From: an uncultured Paracoccaceae bacterium
Lineage (GTDB): Bacteria > Pseudomonadota > Alphaproteobacteria > Rhodobacterales > Rhodobacteraceae
Assembly (NCBI GenBank): GCA_947494675.1
Contig: CANLVP010000001.1
Coordinates: forward strand, 1,624,001-1,688,000
Length of the DNA: 64,000 nt
Direction of reading: 5' to 3'
The notes under the pieces are model-generated. The model saw nothing but the letters and a program-made list of their open reading frames with translations, was not told where the DNA came from and ran no database searches. Of the stretch, positions 1-64,000 are shown piece by piece. Numbering within the stretch: the first letter of the stretch is position 1; the number at the start of each line of letters is the position of its first letter. The position numbers and the translations under genes were made by a program.

Positions 1-49
1 CGGCTCTTGTCTGGGGTTTGGCCCGGTTTATGGACCTAGCTGGCGCTGG

Positions 50-640
50 TCAATCACTCTTGGATTGGGCCTCCCGGAACAAGGCATAGACCTTTTCCCC
101 ATCAGCGATGTGCTCAAACGCCACCTCTTCCTTGACCCAATCCCCGTCACTGTCACGCTGGCGCAGCTTGTAGAACCGAACTGTGTCGCGTTTTCCCCGT
201 TTCAGATGCAGCGGCGCTGGGTTGTTGATGGGGTAAATTGACATGCTGTGCCGCCACCACGATTTCGCGATATAGGCCCGCCGATCACTTAAGGCATAAC
301 GGGTGAAATGGTGCATCTGCGTGGCAAACACCCATGTCCCAATCGATAGACCGCCCCCAATTGCGGCAAAGGGCAGGCCAAAGGCCAAGGTAAACAGTCC
401 CGTGCCCACATCGGCAGCCGACGACATCTGAAACAGCTGGAGGATCCCGCTGGCGATGGCACCAAGACCGAAAAACAGAAACGGGAGGCCGAAGAGGCTC
501 AGCAGTGCAGTTATCGCGGTGATCTTGATGCCCGGCAGCGGTGCCCCACTCCAACGCAGGGTCTCACCCGGCTCAAAATAGGCCTCCCAATCGGTATCGG
601 GGGGTGCCGGTTGCAGGCGCTTCCATAGGCGGGCCAACAT
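50..640 (-). CDS. PH-like-domain membrane protein, copy A
   Basis: Predicted 196-residue membrane protein of unknown function. After a short polar N-terminus (including FEPGETLRWSG) come two hydrophobic segments at about residues 40-65 and 75-110, then a soluble part with YALSDRRAYI, a pattern common in bacterial PH-like (bPH) domains. It is the downstream member of a pair: the next gene upstream (start near 1249) has the same layout, and the two are separated by only 3 nt, so they are probably co-transcribed paralogues. The family assignment rests on motif appearance only; no enzymatic residues are evident. Confidence 0.7.
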   Translation of the reverse strand: MLARLWKRLQPAPPDTDWEAYFEPGETLRWSGAPLPGIKITAITALLSLFGLPFLFFGLGAIASGILQLFQMSSAADVGTGLFTLAFGLPFAAIGGGLSIGTWVFATQMHHFTRYALSDRRAYIAKSWWRHSMSIYPINNPAPLHLKRGKRDTVRFYKLRQRDSDGDWVKEEVAFEHIADGEKVYALFREAQSKSD

Positions 641-643
641 AGG

Positions 644-1249
644 TCAGACCAGCCTTTGATGGATTGGGGCATGCATCCGCTGCAGGTGGGTATAGACCTC
701 TTTGGCATCTTCATCTGACAAATAGTCAAAGCCTCCGTAGCGCGACAATCGCAGCACACCCGGCGAAGAATAGAACCGTCGAAAGTAGATCGAACGGGGC
801 TTGAAACGGCTGACGTGAATTTGATCTTGCATCTGGGTCATGCGCAAATGCGGAAGCCGGTATTCGCGCGACGATTTGAACGGCCACGTATAACCGATGA
901 CCGCGCGCTGATTGGTGAGTGAATATTGTGCCGACGCCCGACGCTTGTTGCGCCAAACCGCCAACCCGATCTGCAAGGTCACAAAACTGAGGATGTGAAA
1001 CTGAAACCAAAAGGGCAGGAATGCATTAAAGCTTTGTGGTGGGTTTGGAAGAAATTGCGCAACCTGCATGGCCGGGATCAGCGTCACGATAAAGCCGATC
1101 GTCAAAAGCGGCCAATGATTGAAAATCTCAGCGATGCGCACCCGAAACCCGGGCACAGGCCTGCCATGCCAAAGCAAGGTCTCGCCCTGGCCAAGCCAAT
1201 GCGCCCAGCTGTCGCGAGGCGCGTGCGCGTTTTCTTCGAGGTCTTTCAT
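644..1249 (-). CDS. PH-like-domain membrane protein, copy B
   Basis: About 201 residues, paralogous in layout to the gene that follows it: GQGETLLWHGRPVPG near the N-terminus (compare GETLRWSGAPLPG), two hydrophobic stretches at about residues 45-105, then YSLTNQRAVIGYTW, a bPH-like signature. The start at 1249 is chosen because it gives the same distance to the GETL motif as in the paralogue. ATG at 1267 and TTG at 1270 are in-frame alternatives, and none of the three has a convincing ribosome-binding site. It is the first gene of a two-gene unit. Function unknown. Confidence 0.65.
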   Translation of the reverse strand: MKDLEENAHAPRDSWAHWLGQGETLLWHGRPVPGFRVRIAEIFNHWPLLTIGFIVTLIPAMQVAQFLPNPPQSFNAFLPFWFQFHILSFVTLQIGLAVWRNKRRASAQYSLTNQRAVIGYTWPFKSSREYRLPHLRMTQMQDQIHVSRFKPRSIYFRRFYSSPGVLRLSRYGGFDYLSDEDAKEVYTHLQRMHAPIHQRLV

Positions 1250-1804
1250 AGGGGCTTCGTGACACATCAAAACGGCAAGATCATGGAACGCGCATGGCGT
1301 CTTAGGTCACAACATCTTGTGGCGGACATATATTTCGCGGGTTAACGCTCGTTAGGACTTTGATGCGTATGGTTCCTGTATGGTTTCTGCATAGGCTGTG
1401 CATTGGTTCTGCATCGCCGTTTTTGCCCCTTTGGTCTCATCCGCAAACCCACACGATCAAGGGAACGAAGGGCACCCTGACCACAAGCGGCATGATCGCG
1501 AGCATACCGCGCATGCCAACGCCCGCCGGTTTCGGCGGAATGGGTGAATTCGGGTAACTCATTGTTATTATGAGATTTCATGGGCGTCAGGTCACCGAAT
1601 CCACGCCTTCTTCCTGATGCCATGACATGTTTAACGCACCGCCCCGATGGTCGGCCCTCCTTGTGCAACGCCCTTAATATTTTGCTAAGGTTTGCAGGGC
1701 AAAAAGAGGGTCAATCCATTCAAAACAGGCACAAAATTGCCTTTTCGCACGATATGTATTATGATCCTCCGCAAAAGAAGAAAACAAAATTGAGTGGTTT
1801 CAAT
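1250..1804. other. long intergenic region between divergent genes
   Basis: About 555 nt separate the bPH-like pair (minus strand) from the Nudix gene (plus strand). The left part holds one copy of an 87-bp element with five 11-bp units (1340-1426). The rest holds no convincing gene: open frames on both strands have no recognisable product. The region must contain the promoters of both flanking transcription units. Confidence 0.6.
1340..1426 (-). repeat. 87-bp element with five 11-bp tandem units, copy B
   Basis: Read on the minus strand, this stretch has GCAAAAACGGC, then five consecutive 11-bp units (ATGCAGAACCA, ATGCACAGCCT, ATGCAGAAACC, ATACAGGAACC, ATACGCATCAA), then a tail containing AGTCCTAACGAGCGTTAA. 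The same architecture occurs without gaps, on the other strand, at 27937-28023 upstream of the malyl-CoA lyase gene. I count about 63 of 87 identical positions by eye. Units spaced one helical turn apart suggest a protein-binding array. The tail end points to the bPH-like pair and the other end to the Nudix gene. Confidence 0.75.
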
Positions 1805-2281
1805 ATGTTCGCCCCAATCTCCGCGGTCTGGGACTTTGTTCTTGGCCCCATTTTGCAGCGTCCCAAGCGGCTGCAAATGGCAGCGCTATGTCATCGTGAA
1901 AAGGGCGCGGGCCGTGAATATCTCTTGGTCACCAGTCGCGACACAGGCCGCTGGATCATCCCCAAAGGATGGCCAATTCGCGGTCTCAAAGCCGACGAAA
2001 CAGCCCTGCAAGAAGCCTGGGAAGAGGCGGGCGTCAGAGGCACAAAAGACACCTCCGATCCGGTAGGTACTTATACTTACGACAAAAAATTGGCTAACGG
2101 TGTCGTGGTCCCAGTTGAAACGCTGGTTTATTCCATCGCCGTGAAAGACGTCCAGGACAGCTTTCCAGAGGCCAGCGAACGCAAACGGCGTTGGGTCCCC
2201 GCGGAAGAGGCGGCAAACCTCGTGCAGGAAGATGAGCTGAAAAACCTCTTCCTGACACAACAAACAAAGCGGGCGTCATAG
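1805..2281 (+). CDS. Nudix hydrolase (DIPP-like)
   Basis: Predicted 158-residue Nudix pyrophosphohydrolase. The Nudix box is readable as GWPIRGLKADETALQEAWEE followed by AGV: the first Glu of the classical G-x5-E box is Leu and the Arg is Gln, while the EE that coordinates the metal is kept. The preceding WIIPKGWP resembles diphosphoinositol-polyphosphate-type Nudix proteins of alphaproteobacteria. The start at 1805 (GAGTGG about 10 nt upstream) gives a family-typical length; ATG at 1754 is an alternative. The substrate cannot be read from the sequence. It is followed closely by a phosphate transporter gene. Confidence 0.85.
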   Translation: MFAPISAVWDFVLGPILQRPKRLQMAALCHREKGAGREYLLVTSRDTGRWIIPKGWPIRGLKADETALQEAWEEAGVRGTKDTSDPVGTYTYDKKLANGVVVPVETLVYSIAVKDVQDSFPEASERKRRWVPAEEAANLVQEDELKNLFLTQQTKRAS

Positions 2282-2339
2282 AACAGTTGCATTGCCGCAT
2301 TGGGCAACGCTAGGTAGTCCCAAACGGGGGGAATACCAC

Positions 2340-3824
2340 ATGACTGAACAACAGGGCGATCCGCGCCACTTGGAAACGCTTGATCGCGATCTGGCACGAT
2401 ATTCGAATCTAGAGGCTGCAACACATTTCGTCGGTCGCCCGATGATTGGACTAGGCGTATCGTTCCTCTTTGTGGTCTTGGCAGGCCTCGCCGCCATGCT
2501 ATTTTTTGGTCAGGAAAACAACACCTTCATCGTTGTCATAGCGGCCAGCCTTGGGGCCTATATGGCGCTGAACATTGGCGCGAATGACGTGGCTAACAAC
2601 ATGGGCCCCGCTGTTGGGGCCAACGCACTTTCGATGGGGGCCGCGATCGCCATTGCCGTCGTCTTTGAAAGCGCGGGCGCATTGATTGCAGGTGGTGATG
2701 TGGTCTCAACAATTGCCAAAGGGATCATCGCCCCCGAAAGCATGGGCACCGCGACGGTCTTCATCTGGGCGATGATGGCGGCCCTTTTGTCGGCCGCACT
2801 TTGGGTCAATCTGGCGACATGGGTCGGCGCACCGGTGTCAACGACCCATTCGGTCGTGGGCGGCGTGATGGGCGCAGGCATCGCGGCCGCTGGGTTCGCT
2901 GCCGTAAACTGGCCCACCATGGGGGCCATTGCAGCAAGCTGGGTGATTTCTCCTGTCTTGGGCGGCGCGATTGCGGCGTTCTTCCTGTGGATCATCAAAT
3001 CGCGGATCATCTACCGCGACGACAAAATCGCTGCAGCACGCACCTGGGTGCCGTTGCTTGTGGGGATCATGGCCGGCACATTCGCTGCATACCTTGCCCT
3101 TAAGGGACTGAAAAAGATCATCAAAATTGACATGCCAACTGCCCTTTTGATCGGTGCGATTATTGGCGGCATCGTCTGGGCATTGATGATCCCGCTGATC
3201 CGCAAGCAATCCGAAGGCCTCGAAAACCGTAACAAGTCGCTGAAGGTGCTGTTTGGCATCCCGCTGGTGGTGTCTGCGGCCTTGCTCAGCTTTGCACATG
3301 GCGCAAATGACGTGGCCAATGCGGTTGGCCCCTTGGCGGCCATTGTGCAAGCCTCTCAGTCCGGTGACTTCACGCAGGCGGTATCCATCCCTTTCTGGGT
3401 GATGGTAATCGGGGCGTTTGGGATCTCCTTTGGCCTGTTCCTCTTTGGCCCGAAACTGATCCGGATGGTTGGCGGCCAAATCACCAAACTGAACCCGATG
3501 CGGGCCTATTGTGTGGCGCTGTCAGCCGCCATCACTGTCATCGTGGCAAGCTGGCTTGGGCTGCCCGTCAGCTCTACCCATATTGCTGTGGGCGGTGTCT
3601 TTGGCGTGGGGTTCTTCCGCGAATGGGATGCGGAGCGGCGGATCAAAAAGGCGCGGCTTGCCATGCCGGATCGGCCCCACTACGCGCCAGAGGAACGGCG
3701 TCGGCGCAAGCTTGTCCGCCGGTCGCACTTTATGACCATCATCGCCGCTTGGATCATCACGGTTCCTGCAGCGGCCATTCTGTCGGCGGTCATCTTTTAC
3801 ATTCTGAGCGTGTCGATGGCCTAA
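2340..3824 (+). CDS. pit: inorganic phosphate transporter, PiT family
   Basis: A 494-residue polytopic membrane protein of the PiT family, which moves phosphate (usually as a metal-phosphate complex) with protons or sodium. The two family signatures are clear: IGANDVANN in the N-terminal half and HGANDVANAVGP in the C-terminal half, each followed by an SSTH/STTH-type segment (PVSTTHSVVGG, PVSSTHIAVGG), the internal duplication typical of the family. A GGGGGAA ribosome-binding site precedes the ATG at 2340. A strong hairpin follows the stop codon. Confidence 0.95.
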   Translation: MTEQQGDPRHLETLDRDLARYSNLEAATHFVGRPMIGLGVSFLFVVLAGLAAMLFFGQENNTFIVVIAASLGAYMALNIGANDVANNMGPAVGANALSMGAAIAIAVVFESAGALIAGGDVVSTIAKGIIAPESMGTATVFIWAMMAALLSAALWVNLATWVGAPVSTTHSVVGGVMGAGIAAAGFAAVNWPTMGAIAASWVISPVLGGAIAAFFLWIIKSRIIYRDDKIAAARTWVPLLVGIMAGTFAAYLALKGLKKIIKIDMPTALLIGAIIGGIVWALMIPLIRKQSEGLENRNKSLKVLFGIPLVVSAALLSFAHGANDVANAVGPLAAIVQASQSGDFTQAVSIPFWVMVIGAFGISFGLFLFGPKLIRMVGGQITKLNPMRAYCVALSAAITVIVASWLGLPVSSTHIAVGGVFGVGFFREWDAERRIKKARLAMPDRPHYAPEERRRRKLVRRSHFMTIIAAWIITVPAAAILSAVIFYILSVSMA

Positions 3825-3840
3825 CGGGTCATTCGTCTCA

Positions 3841-3885
3841 ATCAAAGGGCAAGCGGTTTGACGCACTGCTTGCCCTTTGATTTTC
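3841..3885 (+). terminator. intrinsic terminator after pit
   Basis: A perfect 14-bp inverted repeat (ATCAAAGGGCAAGC at 3841-3854 and GCTTGCCCTTTGAT at 3868-3881) with a 13-nt loop, followed by TTTT. It lies 17 nt after the pit stop codon, between convergent genes, and fits a Rho-independent terminator for pit. Confidence 0.85.
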
Positions 3886-3905
3886 ATCTGTTCTGCTTTG
3901 AGGCC

Positions 3906-4430
3906 TTATCCGCCGACCCAGATCATCAAGCCGACAAGCAGCATCATCACCAAAAGCGCTACGGTCGCGACCATGCCGCCGATCCGGGCGTCAGATTTTT
4001 TGGATTTCGGCTGCGGGTTTTCGATGATCCCTTGTGTGGATTGGCTCTCCAACGGTTGCGCGGCGCTCAGGCGTGCCTGTTCGCCCAATGTTGTGACATG
4101 CTGAACGCCGGGTCCCAGTGTCAACGTCACTTCCGCCCCCTTGGTCGCGCGGCTCATCAGTAGCAAGACGATTCCATCCAACCCTTTCAGCATTGCCAGA
4201 TCGGCGGCATCAGGGGTCAAGTCATAACCATGGCGCAAGAAGTCTGCGACGGTCATCTCATCCAATGCCATGGTGTCAAAAACATCGACGAAATCGGGGT
4301 CCAAGGCGTCCGTGCCCAACGCCTCTTTCAAGGCATCCGGGGTCTTCTCAAGCATTCCGGCGGGGACTGGCCCGGTCACAGCAAAGACCCGGATTTGGCC
4401 GTGTTCCAATGCCGGGATTGTCAGGCTCAT
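3906..4430 (-). CDS. C-terminally anchored protein downstream of pyrB
   Basis: A 174-residue protein of unknown function. Most of it is acidic and soluble; the last 25 residues form one transmembrane segment ([19 protein letters not shown]), after a basic linker with PKSKKSD, suggesting a tail-anchored inner-membrane protein with its bulk in the cytoplasm. Its ATG overlaps the pyrB stop codon (ATGA), so it is translationally coupled to pyrB, where many relatives would carry pyrC. It has no dihydroorotase motifs. Confidence 0.75.
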
Positions 4431-5386
4431 GCCATCACACCTGCATCGTTCTTGCGGTTGGCTTTCAGGTTCCGCGCCAGCAAATCCATCGCCGCCATCC
4501 GGACCGCGACACCCATTTCAACCTGCGTCTGAATCACACTGCGGTTGATGTCATCGGCAATGGTCCCGTCGATTTCTACGCCACGGTTCATCGGGCCGGG
4601 GTGCATCACAATCGCATCGTCCTTGGCATGGGAGAGTTTCGCAGAATCAAGGCCGTAGCGGTGGAAATACTCGCGCTCTGACGGGATAAACCCGCCATCC
4701 ATCCGTTCCTTTTGAAGCCGCAGCATCATGACGACATCGACGTCTTTCAGGCCCTCTTCCATGTTGTCAAAGACCTCAACCCCGAACTCTGAAATCCCGC
4801 TTGGCATCAAGGTCGGCGGCGCGATTAAACGCACCCGGTTCTCCATCTTTCCAAGCAGCATGATGTTGGAGCGCGCGACGCGAGAGTGCGAAATATCCCC
4901 GCAGATCGCGACGCTCAGCCGGTGAAGACGGCCCTTGGCGCGGCGGATCGTCAGTGCGTCCAGTAGGGCTTGTGTGGGGTGTTCATGACGTCCGTCACCC
5001 GCATTCAGCACCGCGCCATTGACCTTTTGCGCCAGCAGATCGACGGCCCCTGAATTGGGATGACGCACCACTAGCAAATCCGGGTGCATGGCGTTCAGGG
5101 TCAGCGCCGTATCGATCAGCGTCTCACCCTTTTTGATCGAACTGGCTTGCATCGCCATGTTCATCACATCCGCGCCAAGCTTCTTGCCAGCAAGCTCAAA
5201 ACTCGCCTGTGTGCGGGTCGAATTTTCGAAGAACATGTTGATCTGCGTCATCCCCGCCAGCACATCTTTGTGGCTGCGGCCTGCACGGTTATGATCGGCA
5301 TATTGGTCTGCCAGATCAAGGACTTCGGTTATCTCATCCGGGGCGAGGTGTTCGATGCCAAGCAGATGGCGGGCGCGGAATGACAT
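4427..5386 (-). CDS. pyrB: aspartate carbamoyltransferase, catalytic subunit
   Basis: Catalyses carbamoyl phosphate + L-aspartate to N-carbamoyl-L-aspartate, the committed step of pyrimidine synthesis, in the cytoplasm. 319 residues, the usual length. The carbamoyl-phosphate motif [19 protein letters not shown] lies near residues 50-70, [10 protein letters not shown] near 135-145, and the C-terminal part has [14 protein letters not shown]. No regulatory subunit gene (pyrI) is adjacent. The next gene on this strand overlaps its stop codon. Confidence 0.97.
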
Positions 5387-5520
5387 GGGCGGCCTCTTTG
5401 GTTGTTGCGCGCTTTATAGGCGGGCGGGCGCAGGGCGGCAATGGCGCGGAAATCGGGGAAATCTGCGGGCAAACCGGGCAGGGGACTGCCAATCCCCATG
5501 GGGGGCAGGTAGGTTAAGGC

Positions 5521-6303
5521 ATGGAATCGGCAAATACATATTGGGCAGACCGCGCCCTGCTGGAATGGCAGGTTGAACTTGGCGCGGATGAGGCGCTGGA
5601 AGAAGCGCCGATTGACCGCTATGCGTTGAATGTTCCGGTCGAGAAACCTGTTGAAAAGCAAGAGGATAAGCCCCAGCCGGTTATCCATAGACCCGTTGAG
5701 GTGGACGCGGTTGCCACCGCCCGCACCGCCGCAGATGCCGCGCAATCGCTGGACGATCTGGCCGCCGCGATGAAAGGCTTTGAGCATTGCGAGCTGAAAC
5801 AGGGCGCGAAATCCTTTGTCTTTGCCGATGGCCAACCCGGCGCACGGGTCATGATCGTGGGCGAAGCACCGGGACGGCAGGAAGACATCGCAGGCAAACC
5901 CTTTGTCGGGCCGGCGGGGCAATTGCTGGACAAGATGCTTGCCGCGATTGGCATGGATCGCAACGCCGAAGCCCTTGAAAACGCGGTCTATATCACCAAC
6001 GTCCTGCCGTGGCGTCCGCCGTCCAACGCGACGCCGACACCGGATGAAGTGTCGATGATGCTGCCGTTTCTGGAGCGCCATATCGCGCTGGCGAACCCCG
6101 ACGTTCTGGTGCTGATGGGGAATACACCCTGTCAGGCGCTGCTTGGTCGCGCGGGCATCACGCGGATCAGGGGCCAATGGGCAGAAGCCGTCGGGCGCCC
6201 TGCGTTGCCGATGTTCCACCCCGCCTACCTGTTGCGCCAGACCGCCGCCAAGCGAGAGGCTTGGGCGGATTTGTTGACCCTCAAAGCCAAGCTAAAGGGA
6301 TAA
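5521..6303 (+). CDS. uracil-DNA glycosylase, family-4-like, without iron-sulfur cysteines
   Basis: A 260-residue base-excision-repair enzyme that removes uracil from DNA. Motif 1 GEAPGRQED (near residues 115-123), the uracil-pocket region GKPFVGPAGQLLDKML, NVLPWRPPSN, and the C-terminal motif MFHPAYLLRQ identify the family-4-like group. Only two cysteines exist in the protein (in FEHCELK and NTPCQALL), so the four-cysteine iron-sulfur site of classical family 4 is absent. The N-terminal 80 residues form a charged, poorly conserved extension. moaB starts directly behind it. Confidence 0.9.
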   Translation: MESANTYWADRALLEWQVELGADEALEEAPIDRYALNVPVEKPVEKQEDKPQPVIHRPVEVDAVATARTAADAAQSLDDLAAAMKGFEHCELKQGAKSFVFADGQPGARVMIVGEAPGRQEDIAGKPFVGPAGQLLDKMLAAIGMDRNAEALENAVYITNVLPWRPPSNATPTPDEVSMMLPFLERHIALANPDVLVLMGNTPCQALLGRAGITRIRGQWAEAVGRPALPMFHPAYLLRQTAAKREAWADLLTLKAKLKG

Positions 6304-6306
6304 GTG

Positions 6307-6849
6307 ATGAGCCGGATTGACGACACCCGCCCCTTTATCCCCGTGCGCATCGCTGTTCTGACGGTCAGCGACACCCGCACGCCCGAAGATGACAAATCCG
6401 GCGACGTCTTGACCGCGCGGCTGACAGAGGCGGGCCATACGCTCGCCGCCCGCAGCATTCTGGCAGATGAGCGCGATCAGATCGCGGATCAGCTGCGGAT
6501 GTGGTGTAGCGATCCTGAGGTCGATGTCATCATCAGCACCGGTGGCACGGGCCTGACAGGACGGGATGTCACGGTGGAGGCACACCGCGACGTCTATGAG
6601 AAAGAGATCGACGCCTTTGGCACGATTTTCACCCATGTCAGCATGGCCAAGATCGGCACCAGCGCTGTGCAAAGCCGCGCGACGGGCGGCGTTGCCAATG
6701 GCACATACCTTTTTGCGCTGCCGGGATCACCGGGCGCGTGCAAGGACGCTTGGGATGAAATTTTAGGCAAACAGCTCGATTTTCGGCACCGCCCCTGTAA
6801 CTTTGTCGAAATAATGCCGCGACTGGACGAACATTTGCGACGGAAGTAG
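6307..6849 (+). CDS. moaB: molybdenum cofactor biosynthesis protein B
   Basis: A 180-residue MoaB/Mog-family protein; relatives adenylylate molybdopterin before molybdenum insertion. The signature STGGTGLTGRDVTVEA (near residues 78-93) and the later ALPGSPGACKDAWDEIL are typical. The first candidate start is GTG at 6304, directly after the stop codon of the uracil-DNA glycosylase gene, followed immediately by ATG at 6307; the ATG is preferred. The tight spacing suggests one transcript with the upstream repair gene. Confidence 0.95.
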   Translation: MSRIDDTRPFIPVRIAVLTVSDTRTPEDDKSGDVLTARLTEAGHTLAARSILADERDQIADQLRMWCSDPEVDVIISTGGTGLTGRDVTVEAHRDVYEKEIDAFGTIFTHVSMAKIGTSAVQSRATGGVANGTYLFALPGSPGACKDAWDEILGKQLDFRHRPCNFVEIMPRLDEHLRRK

Positions 6850-6935
6850 CCAAAGCCTGCGTTTAATCCAAACGGCGGTGGGCGACGTATCAAATGAAAC
6901 GACTATTTCTAGACGACTTATAACGGGTGCTGCGT

Positions 6936-8390
6936 ATGCGATTTCTAAGGCGATCACTTGTTGGCGTATTTCTGTTGGCGGTGACATTGGGACTGATGTC
7001 GCTTGCAGCGAACACGGTGCGCGGTGCGGTCGAAACACGCATGAACGCGGAACCCCGTAGCTTCCCACAGCGCGAGCGTGTGTTTGCGGTGAACGTCGTG
7101 ACGCTGACCCCGGAACGGTTGACCCCTGAACTGACGGTCTTTGGCGAATTGCGCAGCACGCGCACGCTGGATCTGCGCATCCCCGTGGGCGGCACCGTGC
7201 TGACCGCTTCTGATACGCTGGTCGAAGGTGGTGCGGTCAGCGAAGGTGATCTGTTGCTCGCGGTTGACCCGACCACTGCGCAGGCTGCCCGGGATCGCAC
7301 GGCGGCCGATTTGCAAGACGCCGAGGCTGAATTGCGGGATGCGGAACGTGGGCTTTTACTGGCGCAGGATGAACTGCGCGCGGCAGAGGAACAGGCGACG
7401 CTACGCCGCACGGCCCTGACCCGTGCCGAAGACTTGCAAACCCGCGGTGTTGGCACCGCTGCCGCGGTTGAAACGGCAGAACTCGCCGCGTCTTCCGCTG
7501 ATGCGGCTGTCCTCTCGCGTCGGCAGTCATTGGCGAGTGCAGAGGCTCGTCTCGATCAATCTGCGACGCGTCTGGCGCGGGTCCGCATCGATCTGGCAGA
7601 GGCGGAGCGGACACTCAACGACACCGAAGTCTTTGCGGTTTTTGACGGCATGCTGTCCGAAGTGGCCGTGGCCCCCGGCGGGCGCGTGACGGCGAATGAA
7701 CGCATCGCCACGCTTGTGGACCCCGATCAGCTAGAGGTGGCATTCCGCGTCTCAACCTCGCAATACGCGCGGCTTTTGCGTGACGGGCGTTTGCCCGAAT
7801 TACCCGTGGCGGTCAGCCTTGATGTGTCGGGCGTTGATCTGGTCGCAAACGGTACGATCAGCCGCGAAGGTGCCGCCGTTGCAGAAGGTCAGACGGGCCG
7901 TTTGATCTTTGCACAACTGGACGCCGCACCGGGTTTCCGGCCCGGTGATTTTGTGACCGTCAGCGTGGCAGAGCCTGCATTGAACAATGTGGCCCTTGTG
8001 CCCGCGACTGCAGTCGCCGCGGATTCCACCGTGCTGGTGATCGGCGAAGGCAACAGGCTGGAAAGCGCCGCGGTTGAGCTGTTGCGGCGTCAAAAGGACG
8101 ACGTGATTATCCGCGTCGGCCCGCTTGCAGGGCGTCAGATCGTGGCAGAACGCTCACCGCTTTTGGGTGCCGGGATCGGCGTGCGCCCGATTGATCCGAA
8201 TGCCGCTGCCGAACCGCCCGCCCCGCCAGAGATGGTGACACTTGACGCAGAACGCCGCGCGAAACTGATCGCCTTTATTGACGAAAGCCGCATGCCGGAC
8301 GCCGTCAAGGAACGCACCAAATCACAGCTTGAAGGCGATGAAGTGCCTGCCGATGTTGTGGCGCGGCTGGAAAGCAGGATGGGGAGCTGA
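6936..8390 (+). CDS. RND efflux periplasmic adaptor (HlyD/AcrA family)
   Basis: A 484-residue membrane-fusion protein linking an inner-membrane RND pump to an outer-membrane channel. Residues 1-25 form an N-terminal anchor or signal segment (RRSLVGVFLLAVTLGLMSLA). A beta-barrel/lipoyl half around residues 50-110 precedes a long heptad-rich Ala/Glu/Arg hairpin at about 115-215, then the second lipoyl half (VFDGMLSEVAVAPGGRV) and beta-barrel domains. Start ATG at 6936 (GTG at 6927 is an alternative). The pump gene overlaps the stop codon by one base (TGATG). No outer-membrane partner or local regulator is visible. Confidence 0.92.
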   Translation: MRFLRRSLVGVFLLAVTLGLMSLAANTVRGAVETRMNAEPRSFPQRERVFAVNVVTLTPERLTPELTVFGELRSTRTLDLRIPVGGTVLTASDTLVEGGAVSEGDLLLAVDPTTAQAARDRTAADLQDAEAELRDAERGLLLAQDELRAAEEQATLRRTALTRAEDLQTRGVGTAAAVETAELAASSADAAVLSRRQSLASAEARLDQSATRLARVRIDLAEAERTLNDTEVFAVFDGMLSEVAVAPGGRVTANERIATLVDPDQLEVAFRVSTSQYARLLRDGRLPELPVAVSLDVSGVDLVANGTISREGAAVAEGQTGRLIFAQLDAAPGFRPGDFVTVSVAEPALNNVALVPATAVAADSTVLVIGEGNRLESAAVELLRRQKDDVIIRVGPLAGRQIVAERSPLLGAGIGVRPIDPNAAAEPPAPPEMVTLDAERRAKLIAFIDESRMPDAVKERTKSQLEGDEVPADVVARLESRMGS

Positions 8391-11300
8391 TGGCTTATCG
8401 TGATGCGATGACGGGCAACATCGGCGGGTTAATGTCCTATTTCACCCGCCACAGGACCGTTGCCAACCTGGTGCTGGTCTTGATGTTGACGGCGGGCTTG
8501 GTCGCGTTTCCGAACATGCGGGCGCAGTTCTTTCCCGATGTGGTCGTCGATGATGTCGACATCACCGTGCAGTGGGACGGTGCCGGGGCCGAAGCCGTGG
8601 ACGAAGGCATCGTGCAAATTCTGGAACCGGCGCTTTTGGCGGTCGAAGGCGTCACTGCGTCATCGGCACGCGCCACCGAAGGCCGCGCCTCACTAAACCT
8701 CGAATTTGAACCGGGCACGGACATTGAGCGGGCGACCGAAGACGTGCAGTTCGTGCTGGATAGCACCACAAACCTGCCCAGCGACGCCGAAGACCCTGAA
8801 ATCAGGCGCGGCGGCTGGTCAGACCGGGTGACGGACGTCGTGATCTCTGGCCCGGTCAGCGTGGATCAGCTGGCGCGCTTTGCCGATGAGCTTGTTGTGC
8901 GGCTGTTCGCGGCAGGTGTTACGCAGGCCGATGTCCGCGGCGTCGCGGCCCCGTCAACCCTGATTGAGGTGCCGTCGATCAACCTGATCAAACACGACAT
9001 CACAATGGCCGATATCGCGGACCGCATCGCACAAGAGGCGGTGGGCGATCCTGCCGGTGACGCGGGTGCCAGCCGGGTGCGTACCGGCGTTGCCAAACGC
9101 TCTGCCGAGGATATTGCCGCCATCGTGCTCCGGTCCAACCCCGATGGGTCCAGCCTGACCGTTGGTGATATGGGCGAGGTTGTCGTGCAAGGCACCGACC
9201 GCAATCAGGCCTATTTCGTGGGCGAAGACCCAGCCATTCAGGTGCGGGTCAACCGGTCCTCAACCGGGGATGCGATTGGCCTGCAAGAAAAGGTCGAAGA
9301 GGTCGCGGCAGAGATGTCGGCGACCCTACCGCAAGGTGTGCAGATTGAACTGACGAATACGCTGGCCGAGCAGATCACCGGGCGTTTGAACATCCTGCTT
9401 GAAAACGGGCTGATGGGGCTTGGTCTGGTGCTGGCGCTCTTGTTCCTGTTCCTCAACGCCAAGACCGCGTTCTGGGTCGCGGCAGGCATTCCGGCGGCGA
9501 TGCTGGCGGCGGTGGCGCTGATGTATGTGTCGGGCATCACGATCAACATGATCTCGCTTTTTGCGCTGATCATCACCTTGGGGATCGTGGTGGACGACGC
9601 CATTGTGGTGGGCGAGCACGCCGATTTTCGCGTCAGACAATTGGGCGAAACCCCGGTTCAGGCGGCGGAACGCGCAGCCGTGCGGATGTTCAGCCCGGTC
9701 TTTTCGGCCACATTGACCACGATCATCGCCTTCTTTGGTCTTGTGGCAATCGGCGGACGCTTTGGAGACCTGATCGCGGACATCCCCTTTACCGTGATCG
9801 TCGTGCTGGCCGCCTCGCTGGTTGAATGCTTCCTGATCTTGCCGCACCACCTTGCCCATTCGATCCAAAGCGGCGCGCAGCGGCCATGGTATGATTGGCC
9901 GTCCCATATCGTGAACCGGGGCTTTAACTGGGTCCGGGATAAGCTCTTCCGGCCCTTTATGGCGGGCGTCATCTGGGCGCGGTATCCGGTCGTGGCAGGG
10001 GCTATCGTGATCCTTGCCAGTCAGATGGCCCTGTTCATCAAGGGTGACGTGCAGTGGCGGTTCTTTAACGCGCCAGAGCAGGGGCAAGTGACAGGCAACT
10101 TTGCCATGCTGCCCGGCGCGACCCGCGAAGACACCGTTGAAATGATGCGCGAAATGCAGCGTGCCGCGAACGCCCTCGGCGCGCAATACGAGGAACGCTA
10201 CGGCGCCAACCCGGTCGATTTCATGATCGCGCAAATCGGCGGTAACTCTGGTCGGGCGATTGCAGGGTCGGATCAAAAGGACGCCGACCAGTTGGGTGCG
10301 ATTTCGATCACCCTGATCGACGCCGATAGCCGCCCCTACACCAGCTTTCAGTTCGTCGGCGAATTGCAGGAAAGCGTGCAGCAACACCCGATGGCCGAAA
10401 CGGTCAGCTTCCGGTCCTGGGGCCGTGGGCCGGGGGGCGATAGCCTTGATATCCAGATGTTCGGGGCCGAGCCCGAGCAACTGAAGGCCGCCGCTGAGGC
10501 GTTGAAATCAGAGCTCGCACAATTTGGCGAGATCAGCGGGCTTGAGGATAGCCTGTCTTATGACAAAGAAGAGCTGCTGTTGGACCTCACGCCGCAGGGT
10601 CAGGCGCTGGGCCTCAACATCGACGGTCTGGGCCGGGTGCTGCGCAACCGCCTTGGCGGGATTGAGGCGGCGACCTATCCGGTTGGCCCCCGCTCTGCCG
10701 CGATCCGGGTGGAGCTTCCGGCAGGCGAGCTTTCGGCGGATTTCCTTGAGCGCACGCTGATCCGCACCGATAGCGGCGACTACGTGCCGCTTGGCGATGT
10801 TGTGACCGTGGCCAGCCGCACCGGGTTCTCTGTCGTGCAGCGTGAAAATGGCATTCCGTTGATTTCTGTCACGGGTGATCTCGACGATGAAGACGCCGAC
10901 CGCGCGAGCGATATCCAGAAGATCATCAATGAAACGATCCTGCCGGACATTCAGGAACGCTTTGGCGTCGACACGCAGTTGTCGGGCCTGAGCGAGCAGG
11001 AAAGCCGGTTCCTGACGGACGCGCGCAACGGGCTGATCCTTGTGCTTTGCGGGATATTCCTCAGCCTCGCCTGGATTTTCGGGTCGTGGACGCGACCGCT
11101 CGTGGTCATGGCGATTATTCCCTTTGGGTTGGTCGGCACGATCTATGGCCATAATCTCTGGGGCATCCCGATGAGCATGTTCACGGTTGTCGGCCTGATT
11201 GGCATGACCGGGATCGTGATCAACGACAGTATCGTGCTGGTGACGACGATTGACGAATACGCCCAGGAACGTGGGCTGGTGCCGGCGATTATTGACGGGG

Positions 11301-11776
11301 CGGCTGACCGGCTGAGGCCGGTGATGTTGACCACGCTGACCACTGTTTTGGGTCTGTCGCCGCTGCTTTATGAGGGGTCCAATCAGGCGGAATTCCTGAA
11401 ACCGACGGTGGTCACGCTGGTGTTTGGCCTTGGCTTTGGGATGTTCCTGGTGCTGCTGATCGTGCCGTCGCTGATGGCGATGCAGGCAGATTTCACCAAG
11501 CAGATACGCTCTGCCCGTCGGGCGCTGCGGGGACGTAAGCCAGCGATGTTCATGCCCGCCACCATGGGCGCGGTCGCTGCCTTGGCGATGTTTGGTGTCA
11601 CGATCCTGCCCTATGTCCTGACCGGCGCGCCTTGGGCGCAAGCGGTCGAATACCTGCCCATTCTGAATGGCGGGTTGGGTGTTGCGTTTGGGATTTTCGT
11701 GGCAGGGCTCGCCGCGATCTTGCTGGCGGTTTATTTCCTGAGCGCTATGGCGTTCGGTTTCCGTCGCGCCGCTTAA
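8390..11776 (+). CDS. RND-family efflux transporter (AcrB/HAE type)
   Basis: A 1128-residue inner-membrane proton-driven exporter. It has the RND layout: TM1 near residues 25-45, a large periplasmic loop, six TM helices around 335-540, a second periplasmic loop, and a final TM bundle from about 880. The proton-relay acidic pair is seen in GIVVDDAIVV (TM4), and TM10/11 contains GMTGIVINDSIVLV. An extra hydrophobic C-terminal extension (about 60 residues, two predicted helices) follows the usual end. Translationally coupled to the adaptor gene. The substrate is unknown. Confidence 0.93.
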   Translation: MAYRDAMTGNIGGLMSYFTRHRTVANLVLVLMLTAGLVAFPNMRAQFFPDVVVDDVDITVQWDGAGAEAVDEGIVQILEPALLAVEGVTASSARATEGRASLNLEFEPGTDIERATEDVQFVLDSTTNLPSDAEDPEIRRGGWSDRVTDVVISGPVSVDQLARFADELVVRLFAAGVTQADVRGVAAPSTLIEVPSINLIKHDITMADIADRIAQEAVGDPAGDAGASRVRTGVAKRSAEDIAAIVLRSNPDGSSLTVGDMGEVVVQGTDRNQAYFVGEDPAIQVRVNRSSTGDAIGLQEKVEEVAAEMSATLPQGVQIELTNTLAEQITGRLNILLENGLMGLGLVLALLFLFLNAKTAFWVAAGIPAAMLAAVALMYVSGITINMISLFALIITLGIVVDDAIVVGEHADFRVRQLGETPVQAAERAAVRMFSPVFSATLTTIIAFFGLVAIGGRFGDLIADIPFTVIVVLAASLVECFLILPHHLAHSIQSGAQRPWYDWPSHIVNRGFNWVRDKLFRPFMAGVIWARYPVVAGAIVILASQMALFIKGDVQWRFFNAPEQGQVTGNFAMLPGATREDTVEMMREMQRAANALGAQYEERYGANPVDFMIAQIGGNSGRAIAGSDQKDADQLGAISITLIDADSRPYTSFQFVGELQESVQQHPMAETVSFRSWGRGPGGDSLDIQMFGAEPEQLKAAAEALKSELAQFGEISGLEDSLSYDKEELLLDLTPQGQALGLNIDGLGRVLRNRLGGIEAATYPVGPRSAAIRVELPAGELSADFLERTLIRTDSGDYVPLGDVVTVASRTGFSVVQRENGIPLISVTGDLDDEDADRASDIQKIINETILPDIQERFGVDTQLSGLSEQESRFLTDARNGLILVLCGIFLSLAWIFGSWTRPLVVMAIIPFGLVGTIYGHNLWGIPMSMFTVVGLIGMTGIVINDSIVLVTTIDEYAQERGLVPAIIDGAADRLRPVMLTTLTTVLGLSPLLYEGSNQAEFLKPTVVTLVFGLGFGMFLVLLIVPSLMAMQADFTKQIRSARRALRGRKPAMFMPATMGAVAALAMFGVTILPYVLTGAPWAQAVEYLPILNGGLGVAFGIFVAGLAAILLAVYFLSAMAFGFRRAA

Positions 11777-12561
11777 CCGGCGCTGCAGCCGCGCACGTCA
11801 ACGGCGTGATCACTGCCCAAAACGGTGACACGCACACCGGACCGGTCCAGCGCAAAACTGCCGCCCGTCACATGGACCATATCGACAGTGGCGGTCAGCT
11901 GCCCGCCGCTGCGGCGCACGTCCGGTTCTGACACCCAGACGAGCGGATCGCTCGCCTCGACCACCACATGTTCCACCGCGCCTGCGGTTGGCATGGTCAG
12001 TGTCGCCGTGACGGTCAGGCCATCATCGCTCGGCGCAATTGCGCAGGTCGCGGCAGTCACGTTGCCCTCGTCAGCGGACAAGGGACGGTTCACCAAGGCA
12101 GCCACGATCTGAGGATCGCGCTTCCCCTCCGCGGGAAGTTCAATCGAAAACGGCAAGCGGGCGGGCACGCAAATCTCTTCGCAGACGCCAATATCAAGCA
12201 TGCCGGACAGGGTGATATTACCGGTCGCATCGGGTGTCAGTTCCACGGGCACAACGACACTGTCATGATACCCGATAGAGCGCATGCCGCCTTGGTCAAA
12301 AACCTCTGGCACAGGCCACATGAAACGAGCGCTGGCCACATTGTCGGAACCCGAAAAATCGATCTGCGGCGGGATGCCCGCGTCACCTGGCGCGCGCCAA
12401 TAGGTTTTCCACCCCGGCGCCAAGGTGATCTGCAAACCAGCCATATGCGTGCCATCGGCGGCACGCCATCCGGGCAGGACATCAAGCTGCACAACCCCGT
12501 CAAGTGACTGGGCCGCAGCGGCGGAGGCAAAGAGGCAGAAGGCAGTGGCAAGTGTTTTCAT
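11773..12561 (-). CDS. periplasmic DsbD/ScsB N-terminal-like protein
   Basis: A 262-residue secreted protein. The signal peptide is LATAFCLFASAAAAQS. The body matches the N-terminal domain of DsbD/ScsB-type thiol-disulfide proteins, with GWKTYWRAPGDAGIPP and the cysteine pair in DIGVCEEICVPARLPF (near residue 120). It lacks the membrane and thioredoxin domains of full DsbD, so it may be a stand-alone partner or receptor of reducing equivalents. ATG at 12561 has GGAAAGG just upstream; an in-frame ATG 18 nt earlier is less likely. It is convergent with the RND gene, overlapping by 4 nt. Confidence 0.82.
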   Translation of the reverse strand: MKTLATAFCLFASAAAAQSLDGVVQLDVLPGWRAADGTHMAGLQITLAPGWKTYWRAPGDAGIPPQIDFSGSDNVASARFMWPVPEVFDQGGMRSIGYHDSVVVPVELTPDATGNITLSGMLDIGVCEEICVPARLPFSIELPAEGKRDPQIVAALVNRPLSADEGNVTAATCAIAPSDDGLTVTATLTMPTAGAVEHVVVEASDPLVWVSEPDVRRSGGQLTATVDMVHVTGGSFALDRSGVRVTVLGSDHAVDVRGCSAG

Positions 12562-12666
12562 GCCCCACCTTTCCGACATTCCAGCCTCAATTGGAAATCA
12601 CGAATGGGCGAAATTCTGTCATGTATCGCTCTTGCACCGCCCCGCCTGTCGCCCCATCATCACCTG

Positions 12667-13236
12667 ATGAAGACAACCGATAGCAATCTTTGTGGCAAGC
12701 TTTTGATCGCGATGCCTGATATGGGCGATCCGCGCTTTGCCCATAGCGTTGTCTATATGTGCGCCCATGCCGAGGACGGCGCGATGGGGCTGATCGTAAA
12801 CAAACCCCAGACCGAAGTGCGGTTCAGTGCGCTGTTGGAACAGCTTGAGATTGAACGTGCACCCGGTGCCCGCGACATCCGCGTGCACTTTGGTGGTCCG
12901 GTCGAGATGGGCCGTGGTTTCGTGCTGCACACGTTGGATTACCGGTCCGAGACCGGGACATTGGACGTTGACGCCGACATCGGGATGACCGCCACGCTGG
13001 ATGTGCTGGAGGATCTGGCACGCGGCAAAGGGCCTGAAACCTCGATGCTGGCGCTGGGCTATGCGGGCTGGGGACCCGGACAGCTCGAGGAGGAGATCGC
13101 GCAAAACGGCTGGCTGACCTGTGATGCCCGCGCCGACATCATCTTTGGCCGTGCCAATGAGCATAAATGGACCGCGGCGTTGAAGGTTCTGGGCATTGAT
13201 CCGGTGCTGCTGTCTTCGACGGCAGGGCACGCCTAA
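12667..13236 (+). CDS. YqgE/AlgH family protein (UPF0301)
   Basis: A 189-residue cytoplasmic protein of the YqgE/AlgH family, conserved but without a settled biochemical role. It begins with the typical LCGKLLIAMPDMGDPRFAHSVVY, followed by GAMGLIVNKP, HFGGPVEMGRGFVLH and a C-terminal LGYAGWGPGQLEEEI. ATG at 12667 matches where family members begin; in-frame sequence upstream (from 12604) looks non-coding. Transcribed divergently from the DsbD-like gene. Confidence 0.93.
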   Translation: MKTTDSNLCGKLLIAMPDMGDPRFAHSVVYMCAHAEDGAMGLIVNKPQTEVRFSALLEQLEIERAPGARDIRVHFGGPVEMGRGFVLHTLDYRSETGTLDVDADIGMTATLDVLEDLARGKGPETSMLALGYAGWGPGQLEEEIAQNGWLTCDARADIIFGRANEHKWTAALKVLGIDPVLLSSTAGHA

Positions 13237-13297
13237 ACGACGGGTTTCACCCGACGCCACTCCGCGATAGCCTTGAGAAAATTCGACGGGGGCGTCC

Positions 13298-15343
13298 ATG
13301 ACCGATTTTCTGCTTTTAGCATTCATTTTCCTTTGCGCGGGCGTGATCGCCGTGCCGATTGCAACCCGGTTGGGTCTGGGTTCGGTGCTGGGCTATTTGA
13401 TCGCGGGCATTGTGATCAGCCCGGTGCTGGCGCTGTTGAATGTGGACGTGTTGTCGATCCAGCATTTTGCCGAATTTGGCGTCGTGATGATGCTGTTCCT
13501 TGTGGGGTTGGAGCTTGAACCAAAGGTTCTTTGGGGCATGCGCGCGCGCCTCTTGGGGCTTGGCGGTGGGCAGGTCTTGCTGACGCTCGGCGCAGTTGCG
13601 GCCATCGCGATGGCCTTTGGACAACCCTTCACCTTTGCGATTGCGATCGGGATGGTCTTTGCCCTGTCATCCACCGCTATCGTCTTGCAAACATTGAACG
13701 AAAAAGGACTGATGAAGTCCGACGGCGGGCAGTCGTCATTCTCTGTCCTGCTGACGCAAGACATCGCCGTCATCCCGATGCTGGCGCTTTTGCCACTGCT
13801 GGCGATGCCCGATCTGATGGATATCGGCGCGGATGTCGCCCATGGCGCAGACACCGGCCACGCGGTTGAGGCGGGCGAGGCCAGCCACGCTGGCGATCAC
13901 GCCGACGATCATGGCGATGACCACGGGGATGACCACGGCGACGGCCACGGATCAGGGATGAGCCTTGTCGCAGGATTGAACGGATGGCAGACCACGCTCG
14001 TGACGATTGCCGCTGTGGCCTTTGTGGTTTTTGCAGGTAACTCACTGACGCGGCCCATTTTTCGGTTCATCGCGGGTGCGGGGCTGCGAGAGCTCTTTAC
14101 CGCCGCTGCCCTCATGATGGTCGTGGGCATCGCGCTGCTGATGTCGCTTGTTGGCGTGTCAGCCGCGCTTGGCACCTTTATCGCAGGCGTCGTGCTCGCC
14201 AACAGCGAATACCGTCACGAGCTGGAAAGCGACATCGACCCGTTCCGTGGTTTGCTGCTTGGCGTGTTCTTCATGAGCGTTGGCGCCGGTATCGACTTTG
14301 CGCTTCTCTTCGCCAATCTGGGCACGATCCTTGGTCTGACGCTGGGGCTGATGGCGCTGAAAGCCATCGTGCTGCTGGTGCTGGCCTATATTTTCAAAAT
14401 TCAGGGGGCCGACAAATGGCTGTTTGCGCTGGGGTTGGCGCAAGCTGGTGAATTCGGCTTTGTCCTCTTGTCGTCCATGACGGCGGGCAACATTCTGCCC
14501 GACGCAATTGCCGACCAGCTGCTACTGGTCGTGGCCCTGTCGATGTTGCTGACGCCTGCGCTCTTTATCCTCTATGACCGCGTGATCGCGCCGCGCTTTT
14601 CTCAGGAACAAGAGCGGGAAGCGGATGAGATCAACGAACAGGGGCAGGTCATCATTGCAGGCCATGGCCGCGTTGGCGGGATCATTGCGCGTATGACGCG
14701 GGGTGCCGGTTTCAAGACCACGGTGGTCGACTATTCTGCCGCACAACTCGATATGCTGCGGCAGTTCGGCATCCGCGCCTACTTTGGCGACGCCAGCCGC
14801 CCCGACCTGTTGGAAGCGGCGGGCATCAAAGAGGCGAAGCTTTTTGTGATCGCCATCGACGACCGCGAGCGGATCACCGAGATGGTGCATTACGTCCACA
14901 CCAACTATCCCAACGTCCATATCATTGCGCGCGCCCGTGACCGGCACCACGTTTACGAACTCTGGTCTGCTGGCTGTCGGGACATTATTCGCGAAACCTT
15001 TGACAGCTCGATCCGGATGGGCCGGTCCGCCTATGAAGCACTTGGCATCCCCAAGGAGGAGGCCGAGGCGCTGGCGGAAGGTATTCGCGCGGACGATTCG
15101 ACGGGCATGATCCTGATGGCGGGTCTTTACGATGCCGATATCCCGGCGATGGAAAACGAACCCTACCTGAAGGCCGCGCGCATTCTGATCGACGAACAGG
15201 AAAGCCTGTATGCCGAAGGGAGGCACGCCATCGGGCAATTGCGCGAACGGATGCGCGAAAAGGGGCAGGACGTCGATGCCCTCATCGCCGCTGCGCGCAA
15301 AGAGCGCGAGGAAGAAGAAGCCGCAAGGGCGGCGAAGGCCTAG
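13298..15343 (+). CDS. Kef-type K+/H+ antiporter (CPA2) with TrkA-N domain
   Basis: A 681-residue monovalent cation:proton antiporter-2 family protein. About 12 transmembrane helices fill residues 1-415; a Rossmann TrkA-N/RCK domain follows from about 435 (QVIIAGHGRVGGIIARM). It resembles glutathione-gated KefB/KefC but lacks the ancillary KefF/KefG gene nearby. Unusual: between helices near residues 185-220 lies a loop made almost only of His, Asp and Gly (repeats of DDHG). A GGGGGC ribosome-binding site precedes ATG at 13298. Confidence 0.92.
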   Translation: MTDFLLLAFIFLCAGVIAVPIATRLGLGSVLGYLIAGIVISPVLALLNVDVLSIQHFAEFGVVMMLFLVGLELEPKVLWGMRARLLGLGGGQVLLTLGAVAAIAMAFGQPFTFAIAIGMVFALSSTAIVLQTLNEKGLMKSDGGQSSFSVLLTQDIAVIPMLALLPLLAMPDLMDIGADVAHGADTGHAVEAGEASHAGDHADDHGDDHGDDHGDGHGSGMSLVAGLNGWQTTLVTIAAVAFVVFAGNSLTRPIFRFIAGAGLRELFTAAALMMVVGIALLMSLVGVSAALGTFIAGVVLANSEYRHELESDIDPFRGLLLGVFFMSVGAGIDFALLFANLGTILGLTLGLMALKAIVLLVLAYIFKIQGADKWLFALGLAQAGEFGFVLLSSMTAGNILPDAIADQLLLVVALSMLLTPALFILYDRVIAPRFSQEQEREADEINEQGQVIIAGHGRVGGIIARMTRGAGFKTTVVDYSAAQLDMLRQFGIRAYFGDASRPDLLEAAGIKEAKLFVIAIDDRERITEMVHYVHTNYPNVHIIARARDRHHVYELWSAGCRDIIRETFDSSIRMGRSAYEALGIPKEEAEALAEGIRADDSTGMILMAGLYDADIPAMENEPYLKAARILIDEQESLYAEGRHAIGQLRERMREKGQDVDALIAAARKEREEEEAARAAKA

Positions 15344-15903
15344 CTTTCGCCGTCGGCCATCAAGGCGGTCAGGATCGCTTTGGCACTGTCACTGGCCCAG
15401 TCGGCATCACCTTGCAGGCGGGCGACTTCGTTGCCTTCGGGGTCAAGGATCAGGGTGACAGGCAGGCCCAAAACGCCAAGGCTGCGGGCAAGGTTCTGCC
15501 GCTCGTCTGTGTGTTTGGGCAGGTTTTCAACGCCGATTTCATCAAAGAAGGCATCAATTCCGGGGCGCGGGTTACGGCCGGTGGCGACTGTCACCACGGC
15601 AAAGGAATCGCCGCCCAGTTCGGATTGCAGCGCCTCAAGATGCGGCATTTCCTTGCGACAGGGCGCACACCACGTCGCCCAAAAGTTCAGCAACACATGC
15701 TTGCCCTCATAGGCGGCCAGCGTCATTTCGCTGCCGTCTTCATGCAGGAACGTCACGTCTGATCCGGGCATCGGCTCACTATGGAACGCCAGTTTGCGCA
15801 TATCGCCTTCGCGCAGCGCCTCAAGCGCCGCGTTATCTGCGATAGCAGTGTTTGCCACCAGACACAGGGCTGTATAAAGCAAGGCTGACTTTAGATTAGG
15901 CAA
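15340..15903 (-). CDS. TlpA-like thiol-disulfide oxidoreductase
   Basis: A 187-residue secreted thioredoxin-fold protein. A signal-like segment ([19 protein letters not shown]) is followed by a TlpA/ResA-type domain with active site [16 protein letters not shown] near residues 75-90 and the cis-Pro region GLPVTLILD. Probably a periplasmic reductase. I favour the TTG start at 15903, with AAAGGA 6 nt upstream; ATG at 15918 would overlap the argH start on the other strand. The 3' end overlaps the Kef gene by 4 nt. Confidence 0.85.
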
Positions 15904-15916
15904 GGGACGTCCTTTC

Positions 15917-17305
15917 ATGACCAAGGCTGCGAATACGATGTGGGGCGGGCGGTTTGCTGCCGGACCGGACGCGATCATGGAGGCGATCAATGCCTCAATC
16001 GGGTTCGACCAGCGACTTGCCGCACAAGACATTGCAGGGTCGCGCGCCCATGCCGCCATGCTGGCGTCCACAGGCATCATCTCATCTACCGACGCTGATG
16101 CGATTGGGGAAGGGCTGCTCACTATATTGTCAGAGATTGAAAAGGGTGACTTTGCGTTCAGCACCGCCCTTGAAGACATCCACATGAACGTCGAGGCGCG
16201 TCTGCGCGAGTTGATCGGCGATGCGGCGGGGCGGTTGCACACGGCGCGGTCGCGTAACGATCAGGTCGCGGTCGATTTCCGGCTTTGGGTCCGCGATCAA
16301 TGCGACGCGGCAGAGGCCGGGCTGCTCGCACTGCAAAAGGCGCTCGTCGGTCAGGCAGAGGCGGGTGCCGATTGGGTGATGCCCGGTTTCACCCATTTGC
16401 AGGTCGCCCAGCCGGTCACATGGGGCCACCATATGCTGGCCTATGTTGAGATGTTGGGCCGCGACCGGTCCCGCTTTGCCGATGCGCGGGCGCGGATGAA
16501 CCTCTCCCCGCTTGGCGCGGCGGCACTGGCGGGCACGTCCTTTCCCATCGACCGCGAGATGACGGCCAAGGCCCTTGGTTTTGACGCACCGATGGCCAAT
16601 TCGCTGGACGCCACCAGCGACCGCGACTTTGCGCTGGAATTCCTGTCCGCCGCCAGCATCTGTGCGATGCACCTCAGCCGCTTGGCCGAGGAATTGGTGA
16701 TCTGGTCCTCTGCCCAGTTCCGGTTCGTGAAGATGTCCGACCGCTGGTCCACCGGGTCGAGCATCATGCCGCAAAAGCGCAACCCGGACGCGGCAGAGCT
16801 GATCCGCGCCAAAATTGGCCGGATTTTTGGGGCCAATGTGGCGCTGATGACGGTGATGAAGGGTCTGCCGCTGACCTATTCCAAGGACATGCAGGAAGAC
16901 AAAGAGCAGGTCTTTGATGCCGCCGACAACCTGATGCTGGCGCTGGCCGCCATGGCGGGCATGGTCGGCGATATGACCGCCAACCGCGAAAGCCTGAAAG
17001 CCGCGGCCGCAACGGGATTTTCCACGGCCACCGATTTGGCGGACTGGCTTGTGCGCGAACTTGGGCTACCTTTCCGGGACGCGCATCACGTGACCGGGTC
17101 GCTGGTCGCATTGGCAGAGGCCAAGGGGGAGGATCTGCCCGATCTGACCCTTGCCGAGATGCAGGGCGTGCACGAGGGTATCACGCAGGACGTCTTTGAT
17201 GTGCTGGGGGTCGAAAACTCTGTCGCGTCACGGACCAGTTTTGGTGGAACGGCCCCTGTGCGCGTGCGCGAACAGGTCGCTGCATGGAAGGAACGTTTGG
17301 GATGA
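15917..17305 (+). CDS. argH: argininosuccinate lyase
   Basis: Cleaves argininosuccinate to arginine and fumarate, the last step of arginine synthesis, in the cytoplasm. 462 residues, the normal length. The fumarase/aspartase-superfamily signature [12 protein letters not shown] is near residues 280-292; [10 protein letters not shown] and [13 protein letters not shown] are also diagnostic. The ribosome-binding site AAGGGACG is part of a near-palindrome whose other strand serves the divergent tlpA-like gene. It heads a run argH, lipoprotein, DUF2834, lysA. Confidence 0.97.
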
Positions 17306-17529
17306 AGAAGATCATTGCAGTGTGTGTAATGGGCCTGGTGGCCGGCTGCGGGGCAGAGGGTGACCCCCTGCGTCCAACCGCTGGATTGGGCATTGGCATT
17401 GGGCCCGGCGGCATTTCTGTGCGCCCCAAGGTCGGTGTGACGGACGGCACCACCAAGGTCGGCGTGGGCGCTGGTGGTATCAGCGCGGGAACACAAGCGG
17501 GCCCAGTCAGCATCGGCGGCACGCTTTAA
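17302..17529 (+). CDS. small Gly-rich lipoprotein
   Basis: A 75-residue predicted lipoprotein: [15 protein letters not shown] is a type II signal with Cys at residue 15. The mature part is Gly/Val-rich with quasi-repeats ([22 protein letters not shown]). Its ATG overlaps the argH stop codon (ATGA), and its stop codon overlaps the next start (TAATG), so it is part of the arg-lys gene run. It occupies the position of the small lipoproteins (LptM-like) often found between argH and lysA. No function can be stated. Confidence 0.8.
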
Positions 17530-17846
17530 TGTCGCCGCTGCGTTGGGTCTGGCTGGCGCTTGCTGTCTGGGGCGCGATTCACCCGATGTATTATTTTGTG
17601 CAGTGGTTTCTGGCCGAAGGCTGGTCACTGGCCCGAATGGTCGATGCCTGGCACGTGAACACGGCCAGCAGCGGGCTTGTCTGGGATCTGACGATTGCCG
17701 CCGTCACGCTGACGGTTTGGATCATTGCGGAGGTCGCCGTGCGGCGAAACTGGCTGGCCTTGATCGCGATTCCGGCCACGTTTTGCATCGGGGTCAGCTG
17801 CGGCCTGCCGCTTTACCTGTTTTTGCGCGCCAAACCGGTCACTTAG
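17529..17846 (+). CDS. DUF2834 membrane protein
   Basis: A 105-residue integral membrane protein with three predicted helices (about residues 4-27, 50-70 and 75-100). WGAIHPMYYFVQWF and the C-terminal GLPLYLFLRAK match DUF2834 proteins. It overlaps the previous stop codon by one base (TAATG). Function unknown. Confidence 0.8.
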   Translation: MSPLRWVWLALAVWGAIHPMYYFVQWFLAEGWSLARMVDAWHVNTASSGLVWDLTIAAVTLTVWIIAEVAVRRNWLALIAIPATFCIGVSCGLPLYLFLRAKPVT

Positions 17847-17904
17847 GGGCCAGCGTGCGCCGCTGTTGGCCGCAAGCAGCCAAAGCGCCCCGCCCGCCGT
17901 CCCG

Positions 17905-17943
17905 ATATGCCTCCGGCGGAGATATTTTTATTCCAAAGAAAGG
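17905..17943. repeat. Rhodobacterales-type intergenic repeat, copy 1
   Basis: GCCTCCGGCGGAGATATTTT followed by an A/T-rich stretch and CCAAAGAAAGG. The same layout recurs at 57551-57603, and a diverged form lies inside cobN. GCCTCCGGCGGAG is itself partly palindromic. I associate this type of element with many Rhodobacterales genomes from memory. It lies between the DUF2834 gene and lysA. Confidence 0.7.
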
Positions 17944-18001
17944 GTTGGGCTTTGATCCTGATCCCATTATGTCGGGCTGAGTTTGCCTGAGGGAAAGACG
18001 C

Positions 18002-19267
18002 GTGGATCATTTTCTATATCGTGAGGGGGCCTTATGGGCCGAAGAGGTGCCAATCGCGGAGATTGCCGCAAGCGTTGGCACGCCGTTTTACGTCTATTCC
18101 GCAGCCACGCTTTTGCGGCACTTCACCCTGTTTGATGAGGCGCTTGAGGGCATGCCGCATCTGGTCTGCTTTGCGATGAAGTCCTGTTCCAACCTTGCCG
18201 TGCTCAAGTTGCTGGGCGACGCGGGCGCGGGCATGGATGTGGTGTCGGGCGGCGAGTATCTGCGCGCCAAGGCCGTCGGTGTTCCGGGTGAGCGTATCGT
18301 TTTTTCCGGGGTCGGTAAAACCGCGGCTGAGATGACTCTCGCGCTGGAAGGCGGAATCCGCCAGTTCAACGTCGAAAGCGAGCCCGAAATGGAGGTGCTG
18401 TCCGCCGTCGCCACCAAGTTGGGCAAGACAGCGCCGATCACGATCCGTGTGAACCCGGACGTTGACGCCAAAACCCACGCCAAGATCGCCACCGGCAAGT
18501 CCGAGAACAAGTTTGGCATTCCCATCGCCCGCGCGCGTGAGGTTTACGCCATGGCCGCGTCCTTGCCGGGGCTCAAGGTCATCGGGATCGATGTACATAT
18601 CGGCAGCCAGTTGACCGACCTCGCCCCGTTTGAAGCGGCCTATCAGAAGGTCGCCGAACTGACGGAGGTGCTGCGCGCCGATGGGCACGAGATCAGCCGC
18701 CTTGATCTGGGTGGTGGTCTGGGCATCCCCTATACCCGTTCGAACGAGGCACCCCCGCTGCCCACCGACTACGGCGCGCTGATCAAGCGCACTGTCGGCC
18801 ATCTGGGCTGCGAGATTGAGATTGAACCGGGCCGCCTGATTTCGGGCAACGCAGGTCTGATGGTGTCGGATGTCATCTACGTCAAAGAGGGCGCAGACCG
18901 GCAGTTCCTGATCATCGATGCGGCGATGAATGACTTGATTCGCCCCGCAATGTACGAGGCGCACCACGACATCATTCCGGTGGTGGAACCCGCGGCTGGT
19001 GCCGAACAGGTGCCCTATGACATCGTTGGGCCGATCTGTGAAAGCGGCGACACCTTTGCCAAGCAGCGTGTCATGCCACAAGTCGGGCCGGGTGATCTGG
19101 TCGCTTTCCGCTCTGCGGGCGCATATGGTGCCGTGATGTCGAGCGAATACAATTCGCGCCCCATGATCCCCGAAGTTCTGGTGCAAGGTGATCAATTTGC
19201 GGTTATCCGCCCACGTCCGACCTTTGACGAAATGCTTTCACGAGATACCATACCTACATGGTTATAG
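18002..19267 (+). CDS. lysA: diaminopimelate decarboxylase
   Basis: PLP enzyme converting meso-diaminopimelate to L-lysine and CO2, the final step of lysine synthesis. 421 residues. The PLP lysine lies in VCFAMKSCSNLAVLK (near residue 60); the HIGSQL, LGGGLGIPY and IEPGRLISGNAG motifs and the C-terminal CESGDTFAK (active-site Cys) are all present. The start is GTG at 18002, with GAGGGA 7 nt upstream. It follows the argH group after a short gap that contains a repeat element. Confidence 0.97.
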   Translation: MDHFLYREGALWAEEVPIAEIAASVGTPFYVYSAATLLRHFTLFDEALEGMPHLVCFAMKSCSNLAVLKLLGDAGAGMDVVSGGEYLRAKAVGVPGERIVFSGVGKTAAEMTLALEGGIRQFNVESEPEMEVLSAVATKLGKTAPITIRVNPDVDAKTHAKIATGKSENKFGIPIARAREVYAMAASLPGLKVIGIDVHIGSQLTDLAPFEAAYQKVAELTEVLRADGHEISRLDLGGGLGIPYTRSNEAPPLPTDYGALIKRTVGHLGCEIEIEPGRLISGNAGLMVSDVIYVKEGADRQFLIIDAAMNDLIRPAMYEAHHDIIPVVEPAAGAEQVPYDIVGPICESGDTFAKQRVMPQVGPGDLVAFRSAGAYGAVMSSEYNSRPMIPEVLVQGDQFAVIRPRPTFDEMLSRDTIPTWL

Positions 19268-19304
19268 CCGTTCCGGCTGAACCGCGAAAAATTGGAGAGG
19301 TCCG

Positions 19305-21944
19305 CTGACCCCACCGCCACCGTATCGCCACCTGAGGTGGCCCGTTGTTCTGACCCGTGCAGGCATGGGGGCAGAGGCATTGGTGCGCGCGTTTTGGCCG
19401 CTTTGGACCATCCTCTTTATCGTTACTGCACCGCTGTTCTTTGGCTGGCAGGATCAGGTCGGGGTTGAAGTCTTTTGGACCTTCGCCGTGGGATCAGTGC
19501 TGGCGCTGCTCGCGGCCCTTGCTTGGGGCGTGCGGCGCTTTCGCTGGCCGGACCGTGATGCTGCCGTGGCCCGCGTGGACGCGCAACTGCCGGGCAGGCC
19601 CATCGCCGCGATCACCGACCAGCAGGCCATCGGGTCTGGCGATCCCGCGTCAGAGGCCGTCTGGCGCGCGCATCTGGAACGCATGGAAGAACGCACGCGT
19701 GCCGCGAAAGCGGTCCAGCCGGATTTACGGGTGTCGCGTGCGGACCCTTATGGCCTGCGCTTTGTGGCGCTGCTGTTCTTTGTCTGCGCGGTGCTTTTCG
19801 GCTCTCTTTTGCGGGTGTCATCGGTCACCGACATCGCAACGGGCGGCGAGCAGACCCTTGTCACCGGCCCCGTTTGGGAGGGCTGGGTCACCCCGCCTGC
19901 CTACACCGGCAAGCCTACGATCTACCTTAACGACATCCCGCCCGGCCCCCTGCGCGTGGCGGATGGGTCGGAAATCACCTTGCGGCTTTATGGTGAGGTC
20001 GGCGCGCTGACCGTTGCGGAAACCGTCTCTGGCCGGGTTAGCGACATCGGTGCGGCGTCGGATGCGCAGCAGACCTTTGTGGTCAACACCTCTGGCACCC
20101 TGTCGATTGACGGCGAAAACGGTGCCGCGTGGGACATCACGCTGATCGAAGACGTCCTGCCGCTGGTCGAACTGACGGGCGGCGTGGAAGCGGACGCCAT
20201 GGGCGAGATGAGCCAGCCGTTTCTGGCGATGGACGACTATGGCGTGGAAAGCGGGACGGCGGAGATCGCCCTTGATCTGGCCAATTTGGACCGCCGCCAT
20301 GGACTGACGATTGACCCTGATCCCATTGAGCCGCTGCTGCTGGACCTGCCGATGCCCTTCAACGGTGACCGCACCGATTTTGAGGAATTCCTGATCGAAA
20401 ACCTGTCAGAGCATCCTCTGGCGAACCTGCCTGTGACGCTGACGCTGGATGTGACGGATGCCGCCGGTCAGGTGGGGCAGGCGGAGCCGGAACAGATGGT
20501 GCTGCCCGGACGGCGGTTCTTTCAGCCCACGGCCAAGGCGATCATCGAACAACGTCGCGACTTGATGTGGTCCAAGGCCAATGGCCCGCGCGTGGCACAG
20601 GTTTTGCGGGCGGTGTCACACCGGCCTGATGACCTGTTCACCAACGAAACCACCTATTTGCGCACCCGTGCGATCATTCGCCAACTTGAGCGGTTCAACG
20701 AATTTGGCCTAAGCGATGAGGGGCAGGCAGAGGTCGTGCAGGCGCTTTGGGACCTTGCGATTCAACTTGAGGATGGCACGCTGGCCGATGCCCGCGAACG
20801 CCTGCGCCGCGCGCAAGAGCGTCTGGAAGAGGCGATGCGCAACGGGGCCAGCGACGAAGAAATCGCCGAGCTGATGCAGGAATTGCGCGACGCGACCAAC
20901 GACTACATGCAGATGCTTGCCGATCAGATGGACCCCAATGAAGACGGCACCGATCAGGCCGACAACGGCGGCGAAACGATGGAGTTTGGGCAGGACGAGC
21001 TGCAAGCGCTCATGGATCGCATCCAGGAACTGATGGAAGAAGGCCGCATGGCCGAGGCGCAAGAACTGATGGAGCAGTTGAACCAACTGCTTGAAAACAT
21101 GCGCATCACCCAAGGCGAAGGCGGGCAAGGCGGGCCGCGCACACCGGGGCAACAGTCAATGCAGGACCTCGCCGAAACCCTGCGGGACCAGGAAGACCTG
21201 TCTGATGAGGCCTTCCGCGACCTGCAGGAGCAGGGCCGCGACCAGCAGGGGCAACAGGGCCAGCAGCAAGGGCAACAAGGCCAGGGCCAGCAAGGGCAGC
21301 AGCAGGGCCAACAGGGCCAAGGCCAGCAGGGTCAGCAACAAGGCCAGCAAGGTCAGGGCGGCGGCACCGGGCAAGACGGTCAGCAGGGTCAGCAAGGTGA
21401 CAACGGACAGGGCGGCGAAGGGTCGGGCAACGCACCGGACGGGCGGTCCTTGGCCGAACGCCAGCAAGCGTTGCGCGATGAACTGGCCCGCCAACGCGGC
21501 AACCTGCCCTCTTTGGATGGTGAAGCCGGTGAGATCGCGCGCGATTCCCTTGATCGGGCCGAAGGTGCTATGGAAGGGGCCGAGGACGCCTTGCGAGAAG
21601 GTGATCTTGCCGAAGCCATCGACCGGCAGGCCGAAGCCATGAACGCGCTGCGCAACGGCATGCGGTCACTGGGCGAAGCCTTGGCGCAGAACCAGAACAC
21701 CGAACCCGGCCAAGGCAACGCTGAAGGTGACGTGGCGGGTCGTCCAACCCCGGGCCAACGCGATCCGCTTGGCCGTCAGATGGGAAACACCGGGCAATTT
21801 GGCACCGATGAAAACCTGCTTCAGGGCGAGGACGTCTATCGCCGCGCCGAAGAACTTTTGGGCGAAATTCGCCGCCGGTCTGCCGAACAGGACCGTCCCG
21901 AGGTGGAAAAAGACTATTTGCGCCGCTTGCTCGACCGGTTCTAG
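19305..21944 (+). CDS. DUF4175 / TIGR02302 family membrane protein
   Basis: A large protein (859-879 residues) of an alphaproteobacterial family of unknown function. Two or three TM helices lie in the first 170 residues (FWPLWTILFIVTAPLFFG; FVALLFFVCAVLFGSLL), followed by a beta-rich domain, long acidic/Gln-rich helices (about 500-600), a Gln/Gly tandem-repeat tract (about 630-700) and a helical C-terminus with YRRAEELLGEIRRRS. The first in-frame ATG is 19365, but the 20 codons before it read like coding sequence (HLRWPVVLTRAG) and a GGAGAGG site precedes a CTG at 19305; no ATG, GTG or TTG exists between that frame's last stop codon and 19365. The CTG start is inferred. Confidence 0.85.
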   Translation: MTPPPPYRHLRWPVVLTRAGMGAEALVRAFWPLWTILFIVTAPLFFGWQDQVGVEVFWTFAVGSVLALLAALAWGVRRFRWPDRDAAVARVDAQLPGRPIAAITDQQAIGSGDPASEAVWRAHLERMEERTRAAKAVQPDLRVSRADPYGLRFVALLFFVCAVLFGSLLRVSSVTDIATGGEQTLVTGPVWEGWVTPPAYTGKPTIYLNDIPPGPLRVADGSEITLRLYGEVGALTVAETVSGRVSDIGAASDAQQTFVVNTSGTLSIDGENGAAWDITLIEDVLPLVELTGGVEADAMGEMSQPFLAMDDYGVESGTAEIALDLANLDRRHGLTIDPDPIEPLLLDLPMPFNGDRTDFEEFLIENLSEHPLANLPVTLTLDVTDAAGQVGQAEPEQMVLPGRRFFQPTAKAIIEQRRDLMWSKANGPRVAQVLRAVSHRPDDLFTNETTYLRTRAIIRQLERFNEFGLSDEGQAEVVQALWDLAIQLEDGTLADARERLRRAQERLEEAMRNGASDEEIAELMQELRDATNDYMQMLADQMDPNEDGTDQADNGGETMEFGQDELQALMDRIQELMEEGRMAEAQELMEQLNQLLENMRITQGEGGQGGPRTPGQQSMQDLAETLRDQEDLSDEAFRDLQEQGRDQQGQQGQQQGQQGQGQQGQQQGQQGQGQQGQQQGQQGQGGGTGQDGQQGQQGDNGQGGEGSGNAPDGRSLAERQQALRDELARQRGNLPSLDGEAGEIARDSLDRAEGAMEGAEDALREGDLAEAIDRQAEAMNALRNGMRSLGEALAQNQNTEPGQGNAEGDVAGRPTPGQRDPLGRQMGNTGQFGTDENLLQGEDVYRRAEELLGEIRRRSAEQDRPEVEKDYLRRLLDRF
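21238..21420 (+). repeat. coding Gln/Gly microsatellite-like tract
   Basis: Within the DUF4175 gene, about 180 bp consist of near-tandem CAGCAAGGGCAA/CAGGGCCAG-type codons, giving repeats such as GQQGQQQGQQGQ. Synonymous codons vary (CAG/CAA, GGC/GGG/GGT), so the peptide repeat is conserved better than the DNA repeat. It probably forms a flexible linker between the helical regions. Confidence 0.85.
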
Positions 21945-22783
21945 GCGTCTGGCCCCTCAAGGCGCACCAGCAGCTTTTGCATCTGCACGTCAAACCAAAT
22001 GCGCAGCTTATCCACGGCGCTGACATAGGCGTTCAACGCCCCTTCAACGGCGGGGACCGTCGCGCTGATCTGCTCGGCAAAGACATAGATCGCCACCAGA
22101 ATCGCGATGATTAGCAACACGCCAAAGAACCCGAACCGGAAGCCGCGCCGCTCTTCTGCTTCTTCCTCTTCGGGCAGGGGCGGTGGTGCGTCGCGCTCCG
22201 ATTCCGAGCGCAATGTCGCGTTGATATCGTCGATATCCGGCAACAGCTCTTTGCGCGATCCCGCGACCGTCGCAGCAACCGCTGCCGTGATCCCATCCGG
22301 GGCCTCTTCGCCTTTCAGTCGGGAAATCCGTTCCGCGGATTCCGCCTTTTTGGCTTCGGTCATGGTGGGCATGTCATCCAGCCCAAAGTCGCTTTGGCTT
22401 TCCAATCCGCTTTGCGCCTCAGCCGCGCGGTTCGCTTCTTCGCGGGCGGCCTCCTCGCGGAGGATATCAGCAATCGAGGTATCAAGCGGTTGGCGCCTTG
22501 GCGTGTCGTGCTGTGGCGCGGGGGCCAGCGCCTCGTCATCTTCTTCGGGTGCTGGTTCTGGTTCCACCTCGGGCTCAGGCTCAGGCGGCAAGTCCGGGGC
22601 GGTCTCTTCCACCGCTTCCTCAACGGGATCAGCCAGCAATTCCTCTTCGGCAGCCACCGACGCGCCGGGGCTTTCAAACCATGTGTGACCGCAATTTGAA
22701 CACTGAACATCGCGACCCTGCGTCGGGATCACGTCATCCGAAACCTCGTACTGTGCACCGCAATTGGGGCATATCAGTCGCAT
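21941..22783 (-). CDS. zinc-ribbon (MJ0042-type) membrane protein
   Basis: 280 residues. The N-terminus is a zinc ribbon with two CxxC knuckles: ICPNCGAQYEVSDDVIPTQG and VQCSNCGHTWFE. A long acidic Pro/Glu-rich disordered region (about 45-100) and a charged helical section follow, then one TM helix near residues 212-235 (FGVLLIIAILVAIYVFAEQI) and a short C-terminal domain ending in a predicted helix. Role unknown. It is divergent from ftsE and convergent with the DUF4175 gene (4-nt overlap). Confidence 0.85.
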   Translation of the reverse strand: MRLICPNCGAQYEVSDDVIPTQGRDVQCSNCGHTWFESPGASVAAEEELLADPVEEAVEETAPDLPPEPEPEVEPEPAPEEDDEALAPAPQHDTPRRQPLDTSIADILREEAAREEANRAAEAQSGLESQSDFGLDDMPTMTEAKKAESAERISRLKGEEAPDGITAAVAATVAGSRKELLPDIDDINATLRSESERDAPPPLPEEEEAEERRGFRFGFFGVLLIIAILVAIYVFAEQISATVPAVEGALNAYVSAVDKLRIWFDVQMQKLLVRLEGPDA

Positions 22784-22935
22784 CTTGTCTGTCCTCGCGG
22801 CCTGCCAACCGCCTCTTGTTCAAGGCATTGTTGAGCATTTGTTAACAATGTCCGGGGGGAACGCAAAGGATTTGCACGCCCCGAGCCTGCGTTATGATTG
22901 TAACCTGTTGCAGATTTGGGCAAAACAGGCGGGTA

Positions 22936-23628
22936 ATGGGCGGGGGCAACAACGTGATCGAGCTTGAAGGAGTGGCGTATAGCTACGGCGGGGCAGAGCT
23001 TTTTGCCCAACTCAACCTGTCGCTTGCACCGGGATCGTTCCATTTTCTGACCGGGCCATCGGGCGCGGGAAAGACCACACTGCTTAAACTTTGCTACGGC
23101 GAATTGCTGGCGACCTCTGGCCAGGTCCGGCTTTTTGGAGAAGACGCCGCAGCCTTGCCGCGTGATGGCGTCGCGATGATCCGCCGCCGGATTGGCGTGG
23201 TGCATCAGGATTGCCAGTTCCTTGACCACCTACCGCTGTCCGAAAACGTCGCACTGCCGCTGAAGGTCGCTGGCCGCGAGGATGAGACCGATGGCAACCT
23301 TGATGATCTGCTGGGCTGGGTCGGGCTGAAGGCGCAGGCGAACCAGACCCCGCCGCAGCTGTCAGGCGGCGAACGACAGCGGGCCGCTCTGGCACGGGCG
23401 GTCATCATGTCGCCCGATGTGATCATCGCGGACGAACCCACCGGCAACGTCGATTGGGAGATGTCGCAGCGCTTGCTCACATTGCTCGTTGAACTCAACA
23501 AGATGGGTAAAACCGTGTTGATCGCCACCCACGATTTGAACCTGATCCGCACGGCCAAGAACCATGTCAGCGCGCGGGTGCTGCGCCTCAAAGATCGCAA
23601 ATTGCAGCTTGCGGGGGCCGAGTTATGA
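22936..23628 (+). CDS. ftsE: cell division ATP-binding protein FtsE
   Basis: ABC-type ATPase that with FtsX couples the divisome to peptidoglycan hydrolases at the septum. Walker A GPSGAGKTTLLKL, signature LSGGERQRAALARAV, Walker B VIIADEPTGNVDW and switch His in IATHD are intact. The start is ATG at 22936 (230 residues); GTG at 22954, just before IELEGVAYSYGG, is an alternative matching many homologues. It opens a four-gene unit with ATGA overlaps. Confidence 0.95.
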   Translation: MGGGNNVIELEGVAYSYGGAELFAQLNLSLAPGSFHFLTGPSGAGKTTLLKLCYGELLATSGQVRLFGEDAAALPRDGVAMIRRRIGVVHQDCQFLDHLPLSENVALPLKVAGREDETDGNLDDLLGWVGLKAQANQTPPQLSGGERQRAALARAVIMSPDVIIADEPTGNVDWEMSQRLLTLLVELNKMGKTVLIATHDLNLIRTAKNHVSARVLRLKDRKLQLAGAEL

Positions 23629-24530
23629 GGTTTGATCCCCGCCAGCTTCTTGATTTGATCATCGGCGATCCGCAAGCCGACCGCGCTGTGCCGCCGACCG
23701 GATTTACCGCGCGCCTCACCGTCTTTACCGCAGCCGCGATGGCGTTTCTGGCAGTCTTTGCCATGGCCCTGTCGATGGCGACCGGTCGCCTTGCCGACCG
23801 CTGGTCAGAGGAATTGGCCCGCACATCAACCCTGCGCATTTCGGCCCCAGCCGATCAGGTCGCAGCCCAGACGCGCGCCGCCATTGCGGTGTTGGAAACC
23901 ACACCCGGCGTCGCCGCCGCCCGCGCGCTTACGCCTGACGAACAACGCAGCTTGTTGGAGCCTTGGTTTGGTCCCGGCCTCCCGATTGAGGCGCTGCCAA
24001 TCCCGCAATTGGTTGAAATCATTGAAGATGGCGCGGGCTACGACGCGACCGGCCTGCGCGCGCGATTGCAGGCCGAAGTGCCCGGTGCCGTGCTTGACGA
24101 CCACACCCGTTGGCGCGAGCCGCTGATCTCAGCCGCCGGGCGATTGCGGTCGCTGGGGTGGTTCGCGATCCTTCTGATCGGCGCTGCCACCGCTGCAATG
24201 ATCACCCTTGCCGCGCAATCGGCCTTGGCGGCCAACGCGCAGGTGATCCGCGTGATGCGCCTTGTCGGGGCAGAGGATACCTATATCGCCCGCGCCTTTG
24301 TGCGACGCTTCACCTCGCGCGCGTTTCTGGGTGCCTTGGGTGGAACCGTGATCGGCATGATCGCGGTTGCTGTGCTGCCCAATGGCGACGACGTGGGCGG
24401 ATTTCTGACCGACCTTGGCTTTCGCGGGCTTGGCTGGTTTTGGCCGCTGTGTGTGCCGCCCTTGGCCGCTATCGTCGCCTATTTCGCCACACGGGCCGCG
24501 GCGCTGCGGACATTGAAGGAACAATCATGA
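23625..24530 (+). CDS. ftsX: cell division protein FtsX
   Basis: Integral membrane partner of FtsE; 301 residues. TM1 near residues 28-50, a periplasmic domain to about 165, then three TM helices (FAILLIGAATAAMITLAAQ; FLGALGGTVIGMIAVAVL; FWPLCVPPLAAIVAYFATRAA), the FtsX topology. The ATG overlaps the ftsE stop codon (ATGA), and its own stop codon overlaps the next start. Confidence 0.93.
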   Translation: MRFDPRQLLDLIIGDPQADRAVPPTGFTARLTVFTAAAMAFLAVFAMALSMATGRLADRWSEELARTSTLRISAPADQVAAQTRAAIAVLETTPGVAAARALTPDEQRSLLEPWFGPGLPIEALPIPQLVEIIEDGAGYDATGLRARLQAEVPGAVLDDHTRWREPLISAAGRLRSLGWFAILLIGAATAAMITLAAQSALAANAQVIRVMRLVGAEDTYIARAFVRRFTSRAFLGALGGTVIGMIAVAVLPNGDDVGGFLTDLGFRGLGWFWPLCVPPLAAIVAYFATRAAALRTLKEQS

Positions 24531-25255
24531 TGTATGCGATTCAATGGCTCCGCTCGCTGGTCTTCAACGCGATGATGTATGTGATGATGCTGTTCGTGGG
24601 GCTTGCCTATCTGCCTTGGGCCATCGTCTCGCCCGATGGGGCGCTGGCAGGCTGTCACCGCTACTGTGTGATCGTGCGCTGGATGGCCGGTTGGATGATC
24701 GGGCTGCGGACCGAAGTGCGCGGCACGCCCCCGACGGATGAGGTGATGATCGCCGCCAAGCACCAATCGTTTCTCGACGTGATCGTGATCTTCGGCTCTG
24801 TCCCGCGCGGCAAGTTCATCATGAAAGCGATCCTGAAATACGCGCCGATCCTGGGCTGGTTCGGCCTGCGTATCGGCTGCGTTCCGGTTGATCGCGGCAA
24901 GCGTGGTGCGGCGATCAAGCGGATGTTGTCGGACGTCCAATCGGGAAAGATCCAGGGTGGTCAGCTGATCATCTATCCGCAAGGCACCCGCGTAGCACCG
25001 GGCGTCAAAGCGCCTTACAAGGCGGGGACCGCAGCGCTTTATGGCCAACTCAACCAGCCCTGCGTGCCGGTTGCGACCAATATCGGGGTGTTCTGGCCCA
25101 AGCGTGGCGTCTACCGCAAGCCCGGCAATGCGGTGATCGAGTTTTTGCCGCCCATCGCGCCGGGCCTTGCGAATGATGAATTTCTGGCGCGGCTGGAAAG
25201 CGACATCGAAGGCCATTCCAACCGGTTGAATGCCGAGGCGGGGTTCACAGGATGA
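24527..25255 (+). CDS. 1-acyl-sn-glycerol-3-phosphate acyltransferase (PlsC-like)
   Basis: A 242-residue membrane acyltransferase of phospholipid synthesis. Block I is AKHQSFLDVIVIF (H-x4-D, near residues 83-88) and the block III equivalent is IYPQGTRVAPG, where the usual Glu of FPEGTR is Gln. An N-terminal TM helix (about 10-35) anchors it. It is translationally coupled to ftsX by overlap, linking membrane lipid synthesis to a division operon. ATG codons at 24527 and 24530 are both usable. Confidence 0.9.
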   Translation: MMYAIQWLRSLVFNAMMYVMMLFVGLAYLPWAIVSPDGALAGCHRYCVIVRWMAGWMIGLRTEVRGTPPTDEVMIAAKHQSFLDVIVIFGSVPRGKFIMKAILKYAPILGWFGLRIGCVPVDRGKRGAAIKRMLSDVQSGKIQGGQLIIYPQGTRVAPGVKAPYKAGTAALYGQLNQPCVPVATNIGVFWPKRGVYRKPGNAVIEFLPPIAPGLANDEFLARLESDIEGHSNRLNAEAGFTG

Positions 25256-25857
25256 CAGGCAAGATCACCGACATCGCGACGCTTGAGGGGCTTTACGGCA
25301 CGCCCGGCAAAGCCTCGACCATCAAGGTCACCGATCATCTGACTCCAGCCTATCGTAAGTGGATCATGCGCAGCCGGTTTTGTGTGCTGACGACTGTAGG
25401 ACCCGATGGCACCGACGGCAGCCCGCGTGGGGACGATGGTTCGGTGGTGCAGGAGCTGGACGCGCGCACCCTGTTGATGCCGGATTGGCGCGGCAATAAC
25501 CGCATGGATTCATTGCGCAATATCGTCACCGATGGCCGCGTCAGCCTGATGTTCATGGTGCCCGGTGCCAACAATGTGATGCGCATCAATGGCCAGGCAG
25601 AGCTGACCGTGGACCCCGACATGCTTGCACGGTTTGACGACAAGGGCCGTTTGCCGCGCTCTGTCATCGTGGTCCACATCGCCGAAGTTTACAGCCAATG
25701 CGCTCGTGCCGTGATGCGGTCAGAGATTTGGACATCGGGCGATCAAAGCGCGGGCCTTCCCACCGTCGGCGATATGCTGGCAGAGGTTGAGGCCGGATTT
25801 GACGGTGCCGCCTATGACGCGGAATGGCCTGAACGGGCCGCCAAAACTATGTGGTAG
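25252..25857 (+). CDS. PPOX-class flavin-dependent protein (MSMEG_1061-like)
   Basis: A 201-residue split-barrel protein of the pyridoxamine-phosphate-oxidase superfamily, probably binding FMN or F420-like flavin. FCVLTTVGPDGTDGSPRGDD and LLMPDWRGNNRMDSLRNI are typical of the subgroup. It overlaps the plsC-like stop codon (ATGA) and is the last gene of the ftsE-ftsX-plsC unit. The true substrate is unknown. Confidence 0.88.
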   Translation: MTGKITDIATLEGLYGTPGKASTIKVTDHLTPAYRKWIMRSRFCVLTTVGPDGTDGSPRGDDGSVVQELDARTLLMPDWRGNNRMDSLRNIVTDGRVSLMFMVPGANNVMRINGQAELTVDPDMLARFDDKGRLPRSVIVVHIAEVYSQCARAVMRSEIWTSGDQSAGLPTVGDMLAEVEAGFDGAAYDAEWPERAAKTMW

Positions 25858-25858
25858 A

Positions 25859-26824
25859 TCAGGCTGCAAGGCCTTTTGACCCAAGGTCGAGATATTTCGC
25901 ACGCCGATCCGCGCGGACCTTTTCGGGGCTTTGCGATGATAGTTCGAGCAGCATGGCTTCAATCGCAGATCCGACGTTTTTGATGGTCAGATCACGGTCG
26001 CGATGTGCGCCGCCAAGCGGTTCGGGAATGATCCGATCACAGACCCCGATTTCCTTGAGATCCTTGGCGGTCAGGCGCAGGGCTTCTGCCGCTTCGCGCA
26101 TTTTTTCCGCGTCTTTCCAAAGGATTGAGGCGCAGCCCTCGGGGCTGATCACCGAATAGATTGAGTGATCCAGCATCGCCACACGGTTGGCCGTGGCAAA
26201 GGCGACAGCGCCGCCTGAACCGCCTTCACCGATCACAATCGAAATCAGCGGCACGCCAAGCTCTAGGCATTTTTCGGTGGACCGCGCGATGGCCTCGGAT
26301 TGGCCGCGTTCTTCGGCCCCTTTGCCGGGGTAAGCGCCAGGCGTGTCAACAAGGGTGATCACGGGCAGGCCAAAGCGGTCGGCAAGGCCCATCAGGCGGA
26401 TCGCCTTGCGGTAACCTTCGGGGCGGGCCATGCCGAAATTGCGTTCAATCCGGGACTTGGTATCGCTGCCTTTTTCATGGCCGATCACCATAACTGGCTG
26501 CCCGTCAAAACGCGCAAAACCGCCCATGACAGCGTGATCGTCGGCAAAGTTCCGATCACCCGCAAGCGGGGTATATTCGGTAAACAAAGCGTTAATGTAG
26601 TCTTGGCAATGAGGGCGCTGCGGATGCCGCGCGACCTGACATTTGCGCCAGGGTGTCAGCCCCTCGTATAGCGATTTCAGCAGGTCCTGCGCCTTGCGAT
26701 CAAGGGCGGACGCCTCTTTCTCGACGTCCATATCTTCGTTTTCGCGTGCCATCGCGCGCAGTTCTTCGGCTTTGCCTTCAATTTCGGCCAAAGGTTTTTC
26801 GAAATCGAGATATTGCGTCATCAA
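25859..26824 (-). CDS. accA: acetyl-CoA carboxylase carboxyltransferase, alpha subunit
   Basis: One half of the biotin-dependent carboxyltransferase that forms malonyl-CoA for fatty acid synthesis. 321 residues, full length. The N-terminal [18 protein letters not shown] and core segments DPKS-like [24 protein letters not shown] (split here as [12 protein letters not shown] and [11 protein letters not shown]), DTPGAYPG and [13 protein letters not shown] are characteristic. It ends 1 nt from the convergent PPOX gene. accD is not in the window. Confidence 0.97.
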
Positions 26825-26891
26825 TTACCCCTGCTGCGGTTCCTGCCCGATATAAAGGTCCGCGGGGTCAATTTGCAATGTAGAAGGCAGA

Positions 26892-27848
26892 TTAGCCGGT
26901 AATCATTTCATATTGTTTAACGATCACTTCGGCCTGTTTGATCGAGGCGATATCAACAAGGCGGCCCTTGTAAACCGTTGCGCCCTCGCCGTTTTTCTTG
27001 GCCTTTTCCATAGCAGCTAGGATGTCGCGCGCCTCCGCGACGGCTTCTGCTGAGGGGGTGAAGACCTCATTGGCCAAGGCGATTTGTTTGGGGTGGATCG
27101 CCCATTTGCCGACCATGCCCAATGTTGCACTGCGGCGAGACTGCGCGAGGAAGCCTTCGTCGTCGGAAAAGTCGCCAAAGGGGCCATCAACCGGCAGGAC
27201 GCCATGGGTCCTGCACGCAGCGACAATGGCGGTTTGGGCCCAGTGCCACGGGTCGCTGTAGTGGCGCGTATCCCCTTGCAACATATAGTAATTTTCCTGC
27301 GTCCCGCCGATACCAGTGGTCTGCATGCCCATGGATGCGGCAAAATCGGCGGCGCCCAAAGACATCGCTTGAAGACGAGGGGAGGATGCTGCGATCTCTT
27401 CGACATGGGCGAGGCCCGCGGCGCTTTCGATGATGACCTCAAAGGCGATGGGTTTCGTACGGCCCTTGGCAGATTCAATCGCGGTCACGAGGGCGTCGAC
27501 GGCGTAGACATCGGCCGCACAGCCGACTTTGGGGATCATGATCTGGTCCAACCGGTCGCCCGCTTGTTCCAAAAGGTCGACAACATCGCGATACCAATAG
27601 GGTGTGTCTAGCCCGTTGATCCGCACGCTTAAGTGCTTGGTATTCCAGTCAATATCACGGGTTGCTGCGATCACGTTTGCCCGCGCGGTGTCCTTATCCG
27701 AAGGCGCGACGGAGTCCTCAAGGTCCAGATTTATCACGTCTGCGGCAGAGGCTGCCATCTTTTCAAAAAGTGCCGTGCGCGAGCCGGGGCCAAAGAGCTG
27801 ACAGCGGTTTGGACGGGCAGGTGCAGCAGGCTGGAGACGGAATGACAT
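26892..27848 (-). CDS. mcl1: L-malyl-CoA/beta-methylmalyl-CoA lyase
   Basis: A 318-residue HpcH/HpaI-CitE superfamily lyase that cleaves L-malyl-CoA to acetyl-CoA and glyoxylate and beta-methylmalyl-CoA to propionyl-CoA and glyoxylate, as in the ethylmalonyl-CoA pathway. CQLFGPGSRTALFEKM, VINLDLEDSVAP, FEVIIESAAGLAHVEEIA and GKWAIHPKQIALANEVF fit this subgroup well. Other pathway genes are not in the window. About 90 bp upstream lies one copy of the 87-bp element with 11-bp units, which may take part in its regulation. Confidence 0.93.
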   Translation of the reverse strand: MSFRLQPAAPARPNRCQLFGPGSRTALFEKMAASAADVINLDLEDSVAPSDKDTARANVIAATRDIDWNTKHLSVRINGLDTPYWYRDVVDLLEQAGDRLDQIMIPKVGCAADVYAVDALVTAIESAKGRTKPIAFEVIIESAAGLAHVEEIAASSPRLQAMSLGAADFAASMGMQTTGIGGTQENYYMLQGDTRHYSDPWHWAQTAIVAACRTHGVLPVDGPFGDFSDDEGFLAQSRRSATLGMVGKWAIHPKQIALANEVFTPSAEAVAEARDILAAMEKAKKNGEGATVYKGRLVDIASIKQAEVIVKQYEMITG

Positions 27849-27936
27849 GGCGTGGCCTTGTATGATTGTGTCGTCGTGATTGCCTGTTGGGTTAGATTAT
27901 TGCGCGAATGACCGCAAGGATCATTTTGCAGGTGCA

Positions 27937-28023
27937 GCAAAAACGGCAATGCAGAAACCGTCAAGAAACCATGCAGAAACGATGCACAACCTGTATGCAT
28001 GAAAGTCTTAAGTCGCGTTAAGC
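27937..28023 (+). repeat. 87-bp element with five 11-bp tandem units, copy A
   Basis: GCAAAAACGGC is followed by five 11-bp units (ATGCAGAAACC, GTCAAGAAACC, ATGCAGAAACG, ATGCACAACCT, GTATGCATGAA) and a tail with AGTCTTAAGTCGCGTTAAGC. It aligns without gaps to the minus strand of 1340-1426. It sits in the gap between mcl1 and the aspartate aminotransferase gene, with its spacer end toward mcl1. Two further TGCA words occur just upstream (27927 and 27933). Confidence 0.75.
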
Positions 28024-28039
28024 ACCGCACGGTGGGCGT

Positions 28040-28057
28040 GCCGGGGTGAACCCCGGC
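28040..28057. repeat. GC-rich hairpin, REP-like
   Basis: GCCGGGG, loop TGAA, CCCCGGC: a perfect 7-bp stem in the 3' region of the aspartate aminotransferase gene. No T-tract follows on either strand, so it resembles a REP-like palindrome more than an intrinsic terminator, though it could still shield the mRNA end. Confidence 0.5.
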
Positions 28058-28090
28058 CTACCCAATTAGATGAACGTCTCGGAAGGGGCC

Positions 28091-29275
28091 TTAGATGCCC
28101 GCGTCGATGATCGCGCGTGCAAGGATCGGCACGGTTTTGGCGTTCAGACCGGCGATGTTCATCCGGCTGTCACCTACCATGTAGATGCCATGTTCGGCGC
28201 GCAGTTTCTCGACCATCTCAGGCGTGGTGCCCAAGCGGCTGAACATGCCCCGGTGATCGGCCAGAAAGTCGAACCGGTCGGAATTGGACAGGCGGCGCAG
28301 TTCATCGGCGAGTTGCTGGCGCAGTTCCAACATGCCGTTGCGGGTCTCTTCCAGTTCGGCTTCCCAATCAGCACGCAGGTCAGGATCGCCAAGGATGGTC
28401 GAGACCACGCGCGCGCCGTGATCGGGCGGGAAGGAATAGTTCTGCCGGTTCAGGAAGGCGAGGTTCTGCTGGGTCAGCGCCTGCTGGTCCGCATCCTTGG
28501 CCACAGCCATCAGGATGCCCGTGCGTTCGCGGTAGATGCCGAAGTTCTTGGAACAGGAGGCGGCGATCAGCACGTTATCAAAGGAAGACGCAATCTTGCG
28601 GGTGGCTTGGGCGTCCTCGTCGAGACCGTCGCCAAAGCCCTGGTAGGCAATGTCGATGAAGGGCATCGCGGACTTTTCCTTGATCAGTTTGATCACGCCG
28701 TCCCATTGCGCCAGCGTCAGGTTGGCACCGGTCGGGTTATGGCAGCAGCCGTGCAGCAGCACCACATCGCCCGGCAACATCGCGCCAAGATCGGTGAGCA
28801 TGCCGACGTAATCGACGCCGCGCGTGGCGGGGTCAAAGTAGCGGTAGGTCTGCGATTTCATGCCCAGATAGTTGATGATCGAGGGGTGGTTTGGCCATGT
28901 GGGATCAGAGAACCAAATGGTCGCGCCGGGAGCGGCCATCTTGATCAGCTCAAGTGCCTGGCGGATGGCACCCGTGCCACCCGGTGTGGCGACAGCGGCG
29001 ACGCGGGCGTGGTCAACAGCATCGTCCAGCACGAGGTCTTTCATCGCGTTGCCAAAGGCAGGATCGCCCGCCAGTCCGGTGTAGGCCTTGGTGGTCTGGT
29101 CGGCCATGATCCGGCGCTCTGCCTCTTTGACGGCGCGCATGACGGGGGTGTTGCCGCTGGCGTCTTTGTAGACGCCGACGCCAAGGTCGACCTTGGTGTC
29201 GCGGGGGTCTTCGCGGTAGGCCGCCACGAGGGCGAGGATTTTGTCAGCGGGTTGGGCAGAGAGCTTCTCGAGCAT
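28091..29275 (-). CDS. aromatic amino acid / aspartate aminotransferase (class I)
   Basis: A 394-residue PLP aminotransferase of the AspC/TyrB type. The PLP lysine lies in ASCSKNFGIYRERTG (near residue 245); WPNHPSIINYLG, CCHNPTGANLT and the C-terminal RMNIAGLN (arginine binding the substrate carboxylate) are present. Cytoplasmic; it interconverts aspartate, glutamate or aromatic amino acids and their 2-oxo acids. ATG at 29275 starts at the conserved LEKLSAQPADKILAL. Whether its preferred substrate is aspartate or aromatic cannot be read here. Confidence 0.93.
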   Translation of the reverse strand: MLEKLSAQPADKILALVAAYREDPRDTKVDLGVGVYKDASGNTPVMRAVKEAERRIMADQTTKAYTGLAGDPAFGNAMKDLVLDDAVDHARVAAVATPGGTGAIRQALELIKMAAPGATIWFSDPTWPNHPSIINYLGMKSQTYRYFDPATRGVDYVGMLTDLGAMLPGDVVLLHGCCHNPTGANLTLAQWDGVIKLIKEKSAMPFIDIAYQGFGDGLDEDAQATRKIASSFDNVLIAASCSKNFGIYRERTGILMAVAKDADQQALTQQNLAFLNRQNYSFPPDHGARVVSTILGDPDLRADWEAELEETRNGMLELRQQLADELRRLSNSDRFDFLADHRGMFSRLGTTPEMVEKLRAEHGIYMVGDSRMNIAGLNAKTVPILARAIIDAGI

Positions 29276-29458
29276 GGGTTGGTCCTTACGGGTTACCGTC
29301 ACTGATGGGTCGAATCTGGCGCGGGAGGTGCCAGTTTGGAAATGCCAGAGCGGGCGGCGCAAGGCAAGGAAGGTTGGGGGATAAGCGCGAAGCCGGGGCC
29401 ATCGCAGGCACCGGGTGGGGCATTCAGCGCTAACAGGCCCGGAACAAGGCCGCAGGCC

Positions 29459-29599
29459 GCCGGGCCATCGACGGCCCGCCCCAACGGGTCGGCGATCCGC
29501 CATCTTTGAGCGTCGCTGATATGGAAGATCACCGCGGCACCATAAAGCGCAAAAGCGGATCAGGTTGGTCGCCCACCCGCGGGCCGTCGATGGCCCGGC
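29459..29599. repeat. perfect 21-bp inverted repeat pair with 99-bp spacer
   Basis: The 21-bp arms at 29459-29479 and 29579-29599 are exact reverse complements (core GGGCCATCGACGGCCC on the left, GGGCCGTCGATGGCCC on the right). Each arm is also an imperfect palindrome. The right arm abuts the stop codon of the sulfurtransferase gene. This resembles a BIME/REP pair and fills part of the 324-nt gap before the aminotransferase gene, in which I see no gene. Confidence 0.8.
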
Positions 29600-30451
29600 C
29601 TAGGTTTGCTCGGCGGTCACGATGGGCAGGTCGTCATACATGCCCCACTCGGACCATGAACCGTCATAAAGGCTGTGGTCGGTCTTGCCGATCCGTTCCA
29701 GCGCGAGGCTGAGGATCGCAGCCGTCACGCCTGATCCACAGGTGGTGATCACCGGTTTGGTCAGATCGGCGGCCGCAAAGGCCTTTTGCAAGGCAGGGGC
29801 GTCTTTCATCGTGCCGTTGTCGTTCAGCAGGTCCTTGAAGAACACGTTGACCGATCCCGGGATATGACCTGCGCGCAGACCTTCGCGTGGTTCCGGCGTC
29901 GCCCCGGCAAACCGTTTCGGCGCGCGGGCGTCGATGATCGTGTGATCCCCCAGCTTGGCCGCGCGGGCCACTTGCGTCACATCACGGATCAACTGGTTCT
30001 GGCGGCTGACGGTCATATGGCGGTCGCGGATCACGGGGGGCAGGTCTTCGACCGCGCGGTCCTCGGCCAGCCATTTGGGCATCCCGCCGTCGAGGACAGC
30101 CACGTCCGTTTTGCCCATCAACCGAAAGAGCCACCAGACCCGCGCCGCAGAGAAGATGCCAGCGGTGTCATAGATCACGACCTGATGGCCGTCGCCTACG
30201 CCCATGGCACGCATCCGCGACATGAATTTCTCCACAGGCGGCGCCATATGCGGCATCTCGGACCGGTGATCGCTGATCTCATCGATATCAAAAAAGCGGG
30301 CGTTCGGGATGTGGCCTGCCTTGTATTCCGCGTGGGTGTCGCGGCCCTCGGCGGGCATGTACCAGCTGGCATCAAGGATACGCAGATCGGGGTCTTTGAG
30401 GTGATCTGCCAGCCAGTCGGTGCTGACCAAAGTTTTGGGATCGTCCGTCAT
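29600..30451 (-). CDS. sseA: 3-mercaptopyruvate sulfurtransferase
   Basis: A 283-residue two-rhodanese-domain sulfurtransferase. The catalytic loop TTCGSGVTAA (near residue 232) is the CGSGVTA form of mercaptopyruvate enzymes rather than the CRKGVT of rhodaneses. N-terminal LVSTDWLADHLKDPDLRILD and HIPNARFFDIDEISD, and the second-domain HIPGSVNVFF, fit. It transfers sulfane sulfur from 3-mercaptopyruvate to thiols or cyanide. The start at 30451 matches homologues; the in-frame extension upstream is rejected. Confidence 0.92.
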   Translation of the reverse strand: MTDDPKTLVSTDWLADHLKDPDLRILDASWYMPAEGRDTHAEYKAGHIPNARFFDIDEISDHRSEMPHMAPPVEKFMSRMRAMGVGDGHQVVIYDTAGIFSAARVWWLFRLMGKTDVAVLDGGMPKWLAEDRAVEDLPPVIRDRHMTVSRQNQLIRDVTQVARAAKLGDHTIIDARAPKRFAGATPEPREGLRAGHIPGSVNVFFKDLLNDNGTMKDAPALQKAFAAADLTKPVITTCGSGVTAAILSLALERIGKTDHSLYDGSWSEWGMYDDLPIVTAEQT

Positions 30452-30527
30452 ATCAACACCCGCATTGCCTTGTCGTGGTTGATGGCGGGGTAACGTAGGG
30501 GGCTGTTTGAGGCAAGAGCGGGCCAAC

Positions 30528-30559
30528 AAAAAGGGCGCCCCGTGGGGGACGCCCGATGC
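30528..30559 (-). terminator. intrinsic terminator of the Gly-rich gene
   Basis: Read on the minus strand: GGGCGTCCCCCACGGGGCGC closing with CC, then TTTTTG. The stem is GGGCG-CCCC with GGGG-CGCCC (one mismatch) and a 3-nt loop. It lies about 35 nt after the stop codon of the minus-strand gene at 30593 and has a proper U-tract. Confidence 0.8.
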
Positions 30560-30592
30560 CACAGATCTGGCATATCTGACAAAGTGAAAGCC

Positions 30593-30850
30593 TTAGCTTG
30601 CCATCTTGTTTTTGATGAAGCCTGCAACCAGCGTCAGGATGATGCCGCCTGCACCACCGCCACCGATCTGGCTAATCAGACCGCTCATGTCGCCGCCCAT
30701 CAGGCCGGACAGGGCAGCACCGCCACCGACGCCGCCGACAAGGCCCGCAATCGTGTTGCCGATTGTGCCCATCGACATGCTTTTGGCACCTGCACCCGCC
30801 GCGTTGCCGCCAACCGCACCAGAGATTGCTTGAATGATAAGTTGTTCCAT
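30593..30850 (-). CDS. small Gly-rich hydrophobic protein
   Basis: An 85-residue protein made largely of Gly, Ala, Ile, Leu and Met with glycine-zipper patterns (AGLVGGVGGGAALSGLMGG) and a basic C-terminus (AGFIKNKMAS). ATG at 30850 has AAGGAAAACGGG upstream, and a good terminator follows, so it is very likely expressed as a single-gene unit. Such composition suggests membrane insertion or oligomer formation. No function is recognised. Confidence 0.75.
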   Translation of the reverse strand: MEQLIIQAISGAVGGNAAGAGAKSMSMGTIGNTIAGLVGGVGGGAALSGLMGGDMSGLISQIGGGGAGGIILTLVAGFIKNKMAS

Positions 30851-30978
30851 CGTCCCGTTTTCCTTCTTTGGGACCTTGGATATTTTGACCTCTCGGGCGG
30901 TCCCCAACACGAAAGGTTAACGGACAGTAACCATTTGAGCATTGTTCAAGATAGGGGAGAAATCGGCCTGCGTTCCCG

Positions 30979-31452
30979 CTAGCTGTCGTGGCGCAACAGT
31001 CGTTGCTTTTGCCGCGCCCAGTCGCGTTTGGCGTCCGTGGCGCGTTTATCGTGGTTTTTCTTACCCTTAGCGACGCCGATCTTGAGCTTTACCAGCCCGC
31101 GATCATTGAAATACATCACAAGGGGAACCAACGTCATGCCTTCGCGTTTTGTGGCCGACCAAAGCTTTGACAGCTCTTTCCGACTGACCAAGAGCTTTCG
31201 TTTGCGGCGCGGCTCATGGGTGAACATGGCCTGTTCATAGGGCGCGATATAGGCGTTCGTCAGCCACAATTCGCCATCATCAACAGAGGCATAGCTGTCG
31301 GCGATGTTGGACTGGCCAGTGCGCAGAGATTTCACCTCTGGCCCTTCAAGGATGATGCCGACCTCAAGATCGCTTTCGATCGCATAGTCATAGCGCGCGC
31401 GCCGGTTCTCGGCGATCACCTTGTAGTTCTTGTTGTCGTCTTTTTTGGCCAT
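30979..31452 (-). CDS. smpB: SsrA-binding protein SmpB
   Basis: A 157-residue RNA-binding protein that escorts tmRNA to stalled ribosomes in trans-translation. [39 protein letters not shown] and the C-terminal [19 protein letters not shown] are diagnostic. The start at 31452 (ATGGCCAAAAAAGAC) is typical. In many alphaproteobacteria smpB directly follows dapA on the same strand; here dapA is 16.8 kb away on the same strand. Confidence 0.97.
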
Positions 31453-31518
31453 GATCGGCATCAGATAGGCGATGGACGCCCCCGTCACAAGTCATAGGAT
31501 GGGCAAAAGGGGGTGCCC

Positions 31519-31953
31519 ATGATTATCCAGATTGCTTTAGGGGCCGGGTTACTGCTGGCGTCGATCCTGATCGCAGGGGTCAGCTTTTGGGCGATGGAGG
31601 TGGCGATCCTGCGGTTTCGGCCCTGGCTGATGCGCGCGCCACATGCGCCCAAGCTGCTGGCTGTGCTGCTGATCGCGGCGATCTGGATTCTGGTGCAACT
31701 GACGGTGGGCGTCTGGTTATGGGCGCTGACGTTTTTTACGCTCGACATCTTTGTGACGCTGGAAGAGGCGGTCTATTTTGCGCTTGTCGTTTTCACCACG
31801 TTGGGCTTTGGCGATATCCTGCTACCCGTCGAGTGGCGGTTGCTGGGTGGAATGGCCTCGCTGAACGGGCTGCTGAACATCGGGCTTGTGACGGCGGTGC
31901 TGGTGGAAACGGTGCGCCAGATCAAACTGCACCAGATGGAGCAAGTGTCATGA
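31519..31953 (+). CDS. single-pore ion channel family protein
   Basis: A 144-residue membrane protein with predicted helices at about residues 3-28, 45-72 and 110-135 and a pore-loop motif VFTTLGFGDILLP near 90-102. TLGFGD resembles the K+ channel selectivity filter (TVGYGD) with Phe for Tyr, as seen in small bacterial Ion_trans_2 proteins. AAAAGGGGG precedes ATG at 31519 (GTG at 31513 is an alternative). The next gene overlaps its stop codon (ATGA). Confidence 0.75.
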   Translation: MIIQIALGAGLLLASILIAGVSFWAMEVAILRFRPWLMRAPHAPKLLAVLLIAAIWILVQLTVGVWLWALTFFTLDIFVTLEEAVYFALVVFTTLGFGDILLPVEWRLLGGMASLNGLLNIGLVTAVLVETVRQIKLHQMEQVS

Positions 31954-33140
31954 ACGTGCCTGTGATCAAGAACGCCCATGCACGGCGGTTGTTCCTGCAT
32001 CGGCACCTGTTGTGCCACGCAGGCGGCGGCACCGGGCGGGGCGCTGATTTGGCGGGCGTGCTGGGCGATCTGGGCTTTGTCCAGCTGGATAGCGTGAACA
32101 CATTCGCGCGGGCGCATGACATGATCCTGTGGGCGCGGCGGGGGTCCTATCGGCCCAAGGCGTTGGGCCATGCGCTGGGGCGGGATCGCAGCGTGTTTGA
32201 ACATTGGACCCATGACGCCGCCGCGATTCCGATGCAGTTCTATCCCCATTGGAAGCTGCGCTTTGACCGCGACGCCGCGCGGCTGCGTGACCGGTGGGGC
32301 AAGGACAGACGTGCGGGGTTTCTGGAAAAGGCCGAAGAGGTGCTGGCCCAGATCCAAACGACCGGGGCCTGTTCGTCGGGCGACGTCGGCACGGATGAGG
32401 TCAAGGGATCGGGCGGTTGGTGGGACTGGCACCCCAGCAAGACGGCGCTGGAATACCTGTGGCGTTCTGGCGCTTTGGCGGTCTGTCACCGCAGCGGATT
32501 TCGCAAATTCTATGACCTGACAGAGCGGGTGATCCCGGCGGAACATCTGAACGCCCGCCCGCATCCAGACGAGACGATTGACTGGCTTTGTGCGGGTGCG
32601 CTTGATCGTTTGGGCTTTGCTACCAGCGGTGAGCTGGCGGCGTTTTGGGACACCGCGACCCCGGCAGAGGCCAAGGATTGGTGCCGCGCGGCCCTTGCCG
32701 ATGGCCGGGTTATTGAGGTCGACGTCGAAGGTGTGGACGGCAAGTCACGCCGGTCTGTGGCGCGGCCGGATATTATGGACGCCGATGCGCCCGCGCCGCC
32801 GGGCAAGGTGCGGATCATGTCGCCCTTTGATCCCGCGCTGCGGGATCGCAAACGGGCCGAGCGGCTGTTTGGGTTTCACTACCGGATTGAGATTTTCGTG
32901 CCAGAGGCCAAGCGGCAATACGGCTACTATGTCTTTCCGGTCATGGAAGGCGACCGCCTGATCGGGCGGATCGACATGAAACGCACGGGCGAGGTGCTGG
33001 CGGTGCGCGCCTTTTGGCCAGAGCCAGGGGTGCGCTTGGGGGCAGGGCGCTTGACGCGGTTACGCGCAGAGCTGACGCGCGCCGCCCGGTTTGGCGGCTG
33101 TGCAGAGGTGCAGTTTGCAGATGATTGGCTGCGGGGCTGA
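31950..33140 (+). CDS. YcaQ-like winged-helix DNA glycosylase family protein
   Basis: A 396-residue protein of the winged-helix YcaQ/AlkZ-related group, whose studied members unhook DNA interstrand crosslinks or act as alkyl-base glycosylases. GFVQLDSVNTFARAHDMILW (near residues 45-65) contains the Q-x-D type catalytic region, and MSPFDPALRDRKRAERLFGF plus YVFPVMEGDRLIGRID are typical of the C-terminal half. Start ATG at 31950 overlaps the channel gene stop codon; in-frame sequence further upstream is the shadow of the channel gene. Confidence 0.88.
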   Translation: MNVPVIKNAHARRLFLHRHLLCHAGGGTGRGADLAGVLGDLGFVQLDSVNTFARAHDMILWARRGSYRPKALGHALGRDRSVFEHWTHDAAAIPMQFYPHWKLRFDRDAARLRDRWGKDRRAGFLEKAEEVLAQIQTTGACSSGDVGTDEVKGSGGWWDWHPSKTALEYLWRSGALAVCHRSGFRKFYDLTERVIPAEHLNARPHPDETIDWLCAGALDRLGFATSGELAAFWDTATPAEAKDWCRAALADGRVIEVDVEGVDGKSRRSVARPDIMDADAPAPPGKVRIMSPFDPALRDRKRAERLFGFHYRIEIFVPEAKRQYGYYVFPVMEGDRLIGRIDMKRTGEVLAVRAFWPEPGVRLGAGRLTRLRAELTRAARFGGCAEVQFADDWLRG

Positions 33141-33142
33141 GG

Positions 33143-33724
33143 TCAGTCAAAAACCTCTGTCAGCACCGAACAGCCCGGATAGCCGTAGCCCCAGCGCCAC
33201 GGCAGGCCTGAACAAGGGCCGCCGCCAAAGCGCACCGCGAGGAACATCGCGTTGGCGATGCTGTCGTAGGCGGCGGTGATCTGGTCGGGGGTCACATCAT
33301 AGTGCCCGGCAAGAGCGGCGACGCGGCTGGCCCCTGTGTCGACCACACAGGCCTGCAAGGCGCGGTCGGCGGCAAGACGCGCGTCAAAGCTGTGGTCGGC
33401 ATCATTCGCTGCGCCCGCGTTGTGGTAAGCTTGGTCATGGGTTGTGCAGCACGCCTCCCACGGGGGGCGGGATTGGTGGGCTGCGGCGAAATCGGGGAAG
33501 CGCTGACCGACGACCTGCCACGCTTCTGACAGCCCGCCGCTACAGCCATCAGTTTCAAAGGGGGCAATCGTGGTGCCTGGTTGCGCGATCCGGTCCAAGA
33601 GCCGCTGATGCGCGGGGCGTTCCAGCGTCCGCAGGGCAGCGCCTTCGGCCCAATCTTGCGCGGCGGCGGGGGCCACCAGAAGGCAGAGCATCAGGGCAGA
33701 TGTCACGGGGTTGGCGCGTTTCAT
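33143..33724 (-). CDS. secreted phospholipase A2-like protein
   Basis: A 193-residue protein with a signal peptide (PVTSALMLCLLVAPAAAQD). Residues around 55-100 contain FETDGCSGGLSEAW and PPWEACCTTHDQAYH: a DGCS calcium-loop-like element followed by CC-x2-HD-x2-Y, the catalytic helix pattern of secreted phospholipases A2. Further cysteines (QACVVD, GGGPCSGLP, GYPGCSVL) could form disulfides. Expected location is periplasm or outside the cell. ATG at 33724 has AGGA 8 nt upstream. Catalysis is inferred from the HD motif only. Confidence 0.75.
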   Translation of the reverse strand: MKRANPVTSALMLCLLVAPAAAQDWAEGAALRTLERPAHQRLLDRIAQPGTTIAPFETDGCSGGLSEAWQVVGQRFPDFAAAHQSRPPWEACCTTHDQAYHNAGAANDADHSFDARLAADRALQACVVDTGASRVAALAGHYDVTPDQITAAYDSIANAMFLAVRFGGGPCSGLPWRWGYGYPGCSVLTEVFD

Positions 33725-33867
33725 GCGGCAATCCTGCATGCGGGGTGTCCCGCGTCAATCTGTTGTGGGACGGACCATGGGCTGCGATTTCAGGAACATG
33801 ATGGCGGGATGCTGACGACACATGCGGCATCAATCGAAAGTCGCAACCGCAGGGCCATTTGCGCAAG

Positions 33868-33907
33868 TTGCAACATTGGAAACTTACTGTCTCTTTATCG
33901 AACTTGA
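33868..33907 (+). promoter_or_regulatory. 40-bp conserved operator, copy 1 (before cuyA)
   Basis: Shares about 29 of 40 positions, without gaps, with 40574-40613 in front of the TRAP operon: TTGCAA, TGGAAACTTA and TCGAACTTGA are identical blocks at identical spacing. It lies 50 bp before the cuyA start codon. A probable binding site of the LysR-type regulator encoded inside the cluster. Confidence 0.75.
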
Positions 33908-33957
33908 CCGTAGTCATCGCAGGGGAAACAACCGTTTTATGCAATTTGGAGATCCCC

Positions 33958-34980
33958 ATGCACCTCGCACGTTACCCCCGTCAATTTCTCGCCCATCTTC
34001 CGACCCCGCTTGAACGCCTTGACCGGCTGACCGCTGAATTGGGGGGTCCCGAAATCTGGATCAAGCGGGATGATTGCACTGGCATGTCCACGGGCGGCAA
34101 CAAGACCCGCAAGCTGGAATTCCTGATGGCCGAGGCCATGTTGCAGGGCGCAGACATGGTGATGACCCAAGGGGCGACACAGTCCAATCATGCTCGCCAG
34201 ACCGCGGCCTTTGCTGCAAAGCTGGGCATGGGGTGCCACATCCTGCTGGAAGACCGCACCGGATCAAACAACGCCAATTACAACAACAACGGCAATGTCC
34301 TGCTGGACCATCTGCATGGCGCGACCACCGAAAAGTTCGCGGGCGGTCTGGATATGAATGCCGAGATGGAAAAAGCCGCCGATCGCATCCGGGCCACCGG
34401 CGAAAAGGTCTACACTATCCCCGGCGGTGGGTCGAACGCGACGGGTGCCTTGGGCTATGTCAATTGCGCGTTTGAGATGCTGAGCCAGTTCAACGAACGC
34501 GGCCTGAAGATCGACCATATCGTGCATGCGACCGGCAGCGCGGGCACACAGGCCGGGCTGATCACAGGGCTGAAAGCCACCAACGCACAAATCCCGCTGC
34601 TGGGTATTGGCGTGCGTGCGCCAAAGAAGAAGCAGGAAGAAAACGTGTTCAATCTGGCCTGCGCGACCGCCGACAAGCTGGGCTGCAACGGCGTTGTCCA
34701 GCGCGAAGACGTTGTCGCGAACACCGATTACGTCGGCGAAGGCTATGGCATCCCGACCGAAAGCGGGCTGGAAGCGATCAAGATGTTTGCCGAGCTTGAG
34801 GCGATCCTGCTTGACCCGGTGTATTCTGCCAAAGGGGCTGCGGGCTTCATCGATTTGATCCGCAAGGGCCACTTCAAAAAGGACGAAAAGGTCGTCTTTT
34901 TGCACACCGGTGGCTCTGTCGCGCTCTTTGGTTACGACGCTGCCTTCGACAACGCAGATCGCTGGCAATCGGCGGCCTAA
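33958..34980 (+). CDS. cuyA: L-cysteate sulfo-lyase (CuyA), D-cysteine desulfhydrase family
   Basis: A 340-residue PLP enzyme of the ACC deaminase/D-cysteine desulfhydrase family. The PLP lysine is in [17 protein letters not shown] (near residue 51), followed by [20 protein letters not shown] and the phosphate-binding [13 protein letters not shown]. Family members that cleave cysteate release sulfite and 2-aminoacrylate, which becomes pyruvate and ammonia. The choice of cysteate over D-cysteine rests on context: neighbours include an HpsN-like dehydrogenase, a YeiH-type exporter and a TRAP transporter. ATG at 33958 with GGAG 8 nt upstream. First gene of a six-gene operon. Confidence 0.85.
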
Positions 34981-34981
34981 C

Positions 34982-36193
34982 ATGAACAAGCGGTTTTCTG
35001 GATCTTTCACGCAACAATCTGATCTGCCCGAAGCCTCCCACCGGGCAGCAGAGAGGGTTCTGAGAACCGCGGCCCTTCATCGCTATCAAAGCGATGAAGG
35101 GCAATTGTCTGAAACTGCGCTGCTTGAACAGGCGTTTGCGGCATGGCAGGGCAGTGCGTTTTGCATCGCACTGGCGTCGGGTGGACAGGCCATACAACTT
35201 GCGTTGCGAGCCGTTGGCGTGACAGCGGGTGACCCGGTTCTGACCAATGCCTTTACGCTTGCGCCCGTACCCGGCGCGATCTGGGCGGTGGGTGGAAAAC
35301 CGGTTCTGGTTGAGATCACCAAAGACTTGGTGATCGATCTGGATGATCTGTGGGCTAAAATTGCGTCATCCGGCGCAAAGGTGCTGTTGCTGTCGCATAT
35401 GCGCGGTCATCTTCCCGACCTGACCGAGATCACAAAGATTGCAAGCGCGGCAGGTGTCACCGTGGTTGAGGATTGCGCGCATACGATGGGGGCCACCTGG
35501 CGCGGTCAAAAGAGCGGCAACTTTGGCGCGTTCGGCTGCTTTTCGACCCAGACCTACAAGCATATGAATTCTGGCGAAGGCGGGCTTTTGACCACCGATG
35601 ATCCCGCACTTGCGGCCAAGGCGATGATCATGTCGGGGTCCTATATGAATTATACGCGCCACGGCACCGTGCCTGACCCGGAGCATTTTGCCGACGCGAT
35701 CTATGATTGTCCCAACATGTCCGCACGCATGGACAATCTGCGCGCCGCCGTTTTACGGCCACAGCTTGCGCAGCTTGATGATGCGGTCATCGGCTGGACC
35801 CGTCGGGCTGAGATTATTCTGCGCAGCTTGGGGCAACTCTCGCCTGATGTGCATATCCCTATGCCATTGGACGGCGCATTCCGGGTCGGCAGTTCCATCC
35901 AGTTTAGCCTGCCCGGCCGGACCCCGGCGCGCTGTCAGGCCGTCGTGCGTGATCTTGCTGCGCGGGGGGTTGAGGTGAAATGGTTCGGCCATGTGGAGCC
36001 GCATGGCTTTACGTCACAACACCGGCATTGGCGCTATGTGCAGGCGCAGGCATTGCCGCAGACCGATGACATTCTGCGCAGCCTGTTCGACATGCGGGTG
36101 CCGCTTCGCTTTGGCGAGGACGACTGTCGGCTGATCGCAGAAATCCTGTGCGAAGTCCTACAGGCCCATGCCACAACAGGAGAGGCCGCATGA
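34982..36193 (+). CDS. DegT/DnrJ/EryC1/StrS-family aminotransferase
   Basis: A 403-residue PLP aminotransferase of the sugar-type class (fold type I). The PLP lysine is in FSTQTYKHMNSGEGGLLTT (near residue 190), EDCAHTMGATW precedes it, and NMSARMDNLRAAVLRPQL is the usual region after it. Family members exchange amino groups on keto-sugars or other small carbonyl compounds. It starts 1 nt after the cuyA stop codon and its end overlaps the racemase start (ATGA), so it belongs to the operon. In this setting it might move an amino group to or from a C3 sulfonate; the true substrate is unknown. Confidence 0.85.
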   Translation: MNKRFSGSFTQQSDLPEASHRAAERVLRTAALHRYQSDEGQLSETALLEQAFAAWQGSAFCIALASGGQAIQLALRAVGVTAGDPVLTNAFTLAPVPGAIWAVGGKPVLVEITKDLVIDLDDLWAKIASSGAKVLLLSHMRGHLPDLTEITKIASAAGVTVVEDCAHTMGATWRGQKSGNFGAFGCFSTQTYKHMNSGEGGLLTTDDPALAAKAMIMSGSYMNYTRHGTVPDPEHFADAIYDCPNMSARMDNLRAAVLRPQLAQLDDAVIGWTRRAEIILRSLGQLSPDVHIPMPLDGAFRVGSSIQFSLPGRTPARCQAVVRDLAARGVEVKWFGHVEPHGFTSQHRHWRYVQAQALPQTDDILRSLFDMRVPLRFGEDDCRLIAEILCEVLQAHATTGEAA

Positions 36194-36915
36194 CACCTGG
36201 CCCGATTGGTATCTTGGGCGGGATGGGTCCGCAGGCGACCATTCTGCTGCAGGAACGTCTGGTGCGCGCGATCCCTGCCACGGATGATGCAGATCACATT
36301 CCGCTGTTGGTTGATATGAACCCAAGGGTGCCATCCCGCATAAAATGGCTGATCGAAGGACGCGGCACCGACCCGACCCCGGCCTTGGTTGCGATGGCGA
36401 AGCGGCTTGAATCCGCAGGCGCCACCGCTTTGGCGATGCCCTGCAATACCGCCCATGCCTTTGCTGATGACATCACCGCAGCAATCGACATCCCGTTTCT
36501 GAACATGCCGCAATTGGCCGCCGCGTTTGTCGCGCACAAAATCCCAGCAGGCAGCGCGGTTGGCATCCTTGCATCGCCCGCCACCCAAAAGACAGAGCTG
36601 TTCAAATCCGTGTTGGCCCCGCACGGGCTGACCGCGATTTATCCGGACAACAATGATCCGCTGCTGACTGTCATCAAGGAAATCAAGGCAAGCGGGCCGA
36701 CTGAGAGACACATCAGGCTGTTGAACGACACCGCAGCGGACTTCGCCCAGAACGGGGCCACTGCGATCCTGGTTGGGTGTTCGGAATTTTCCCTCATCAG
36801 CGACAAGATGACGGCCGCTGTTCCGGTCATCGATACGTTGAATGTCCTGACCCATCATCTGGTGGATTTCGCGACCAATTGCATCGCCAAGCCCGTTCAT
36901 GCCGTGCCGTCCTGA
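36190..36915 (+). CDS. aspartate/glutamate-racemase family protein, possible cysteate racemase
   Basis: A 241-residue member of the PLP-independent Asp/Glu racemase family. IGILGGMGPQATILLQERL opens it; the two catalytic cysteines are in ALAMPCNTAHAF (near residue 87) and ILVGCSEFSLIS (near residue 197). Aspartate racemases invert the alpha carbon of an acidic amino acid; cysteate is the sulfonate analogue of aspartate, so in an operon with cuyA and an HpsN-like enzyme it is a good candidate for D-/L-cysteate interconversion. This is inference. It overlaps the upstream gene by 4 nt. Confidence 0.85.
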   Translation: MTPGPIGILGGMGPQATILLQERLVRAIPATDDADHIPLLVDMNPRVPSRIKWLIEGRGTDPTPALVAMAKRLESAGATALAMPCNTAHAFADDITAAIDIPFLNMPQLAAAFVAHKIPAGSAVGILASPATQKTELFKSVLAPHGLTAIYPDNNDPLLTVIKEIKASGPTERHIRLLNDTAADFAQNGATAILVGCSEFSLISDKMTAAVPVIDTLNVLTHHLVDFATNCIAKPVHAVPS

Positions 36916-36962
36916 TCCGCCTCAACCCTGAACCGACCTCTTGCCAACCAAAGGGCCCAACT

Positions 36963-38261
36963 ATGTCTCATACCTACTTGAAAAAAGCGGTGCTTACTGC
37001 CGAAACCGATGCAGAGAACGTGCGCGACATCGTGGAAAACCTGCTTGAGGATATCAAGCGCGGTGGCGAGGATACGGTGCGCGAACTAGCGCTGAAATTC
37101 GACAAATGGGACGGCGACATCGTTGTCTCCGCCGAACAGATCGCAGAGGCCGAAAAGCAGGTCCCAGACAGCCTCAAGCGGGACATCCAGTTTTCGCACG
37201 ACAACATTCGCCGCTTCGCGGAGCAGCAGCTTTCGACCATGCAGGATTGCACGTTAGAGGTGGTTCCGGGGTTCGTTGTCGGCCAAAAGCAGATCCCGAT
37301 TGAAGCGGCGGGGTGCTATGTGCCGGGCGGGCGCTACAGCCATCTGGCCAGCGCCATCATGACGGTCACCACCGCCAAGGTCGCGGGCGTCAAACATATC
37401 ACGGCGGTCTCTCCGCCGCGTCCGGGGGGCGGTATCCCCCCTGCCATCCTTTATACGCTGAACCTGTGCGGCGCCGATCGGATTTTGAACCTTGGCGGGG
37501 TGCAGGGCATCGCATCGATGGCGCAGGGGCTGTTTGGTTGCGAAAAAGCAGCGATCCTTGTTGGCCCCGGAAACCAGTTTGTGGCCGAGGCCAAACGTAT
37601 TCTCTTTGGCGAGGTCGGGATCGACATGTTCGCCGGACCCACCGACAGCCTGATCATCGCAGATAAAACAGCAGACCCGGCGCTGGTCGCGGCAGATTTG
37701 GTCGGGCAGGCCGAACACGGCTACAATTCGCCCGTTTGGCTGATCACCGATGATAAGGCGCTGGCGAACGAGGTCATGGACCGCGTGCCGGGGCTGATTG
37801 CAGACCTGCCAGAGCTGAACCGGATCAATGCCGAAGCGTCCTGGCGCGACTATGCCGAGGTGATCTTGTGCTCAGATCGCGAAGAAATGCGCAAAGTGGC
37901 CGACCAATATGCGCCGGAGCATTTGCAGGTCATGGCGGATGATCTGGATTGGTGGCTTGGCGCGCTGCGCAACTATGGGTCCCTGTTTCTGGGCGAACAT
38001 ACGACGGTGGCTTTCGGTGACAAATCCGCGGGCACCAATCACGTCCTGCCGACCAGCGGGGCCGCGCGCTATACCGGTGGTTTGTCAGTCCACAAATTCG
38101 TCAAGACCGTGACGTGGCAGCGCGCCGATGCGCAGGGCATGCGCCCCGTCGCCGAGGCCACAGCGCGGATTTCACGGTTTGAGGGCATGGAAGGCCACGC
38201 CCGGACCGCCGCAGATCGTCTGCAAAGATACTTTCCGAATGAAGAGTTCGAACTTGGATAA
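36963..38261 (+). CDS. HpsN-like sulfonate alcohol dehydrogenase (histidinol dehydrogenase family)
   Basis: A 432-residue histidinol dehydrogenase homologue; the family performs a two-step, NAD-dependent oxidation of a primary alcohol to a carboxylate. Zinc ligands are visible in LVGQAEHGYNSP (Gln, His), AFGDKSAGTNHVLPTSGAAR (Asp) and GMEGHARTA (His); the catalytic Glu-His pair is in YAPEHLQVM. It is not in a his operon. HpsN, a homologue, oxidises 2,3-dihydroxypropanesulfonate to sulfolactate. Here, with cuyA and a racemase, an amino-alcohol sulfonate (cysteinolate) oxidised to cysteate is plausible. ATG at 36963 after AAAGGG. Confidence 0.85.
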   Translation: MSHTYLKKAVLTAETDAENVRDIVENLLEDIKRGGEDTVRELALKFDKWDGDIVVSAEQIAEAEKQVPDSLKRDIQFSHDNIRRFAEQQLSTMQDCTLEVVPGFVVGQKQIPIEAAGCYVPGGRYSHLASAIMTVTTAKVAGVKHITAVSPPRPGGGIPPAILYTLNLCGADRILNLGGVQGIASMAQGLFGCEKAAILVGPGNQFVAEAKRILFGEVGIDMFAGPTDSLIIADKTADPALVAADLVGQAEHGYNSPVWLITDDKALANEVMDRVPGLIADLPELNRINAEASWRDYAEVILCSDREEMRKVADQYAPEHLQVMADDLDWWLGALRNYGSLFLGEHTTVAFGDKSAGTNHVLPTSGAARYTGGLSVHKFVKTVTWQRADAQGMRPVAEATARISRFEGMEGHARTAADRLQRYFPNEEFELG

Positions 38262-39279
38262 TCAACTCACCCGACGCAAGCTCGACCAGCTTTTTGGCTG
38301 GGCCGAACTTAATCTGCGGCTCAGCCATTGGAGGGGTATTTCCGTGGCCCTGATGGTGGCCGCAACGGCCACCTTTCTGTCCGAACATTACGGCGCGCCG
38401 ACAATGCTGTTTGCCTTGCTGATCGGGCTGTCGCTGGGGTTTCTGGCCGATGTGCCCGCGCTGGAAGGCGGGCTGAACTTTTCGGCCAAGACCATCCTGC
38501 GCCTTGGCGTGGGCCTATTGGGGATCAGGCTGGGCTTTGAAGACGTGCAGGCCGTGGGTGGCGCGTCGATCATGGCGGTCTTTGGCATGGTGCTGGCCAC
38601 CCTGATCTGCGGTGTCATTCTGTCCTATGCGGTGGGACGGAAAGTTGCGTTTGGCGTTCTGTCAGGCGGCGCGGTTGCGGTCTGCGGTGCCTCTGCGGCT
38701 TTGGCGTTTTCGTCGGTCCTGCCGGATCGCCCGGACCGCGAAAAGGATACGGTGCTGGTCGTCATTTCGGTCACGCTTTTGTCGACTGTCGCGATGGTGC
38801 TGTACCCGATCCTGTTTCAATTTCTGGGCTATGACGATCTGGCGACAGGGTTCCTGATCGGGGCGACCATTCACGATGTTGCGCAGGTCGTGGGCGCGGG
38901 CTATTCCGTCAGTGACGACGCGGGCTTGACGGCGACATTGGTCAAGATGCTGCGGGTCGCGATGTTGCCGGTTCTGGTGCTGGCGATCCATTTGATGTTC
39001 CATGACAGTCAGGACAAGAAATCCCCGTTTCCGTGGTTCCTGATCCTGTTCATCGCATTGGCCGTCTTGCGCTCGCTGGTCGATATCCCCGAACACATCA
39101 TCCATCTGGTATCGGAAACGGCGCGCTGGATGATGGTCGCGGCCATCGCCGCCATCGGGCTGCGCACCAATCTGGGATCGGTGTTGCGGGTGCATCCATC
39201 CCTGATGATCATTCTGGCGGTCGAAACCCTGTTCCTTTTGGGGCTGGCGCTGATATTCACCAATTATTTCCTGACCTGA
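38239..39279 (+). CDS. cuyZ: YeiH/UPF0324-family membrane protein, putative sulfite exporter
   Basis: A 346-residue polytopic membrane protein (about 10 predicted helices) of the YeiH/UPF0324 family. Typical segments are LRLGVGLLGIRLGFEDV, FGVLSGGAVAVCGASAALAF and LIGATIHDVAQVVGAGYSVS. I recall a homologue next to cuyA in another roseobacter being named CuyZ and proposed to export sulfite. The start ATG at 38239 lies 23 nt inside the 3' end of the dehydrogenase gene, implying coupling. It could protect the cell from sulfite released by CuyA. Confidence 0.82.
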   Translation: MKSSNLDNQLTRRKLDQLFGWAELNLRLSHWRGISVALMVAATATFLSEHYGAPTMLFALLIGLSLGFLADVPALEGGLNFSAKTILRLGVGLLGIRLGFEDVQAVGGASIMAVFGMVLATLICGVILSYAVGRKVAFGVLSGGAVAVCGASAALAFSSVLPDRPDREKDTVLVVISVTLLSTVAMVLYPILFQFLGYDDLATGFLIGATIHDVAQVVGAGYSVSDDAGLTATLVKMLRVAMLPVLVLAIHLMFHDSQDKKSPFPWFLILFIALAVLRSLVDIPEHIIHLVSETARWMMVAAIAAIGLRTNLGSVLRVHPSLMIILAVETLFLLGLALIFTNYFLT

Positions 39280-39289
39280 GGCTGCGATC

Positions 39290-39646
39290 ATGACCACACC
39301 AATTCACCGCCATCAAGGCACGGGCCGGATGAGCCGGATCGTTGAACACAACGGAACGATCTATCTGTGCGGTCAGGTGGGCACGCGCGGGGATTCCGTT
39401 GCCGATCAAACGCGCCAAACCCTGCAAAAGATCGAGGACCTGTTGGCCTCTGTCGGGAGCGATAAGAACCGCATCCTGTCAGCGACAATCTGGCTGGCGG
39501 ATATGGCTGATTTTGCGGAAATGAACGCGGTATGGGACGCTTGGGTTGAACCGGGCCACGAACCGGCCCGCGCCTGCGGCGAGGCAAAGCTGGCGAGCCC
39601 GGAACTTGCCGTTGAGATTTTGATCGTGGCGGCGTCTGGGGCTTAG
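39290..39646 (+). CDS. RidA-family enamine/imine deaminase
   Basis: A 118-residue YjgF/YER057c/UK114 family protein. VEHNGTIYLCGQVGTRGDSV and EPARACGEAKLASPELAVEI (with the conserved Arg) fit the family. RidA hydrolyses reactive 2-aminoacrylate-type enamines; CuyA releases exactly such an intermediate when it removes sulfite from cysteate, so its position as last gene of the operon makes sense. It starts 10 nt after the exporter gene and is convergent with lysR (4-nt overlap). Confidence 0.9.
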   Translation: MTTPIHRHQGTGRMSRIVEHNGTIYLCGQVGTRGDSVADQTRQTLQKIEDLLASVGSDKNRILSATIWLADMADFAEMNAVWDAWVEPGHEPARACGEAKLASPELAVEILIVAASGA

Positions 39647-40563
39647 TCTAAATCCAGCTCGGACGAGTGCTGCATCGCCTCCCAAAATTCTTCGGCGCGT
39701 GGCGGCAGGTCGCGCCTCATCCGCGCGATCACCACGTTCAATTCAAATCCAGGCAGGAAGTGGTCCATCTGGGTCAGCGCAACGGAATCCAGGTCGGATT
39801 TGACGATCATGCTGGGCAGCCAGCCGACACCCAACCCGCGCCGCACGAATTCCACAAGCGCGAGGCTAAGACCCGTCTCGGCGACGCGGATCAGTTGCGT
39901 CGATTGGTTTGTCCGGTTCGCAAGCAGCTTTTGCAGGACCTCGCCCAGAAAGATCGACGACGGGTAGGCCACCATCGGAAGCGAGCCTGCGATGTCGTCA
40001 GTCAAGGCAGGATCTTCATAGGCCGGGGCAAGGCCGGTTTTGATGACCGGGATGAACTTTTCGCGGCCCAAGATCAGACGGTCACAGAATTCTGGATCAA
40101 TCTCGGGGTCCTCGCCAGCCATTTCGTAGATCAGGGCAAATTCGGCCTCTTGTTTCATAATGGCCATAAGGCATTCGCCTTTGCGTCCTGATTTGATGCG
40201 CGCGTTGGAATTACTGTCCAAAGCGGAATGCATCAAAAGCTGCGGCGCGACGGATGCGGTCAGCGCGTGTTGGCAGATCAATGTGATGCGCTTGTTCAGG
40301 TCAACTTCTGGCTCTGACAAAAGCTGGCGGACGCGGCGCAACTCGGCCGCTGATTTCCGGAGTGTGGGCAGAATATCTCGCACGTGCCGCTTGAGCACGA
40401 TGGGCTTTTTGGTGCGGTCAAACAGCTCGCAACCAAGCGTCTCCTCAATCATCCGAATGCGCCGGGTGAAGGCCGAGGGTGTCAGGAAACGCGCCTCAGC
40501 CGCGGTGTTGAAAGACCCCATCTCGGAGACCGCAAGTATATCTTCTATCCACTCGAGTCGCAT
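39643..40563 (-). CDS. LysR-family regulator of the sulfonate cluster
   Basis: A 306-residue LTTR. The N-terminal winged HTH (about residues 1-60) reads WIEDILAVSEMGSFNTAAEA and FLTPSAFTRRIRMIEETLG, and the effector domain follows. It sits between the two operons of the cluster, convergent with ridA and divergent from the TRAP genes. Its start codon is 10 bp from a 40-bp site that recurs before cuyA, so autoregulation plus control of both operons is likely. The inducer is probably the sulfonate or its breakdown product. Confidence 0.92.
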   Translation of the reverse strand: MRLEWIEDILAVSEMGSFNTAAEARFLTPSAFTRRIRMIEETLGCELFDRTKKPIVLKRHVRDILPTLRKSAAELRRVRQLLSEPEVDLNKRITLICQHALTASVAPQLLMHSALDSNSNARIKSGRKGECLMAIMKQEAEFALIYEMAGEDPEIDPEFCDRLILGREKFIPVIKTGLAPAYEDPALTDDIAGSLPMVAYPSSIFLGEVLQKLLANRTNQSTQLIRVAETGLSLALVEFVRRGLGVGWLPSMIVKSDLDSVALTQMDHFLPGFELNVVIARMRRDLPPRAEEFWEAMQHSSELDLD

Positions 40564-40573
40564 GGCACCTATC

Positions 40574-40613
40574 TTGCAAAAATGGAAACTTAGTTGAGGT
40601 TTTTCGAACTTGA
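40574..40613 (+). promoter_or_regulatory. 40-bp conserved operator, copy 2 (lysR-dctP gap)
   Basis: Ungapped relative of 33868-33907 (TTGCAA, TGGAAACTTA and TCGAACTTGA blocks at the same spacing). It lies 10 bp from the lysR start codon and 170 bp before dctP in the 220-bp divergent gap. It probably binds the LysR protein and controls both directions. Confidence 0.75.
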
Positions 40614-40783
40614 GTTAGCCCTCAACTCTGACAGATTGAAATATAAGCAATTAGGGGCCTATAGCAAGATCAACTGGGCACAGCTCGCAAAGCCAAAAAA
40701 AGGCATTGCGAGGACGGTCTCTGGCTGCGAAATGTCACCTTCCTTGGTGGCGAAACTGGTCCGACTGACAAGGAGACTCCCCA

Positions 40784-41803
40784 ATGAAGTCCTTCAAATT
40801 TCCCTCCACCATGATGGCAGCTGCTGCCGTCGCAGCACTTTGCCTCGCGGCACCGGCGTCCGCCAAAAACTTCAAAATCGCAGTTGGCGACAGCGCCGGC
40901 AGCACGCAAGAAGTGGGCGGCCTGGCGTTCAAAGACAAGCTCGAAGAACTGTCGGGTGGTGAACATACCGCAACGCTGTTCCTGGGCGGTCAGCTGGGGT
41001 CCGAGCAGGACACCGTCAACGATGCGGCCATCGGCACATTGGACATGTCCATCCTCGCGATCAACAACATCACGCCGTTCTCCCCGCGTGTTGGTGTTCT
41101 GTCATTGCCCTACGCCATGCTGAGCCTTGAAGATGCCGAAACCCTTACACAGGGCGCGATTGGTGATGAGTTGATCGAAGCCACAATCGAAGATGCAGGC
41201 GTGCGCATCATCGGCTGGACCTATGCCGGTTTCCGCCGTTTGACCAACTCGCAGCGCCCTGTCCGCACTGTAGAAGACCTGCAGGGTCTGGTGATCCGCG
41301 TTCCCAAGAACGAAATCATGATCGACACCTACAAGGCCTGGGGCATCAGCCCGACACCGATGGCGTGGTCTGAAACCTTTGCTGCGCTGCAAACCAAGGT
41401 CGTTGACGGGCAAGACACCCCCTACATCACGATCAACGCGATGAAGTTCTATGAGATTCAGCAATACGCGACCAACCTGCGTTACCTGTTCCTGATCGAA
41501 CCGCTGATCATTTCCGAGCAGGTGTTCCAGGACCTGTCCGAAGAAGACCAGAACATAATCCTTGCCGCTGGTCAGGCCGCAACCGAGGCATCTGCCCAGT
41601 ATCTGCGTGACCAAGAGGCTTCGATCCAGGAACAGCTGGTCGCAGAGCACGGCATGGAAATCGTTGACGCCGCAAACGACGAAGCGGAATTCATCGATCT
41701 CGCAACCTCGGCAGTCTGGCCAAAGTTCTATGACAGCGTCGGCGGCATCGAAAAGGTGAACGCCATGCTGGCAGCCATCGGCCGCGAACCGGTCTCTGAA
41801 TAA
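40784..41803 (+). CDS. dctP: TRAP transporter substrate-binding protein (DctP family)
   Basis: A 339-residue periplasmic receptor. Signal peptide MMAAAAVAALCLAAPASA; mature protein from KNFKIAVGDS. The usual core segment LQGLVIRVPKNEIMIDTYKA carries the Arg that in this family binds the acidic group of the ligand, followed by GISPTPMAWSETFAALQTKV and VDGQDTP. In the divergent operon of the sulfonate cluster, it likely captures the anionic sulfonate substrate. AAGGAGA precedes the start codon. Confidence 0.92.
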   Translation: MKSFKFPSTMMAAAAVAALCLAAPASAKNFKIAVGDSAGSTQEVGGLAFKDKLEELSGGEHTATLFLGGQLGSEQDTVNDAAIGTLDMSILAINNITPFSPRVGVLSLPYAMLSLEDAETLTQGAIGDELIEATIEDAGVRIIGWTYAGFRRLTNSQRPVRTVEDLQGLVIRVPKNEIMIDTYKAWGISPTPMAWSETFAALQTKVVDGQDTPYITINAMKFYEIQQYATNLRYLFLIEPLIISEQVFQDLSEEDQNIILAAGQAATEASAQYLRDQEASIQEQLVAEHGMEIVDAANDEAEFIDLATSAVWPKFYDSVGGIEKVNAMLAAIGREPVSE

Positions 41804-41816
41804 GAAACCAAACCGG

Positions 41817-41842
41817 GAAGGGCGCCTGAATGGGCGCCCTTC
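41817..41842 (+). terminator. hairpin between dctP and dctQ (attenuator or RNA-stability element)
   Basis: Perfect 10-bp stem GAAGGGCGCC / GGCGCCCTTC with a 6-nt loop, 13 nt after the dctP stop codon and 24 nt before dctQ. No U-tract follows, so partial termination or 3' protection of a dctP mRNA is more likely than full termination. This would give more receptor than membrane subunits. Confidence 0.7.
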
Positions 41843-41865
41843 GTCAATCCGCACAGGGGGCGACC

Positions 41866-42426
41866 ATGTCGAAATTCTGGCACTTTGTTGATCACATCGA
41901 AAGCTACATTTGTCGTACGCTTTTGAGCATCTTTGTATGTTTGCTGTTTGTGCAAATCATTGCCCGCACAGCGTTCAACTTTTCCTTTTCATGGGTCGAA
42001 GAGCTTTCGGTCTATATGTTCGTTTGGTTCGTTTTCTTCGGGGCAAGCTATGCGGCCAAGATGGGGGCCCATAACCGGGTCACGTTCCAGCTGAAAATCT
42101 TTCCGTCCAGTTGGCTGAAATACATCGAGGCCATCGCTGACCTCTTCTGGATCTTTTTCAACGTCTACTTCGTCATTCTGGCGCTGGACTTCATCTTTAA
42201 CCGCATGAACCGTTTCCAGTCGTCGCAGACGATGGGGTTCCATCTGAGCTGGGTCTACATCGTGCTGCCCATCGCGTTTTCGTTGATGACGTTCCGCATC
42301 CTTCAGGTGAACTACAAGCGGCTCATCCTCAAGCAAGAGCTGAAGGACCCCGACGCCATCGATCTTGAAGAGTTGAAAGCGGAAGTCACTGAACCGCAAA
42401 ACACCCAACCAAACGAGGGCAAGTAA
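41866..42426 (+). CDS. dctQ: TRAP transporter small permease (DctQ)
   Basis: A 186-residue membrane protein with four predicted helices; SKFWHFVDHIESYICRTLLS, FSFSWVEELSVYMFVWFVF and GASYAAKMGAHNRV (the last two near residues 42-75) are typical of DctQ. The C-terminal tail is acidic. AGGGGGC is 4 nt upstream of ATG at 41866. Its stop codon overlaps the dctM start (TAATG). Confidence 0.92.
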   Translation: MSKFWHFVDHIESYICRTLLSIFVCLLFVQIIARTAFNFSFSWVEELSVYMFVWFVFFGASYAAKMGAHNRVTFQLKIFPSSWLKYIEAIADLFWIFFNVYFVILALDFIFNRMNRFQSSQTMGFHLSWVYIVLPIAFSLMTFRILQVNYKRLILKQELKDPDAIDLEELKAEVTEPQNTQPNEGK

Positions 42427-43766
42427 TGGCTGGCGAAATTATCCTTATTCTCTTCGGGGGCTTCCTGTTCCTGTTGCTCATCGGCGCCCCAATCACGGTT
42501 GCATTGGGTGTCTCAACACTTCTCTCCTTCCTCTATCTTGGCGAAAACCCGATCAAATTCGTCCAGATCGCCTATACCTCTGTCGGGTCATTCCCGCTGA
42601 TGGCGCTTCCTGCCTTTATCCTTGCAGGCGCGCTAATGGAGGCGGCAGGGTTATCAAGGCGATTAATCAACGTGGCCGAAAGCTTCGCAGGTCCCTTTAC
42701 TGGGGGCATGTCTGCGGCAACCGTCTTTGCCTGTCTGTTCTTTGGCGCAATTTCTGGTTCGGGTCCGGCAACAACAGCGGCCGTTGGTATGCTGATGATC
42801 CCAGCGATGATCCAACGTGGCTATGGTCGCCCGTTTGCCTCGGCCGTCACGGCGTCGTCGGGCGGTTTGGGGATCGTGATCCCGCCGTCCATTCCGCTGA
42901 TCATCTACGGCATTGCCGCACTTGGCATGCCCGCCCCGCCCGAGGCCATCGCAGAACACGGCGTGTTCCAGACGGTTTCGATCCCCAAGTTGTTCATCGC
43001 GGGCTTCATGCCAGCCTTTGTCATCGCGGGTAGCCTTTTGATCATGAACTACATCCTGTCGCGCAAACACGGCTATTCGGGGTCGAGCGAAGGTTGGTCG
43101 GCGCGCAATATCCTGTGTGAATTCTATCGCGGGTTCTGGGCGCTGATGGCACCTGTCGTGATTTTGGGCGGTATCTATTCCGGCTTCTTCACCCCGACCG
43201 AGGCCGCCATTGTGGCCATCTTCTACACGCTGGCGGTGGGCACGTTTATCTATCGCGAACTGTCCTGGTCGAGCCTTTTTGGCGCGTTGGAGACGACCAC
43301 CTGGCTTACGGGCCGTGTGTTGTTGATCATGTTTACAGCAACCGTGTTCGGGCGGCTTTTGGTGGAAAACCAAATCCCCGCGCTGATTGCCGAAGGCATG
43401 TTGTCGGTCACGGACAATCGTTATGTGATCTGGACGCTGGTGATCATGTTCCTGCTGTTCGTCGGGATGTTCATGGAAACGCTGGCAACGATCCTGATCC
43501 TTGTGCCGGTGATGCTGCCGGTGGCCTATTCGATGGGCATCGACCCGATCCACTTTGGTGTCGTGATGGTCTGTACTTTGGGGATCGGCTTTCAAACACC
43601 GCCCTTGGGTGAGAACCTGTTCATCGCCTCGGGCATATCAAATATCACGATTGAGCGGATATCGATCGCGGCACTGCCATTTGCCTTTATCAACACGCTG
43701 GCAATCTTCGTGATCGCCTTCTTCCCTGAAATATCGCTCTGGCTGCCAAGGGTCCTTGGATACTGA
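42426..43766 (+). CDS. dctM: TRAP transporter large permease (DctM)
   Basis: A 446-residue integral membrane subunit with about 12 helices, energised by sodium gradients in studied members. GAISGSGPATTAAVGMLMIP, SGGLGIVIPPSIPLIIYGIA, GGIYSGFFTPTEAAIVAI and TLGIGFQTPPLGENLF are diagnostic. It completes the dctPQM set and overlaps the dctQ stop codon. Confidence 0.96.
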   Translation: MAGEIILILFGGFLFLLLIGAPITVALGVSTLLSFLYLGENPIKFVQIAYTSVGSFPLMALPAFILAGALMEAAGLSRRLINVAESFAGPFTGGMSAATVFACLFFGAISGSGPATTAAVGMLMIPAMIQRGYGRPFASAVTASSGGLGIVIPPSIPLIIYGIAALGMPAPPEAIAEHGVFQTVSIPKLFIAGFMPAFVIAGSLLIMNYILSRKHGYSGSSEGWSARNILCEFYRGFWALMAPVVILGGIYSGFFTPTEAAIVAIFYTLAVGTFIYRELSWSSLFGALETTTWLTGRVLLIMFTATVFGRLLVENQIPALIAEGMLSVTDNRYVIWTLVIMFLLFVGMFMETLATILILVPVMLPVAYSMGIDPIHFGVVMVCTLGIGFQTPPLGENLFIASGISNITIERISIAALPFAFINTLAIFVIAFFPEISLWLPRVLGY

Positions 43767-43785
43767 ATCTGGAAAGGATTTGAAT

Positions 43786-44274
43786 ATGTTACCGGACATC
43801 AAGCACGTCTTGTTCGCAACAGACATGTCTGAAAACGCAGACAGCGCATTGAGATACGGCCTGTCGCTTGCAAAAGCGACAGGAGCCGCCGTGCATGTGC
43901 TGAATGTGGCCGAGCCCTTGTCCCAGGATGCCCATGCAACGCTCAGCATTTTTGTGCAGGACAAAGAGCTTCGCAAAAAGGCCATTGGTGATCGCCACGA
44001 AGCGATGCGCACGATGTTGAAGGACAGCCAAAAGCGATTTCTGGCGGCTTTGCCGGATGACGAAAAGGACACCTATCAGCTTATCAGCTCTGTTGAGCTG
44101 GCAGAGGGGAACCCGGCGGAGACGATCCTGCAAAGGGCCAAAAAGCTGGACTGCGATCTGATCGTCATGGGGTCTCATGAACACAGCACGAGCCATACGT
44201 TTCTGGGCACCGTGACCAAGCGCGTGCTTCGGCGATCATCAATACCTGTGCTTGTCGTGCCGGCTGGGGAATAA
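43786..44274 (+). CDS. universal stress protein (UspA family)
   Basis: A 162-residue cytoplasmic protein. It starts with IKHVLFATDMSENADSALRY and ends with the nucleotide-binding segment VMGSHEHSTSHTFLGTVTKR and VLRRSSIPVLVVP (the G-2x-G-9x-G(S/T) type region is partly kept). It follows dctM after 19 nt; TRAP operons frequently end in a usp gene, and in one studied TRAP system such a protein binds the binding-protein/transporter unit. ATG at 43786 follows GGAAAGGA. Confidence 0.88.
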   Translation: MLPDIKHVLFATDMSENADSALRYGLSLAKATGAAVHVLNVAEPLSQDAHATLSIFVQDKELRKKAIGDRHEAMRTMLKDSQKRFLAALPDDEKDTYQLISSVELAEGNPAETILQRAKKLDCDLIVMGSHEHSTSHTFLGTVTKRVLRRSSIPVLVVPAGE

Positions 44275-44523
44275 CGTTTCGGGTTTCTTGGACGGTGGCG
44301 ATCCATGCGTGTGCGGGCAGATGTGAGTAGATCTTGCCCGCGACCATGTTCTTGCGGGTAGAATGCTGCTGCCAGCGTGTCGGGGGCTGCGGAGCGCCCT
44401 GTTCTGCAACGTAGTCCATGCCCCGTCGCTGACTTTCCGGCCCCGATCGTTCAGTTAACTGCTTTGTGAATGTCAGGGCGCGTGCCATAATTTCCGGAAA
44501 TACTCTGGGGAGGGTCACGCGTT

Positions 44524-45060
44524 ATGGGCATTAAGAGCGACGATCACCGCTATGGAACAATCCCCATCGCAATTCACTGGCTGACAGCTGCTTTGATCCT
44601 GATCCAGTTCGCGACGGGCTTTCGTGCAAGTCAGATGGATGCCAGCGCCGCTAAGGCCGATTTGCTTTGGTTTCATGCCCCGATGGGCAACGCGGTTCTG
44701 GTGCTAACGCTTATTCGGTTGATCTGGTGGTGGCGGTTTGACACCAGACCCAAGCCGGTTGGAAACGATCCACGCTGGCAGGAAACCACGGCCAAGATTG
44801 TCCACGGATTATTCTACGCGATTATCATTGTGATGGCGGCCAGTGGCATCGCGATGATCGCCATGACGGGCGCTGACGCCATCATCTTCGACGGGCATGA
44901 TGCAGCTTTGCCGAACTTCCATGACTACGCGCCACGAAGCCCGCATGGGTTGAGCGCAAGACTGATGATGGGTTTGCTGGTTCTACACGTTGGCGCGGCG
45001 TTGCTTCACCATTTTGTGCGACGTGACGCGACACTCAGGCGGATGTGGTTTGGGTCGTAA
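44524..45060 (+). CDS. cytochrome b561 family protein
   Basis: A 178-residue inner-membrane di-heme cytochrome b of the CybB type with four predicted helices. Histidines suitable as heme ligands are in PIAIHWLTAALI (helix 1), LWFHAPMGNAVL (helix 2), and VLHVGAALLHHF (helix 4). ATG at 44524 follows GGGGAGGG. In the 249 nt before it I see no convincing gene. Its role (superoxide oxidation or quinone-linked electron transfer) cannot be told. Confidence 0.87.
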   Translation: MGIKSDDHRYGTIPIAIHWLTAALILIQFATGFRASQMDASAAKADLLWFHAPMGNAVLVLTLIRLIWWWRFDTRPKPVGNDPRWQETTAKIVHGLFYAIIIVMAASGIAMIAMTGADAIIFDGHDAALPNFHDYAPRSPHGLSARLMMGLLVLHVGAALLHHFVRRDATLRRMWFGS

Positions 45061-45125
45061 GACGCAGCCAAGTGCCAAAAAAGAGGGTGTTGGCGGCGCC
45101 CCGTGGTCGGATCAAACGTAACTGC

Positions 45126-45425
45126 CTAGCAGCTATCGGTCGCTTGCATTCGGGCGAGTTCGGTGCGGTCGATTGTTTCGGCACCACGAATTGTGGGGGC
45201 ATTGTGGGTCATCACCTGACCGGCCCGATTGGCAAAGCAGCCGCAGTCGATGTCATCAAGGTTTCGGGCGCAATAGCCGTATTCCTGCGCGGCGGCTTCG
45301 GCAAAGCCTGCTTCTGCGGGTTGCCCTTCGCCACGCGGCACGATTGGGGTAAAGGTGGACCCAATCCCCAAGATGACCGCAACGCCGAGGGTCAAACCGA
45401 TAGCTAAACCGTATTCTCCGAACAT
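45126..45425 (-). CDS. small cysteine-containing membrane protein
   Basis: A 99-residue protein: one N-terminal TM helix (YGLAIGLTLGVAVILGIGS) followed by a soluble part with a cysteine cluster CARNLDDIDCGCFANRAGQV and a final Cys. Export of the soluble part to the periplasm is possible. ATG at 45425 has GGGGATC upstream. I recognise no family; the three close cysteines could bind a metal or heme-like group, but this is speculation. Confidence 0.65.
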   Translation of the reverse strand: MFGEYGLAIGLTLGVAVILGIGSTFTPIVPRGEGQPAEAGFAEAAAQEYGYCARNLDDIDCGCFANRAGQVMTHNAPTIRGAETIDRTELARMQATDSC

Positions 45426-45560
45426 GACGTGATCCCCAAAAAAGGCGGGACCAGTAACCATGTCAGGGGCCGTCGGAGCAAGTTCTTAGTGGTTCGGATT
45501 TGAGTCAACTTGAACGCACCTGCACCGGGGCAGGTGGTCGCGACGGGGCTGATGCGGGGC

Positions 45561-45737
45561 CTACTTTTTGTCGCGAGCGGCTTTTTCTTCGCGGGTCAGC
45601 TTATTGCCCCAGACGTTGTTGCTGAGGCCAAGTTCGGCGGGCGCGGGCTTGGTCTTGCCCTTGCTGACCTTGCCGCCTTTGTTCAGGAATTCCTGAATAA
45701 GCGCATCATCGGTGGTTTCTTTGGGAACATGTTTCAT
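45561..45737 (-). CDS. 58-residue lysine-rich small protein
   Basis: Short, soluble and basic protein starting KHVPKETTDDALIQEFLNKG and ending KLTREEKAARDKK, with SNNVWGNKLTREE in the second half. It reads as a real gene: ordered acidic and basic halves, no stop codon, and a composition like conserved small proteins of the order that I remember but cannot name. Function unknown; possible nucleic-acid-associated protein. Confidence 0.7.
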   Translation of the reverse strand: MKHVPKETTDDALIQEFLNKGGKVSKGKTKPAPAELGLSNNVWGNKLTREEKAARDKK

Positions 45738-45988
45738 GAAGGCAGGCTAGCGCCGGGTCGCGGGACACGCAATGGGCGGCGGGGGCTGGCATCGCGATTG
45801 GCGCTGTGCGGCTTTCCGCCCAAGGGGCCGGCTGATTTTTGGTGCAAGCGGCGGTCTGTGATACCCTGAGGGTACGATTTGAAACGTTTATTTTGATGTC
45901 TGATGCGACATGGTCGCGCGGCCCAATTTTCGGGCTGGTTCAATGAACAGGTGTGACCTTTGCCGTCGCTTCGGGCGATGGAGGCAAT

Positions 45989-48235
45989 ATGTCTAGATTA
46001 ACTTTACCACGTCGCATCGCGGCGTTGGCGCTCGTGCCACTTGTTGTCGCGACGGCCGGGTGGGCCCAGCCCTATCCGGTTGAGCGCGTCAACGTGGCCG
46101 ACGACCTGTCCGAGGCCACGGACGATTCCGGCAATGCCGCGATCAGCCCAGAGGGGCAGTTTGTCGGGTTCACGTCCTTTGCGGGCAACCTTGTGCCTGA
46201 CGATACCAATGGCACCAACGACGTCTTTTTACGTGACCGCGCCACGGCCAAGGTTGAACGGATCAGCGTTGCGAGCGATGGCACCGAAGGCAATGGCGAT
46301 AGCGGTGGCAGCAGTGGCGGTGGATATCTTGTCACGAAGCTGGGTGTAAGCGCGGATGGGGCGTTTGTTGCTTTTCCGTCGGATGCCAGCAATCTTGTGG
46401 CGGGCGACACAAATGCGAGCGAAGACATCTTCGTGCGGGACCGCACGACAGGCGAAACGACGCGGATTTCCGTCGACAACAACGGCGAGCAGGTTGCTGG
46501 TGGACATGGGCAACAGGTTTCCATTTCGGACGATGGACAGTTTATCGGATACGATTCAACCTCTCCGGCGCTGGTGGATGGAGATGGGAACGGCCAGAGG
46601 GACGTCTTTGTGCATGATCGGGGCACAGGCACGAACACGCTGGTCAGCGTCGCGACGTCCGGCGCGCAGGGCGATGCGATGTCGCGCTATGCGGATCTGT
46701 CAGCGGATGGACGGATCGTGGCATTTCAATCCTTTGCCAGCAATCTTGTGGCCGATGACACCAATGGGGTTGGCGATATTTTTGTGCGCGATCTAGCTGC
46801 GGGCACGACGACACGGGTCAGCGTCGCAAGCGACGGAAGCCAATCTGACGACATCAGCGAGGCGGCAGCGATCAGTGCGGATGGCCGCTACGTCGCGTTC
46901 TTTTCGCAAGCTACGAACCTTGTGGCGGGTGACACGAATATGGTGCAGGACGTCTTTGTGCATGACCGCCAGACGGGTGTGACAGAGCGGGTCAATGTCT
47001 CGGACGGCGGGGGCCAAGCCAATGACGCCAGCAATTCGTCAGGCGATGAGATCGGGATCAGCGGCGACGGGCAGTATGTGATCTTTCCGTCCCTCGCGAC
47101 CAATCTGGTGCCCGGCGACATCAACGGCACGGCGGATGTTTTTGTCTATGATCGTGCCGCTGCCCAAATTTCCCGTGTCAGCGTGTCCGAAGATGGGATT
47201 GGCGGTGATGGCCCCAGCGAAGAGCCAGTGATCAGCGATGACGGGCAGGTGGTCGCCTTTGATTCCAGTGCGGCCAATCTGGTGCCGGATGATGGCGGGC
47301 GGTTCCGCGATGTCTTTGCCATTGAACGGGTTCGTCCGTTGGAGCGTTATGAATACGTGGCCAAGATTGTCTGCGGCATTCAGGGGCGTGAAGATGCGTT
47401 GCAACTGGTGCGCGGGGCCTTTGCGACCACGGTTAACATCCACAATCCGGGCCGCGCCGATGTGACGTTCTTCAAAAAGCTGGCGCTGTCGATCCCGCCG
47501 GGATTTCAGGAACCCGGAGAGATCATGCCGATTTCCGAGGACACGTTGGCCTATGATGAGGCGCTCGCGACCGATTGCGAAGACCTGCGCAAGCGTCTGT
47601 TCCCGCAAGGGTTTCCCGGCGGGTTCATCGAAGGTTACGTCGTGATCCAAAGCCCGGCACCGCTGGAGGTCGACACCGTCTATACGGCAGGATCGCTGGA
47701 TGAACGGGGCCGGGTCGGCAGTGTCACCAGCATCGACGTGGAACGTGTGTCAGAGCGGGACCGCGCAGAAGGGTGCGACCTTGTGGTCGAAAAGACGGCA
47801 GAACCGGCGTCGTTTGATATTGATGGCATTGGGCAATTGTCGTTCTTCGCCATCCTTTACACCATCAGCGTCACCAACAATTGCGACCAACCTGCGACCG
47901 GAGTTTCGCTCACCGATCACTTGCGCACGTCAACGCAGGGCACGGTGTTCTTTGTCCCCTTGCCTGACCCGGTAGAGGTTTTGCCAGCAGGCATGCTGAC
48001 CCCCGGCGCGGTGATGGTGGAGCCTAACAACACGCTGTCGGCAGAGGTGACAGGCGCGATTGCGCAGCTAGGTCCCAATGAGGCGGGATCGTTCCGCTAT
48101 TGGGTTCTGGGGGTCACCTATCCGATTGGCGTCCCGCAAAGCGTCGATCTGATCAATACAGCAGAGGTCACCAGCGACCTGTTTGAGGAATCGCTGGCCA
48201 ACAACACGGCAGAGACGATCACGCCGCTGTTTTAG
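45989..48235 (+). CDS. secreted seven-repeat TolB/PD40-like beta-propeller protein with DUF11-like tail
   Basis: A 748-residue exported protein (signal: RIAALALVPLVVATAGWAQ). Seven tandem repeats of about 55-60 residues cover residues 30-445, each with the pattern ISxDGxxVAFxSxAxNLVxxDxNGxxDVFVxDRxTG, as in TolB-type propellers. A domain with GIQGREDALQLVRGAFATTV follows, and the C-terminal 150 residues contain VEKTAEPASFDIDG and YTISVTNNCDQPATGVSLTD, resembling DUF11/conserved-repeat modules of surface proteins. GGAGG precedes ATG at 45989. Probably periplasmic or surface-located; ligand unknown. Confidence 0.85.
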   Translation: MSRLTLPRRIAALALVPLVVATAGWAQPYPVERVNVADDLSEATDDSGNAAISPEGQFVGFTSFAGNLVPDDTNGTNDVFLRDRATAKVERISVASDGTEGNGDSGGSSGGGYLVTKLGVSADGAFVAFPSDASNLVAGDTNASEDIFVRDRTTGETTRISVDNNGEQVAGGHGQQVSISDDGQFIGYDSTSPALVDGDGNGQRDVFVHDRGTGTNTLVSVATSGAQGDAMSRYADLSADGRIVAFQSFASNLVADDTNGVGDIFVRDLAAGTTTRVSVASDGSQSDDISEAAAISADGRYVAFFSQATNLVAGDTNMVQDVFVHDRQTGVTERVNVSDGGGQANDASNSSGDEIGISGDGQYVIFPSLATNLVPGDINGTADVFVYDRAAAQISRVSVSEDGIGGDGPSEEPVISDDGQVVAFDSSAANLVPDDGGRFRDVFAIERVRPLERYEYVAKIVCGIQGREDALQLVRGAFATTVNIHNPGRADVTFFKKLALSIPPGFQEPGEIMPISEDTLAYDEALATDCEDLRKRLFPQGFPGGFIEGYVVIQSPAPLEVDTVYTAGSLDERGRVGSVTSIDVERVSERDRAEGCDLVVEKTAEPASFDIDGIGQLSFFAILYTISVTNNCDQPATGVSLTDHLRTSTQGTVFFVPLPDPVEVLPAGMLTPGAVMVEPNNTLSAEVTGAIAQLGPNEAGSFRYWVLGVTYPIGVPQSVDLINTAEVTSDLFEESLANNTAETITPLF

Positions 48236-48246
48236 TGGGGGAAATT

Positions 48247-48270
48247 GGCGGCGCGGTGGTCCGCGCCGCC
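48247..48270. terminator. GC hairpin between convergent genes
   Basis: Perfect 10-bp stem GGCGGCGCGG / CCGCGCCGCC with loop TGGT, lying in the 40 nt between the stop codons of the propeller gene and dapA. Without a clear T-tract, it may act as a bidirectional transcription stop or an mRNA end protector. Confidence 0.65.
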
Positions 48271-48275
48271 AAGGA

Positions 48276-49148
48276 TCAGTTCAAAAGCCCGGCGTGGACC
48301 ATGCCTTCGCGGATCGCGGTTTTGGTGCCGTCGGTCAGGCCAACAAGCGGCGCGCGGACCTCTTCGTTGCCCATGCCCAGAAGCGACATGCCGAACTTTG
48401 CGCCGACAAGGCCCGGTTCCATAAAGATCGCCTCATGCAGCGGCATCAGTCGGTCCTGGTAGGCGAGTGCGGTGGCAAAATCGCCTGCCAGCGTCGCCTC
48501 TTGGAATTCGGCGCAAAGCTTGGGCGCGACATTGGCGGTGACCGAGATGCAGCCAACCCCGCCGTGGGCGTTAAAGCCCAATGCGGTCGCGTCCTCACCC
48601 GACAGTTGGATGAAATCGGTGCCACAGCGGCGGCGCTGTTGCGGCACGCGGGCCAGATCGCCGGTGGCGTCTTTGACCCCAACGATCATGTCGTGCTTGG
48701 ACAGTTCTGCCATCGTCTCAACCGACATGTCCACGGATGAACGACCGGGGATGTTGTAGATGATGATCGGCAGGCCGCAGTCGGCAGCAGCAGTAAAGTG
48801 GGCGATCAGGCCTGCTTGCGTCGGCTTGTTGTAGTAAGGCGTGACCACAAGGGCGGCATCGGCCCCAGCCGTCTGCGCGGCTTTGACCAGACGCACGGTT
48901 TCGGCGGTGTTGTTGGACCCGGCCCCGGCGATGACCTTCAACCGGCCAGCGGCATGGGTGACCACGGTTTCCACCACGGCATCGTGTTCGGCATGGGTCA
49001 GCGTCGGGCTTTCGCCCGTTGTGCCCACAGGCACCAGCCCGTGCGAGCCTTGATCCACATGCCAATCGACAAGTTTTTTGAGCGCATCGAAATCCACCTG
49101 GCCGTTCGTAAACGGCGTGACGAGGGCGGGCATAGAGCCTTTGAACAT
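48276..49148 (-). CDS. dapA: 4-hydroxy-tetrahydrodipicolinate synthase
   Basis: Condenses pyruvate and aspartate semialdehyde in the lysine/diaminopimelate pathway. 290 residues. The N-terminal [33 protein letters not shown], the catalytic Tyr in [18 protein letters not shown] and the Schiff-base lysine in [14 protein letters not shown] are all present. ATG at 49148 follows AAGGAAG. It is divergent from the lytic transglycosylase gene, the usual alphaproteobacterial order. Confidence 0.97.
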
Positions 49149-49297
49149 AACGCGCTTCCTTTTGGTGGGGGGCATGATTGCCCCATTGAAATCGCGCGGA
49201 CACTAGACGCCTTTCCGCCGAATGCCAAGAATGTGCGTTGCAGGTTTGGCCGCTTTCGATACGATCATTTGTGATGTTCCCCGACACGCGAATTCAT

Positions 49298-51388
49298 ATG
49301 CCCCGCCTTCTGCTTATCCTGTTGCTTTGTCTGGCAGCGCCGGTCACCGCCCAAACGGTGCCGCAGGCCGATATTGATGCGGTGCGCGCCGCCGATGATG
49401 GCGACTATGACATCGCGGTTGAGCTGACAGATGATCCGGTGACGCGAGACCTTGTGCGCTGGATTCAGCTGCGTGCGGGCAATGGCACCTTTGGGCAATA
49501 CGCACAGTTTCTGGTGGAACGCCCCGATTGGCCGGGGCAATCCACGCTCCGCGCCCGCGCAGAAGAGGCGCTGCCGAAGGGCACGAACGCCGATCTGGTG
49601 ATCGCCTTTTTCGGCGCGGAGACCCCGTTGACCGGCGAAGGTGCTGTGCGGTTGGCCGAGGCGCTGATTGCCAAGGGTGAAATCGCACAGGCGGAGGCGG
49701 TCATTCAAACTGCATGGCGTGATCTGCGCCTGACTGACAGCGGGCAAGGCGTGATGGTGGACGGCTTTGCCGACCTGCTGGCCCCTGTGCACGCCGACCG
49801 GATCGATCAGCTGCTCTGGCGCTGGCGCACGGATGAAGCACGGCGGATGATGGACCTGCTGGACGACGACCAAAAGGCGCTGGCCGAGGCGCGCATCGCC
49901 TATATCCGCAAAACCCGCGGGATTGAGGCGGCTGTCAACGCCGTCCCTGATGCGCTCAAAGGTCAGGCCGGGTTGGCCTATGACCGTTACAACTGGCTTG
50001 CCGATCAGGGTCGCCGGGCCGAGGCTGTGGTGATGCTGCGGGCGCGGTCCACCAGTGCCGAGGCCTTGGGCGAGCCGTTCCGCTGGTCTGGCTGGCGACG
50101 CTCACTCGCGCGGTGGGAGATGCGTGAAGGCCGCGCCGATGTCGCCTATGAATTGGCGTCGCAGCATTTCCTGACTGAGGGGTCATCCTTTGCGGATTTG
50201 GAGTGGCTGTCGGGCTATGTGCAGCTGACATATCTGGATGATCCGGCAGCGGCGCTTGCGCATTTTGATGCCGCGCGCGCCGCCGTGGACAGCCCGATTT
50301 CCGTGGGCCGCATGGCCTATTGGCAGGGGCGCACGCAAGAGGTTTTGGGCAATGCAGAGGCGGCGCAGGCAGCGTTTGCCGAGGCCGCGCAGCATCAGAC
50401 GGCCTTCTATGGATTGCTGGCGGCTGAAAAGCTGGGTCGGGGTCTCGACCCCGCGTTGGCCGCCGCGGCACCCGCGTGGGACCCCGCGATGATGGACCGC
50501 CCGCTGGTGAAGGCCGCGTTCACCTTGTTGGAGGCCGAAGAGCGCGGCTTTGCCACACAGTTCTTTGTGCAAGCGGGCCGCGATTTGCCAAGCGAAGACT
50601 TGGCCCGCGTTGGTGCGGCGCTCACGGACGCGGATGAGGTCTACTACGCCGTTGCCATGGGCAAGGCGGCGGTCACGCAGGGCAAAGTCGTGCCGAGCAT
50701 CTACTTTCCGTTGCATCCTCTGGCCGAAACAGATTTGCGGGTGGAACCGGCGCTGGCGCTGTCCATCGCGCGGCGCGAATCCGAGTTCAACGCAGGCGTC
50801 GGCAGCCCGGTTGGCGCGCTGGGCCTGATGCAATTGATGCCCGCCACCGCAGAAGAGGTCGCAGGCTTTGAAGGGGTCGCTTATAGCCGCCCGCGCCTGA
50901 CCGGTGACTGGGCCTACAACGCGCGGCTGGGCGACAGATATCTGGCCGAGCTGATTGCGCAGTTCGGGCCGTCCGTGGTGCAGATCGCGGCGGGCTATAA
51001 CGCGGGACCAAGCCGCCCGGAGATCTGGATGGATGAACGCGGTGATCCGCGTCTGGATGAGGTTGATGTGGTGGATTGGATCGAACACATCCCGTTTCGC
51101 GAAACCCGCAATTATGTGCAGCGCGTGGCAGAATCGATCCCCGTGTATCGCGCGCGGCTGACGGGCACGGCGAACCCGGTGCGCTTTACCGATCTGTTGA
51201 AAGGTGAAAAGCCGCTGGTGCGGCCGATTGCCCGGGGCGAGGCACCGGAACAGGGCGAAAGTGCGGTCAGCACGCAATCGGTAAGCACCTCTGACGCGCC
51301 GCCCCTGCGGGCGGTGGCCCGCCCTGCACGCCCCGTTGCACCGACGGGTCCTTCGGCCATACGGCCTACCGCGCGTCCGGGCGGTTAG
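49298..51388 (+). CDS. slt: soluble lytic murein transglycosylase (Slt70-like)
   Basis: A 696-residue periplasmic enzyme that cleaves peptidoglycan glycan strands to 1,6-anhydro ends. Signal LLLILLLCLAAPVTAQ; a long alpha-helical superhelical region to about residue 480; and an SLT catalytic domain with ALSIARRESEFNAGVGSPVG (catalytic Glu), ALGLMQLMPATAEEVAG and VVQIAAGYNAGPSRPEIW. The C-terminal 80 residues are Pro/Ala/Arg-rich and low complexity. The start at 49298 is the ATG nearest the signal peptide; 49274 is an alternative. Confidence 0.92.
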   Translation: MPRLLLILLLCLAAPVTAQTVPQADIDAVRAADDGDYDIAVELTDDPVTRDLVRWIQLRAGNGTFGQYAQFLVERPDWPGQSTLRARAEEALPKGTNADLVIAFFGAETPLTGEGAVRLAEALIAKGEIAQAEAVIQTAWRDLRLTDSGQGVMVDGFADLLAPVHADRIDQLLWRWRTDEARRMMDLLDDDQKALAEARIAYIRKTRGIEAAVNAVPDALKGQAGLAYDRYNWLADQGRRAEAVVMLRARSTSAEALGEPFRWSGWRRSLARWEMREGRADVAYELASQHFLTEGSSFADLEWLSGYVQLTYLDDPAAALAHFDAARAAVDSPISVGRMAYWQGRTQEVLGNAEAAQAAFAEAAQHQTAFYGLLAAEKLGRGLDPALAAAAPAWDPAMMDRPLVKAAFTLLEAEERGFATQFFVQAGRDLPSEDLARVGAALTDADEVYYAVAMGKAAVTQGKVVPSIYFPLHPLAETDLRVEPALALSIARRESEFNAGVGSPVGALGLMQLMPATAEEVAGFEGVAYSRPRLTGDWAYNARLGDRYLAELIAQFGPSVVQIAAGYNAGPSRPEIWMDERGDPRLDEVDVVDWIEHIPFRETRNYVQRVAESIPVYRARLTGTANPVRFTDLLKGEKPLVRPIARGEAPEQGESAVSTQSVSTSDAPPLRAVARPARPVAPTGPSAIRPTARPGG

Positions 51389-52241
51389 CGCGGCTGCGTA
51401 GCAGGGTAAAAACACCAGCCGCCACTACGATGGTTGCCCCGATCGCCACGTGCAGTTCCAGCACCTCAGCAAAGACAAAGATGCCAATGGCGCTGCCAAA
51501 GACCAGTTGCAGATAGGCAAAGGGTTGCACGGCGCTAGCCTCTGCCACCTCATAGGTTTTGATCAGCAGCCAATGGCCACTGGCCCCGGTGATGCACAGG
51601 ATACACATCAACACCCAGTCGCGGGGGATCATCGGTTCCCAAAACCCGATGCCAATCGCCGTGGTCAGCAAGCAACCCACGGTCCCGGTCCAGAAAAAGC
51701 TGGTCGCGGTGGTGTCTTTTCGCGCCGCATAGCGGGTCAGCAGCGAATAGAGCGCAAACATCAGGGCAGAGACGACGGCCACCAGCGCGGCAGGGCTGAA
51801 GACAGCGATGCCCGGTTGCAGGATAATAAGGATACCGACGAACCCCACGCCAATGGCGGTCCAGCGTCGCCAGCCCACATTCTCGCCCAGCACGGGGCCG
51901 GACAGCGCCGCGACCAGCAGCGGGTAGCTGGCAAAGATCGCAAGGCTTTCCACAAGGCCCAGCAGCACAAAGGCGAGTACCATCACATTGATCTCAAGCG
52001 CCAGAAGCGCGCCGCGCATGGTCTGCACAAAGGGTTGCTTGGTGGCGGCAGCAGCGCGGATTGATCCGGCCTGACGGCGGGCGATGGCAATGACAAAGGC
52101 GGCAAAGAACCAGTAGCGGATCATCACGATCATCGTGACGTTGTAAGTGTCGGCCAAGTGCCGCGAGAGGCCGTCTTGCGTGGCAAAAATCAGCATGGTG
52201 AGCGACATCAGCGCGATGCCAAGACGTGTATTACTTTGCAT
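51366..52241 (-). CDS. DMT-superfamily transporter (EamA)
   Basis: A 291-residue membrane protein with ten predicted helices in two EamA halves (about residues 8-140 and 150-285). It begins RLGIALMSLTMLIFATQDGL. Substrates of this superfamily include amino acids and nucleotide precursors; none can be chosen. Its end overlaps the slt gene 3' end by 23 nt (convergent), and its ATG overlaps the mnmD stop codon by 1 nt. Confidence 0.88.
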   Translation of the reverse strand: MQSNTRLGIALMSLTMLIFATQDGLSRHLADTYNVTMIVMIRYWFFAAFVIAIARRQAGSIRAAAATKQPFVQTMRGALLALEINVMVLAFVLLGLVESLAIFASYPLLVAALSGPVLGENVGWRRWTAIGVGFVGILIILQPGIAVFSPAALVAVVSALMFALYSLLTRYAARKDTTATSFFWTGTVGCLLTTAIGIGFWEPMIPRDWVLMCILCITGASGHWLLIKTYEVAEASAVQPFAYLQLVFGSAIGIFVFAEVLELHVAIGATIVVAAGVFTLLRSRANRPDAR

Positions 52242-52924
52242 CAGGCGCGCCTTGCTGTGGTCATGTGACGTTTACGGCCGAAGCCGGGGATGCGACCGAC
52301 GGTGAAACCCGCGTCAGTCAGTGATTGCCGCACATGGCCTGCGGCAGAATAGGTCGCCGCTGTGCCGTCGGGGGCTGTGTGGGCATAGACCTGCGCCAAG
52401 AGGGCGGGTTCCCACAACGCGGGGTTCTTGGCGGGGGAAAAGCCATCAAGAAACCATGCGTCAGCGCGACCGTCCCATGTGGGCAGGGTCTGGCGGGCGT
52501 CGCCTGTGATGACGTTCAAGGTAAGGCTGTCGGTCAGAGCCGTGGGGCCTGCATCCGGGGTCCAGCGTTGCAGCAGAGTATCAACCAAGGGGGCGACCTG
52601 TGGAAAGGCCGCTAAGGCGCGTGCCATATCGGCGGGGGCCATCGGGTAGGCCTCAAAACTGGTGAAAGTCAGCTGACCGGGTGCGCCTGCTGCCTCCCAC
52701 GCGGCCCAAGTGGTGAGCAGGTTCAGGCCGGTGCCAAAGCCAAGCTCTGCGATATGGAAATCACCGGTGAAGCGGGCGGGCAGGTCGTTACCGGCCAAAA
52801 ACACGTGGCGCGTTTCATCGAGCCCGCCTGACAACGAATAATAGGGGTCGTCAAACTGGGTCGAGACGGGGACCGCGCCGTGGTCAGTGGTGCGCCAGTC
52901 AAGCGATGCGGTCTGGTCGGTCAT
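52241..52924 (-). CDS. mnmD: tRNA 5-methylaminomethyl-2-thiouridine methyltransferase (MnmD)
   Basis: A 227-residue SAM-dependent methyltransferase, the stand-alone equivalent of the N-terminal MnmC domain, completing mnm5s2U at tRNA position 34. VPVSTQFDDPYYSLSGGLDE, FHIAELGFGTGLNLL (SAM site), FTSFEAYPMAP, WFLDGFSPAKNP and TYSAAGHVRQSLTDAGF are characteristic. ATG at 52924 excludes an unlikely 29-residue extension. It is divergent from the oxidoreductase half. Confidence 0.93.
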   Translation of the reverse strand: MTDQTASLDWRTTDHGAVPVSTQFDDPYYSLSGGLDETRHVFLAGNDLPARFTGDFHIAELGFGTGLNLLTTWAAWEAAGAPGQLTFTSFEAYPMAPADMARALAAFPQVAPLVDTLLQRWTPDAGPTALTDSLTLNVITGDARQTLPTWDGRADAWFLDGFSPAKNPALWEPALLAQVYAHTAPDGTAATYSAAGHVRQSLTDAGFTVGRIPGFGRKRHMTTARRA

Positions 52925-52973
52925 GCGGGTTTGCCTTAGGTGTCGAGGCGACTGTGTAACAAGGATGCAGGCA

Positions 52974-53978
52974 ATGGCAATCGCAGACGTGACCGTGCGC
53001 GGGGCAGGCATCTTTGGCCTGTCGGTGGCCTATGCCTGTGCGCGGCGCGGGGCGCGGGTGCAGGTGATTGATCCGGGCGGTGTGGCGGCAGGCGCCTCCG
53101 GCGGGATCGTGGGGGCTTTGGCACCGCATGTGCCCGAACAATGGAACCCCAAGAAGGCGTTTCAATTCGACAGTTTGCAAATGGCCGAAGGGTTCTGGGC
53201 AGAGGTTGGAGATCGCACGGGCCTGCCGACGGGCTATGCCCGAACGGGTCGTTTGCAGCCTTTGGCCGATGACGCGGCGGTGGCGCTGGCGGAGCGACGG
53301 GCAGGCACGGCGGTGACGCATTGGGGCGAGTTCGCGACGTGGTCGGTGGTAGATGCCATGGGTGCTGGGTGGGAACCGCCAAGCGCCAGTGGCAAGCTGG
53401 TTCGCGATACGCTTTCGGCTCTGATCCATCCCCGGCAGGCGACGGCAGCTTTGGCAGCGGCGGTTGAGGCCCTTGGCGGGCGCATTGTGACCGATGGTGC
53501 AGACGCGGGTGCTGTGGTCTGGGCCACCGGCTGGCAGGGGCTGGAGGGGTTGGGTAATGGCGTCAAAGGGCAGGCGGCGCTGCTCGACTTTGATGCCGCA
53601 GGATCGCCGCAGCTATTTGCCGATACGCTGCATATCATTCCGCACAATGACGGCACGGTGGCAATTGGGTCGACGTCAGCGCGTGATTTTGACGATCCCA
53701 CAGCCACGGATGGCGCGCTTGACGACGTGATTGCGCGGGCCAAGGCGGCAATGCCTGTGTTGACGGATGCGCCGGTGATTGCGCGCTGGGCCGGGGTGCG
53801 CCCACGGGCCAAAAGCCGCGCGCCGCTGCTGGGCGCGCATCCGTTAAAGCCGGGCGCGTTTATCGCCAATGGCGGTTTCAAGATCGGCTTTGGCATGGCC
53901 CCCAAAGTGGGTGAGGTCATGGCCGATCTGGTGCTGGAGGGGCGCGATGCGGTCCCCGAGGGGTTCCGCGCGCCTTAG
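52974..53978 (+). CDS. FAD-dependent oxidoreductase, MnmC C-domain-like
   Basis: A 334-residue DAO-family flavoprotein. The dinucleotide site is VRGAGIFGLSVAYACARRGA with the following VIDPGG; the C-terminal IARWAGVRPRAKSRAPLLG and ANGGFKIGFGMAP are typical. Its divergent neighbour is mnmD, so it is probably the stand-alone form of the MnmC oxidoreductase half that converts cmnm5U to nm5U, although generic amino-acid oxidases look similar. ATG at 52974 with AAGGA about 9 nt upstream; 52965 is an alternative. Confidence 0.82.
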   Translation: MAIADVTVRGAGIFGLSVAYACARRGARVQVIDPGGVAAGASGGIVGALAPHVPEQWNPKKAFQFDSLQMAEGFWAEVGDRTGLPTGYARTGRLQPLADDAAVALAERRAGTAVTHWGEFATWSVVDAMGAGWEPPSASGKLVRDTLSALIHPRQATAALAAAVEALGGRIVTDGADAGAVVWATGWQGLEGLGNGVKGQAALLDFDAAGSPQLFADTLHIIPHNDGTVAIGSTSARDFDDPTATDGALDDVIARAKAAMPVLTDAPVIARWAGVRPRAKSRAPLLGAHPLKPGAFIANGGFKIGFGMAPKVGEVMADLVLEGRDAVPEGFRAP

Positions 53979-54766
53979 GCCGCGCTGGCCTGCATGCACA
54001 GCCGACCGTCAGGGCCACGGACCCAGAGGCTGCCATCGTCTTTCCAGCACAATGTCGCGGTTTCTTCCACCGTCAGAGGCGATGTGGCGCGGTACGTGAA
54101 GGCGTTCAGTGTGCCAAGCTGACGTGCTGCTAACCCCATCAAAAGATGCGCTAAAAGTGGGCCATGCACGATCAGACCGCCATAGCCTTCGGTCCCTGTC
54201 GCATAGGGCTGATCGTAGTGAATCCGGTGGCCGTTAAAAGTAAGTGAAGAATAGCGGAACAAAAGTGTGGGATCGAAGTTTACGTCCTGTGAGTGGGTTT
54301 CACCGGTGGGGGCATCGGGTGGTGTGAGCGGAGTTTCTCCGGCTTCGGGGCGATAGACCAGTTCTTGATATTCTGTCAGGGCAAGGGTCTGTCGCTGCCG
54401 GATGTCATGCCGCAGCCGCACAAAGGCCAAGGGGCCGGAACGACCGGTCTTGCGGGTCAGATTTTCGACGCGGGTGATCTTTTCGGCGCGAATCCCGGCC
54501 AGAAGCGGCCGATGAAACGTAAGCTTCCCCGCCGCCCACATCCGCCGCGTGGTGCCCATATCGGGGATCAGATCACCGGTTGCAGGGTGGCCATCGCGGC
54601 CAAGGCCCTGTGGCGGCTGCGGGTCCCAAAAATAGATGTGGTGGGCGAAAGGCGGCAAGGGATCGCCGCTGGTGATGCTGGGTGCCTCGCCCAATGTGGC
54701 TTGCAAAGCACGGGCGCGGGCGGGGTCCATCACATCGACATGGGTTTGAAACGGATCACTGGTCAT
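53975..54766 (-). CDS. MaoC/HTD2-type hydratase-dehydratase family protein
   Basis: A 263-residue double-hotdog protein of the FAS1-like/HTD2 group. The N-terminal half has GRDGHPATGDLIPDMGTTRR and MWAAGKLTFHRPLLAG; the C-terminal half has the hydratase motif NGHRIHYDQPYATGTEGYGG and LIVHGPLLAHLLMG. Relatives hydrate C4/C5 enoyl-CoA thioesters such as mesaconyl-C4-CoA or 3-methylfumaryl-CoA; the specific substrate here is not readable. It is convergent with the FAD gene (4-nt overlap). Confidence 0.85.
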   Translation of the reverse strand: MTSDPFQTHVDVMDPARARALQATLGEAPSITSGDPLPPFAHHIYFWDPQPPQGLGRDGHPATGDLIPDMGTTRRMWAAGKLTFHRPLLAGIRAEKITRVENLTRKTGRSGPLAFVRLRHDIRQRQTLALTEYQELVYRPEAGETPLTPPDAPTGETHSQDVNFDPTLLFRYSSLTFNGHRIHYDQPYATGTEGYGGLIVHGPLLAHLLMGLAARQLGTLNAFTYRATSPLTVEETATLCWKDDGSLWVRGPDGRLCMQASAA

Positions 54767-54801
54767 GTCTATGTGGTCGCAGGAAATTGGCGAGGGTGCA
54801 A

Positions 54802-55188
54802 ATGGTGAAGATTGACGGGCTGGACCATCTGGTTCTCACGGTGGCGGACATCGGCGTAACGGTGGCATTCTACCGCGACGTGCTGGGCATGACGGTCGAG
54901 GAGTTTCAGCCCGCAGATGGCAGCACGCGGATTGCGCTGAAATTCGGCACGCAAAAAATCAACTTGCATCAGGTAGGCGCCGAGTTTGAGCCCAACGCGG
55001 ACCAAGCCACGCCGGGGAGTGCCGATCTTTGCTTTCTCACTCAAGGCACAATGGTCGCGTGGTTTGCCCATCTGGGCGACCGCGTGATTGAGGGACCGGT
55101 CAAACGCACCGGTGCGCAGGGGCCGATCACCTCGCTCTATTTGCGCGATCCGGATGGCAACCTGATTGAGATTGCGCGCCCGGATTAG
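54802..55188 (+). CDS. VOC-family (glyoxalase-like) protein
   Basis: A 128-residue vicinal-oxygen-chelate fold protein. IDGLDHLVLTVADIGVTVAF, FYRDVLGMTVEEF and YLRDPDGNLIEIARPD (last beta strand with metal-binding Glu) are the classical pattern; His in the first strand and Glu in the last suggest a metal site. The start at 54802 follows GAGGG. Could be a dioxygenase, lactoylglutathione-lyase-like or resistance protein; no context decides. Confidence 0.9.
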   Translation: MVKIDGLDHLVLTVADIGVTVAFYRDVLGMTVEEFQPADGSTRIALKFGTQKINLHQVGAEFEPNADQATPGSADLCFLTQGTMVAWFAHLGDRVIEGPVKRTGAQGPITSLYLRDPDGNLIEIARPD

Positions 55189-55196
55189 CCGCGTTT

Positions 55197-55727
55197 TCAG
55201 AGCATGCTGCGCAACTTTTCCATTTGCGCAGTCAGGCCCTTGAGGTTTTGTGCGTTGATCAGCAGGCCATCATCATCAAATTGTGCAGCACTCTGCGCCA
55301 CGAGCACCTCTGGCTGGTGGATGATCCGGGGGCTGAAGGTGAACATGGCATGGCGCAGCGAAAACTGCGTCCGCTCGCCGCCGGCTCGGCCCGCGGTGGC
55401 GGACATGATCGCCAATGGCTTGTTCTCCCATGGCTTGCCCGCCGTGCGGCTGACCCAATCCAGAGCGTTCTTGAGGACACCGGGGATGGCCTTGTTGTAT
55501 TCCGGCGTTGCGATGATCACCGCGTCTGCGGCCGCAACCTGATCGGCCAGCTTTTGCACGGGCGCGGGGATGCCTGATGCGGCTTCCAGATCGCCATCAT
55601 AAAGCGGCAAGCGCAGATCGCCCTCAACAAAGGTGTCGGCGGCAAAGAGCCGGGCGGCGTTGCGCATCAGTTTGGTGTTGGTGCTGTCGGCGCGCAGGCT
55701 GCCGGAAATTCCAAGAAGAGTGGTCAT
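55197..55727 (-). CDS. NAD(P)H-dependent FMN reductase
   Basis: A 176-residue flavodoxin-like oxidoreductase. LLGISGSLRADSTNTKLMRN (FMN phosphate site), IIATPEYNKAIPGVLKNALD and IMSATAGRAGGERTQFSLRH are diagnostic of the family that includes chromate and azo reductases. Cytoplasmic. It lies 9 nt from the convergent VOC gene and is divergent from the TPP enzyme gene. Confidence 0.93.
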   Translation of the reverse strand: MTTLLGISGSLRADSTNTKLMRNAARLFAADTFVEGDLRLPLYDGDLEAASGIPAPVQKLADQVAAADAVIIATPEYNKAIPGVLKNALDWVSRTAGKPWENKPLAIMSATAGRAGGERTQFSLRHAMFTFSPRIIHQPEVLVAQSAAQFDDDGLLINAQNLKGLTAQMEKLRSML

Positions 55728-55837
55728 AAGAGTGTCCTTTCAGGTTGCGCCATAGGTAAGCCACTGCGCCGGAATGCCAAGTGGGTTGTCTCTGCGGTGA
55801 TGCTCACCCAATGTGCGGGAAAGGGCGAGAGGATGCG

Positions 55838-57496
55838 ATGATGCGACATGGTGGCAAGATCCTGAGCGATCAGTTGCAAAAGCTGGGTGTGCGGCGGGTG
55901 TTTTCGGTACCGGGCGAAAGCTTTCTGGCCGCGCTTGATGGGCTGCATGACAGTGGCATTCAGAATGTGGTGTGCCGTCATGAGGGCGGGGCCGCGATCA
56001 TGGCCGAGGCGCATGGCAAGATGACCGGGCAGCCGGGGGTGTGTTTTGTCACGCGCGGGCCGGGGGCCTGCAATGCCAGCGCGGGCATCCATATCGCGAT
56101 GCAGGACAGCACGCCGATGGTGCTGTTTGTGGGGCAAATCGACAATCGTCAGACGGATCGCGAGACGTTCCAGGAGGTTGATTACCGCGCGATGTTTGGC
56201 GGCTTGGCCAAATGGGTCGCGCAGGTGGATACGACGGCGCGGCTACCGGAGTATATCGCGCGGGCCTGGCGTGTGGCGCTGAGCGGGCGACCGGGGCCGG
56301 TGGTGCTGGCGCTGCCTGAGAACATGCTGAGCGCGTCTGCGGATGTGCCGGACTTTACGGGAGAGGTCGGGTCGGTCGTGCAGGCAGATCATCAGGCGCT
56401 GTCGGCGATTTTGAAGCGTTTCGGCGAAGCTGAGCGCCCGATGGTTGTTGTTGGCGGGTCGTGCTGGTCTGCGCGGGCGAAGGACGCGCTGGAACGATTT
56501 GCCGCGCGCACCGGCGCGCCGATTGTGGCGGGATTCCGGCGGCAGGACTACATGGACAATCGCCATCTCAACTATTGCGGCGACCTGAATGTCGGGATCA
56601 ATCCGCGCCTTGCCACAAGGATGCGTGACGCGGATTGCCTGCTGCTTTTGGGCACGCGGTTGGGCGATATTGAGACCCAAGGTTATACGATGATTGACCC
56701 CGCAGGTCCGGGGAAGACCATCCTGCATATCCACCCTGACGCGGATGAGATCGGGCGGGTTTATGGCGCGGCAGCAAGCGCGGTCGGGCGTGCGGATTTG
56801 GCGATTGAGATGCTCGACGCCTTGGCCGAAGCGCAGCAGGTCAAGCGCAATTGGGGCGCGTGGCGCAGTGCCGCGCGGGCCGATTATGAGGCATGGATCA
56901 CCCCGCAAGACAGCCCCGGCGCGGTCAAGCAAGAACAGGTGATTGCGTGGCTGTCTGCGCATTTGGCCGAAGATGCGATCTTGACCAACGGGGCGGGGAA
57001 TTATGCCGCGTGGTTGCACCGGTATTTCGTCTACAAGCGCCATGGCACGCAGCTTGCGCCGACCTCTGGCAGCATGGGCTATGGCTTTCCCGCTGCTGTC
57101 GCGGCGAGTCTTGAGCATCCGGATCGGGATGTCGTGTGTCTGGCGGGCGACGGCTGTTTTCAGATGACCCTGAATGAGATGTCGACAGCGGTGCAATTCG
57201 GGGCCAAGCCGATTGTGATCGTGATGAACAACGGGCGCTATGGCACCATCCGAATGCATCAGGAAAAGACCTATCCGGGGCGGGTGTCAGGGACGGATTG
57301 CGTCTCGCCGGACTATGCCGCACTCGCGCGGGCTTACGGCGGGCATGGGGAGACGGTGACAGACGGCGCGCAGTTTGCCGATGCCTTTGCGCGGGCAAGA
57401 TCCAGCGGGACGGTTGCCGTGATTGAATGCGTGTTGGATGCGGACGTGATGAGCACAGGCCAATCGTTAAGCGCATTGGCCGCTCTGCAGAAATGA
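55838..57496 (+). CDS. thiamine-pyrophosphate-dependent enzyme (IlvB-like)
   Basis: A 552-residue TPP enzyme with the three-domain layout of acetolactate synthase and benzoylformate decarboxylase. The catalytic Glu is in VVCRHEGGAAIMAEAHG (near residue 50), the FAD/core domain has NLNVGINPRLATRMRDADCL, and the TPP motif is CLAGDGCFQMTLNEM ending in IVMNNGRYG. No small regulatory subunit is adjacent, and the sequence diverges from true IlvB, so it may be a 2-oxo acid decarboxylase or similar. GAGAGG precedes the ATG at 55838. Confidence 0.88.
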   Translation: MMRHGGKILSDQLQKLGVRRVFSVPGESFLAALDGLHDSGIQNVVCRHEGGAAIMAEAHGKMTGQPGVCFVTRGPGACNASAGIHIAMQDSTPMVLFVGQIDNRQTDRETFQEVDYRAMFGGLAKWVAQVDTTARLPEYIARAWRVALSGRPGPVVLALPENMLSASADVPDFTGEVGSVVQADHQALSAILKRFGEAERPMVVVGGSCWSARAKDALERFAARTGAPIVAGFRRQDYMDNRHLNYCGDLNVGINPRLATRMRDADCLLLLGTRLGDIETQGYTMIDPAGPGKTILHIHPDADEIGRVYGAAASAVGRADLAIEMLDALAEAQQVKRNWGAWRSAARADYEAWITPQDSPGAVKQEQVIAWLSAHLAEDAILTNGAGNYAAWLHRYFVYKRHGTQLAPTSGSMGYGFPAAVAASLEHPDRDVVCLAGDGCFQMTLNEMSTAVQFGAKPIVIVMNNGRYGTIRMHQEKTYPGRVSGTDCVSPDYAALARAYGGHGETVTDGAQFADAFARARSSGTVAVIECVLDADVMSTGQSLSALAALQK

Positions 57497-57550
57497 GCGC
57501 GTGCCGCGCACGTGATGTTTGCCGCCGCCATCCGGCGACGGGTCGCGATG

Positions 57551-57603
57551 ATGCGGTGCATCATCGGATGCCTCCGGCGGGGATATTTATGGACCAAAGA
57601 AAG
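57551..57603. repeat. Rhodobacterales-type intergenic repeat, copy 2
   Basis: GATGCCTCCGGCGGGGATAT is followed by TTATGGACCAAAGAAAG and then directly by the bluB stop codon. It is the closest relative of copy 1 near 17905, with the same order of a GCCTCCGGCGG block, a GATATTT block and a CCAAAGAAAG block. It fills most of the gap between the convergent TPP-enzyme and bluB genes. Confidence 0.7.
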
Positions 57604-58227
57604 CTAGCGTTTCTGCCAGAGCGTCGGCGTATTTTCCTGCCAGTCGGTGCGGTGCAAGAGCGGGGTGTCGTCCTGGGTTTCGGCATGACCGAGGCAAAGG
57701 TAGGCGGTGAGGGTCCAGTTTGCCGGGGCATTTAGCGTGGCGTGGAGCGTCGTGGGGTTGAGGATTGAAACCCAGCCCATGCCGATGTTTTCAGCGCGTG
57801 CGGCCAGCCAGAGCGTGTGGATGGCAGCGACGGTCGAATAGCTGAGCATTTCGGGCATCGTTTGGCGGCCAAGTCCGTGGCCTGCGGCGGGGTCCGTTTC
57901 GGTGAAGACGGCCAGATGGATTGGCGCGTCGTGCAGGCCTGCCAGTTTGAGCTTTTGGTAGGCAGCGCGTTTTTTGTCGCTGTAGGACTTCGCGGCTTCG
58001 GCATTTGCCGCCTCAAAATTGGCGATGACGGCGTGTCGCAGGTCAGGGGTTTCGATCCGCAGCACGCGCCAGGGTCGGGCGTTGCCGACGGAGGGTGCGA
58101 GGTCCATCGCGGCTTGCAGGCGGGTCAGGATCGCAGGGTCGACGGGATCGGTGCGAAAGTGGCGCACGTCGCGGCGCCATTGCAGGATATCGCGCAGGGC
58201 GTCGCGGTGATCCTGCGTGAGCTTCAC
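57604..58227 (-). CDS. bluB: 5,6-dimethylbenzimidazole synthase BluB
   Basis: Converts FMNH2 with oxygen to 5,6-dimethylbenzimidazole, the lower ligand of cobalamin. 207 residues of the nitroreductase-like fold. LQWRRDVRHFRTDPVDPAIL, LAPSVGNARPWRVLRI and RQTMPEMLSYSTVAAIHTLW are diagnostic. It is the last gene of a cobalamin-linked run on the minus strand and overlaps the preceding Lin0512 gene (ATGA). Confidence 0.95.
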   Translation of the reverse strand: MKLTQDHRDALRDILQWRRDVRHFRTDPVDPAILTRLQAAMDLAPSVGNARPWRVLRIETPDLRHAVIANFEAANAEAAKSYSDKKRAAYQKLKLAGLHDAPIHLAVFTETDPAAGHGLGRQTMPEMLSYSTVAAIHTLWLAARAENIGMGWVSILNPTTLHATLNAPANWTLTAYLCLGHAETQDDTPLLHRTDWQENTPTLWQKR

Positions 58228-58586
58228 GCCGGGGCGACCGTGGCGGCTTGATTGGGCAAAAACGCCTCAATCGCGGCGGTGGCGATCACGATGGTATTGC
58301 CGGTTTGCGGATGGGTGGAATTCAGACCACCGGGGACGGCTGTGACGGTCGCGTTGCCGCGCGGCAGCAGGGTGGCGAGGGCGTCGGTGTTGAGTTGGCT
58401 TGGGTCTTGCACACCGATTGTCACAGCCACGCGCATTTTGGCGTGCGGGATGTCCAAAACCTCGAACATTGGCAGGGAGGAATGGTGCATCGCGTCTTCA
58501 ATCGCGCGGGCGGCGGCCTTTTGATAGTCCATCCCGTGCAGGTCGTTACCCATGCCCATTTCGATGATAAAGCGTTGGTCTGTCAT
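58224..58586 (-). CDS. Lin0512 family protein, second copy
   Basis: A 120-residue protein of the Lin0512 family, conserved without known function. FIIEMGMGNDLHGMDYQKAA and RAIEDAMHHSSLPMFEVLD align with its upstream neighbour (start 58927), the first copy. The ATG overlaps the first copy's stop codon (ATGA) and its own stop codon overlaps bluB (ATGA), placing it in the cobalamin run. Confidence 0.88.
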   Translation of the reverse strand: MTDQRFIIEMGMGNDLHGMDYQKAAARAIEDAMHHSSLPMFEVLDIPHAKMRVAVTIGVQDPSQLNTDALATLLPRGNATVTAVPGGLNSTHPQTGNTIVIATAAIEAFLPNQAATVAPA

Positions 58587-58927
58587 GGTTTTTCCATCTC
58601 GAATGAAACATGGATCGCGACATTTGCGATCACCGTCGGCTTGCCGTCCGGGCGCGGCACGTCTAGCCCGCCTTTGACGACGTGAAATGCGATTTGGCCA
58701 TAGGGAAAGACCGTGGCGAGCGCATCCGTGTCGACCTGATCGGGCTGCTGGACGGCGACTTCCACGTCGATCAGCATATCGGTTTTGGGACGGTCAAACA
58801 GCTCTGCCAGATTGATCGAATTGTGCCACAGCGCGTCCTGCACCGCGCGGGTGGCGGCTTGCGTGTAATCTTGGCGGCGCAGGGATGTGCCCATGCCAAA
58901 TTCGGTCAGAAGGCGGAGCTTGGACAC
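58583..58927 (-). CDS. Lin0512 family protein, first copy
   Basis: A 114-residue Lin0512 family protein (LLTEFGMGTSLRRQDYTQAA, RAVQDALWHNSINLAELFD). Similar to the next gene over its whole length, so the two look like a tandem duplication kept together, perhaps as a heteromer. It overlaps the cobO stop codon by 1 nt (TAATG type). The family is often near cobalamin genes in this order; function unknown. Confidence 0.88.
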   Translation of the reverse strand: MSKLRLLTEFGMGTSLRRQDYTQAATRAVQDALWHNSINLAELFDRPKTDMLIDVEVAVQQPDQVDTDALATVFPYGQIAFHVVKGGLDVPRPDGKPTVIANVAIHVSFEMEKP

Positions 58928-59535
58928 TAGAACTCAACCCCGATCTGCGCCTTGATGCCAGAGCGGAAGGGGTGCTTGACCAATTCCATTTCGGTGACCA
59001 GATCAGCGATTTCGATCAGGTCGTCATGGGCGTTGCGGCCCGTCAGCACCACATGGGTCATGTCGGGTTTTTGGGTGGCGAGGAATTCCACGACCTCGGC
59101 GATATCGACGTAGTCATAGCGGATGGCGATGTTGATCTCGTCCAGCAGGACCATGTGGTTGGTTTCGTCGAGTATAAGCTCTTTGGCTTTGGCCCAAGCG
59201 GCCTGCGCCATTTCGGTGTCGCGGGTCTTGTCCTGGGTTTCCCAGGTAAAGCCTTCGCCCATGGTGTGAAAGGCGCAGGTGTCGGCGAATTTGCCGAGGA
59301 TCAGGTCACGTTCGCCGGTGGACATGCCGCCCTTGATGAACTGCACCACGGCGCATTTCATATCGTGCGCGATGCAACGGAAGATCATGCCAAAGGCGGC
59401 AGAGCTCTTGCCCTTGCCCTTGCCGGTATGGACGATGATCAGGCCCTTTTTGTCGGTCTTGGTGGCCATGATCTTATCACGGGCGGCCTTTTTCTTGGCC
59501 ATTTTGGTGGCGTGGCGGTCGGTGTCTTCGGTCAT
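58927..59535 (-). CDS. cobO: cob(I)yrinic acid a,c-diamide adenosyltransferase
   Basis: Transfers the adenosyl group of ATP to cobalt in corrinoid intermediates. 202 residues. P-loop-like HTGKGKGKSSAAFGMIFRC (near residues 36-54), FIKGGMSTGERDLI, MVLLDEINIAIRYDYVDI and VLTGRNAHDDLIEIAD are the BtuR/CobO signatures. A lysine-rich N-terminus is present. GGGGGAT precedes ATG. First gene of the run cobO, Lin0512, Lin0512, bluB. Confidence 0.96.
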   Translation of the reverse strand: MTEDTDRHATKMAKKKAARDKIMATKTDKKGLIIVHTGKGKGKSSAAFGMIFRCIAHDMKCAVVQFIKGGMSTGERDLILGKFADTCAFHTMGEGFTWETQDKTRDTEMAQAAWAKAKELILDETNHMVLLDEINIAIRYDYVDIAEVVEFLATQKPDMTHVVLTGRNAHDDLIEIADLVTEMELVKHPFRSGIKAQIGVEF

Positions 59536-59568
59536 GATGTGATCCCCCTATGGAACGGGTGTAGCGGG

Positions 59569-60021
59569 TCAGAGGAGCAGGGTAAATGTGATGCTTGTGG
59601 GGCGATCAAATCCCGGGTGGGCGGTGCGGGCGGTTTCGCGAAATCCCAGCGCGCGGAAGGTGGCATGGTTCTCCGTCAGCTCAATCCGGGTTTCCAATGT
59701 CAGGCTGGGTTTTTGCAAGGCGCGGGCACGGGTTTTGGCCCATGTGATCAGCAGGCGTGCGCGTCCCTGTCCCCGGGCGTCGGCATCCACAGCCAGCTTT
59801 CCCAGATAGAGCGTGTCGTCTTTGGGCGTCAGGATCATGCAGGCATCGGGCAGGGCCCAAAGCTCTGCGTCACGGGCCTGCGTCTTGAGCGCCTCGAGCG
59901 TCAGGCGGTGAACCGACGACGGCGGATCCACGCGCCCCTCCATTCCGGCAAAACAGCGGTGAATCAGGGCGTGCGCTGCCGGCAGAGCCGGATCATCAGG
60001 TGAAAGGCGGCGGGGTGTCAT
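59569..60021 (-). CDS. GNAT-family N-acetyltransferase
   Basis: A 150-residue GCN5-related acetyltransferase. LYLGKLAVDADARGQGRARL (acetyl-CoA binding motif A, near residues 78-97) and ENHATFRALGFRETARTAHP (motif B) fit. The start at 60021 (MTPRRLSPDD) is typical in length. Substrate unknown. It lies 33 nt upstream of cobO on the same strand. Confidence 0.85.
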   Translation of the reverse strand: MTPRRLSPDDPALPAAHALIHRCFAGMEGRVDPPSSVHRLTLEALKTQARDAELWALPDACMILTPKDDTLYLGKLAVDADARGQGRARLLITWAKTRARALQKPSLTLETRIELTENHATFRALGFRETARTAHPGFDRPTSITFTLLL

Positions 60022-60423
60022 TTGGGTGAGGCTATGAGGAGCCTTCTGCAAGGTCCAGTATCGGAGTGTGGCTGCTTGGTCGCAGTTTTTGTGGATTTGC
60101 GGGCGGATGATCACGAAGGCTTAACCGGGCGGTGTCAGTTTCGCTATGACCGAGGCAACAGCGGGAGAAGCAGCCGCTGACGCCAAGAAGAAAAGAAAGA
60201 CAAAAAATGCGTATTTTCGTCCTTTGCATGTTTGCCGCCTATGTTGGAACAGCCGCCCTCGCGACCGGTCTTTAACGGGGCCTGAGGGCTGACTATTCCC
60301 CTGATTGCGTGCCGTTTCACTGTCTAGAAGCTCCTTTGAAACAGGAGTTTGGGACATGATGAAATTTGCAGTGCTGGGACTATTCGTGAGTTATCTGGGT
60401 GTGGCGGCGATGGCCGCGGGCAT
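60022..60423. other. gap between GNAT gene and cobN end, with two tiny plus-strand ORFs
   Basis: About 400 nt without a conventional gene. Two 22-23-codon ORFs (60207-60275 and 60356-60427) lie on the plus strand. A 5-8-bp hairpin at 60328-60350 places the Shine-Dalgarno sequence of the second ORF in one arm. I see no cobalamin-riboswitch motif. Confidence 0.6.
60207..60275 (+). CDS. tiny hydrophobic membrane peptide 1
   Basis: A 22-codon ORF: one basic residue after Met, then a hydrophobic stretch FVLCMFAAYVGTAALATG. It is similar to the next tiny ORF (same length, V-L, F, Y-x-G, A-A, A-x-G positions identical and other positions conservative). An A/G-rich stretch (AAGAAAAGAAAGA) precedes the ATG. 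A single short TM segment is likely. It is too short for family assignment; expression is unproven. Confidence 0.5.
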   Translation: MRIFVLCMFAAYVGTAALATGL

Positions 60424-60427
60424 CTAA
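60356..60427 (+). CDS. tiny hydrophobic membrane peptide 2
   Basis: A 23-codon ORF with KFAVLGLFVSYLGVAAMAAG, paralogous in pattern to peptide 1. AGGAG is 8 nt before the first ATG (good), but in a CTCCT/AGGAG hairpin that could mask it. It ends overlapping the cobN stop codon by 3 nt, tail to tail. Confidence 0.55.
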   Translation: MMKFAVLGLFVSYLGVAAMAAGI

Positions 60428-63400
60428 TCAAGAAGACCGGCGATCCGGGCACGGGCCGAATTTGATTTCGGCGTCCAGAGATCGCGGTCAATCGCCTCTT
60501 GCAGACGCGCGGCGATGTCGCGCAGGGCGGGCGCGTTTACATCGGCGATGAAATCGCGGGTGGCGTCGTCGGCGAGGTAGGCCTCTTCCACCAGATCAAA
60601 GTGATGGTTGCGCACGGCCCCTGTGGTTGCCGCGAAGGCGAACAGGTAGTCGACGGTCGCGGCCATCTCGAACGCGCCCTTGTAGCCGTGGCGTTTGACG
60701 CCATCGATCCACTTGGGGTTCACCACGCGGGACCGGACGACGCGGCCAATCTCATCATCCAGCGTGCGGATCACGGGGCGTTCAGGGCGCGAATGGTCGT
60801 TGTGGTAGATGGGCCGGTCCTGACCTTGCAGGGTTGAGACGGCTGCCGCCGCACCCCCTTCGAATTGATAATAATCGTCGGAATCAAGGATGTCGTGTTC
60901 GCGATTGTCTTGATTTTGGACGATGGCTTCGGTCTGTTTGAGCCTGTTTTCAAAGGCCGTGCGGTCCTGGGTGCCTTCGGCGCGGGCGTTGTAGGCGTAA
61001 GAGCCCCATTGCAGGTAGGCCTCTGCCAGATCGGCCTTGGAGGCCCAGAGCTGTTCGTCGATCATCGCTTGCAGGCCCGCGCCGTAAGCGCCGGGTTTTG
61101 AGCCGAAGACGCGGACGGGGTCCTCGCCCTTTGCCGTGCGGGCCGCGGCGGGGTTGAGGTCGGCGGGCTCATCCAGCGATTGGACCTTGCGGGCGGCGCT
61201 GTCCACCAATGCGATCAGTTGCGGGAATGCGTCGCGAAAGAAGCCGGAGATGCGCAAGGTCACGTCAACGCGGGGACGGCCAAGGGTTGAGGCGGGAATG
61301 ACCTCAAAACCCGTCACGCGCCGGTTGGCAGCATCCCATGTTGGTTTGCAGCCCATCAGGGCAAGCGCCTGCGCGATGTCATCGCCGCCCGTACGCATGT
61401 TGGCGGTGCCCCATGCGGTCAGCAGCAAAGTGCGGGGCCAGTTGCCATGGTCTTGCAGGTGCTTTTCGATCAGCAGGTTGGCGGATTTCCACCCCAGTGC
61501 CCATGCCGTCGGGGTCGGCACCGCGCGGCTGTCGACGGAGTAGAAGTTCTTGCCTGTGGGTAGCGTATCAAGGCGGCCACGGGTCGGTGCGCCGGAGGGG
61601 CCGGGCGGGATCGCGCGGCCATCAAGGGCGCGCAGGATGTTGGCGCCTTCGCTGATGCCGCATTGGGCGATTGTGGGCAGGATGTGGTTACGGATTTCAC
61701 CCAGGACGGGGGCGGACGCTGTCGGGCTAAAGCCCGAGACGCCCCGCCCACCGTCCCGGATCAGCCTTTGGGACAGGTCTTCGAGCCGTTCCACCGTATC
61801 GCCATTCGTGCGCCATGTGCCGCCTGCGATGACATCGGGTTTTTCGAGGGCCGGCGCGGCCATATCGCAATCAAGCGGGTCGATGGTGATGCCAAGATCG
61901 GTGGCCAGCGCGCGCAGGAGCGAGGCATTCTTGCCCTTGCCATCACCACGCGGAATCCGCGCCAAGGCGATGGCCAGATCGGTTTCCTGTTGGCCTGTGG
62001 GTGACTGTCCAAAGATGTGCAACCCGTCCCTGATTTGCGCCTCTTTCAGCTCGCAGAGGTAGGCGTCGAGCTTTGCCAGATCAGTGTCCTCATCGCCGGT
62101 AAAGGCGGCATCTTTGGCGAGGCCCGTGACGTCAGACAGGGACAGGATTTCGCGGCGCAAATGGTCGATGCGGCGGGGGTCAACGCCTGCGGCCTCGTAG
62201 TATTCGTCCACGAGTGCTTCGAGGTCGCGCAGGGGGCCATAGCTTTCAGCGCGGGTCAGCGGCGGGGTGAGGTGGTCGATGATGACGCCCGCCGCGCGGC
62301 GTTTGGCCTGCGTGCCTTCGCCGGGGTCGTTGACGATGAAGGGATAGACATGTGGCGTGGGGCCAAGGGCGATTTCCGGCCAGCTTGCGGCGTCGAGCGC
62401 CAGCGCCTTGCCGGGCAGCCATTCAAGGTTTCCATGTTTGCCCATGTGCACGATGGCATCCGCGCCCCAGTGGTGACGCAGCCAGTGGTAGAAGGCCAGA
62501 TAGTTGTGCGGTGGCACCAGATCGGGGGAGTGGTAGGTGTCGGTCGGGTCGATGTTATAACCGCGCGCCGGTTGCAACCCGACGACCACATTGCCGAAGG
62601 AATGGAGCGAAAGCTTGAAGCCGGGTAGGGGGGCGCTGCCCCCCGGCTGCGCCCCCCCCCGGGATATTTCGGAACCGAAAAAAGGGTCATCGGTCGGAGC
62701 GCCCCAGCGGTCGGAGAGCTGTTCCTTTGCGGCCCATGGCAGGTCGGCGAGGTGGGTTTCGTAAGTGGAGAGCGGCAGGGTTTCGCCGCCCGCCTTGTCG
62801 GCGCGATCCGTCAGCCAGTTGGTGGGGCCTGCCATCAGTTGATCCATCAGGGTCTGCGCGTCTTTTGGTGGGTCGGTGGCATAGCCAGCCCCGGCCAGCA
62901 GGTTCATCACGTGGACCGTGGCGGCAGGCGTGTCGAGGCCGACGCCATTGGCGAGGCGGCCGTCCTTGTTGGGGTAATTGGCGAGGATCAGCGCGATTTT
63001 GCGGTCTTTTGGGGCTTTGCGGCGGAGCGCGGCCCAGTTTTTCGCCAATTGGGTGACGAAGTCGATGCGGTCGCCGACGCCCTGATAGGTCGCAATCGGG
63101 CATTCGGTGGCCTCATCAAAGAAGGCCTCTGACTTGAATGAGACGGCACGCGACAGGATGCGGCCATCAACCTCTGGCAGGGCCACGTTCATTGCGATGT
63201 CGCGCGCGGATAGGCCTTGGGGGTTGTCGGCCCATGCGGTTTCAGAGGAGCCGGACAGGATCACTTGGAACACCGGCGCGTCGTTCACGAGTAGCGGGTT
63301 CATGGGGCTGTCGTCGCCGTCGTGGGGGGAGCCTGTGGCGAAGGCGGTGCAATTCAGGATCACCTCTGGCGGGGCTTGGGTGAAGAGCTGGTCGAGGGTG

Positions 63401-64000
63401 GCGGTTGAGACGGGATCTTTCAGCGAGGCCACGAAGATCGGCAGGGGGTTGAGGCCTGCACGCAAGAGCGATTTGGTCAGGCGGTTGATGGGGTTCAACC
63501 CACCCCCTTGCACGAGTGCGCGGTAAAAGATGATCGGGACGATGGGGGCGTCAGGTGTCCAGGCCTCTTGCGCGGCAGACAGGTCAGCAATGCCTGCACC
63601 GGGCCAGTAGACACCGGCGCGCAGCAGGGGGCTGGCCGTGGCCGGTTTCTCGGCCTTGTTGATGATTGCGTTGCAGTAGTCGATGAAAAGCGTGGCATTT
63701 TGCGGTCCACCTTCGACGAGGTAGGCCCAGAGCGCGTCGTAATCCGCATCCGACACAGTTGAGAGGCCACGCAGGTCGGGATCGGGTTTGTCGTCGCCCG
63801 GCAGCAAGGCGAAAGGCACGCCCGTTTCGCGCAGTCGGGCGGCATATTGGGTGACGCCGTAGGTCCAGTAGCCCATGCCACCAAGGACGCGGGCGACGAC
63901 CAGACGGGATTTGGTCGCGCAGTCATCCAAGTGTAGATCGACCGACATCGGATGCTGCAGGTGCATCATATTCGCAAGCCGCAGCGTAGGTGATGCATCC
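60424..64000 (-). CDS. cobN: cobaltochelatase subunit CobN (5' end outside window)
   Basis: Large subunit of the ATP-dependent aerobic cobaltochelatase that inserts cobalt into hydrogenobyrinic acid a,c-diamide. The frame is open to the window edge (upstream codons read ASPTLRLANMMHLQHP, like other CobN proteins), so the start lies beyond 64000; about 1190 residues are visible. VVVGLQPARGYNIDPTDTYH, FYHWLRHHWGADAIVHMGKH and GNLEWLPGKALALDAASWPE are diagnostic. Near 62625-62690 an extra stretch of about 19 residues resembles an inserted repeat. The ending is IAGLLD. Confidence 0.95.
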   Translation of the reverse strand, partial: DASPTLRLANMMHLQHPMSVDLHLDDCATKSRLVVARVLGGMGYWTYGVTQYAARLRETGVPFALLPGDDKPDPDLRGLSTVSDADYDALWAYLVEGGPQNATLFIDYCNAIINKAEKPATASPLLRAGVYWPGAGIADLSAAQEAWTPDAPIVPIIFYRALVQGGGLNPINRLTKSLLRAGLNPLPIFVASLKDPVSTATLDQLFTQAPPEVILNCTAFATGSPHDGDDSPMNPLLVNDAPVFQVILSGSSETAWADNPQGLSARDIAMNVALPEVDGRILSRAVSFKSEAFFDEATECPIATYQGVGDRIDFVTQLAKNWAALRRKAPKDRKIALILANYPNKDGRLANGVGLDTPAATVHVMNLLAGAGYATDPPKDAQTLMDQLMAGPTNWLTDRADKAGGETLPLSTYETHLADLPWAAKEQLSDRWGAPTDDPFFGSEISRGGAQPGGSAPLPGFKLSLHSFGNVVVGLQPARGYNIDPTDTYHSPDLVPPHNYLAFYHWLRHHWGADAIVHMGKHGNLEWLPGKALALDAASWPEIALGPTPHVYPFIVNDPGEGTQAKRRAAGVIIDHLTPPLTRAESYGPLRDLEALVDEYYEAAGVDPRRIDHLRREILSLSDVTGLAKDAAFTGDEDTDLAKLDAYLCELKEAQIRDGLHIFGQSPTGQQETDLAIALARIPRGDGKGKNASLLRALATDLGITIDPLDCDMAAPALEKPDVIAGGTWRTNGDTVERLEDLSQRLIRDGGRGVSGFSPTASAPVLGEIRNHILPTIAQCGISEGANILRALDGRAIPPGPSGAPTRGRLDTLPTGKNFYSVDSRAVPTPTAWALGWKSANLLIEKHLQDHGNWPRTLLLTAWGTANMRTGGDDIAQALALMGCKPTWDAANRRVTGFEVIPASTLGRPRVDVTLRISGFFRDAFPQLIALVDSAARKVQSLDEPADLNPAAARTAKGEDPVRVFGSKPGAYGAGLQAMIDEQLWASKADLAEAYLQWGSYAYNARAEGTQDRTAFENRLKQTEAIVQNQDNREHDILDSDDYYQFEGGAAAAVSTLQGQDRPIYHNDHSRPERPVIRTLDDEIGRVVRSRVVNPKWIDGVKRHGYKGAFEMAATVDYLFAFAATTGAVRNHHFDLVEEAYLADDATRDFIADVNAPALRDIAARLQEAIDRDLWTPKSNSARARIAGLLD
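62625..62690. repeat. repeat-derived in-frame insertion in cobN
   Basis: On the plus strand GGGCGCTGCCCCCCGGCTGC is followed by a C-rich stretch, then GGGATATTTCGGAACCGAAA and AAAGG. The right part resembles the GATATTT...CCAAAGAAAG part of the intergenic repeats near 17905 and 57551, and the left part is a GC palindrome. Read through in cobN it gives GSEISRGGAQPGGSAPLPG, between residues normally adjacent in CobN. Confidence 0.65.

Follow-up and report, generated by a model that had tools for sequence, protein, structure and literature searches.

The window, a 64-kb stretch of DNA analysed as a whole, contains the following genes between positions 33958 and 44274, all of them at the places given in the initial annotation:

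33958..34980, plus strand: cuyA, PLP enzyme of the D-cysteate sulfo-lyase family (NCBIfam NF052482, 552.7 bits, cut-off 450), with an ATG start and GGAG upstream
34982..36193, plus strand: degT, aminotransferase of the DegT/DnrJ/EryC1 type (PF01041, 194.8 bits, cut-off 19.8)
36190..36915, plus strand: cuyB, predicted cysteate racemase with two cysteines, PCNT and GCSE in the translation (NCBIfam NF052483, 269.1 bits, cut-off 190)
36963..38261, plus strand: hdh, HpsN-like member of the histidinol dehydrogenase (HDH) family, proposed cysteinolate 3-dehydrogenase (PF00815, 448.6 bits)
38239..39279, plus strand: yeiH-type gene for a putative sulfate/sulfite exporter (PF03601, 207.8 bits, cut-off 24.5; TIGR00698 below cut-off)
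39290..39646, plus strand: ridA, RidA-family protein, proposed 2-aminoacrylate deaminase (PF01042, 93.3 bits, cut-off 27.3)
39643..40563, minus strand: lysR, LysR-type protein that may regulate both operons (scores for PF00126 and PF03466 exceed the cut-offs)
40784..41803, plus strand: dctP, TRAP solute-binding protein (NF037995 and PF03480 over cut-off)
41830..42426, plus strand: dctQ, TRAP small permease, located between dctP and dctM (NF007374, 42.6 bits, under cut-off)
42426..43766, plus strand: dctM, TRAP large permease (TIGR00786, 380.8 bits, cut-off 268.45)
about 43786..44274, plus strand: usp, last gene of the TRAP operon, encoding a universal stress protein (PF00582, 106.1 bits, cut-off 24), with an ATG at 43786

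The first six genes form the operon cuyA-degT-cuyB-hdh-yeiH-ridA (33958–39646), in which neighbouring genes overlap or are at most 47 bases apart. It is followed by lysR in the opposite orientation and by the TRAP operon dctP-dctQ-dctM-usp. The GC content is 0.59–0.61 across the cuy operon and 0.55 across the TRAP operon. Five promoter-like sites were found in a promoter scan (shuffled mean 4.2) and 17 terminator-like sites in a terminator scan (shuffled mean 11.8, standard deviation 3.9). Relatives of HpsO, HpsP, SlcD, SlcC, SuyB, or ComE were not detected in the entire 64-kb window (E-value 1e-5).

CuyA scores above the NCBIfam equivalog cut-off of D-cysteate sulfo-lyase, and CuyB above that of cysteate racemase. 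Members of the Asp/Glu racemase family possess two catalytic cysteines, and both are present in the CuyB translation (MPCNTAH and VGCSEFS), as expected for the two-cysteine racemase recognized in the initial annotation. Judged by its family, CuyA is a predicted D-cysteate sulfo-lyase, which would convert cysteate to 2-aminoacrylate/pyruvate, ammonia, and sulfite. The same lyase and racemase families, over their curated cut-offs in the window, reportedly constitute the CuyA/CuyB cysteate pathway (Liu et al., J Biol Chem 2024, as cited in PMC11382572); in the window, they are accompanied by a dehydrogenase of the HDH family, by DegT and RidA, and by an importer of the TRAP type. HpsN-type enzymes release the R form of their product, which is L-cysteate-like. 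Because of this and since the CuyA family is curated for D-cysteate, the racemase most likely operates in the L-to-D direction, opposite to the D-to-L inversion originally proposed. According to the available excerpts of PMC11382572, CuyB interconverts the cysteate enantiomers and D-cysteate is the preferred substrate of CuyA.

The dehydrogenase aligned with HpsN of R. pomeroyi (8wwe) at 634.8 bits and with HpsN of C. pinatubonensis (8v35) at 527.4 bits. Its zinc ligands and the Glu-His pair are intact, which bears out the earlier reading of the translation. In all 69 aligned cuy-context dehydrogenases, including that of the window, the equivalents of the CpHpsN residues R123, H126, Q248, H251, E318, H319, D352, K353, and H411 are kept; the roles of the zinc, catalytic, and sulfonate-binding residues (H126-type sulfonate motif) are taken from the excerpts of PMC11382572. 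Because these residues are kept, the substrate of the dehydrogenase should be a sulfonate rather than histidinol. Histidinol dehydrogenase (HisD), which turns an amino alcohol into an amino acid as proposed for the window enzyme, belongs to the same family and has the same zinc site, but the positions equivalent to H126 and K353 are occupied by H and K in the window enzyme and by two Y in the HisD of the same genome. An identity as histidinol dehydrogenase was rejected on these grounds. L-cysteate inhibits CpHpsN (IC50 2.4 mM) and is bound in the pose of the product R-sulfolactate, as reported in the part of PMC11382572 at hand.

For the phylogenetic analysis, matches with fewer than 330 aligned residues (split or partial loci such as L016, L022, L029, and L161) were left out, as were rows shorter than 400 residues, exact duplicates, L003 (a copy of L086, the HpsN of the host genome), L107 (already represented by L162), and L169. 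The window dehydrogenase was placed outside the HpsN clade, and a tree joining it to this clade was rejected (p-AU 0.004, for an HpsN-clade group named after a quick tree had been seen). The cuy label required 3 changes on the tree of 109 rows, compared to a shuffled mean of 32.8. By its sequence, the window enzyme represents a branch separate from the DHPS dehydrogenase HpsN. Several observations count against cysteinolate as the substrate: the dehydrogenases from cuy contexts fall into no single supported clade, the window enzyme has no well-supported neighbour in the tree, the row most similar to it (71% identity) comes from an hps context, and it sides with the hps group at some of the group-separating columns (equivalents of CpHpsN 16, 29, 357, 391, and 422).

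The gene company of cuyB was surveyed at 80 places, out of 85 that matched in 83 genomes; the survey excluded the window as well as one place each in G224, G241, G281, and G393. Contig ends limited the fetched regions to lengths of 3.7 to 16 kb. The neighbourhood search across relatives suggested by the initial annotation revealed the dehydrogenase (at least 50% identity) in 45 of the 80 CuyB regions, compared to about 1.3 expected by simple arithmetic for 80 regions of 16 kb (4 HDH-family genes per 3.92 Mb). The linkage of the cuy genes and the dehydrogenase is more than chance. The remaining 35 fetched regions, several of which are cut by contig ends, contain no dehydrogenase, which weighs against the cysteinolate reading. 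Among 142 matched plasmid records, 18 were opened; the dehydrogenase gene lies with cuyA and cuyB in 10 of them and with hpsO and hpsP in 8. A Ruegeria plasmid encodes CuyA, CuyB, and the dehydrogenase without DegT. These dehydrogenases are mostly labelled hisD in the plasmid records. In type A cuy clusters, a sarcosine-dehydrogenase-like FAD/GcvT-domain protein is encoded directly or one gene before cuyA, and at locus L097 two genes before it; L097 belongs to Leisingera methylohalidivorans DSM 14336, a relative that shares the core enzymes of the window cluster.

The controls came from the 29 best non-own matches, among which 28 genomes have a dehydrogenase in an hps context; 27 of these were used, G313 being excluded as a member of the other group, that with cuy-dehydrogenase regions. 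Seven controls (G371, G089, G230, G183, G038, G186, and G066) also have a CuyB place, with a fetched region devoid of the dehydrogenase. SlcD (60% identity), SlcC (55%), and SuyB (E-value 1e-90) were all absent from 39 of the 45 genomes with a cuy-dehydrogenase region, compared to 6 of the 27 controls, which are not a random draw (Fisher p 9e-8); close SlcD or SlcC relatives were missing from 40 of the 45. Since 39 genomes lack close relatives of the known enzymes for the consumption of sulfolactate, the dehydrogenase probably makes cysteate directly, which points to cysteinolate as its substrate. At looser thresholds (SlcD 44%, SlcC 37%), however, a possible sulfolactate enzyme was found in 20 of the 45 cuy genomes, as against 26 of the 27 controls.

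The cluster is best explained, with a probability of roughly 0.66, by the breakdown of cysteinolate (2-amino-3-hydroxypropane-1-sulfonate). The initial annotation had put forward cysteinolate or another C3 aminosulfonate; the comparative data add to this, and the best reading of the substrate is cysteinolate or a closely similar C3 alcohol of the aminosulfonate type. The gene content, the family assignment of CuyA and CuyB, the conserved active site, the placement outside the HpsN clade, and the gene company across genomes are observed, whereas the substrate, the cargo of the transporter and the exporter, and the direction of each step are deduced from them. We infer that cysteinolate would be taken up by the TRAP system and oxidized twice with NAD+ by the HpsN-like dehydrogenase to L-cysteate, as histidinol dehydrogenase does with its amino alcohol. 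CuyB would invert L-cysteate to D-cysteate, which CuyA would cleave to 2-aminoacrylate and sulfite. RidA may hydrolyse the aminoacrylate to pyruvate and ammonia, YeiH may export sulfite or sulfate, and LysR may regulate the cluster. By CIP reasoning, R-cysteinolate would be the match to R-DHPS and L-cysteate.

The TRAP genes have relatives in a second cuy cluster. In Pseudomonas sp. MPC6, a related TRAP system is encoded among the same genes; the window DctP is 43% identical to its DctP and 23% (local) to that of the DHPS-type TRAP, and DctM is 58% and 34% identical, respectively. Six of the ten cuy plasmid records that were opened contain tauA or a close relative, a gene for a taurine-type importer. 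Among the 80 CuyB regions, no more than 14 have a taurine-type or related solute-binding gene (45% identity), and 11 of these 14 also have the dehydrogenase; the transporter argument therefore rests on a minority. The names of the closest solved structures gave no substrate clue for the solute-binding protein. Cysteate serves as a roseobacter nutrient in Ruegeria pomeroyi, where its transporter cuyTUVW is a four-gene system instead of a TRAP; the available part of PMC10130141 describes this transporter as confined, or almost confined, to R. pomeroyi within the set of strains under comparison. Genes for LysR proteins with 28–37% identity are divergent from cuyA in other clusters, and RidA (at least 60% identity) was found in 5 of the 80 CuyB regions.

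The window DegT is 51–57% identical to nine DegT proteins of other cuy clusters, and the stretch TYKHxNSGEGG is common to all ten. Because degT is missing from 34 of the 45 regions with CuyB and the dehydrogenase, it is not a core step, and its role as a required step was rejected. DegT may be accessory, perhaps converting cysteate to sulfopyruvate and back, or acting in the same way between cysteinolate and the corresponding ketone. Neither the names of the closest solved structures nor the gene neighbourhoods of DegT, in which the commonest relatives stand beside genes resembling glmU or glmS in their N-terminal letters, gave a clue to its substrate.

An unlikely alternative is the CuyA branch of DHPS breakdown, in which the HpsN-like enzyme would form R-sulfolactate, an unlinked SlcD sulfopyruvate, and DegT L-cysteate, followed by CuyB and CuyA. 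It would give DegT an obvious job, and the active site of the dehydrogenase is that of HpsN. This branch is described in the excerpts of PMC11382572, with the aminotransferase and racemase genes unknown in R. pomeroyi. Since both enzymes are expected there, their presence alone does not exclude DHPS, and the earlier argument that racemase and DegT fall outside the DHPS pathway does not hold. The host genome also encodes homologues of HpsO, HpsP, and SlcD elsewhere, on C3 (76, 70, and 73% identity); the reported absence of sulfolactate dehydrogenases thus applies to the cluster, but not to the genome. A genome of the same genus yielded no CuyA or CuyB match, which likewise counts against cysteinolate. 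On the other hand, the genome already harbours an HpsN-clade gene, adjoining a 74% identical ComE homologue, and the window TRAP is unlike the DHPS type. HpsO, HpsP, SlcD, SlcC, SuyB, and ComE (at least 45% identity) were found in none of the 80 fetched CuyB regions, and HpsP (E-value 1e-70) was absent from 38 of the 45 cuy-dehydrogenase genomes. Of these 38, SlcD, SlcC, and SuyB were missing in 37 at strict and in 23 at loose thresholds. The frequent lack of DegT also argues against this route. The plain DHPS pathway hpsNOP (excerpts of PMC11382572 and PMC11131964) has a close homologue of the dehydrogenase, whereas the window cluster lacks hpsO, hpsP, and a sulfolactate enzyme, and its dehydrogenase lies outside the alphaproteobacterial HpsN clade; this pathway was made less likely by the neighbouring genes, by the tree, and by the presence of a separate HpsN.

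It is quite improbable that the cluster serves cysteate itself, with the dehydrogenase as a side entry for a minor or different substrate. CuyA, CuyB, an importer, and an exporter would suffice for this purpose, and 35 fetched regions are without the dehydrogenase, but its retention in the other 45 and the invariance of its catalytic residues argue otherwise. A modified aminosulfonate alcohol, for example N-methylated or acylated cysteinolate that is first freed to cysteinolate, appears very unlikely: the sarcosine-dehydrogenase-like proteins of the type A clusters and L097 would fit, but the window cluster has no such gene. Synthesis of cysteinolate for a roseobacter sulfur aminolipid or solute pool is the least credible, because a desulfonating lyase, an exporter, RidA, and an importer argue for breakdown, even though cysteinolic acid occurs in R. 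pomeroyi with its biosynthesis given as unknown (excerpt of PMC8319176) and is an aminolipid head group (excerpt of PMC11631085).

Many algae contain cysteinolic acid as an abundant solute, at concentrations that can be similar to those of DMSP and DHPS (available part of PMC8703288), and genes for its catabolism were not found in the parts of the literature searched. On a bolder and rather doubtful view, this would be the first set of genes by which the use of cysteinolate by bacteria can be recognised, with a dedicated cysteinolate 3-dehydrogenase. Within the histidinol dehydrogenase family, the sulfonate branch may then have oxidized amino alcohols first and given rise to the DHPS dehydrogenase later, and the type A clusters, with their demethylase, would point to an unreported natural N-methylated cysteinolate. 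Cysteinolate is an abundant compound of ocean algae, rich in sulfur and nitrogen, and the host is a bacterium of marine type; the cysteinolate pathway, if confirmed in the laboratory, would fill a gap in the known genes behind a large flow of marine sulfur. Enzymes now mostly labelled hisD in plasmid records would be split into two predicted functions, and a recognisable gene set would allow metagenomes and transcriptomes to be read for the flow of cysteinolate.

The genes named in the initial annotation were all recovered by profile matches and coordinates, with the same ends:

33958–39646, + strand: six-gene operon cuyA-degT-cuyB-hdh-yeiH-ridA
36963–38261, + strand: hdh within this operon, encoding an HDH-family, HpsN-like dehydrogenase, the proposed cysteinolate 3-dehydrogenase
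39643–40563, − strand: lysR
40784–44274, + strand: TRAP operon dctPQM-usp

Neighboring genes of the six-gene operon overlap or lie at most 47 bases apart. In the profile search, CuyA passed the NCBIfam equivalog cut-off of D-cysteate sulfo-lyase, and CuyB that of cysteate racemase. Among solved structures, HpsN was the best match of the dehydrogenase (634.8 bits for the R. pomeroyi enzyme, 8wwe; 527.4 bits for that of C. pinatubonensis, 8v35); histidinol dehydrogenases scored lower (best 261.5 bits). The GC content of the TRAP operon (window positions 40000–44500) is about 0.55, below the 0.59–0.61 of the cuy operon, so the two operons may stem from different sources and have been joined later.

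The conservation of the gene neighborhood was surveyed in 394 genomes of the host's family, its own included. Matches to the dehydrogenase (E 1e-170), CuyB (1e-45), and CuyA (1e-120) were found in 159, 83, and 106 genomes, respectively. The CuyB regions of 80 out of 85 places were fetched; 67 contained CuyA, 45 the dehydrogenase, and 41 both. HpsO, HpsP, SlcD, SlcC, SuyB, and ComE were detected in none of the 80 regions at ≥45% identity. DegT was present in 17 regions, 11 times with the dehydrogenase and six times without it. Three of these six stop at a contig end; the others (L137 on contig C19 of genome G346, L146 on C13 of G371, and L173 on C36 of G083) carry CuyA-DegT-CuyB, and the dehydrogenase was not found in the gene-called region. 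This arrangement suggests that DegT may serve cysteate and not the dehydrogenase step. In the only other surveyed genome of the genus (G333), neither CuyA nor CuyB was matched under the thresholds applied, which indicates a patchy distribution even among close relatives.

Strong matches to the dehydrogenase occur in 142 plasmid records, 18 of which were opened. Eight of these 18 encode HpsO and HpsP homologues together with the dehydrogenase, several with additional comDE, suyAB, or a candidate sulfolactate dehydrogenase. The other ten encode CuyA and CuyB homologues, and neither HpsO nor HpsP was found in them; DegT is present in nine, the exception being a Ruegeria record. A DegT scan yielded 522 relatives, and CuyA was nearby in 24 of the best 80 loci; 19 of these also carry the dehydrogenase (two as split matches), and one more has a weak partial match. 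The remaining 56 were without CuyA within the fetched stretch. Two layouts recurred: TauABC-like importer, LysR, FAD/GcvT-domain oxidoreductase, CuyA, DegT, CuyB, dehydrogenase; and LysR, CuyA, DegT, CuyB, TauABC-like importer, dehydrogenase, YeiH. The sarcosine-dehydrogenase-like FAD/GcvT-domain oxidoreductase (about 811 residues) directly precedes cuyA in nine loci (L007, L010, L013, L018, L020, L024, L026, L027, L044); one ORF intervenes in L008 and a regulator in L097 (640–3075). Its position hints at an N-methylated aminosulfonate as substrate. In L030, L054, L060, and some 30 of the 80 loci kept from the DegT scan, a DegT paralogue 54–58% identical to that of the window occupies a conserved position, with neighbors resembling glmU and glmS, as judged by their N-terminal letters.

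The dehydrogenases located near cuyA/cuyB (cuy context) or near hpsO/hpsP (hps context) were compared in an alignment of 69 and 38 proteins, respectively. In CpHpsN numbering, none of the 107 rows deviates at the equivalents of R123, H126, Q248, H251, E318, H319, D352, and K353. The equivalent of H411 is found in 69/69 cuy and 37/38 hps rows, the single exception being the R. pomeroyi chain, which stops short of it. The roles of these residues are taken from PMC11382572. HisD of the same genome has tyrosine at both the H126 and K353 equivalents. At the columns separating the groups, the window enzyme differs from the hps residue at 26, 48, 142, 165, 216, 321, 336, and 381, and shares it at 16, 29, 357, 391, and 422.

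On a tree of 109 proteins, the cuy label required three changes (two with two rows of neither group left uncounted) versus a shuffled mean of 32.8. All hps rows except Cupriavidus form one clade (SH-aLRT 94), whose sister consists of two Paracoccus cuy rows (support 99). The second copy of the host genome and the R. pomeroyi HpsN fall inside this clade, the window enzyme outside, with no firmly supported neighbor among the cuy rows. In a careful 43-row tree, the hps clade was supported at 96/92; a single clade of window enzyme and hps rows was rejected (p-AU 0.004), and a single clade of all cuy rows was neither rejected (p 0.22) nor positively supported, these p-values being optimistic because the groups were named only after the quick tree had been seen.

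If the dehydrogenase produced sulfolactate, the genome would need a sulfolactate-using enzyme. In the set of 45 genomes carrying a cuy-context dehydrogenase, four encode SlcD (60% identity), one SlcC (55%), and two SuyB. Any of the three occurred in 6/45 genomes versus 21/27 controls at strict thresholds (Fisher p 9e-8) and in 20/45 versus 26/27 at loose ones (p 3e-6), the controls being the best-scoring genomes with hps-context HpsN and not a random draw. Seven of the 45 encode HpsP; among the other 38, any of the three enzymes occurred in one (strict) or 15 (loose). Some genomes are incomplete, with minimum values of 64% among the controls and 74% among the cuy genomes, so that genes could be hidden in either.

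The host genome holds four HDH-family genes: HisD, the window gene, an HpsN-clade gene adjoining a ComE homologue (L086), and a further paralogue (L005, 45% identical). The last (L005:1435–2766; G000 C3:156907) is flanked by two ORFs that appear SnoaL-like by eye. HpsO, HpsP, and SlcD homologues are grouped on contig C3 (L215) and, together with the HpsN-clade copy, indicate that the genome encodes at least part of a DHPS route separate from the window cluster. Another genome (L213; G003 C1) encodes a homologue (75%) of the sulfoacetaldehyde acetyltransferase Xsc, and a weak CuyB relative (40%) is found some 1.6 kb away from it.

The cuy set of Pseudomonas sp. MPC6 includes a TRAP system that shares 43% (DctP) and 58% (DctM) identity with that of the window, closer than the DHPS-type TRAP (23%, local, and 34%), which ties the TRAP operon to the pathway. 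TauA-type and TauA-related solute-binding genes (45% identity each) were each found in seven of the 80 CuyB regions, five and six of them with the dehydrogenase, so an importer was identified for a minority of regions.

According to PMC11382572, which cites other work, CuyB interconverts L- and D-cysteate, and D-cysteate is the form preferred by CuyA. The same text describes L-cysteate, the R amino analogue, as a CpHpsN inhibitor with a crystal pose essentially identical to that of the HpsN product R-sulfolactate. The D-to-L direction initially proposed for the racemase is therefore disfavored: CuyA prefers D-cysteate and the HpsN-type product is L-like, which favors L-to-D. By our CIP reasoning on configuration, the dehydrogenase would convert R-cysteinolate to L-cysteate, which CuyB would turn into D-cysteate for CuyA. 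An L product and a lyase that prefers the D form would account for the need for a racemase.

PMC8703288, PMC9695272, PMC8319176, PMC8027193, PMC11631085, and PMC11131964 cover the occurrence of cysteinolic acid and its possible consumption by bacteria, and describe its biosynthesis as unknown. Catabolic genes for cysteinolate were not found in the portions of the literature searched, to which any novelty of the route is limited; Burchill and Williams (2022), Liu et al. (2024), Denger et al. (2009), or Durham et al. (2019) may already propose it. Judged from the gene content, cysteinolate is the candidate substrate under which each core gene would be needed and no step would be missing.
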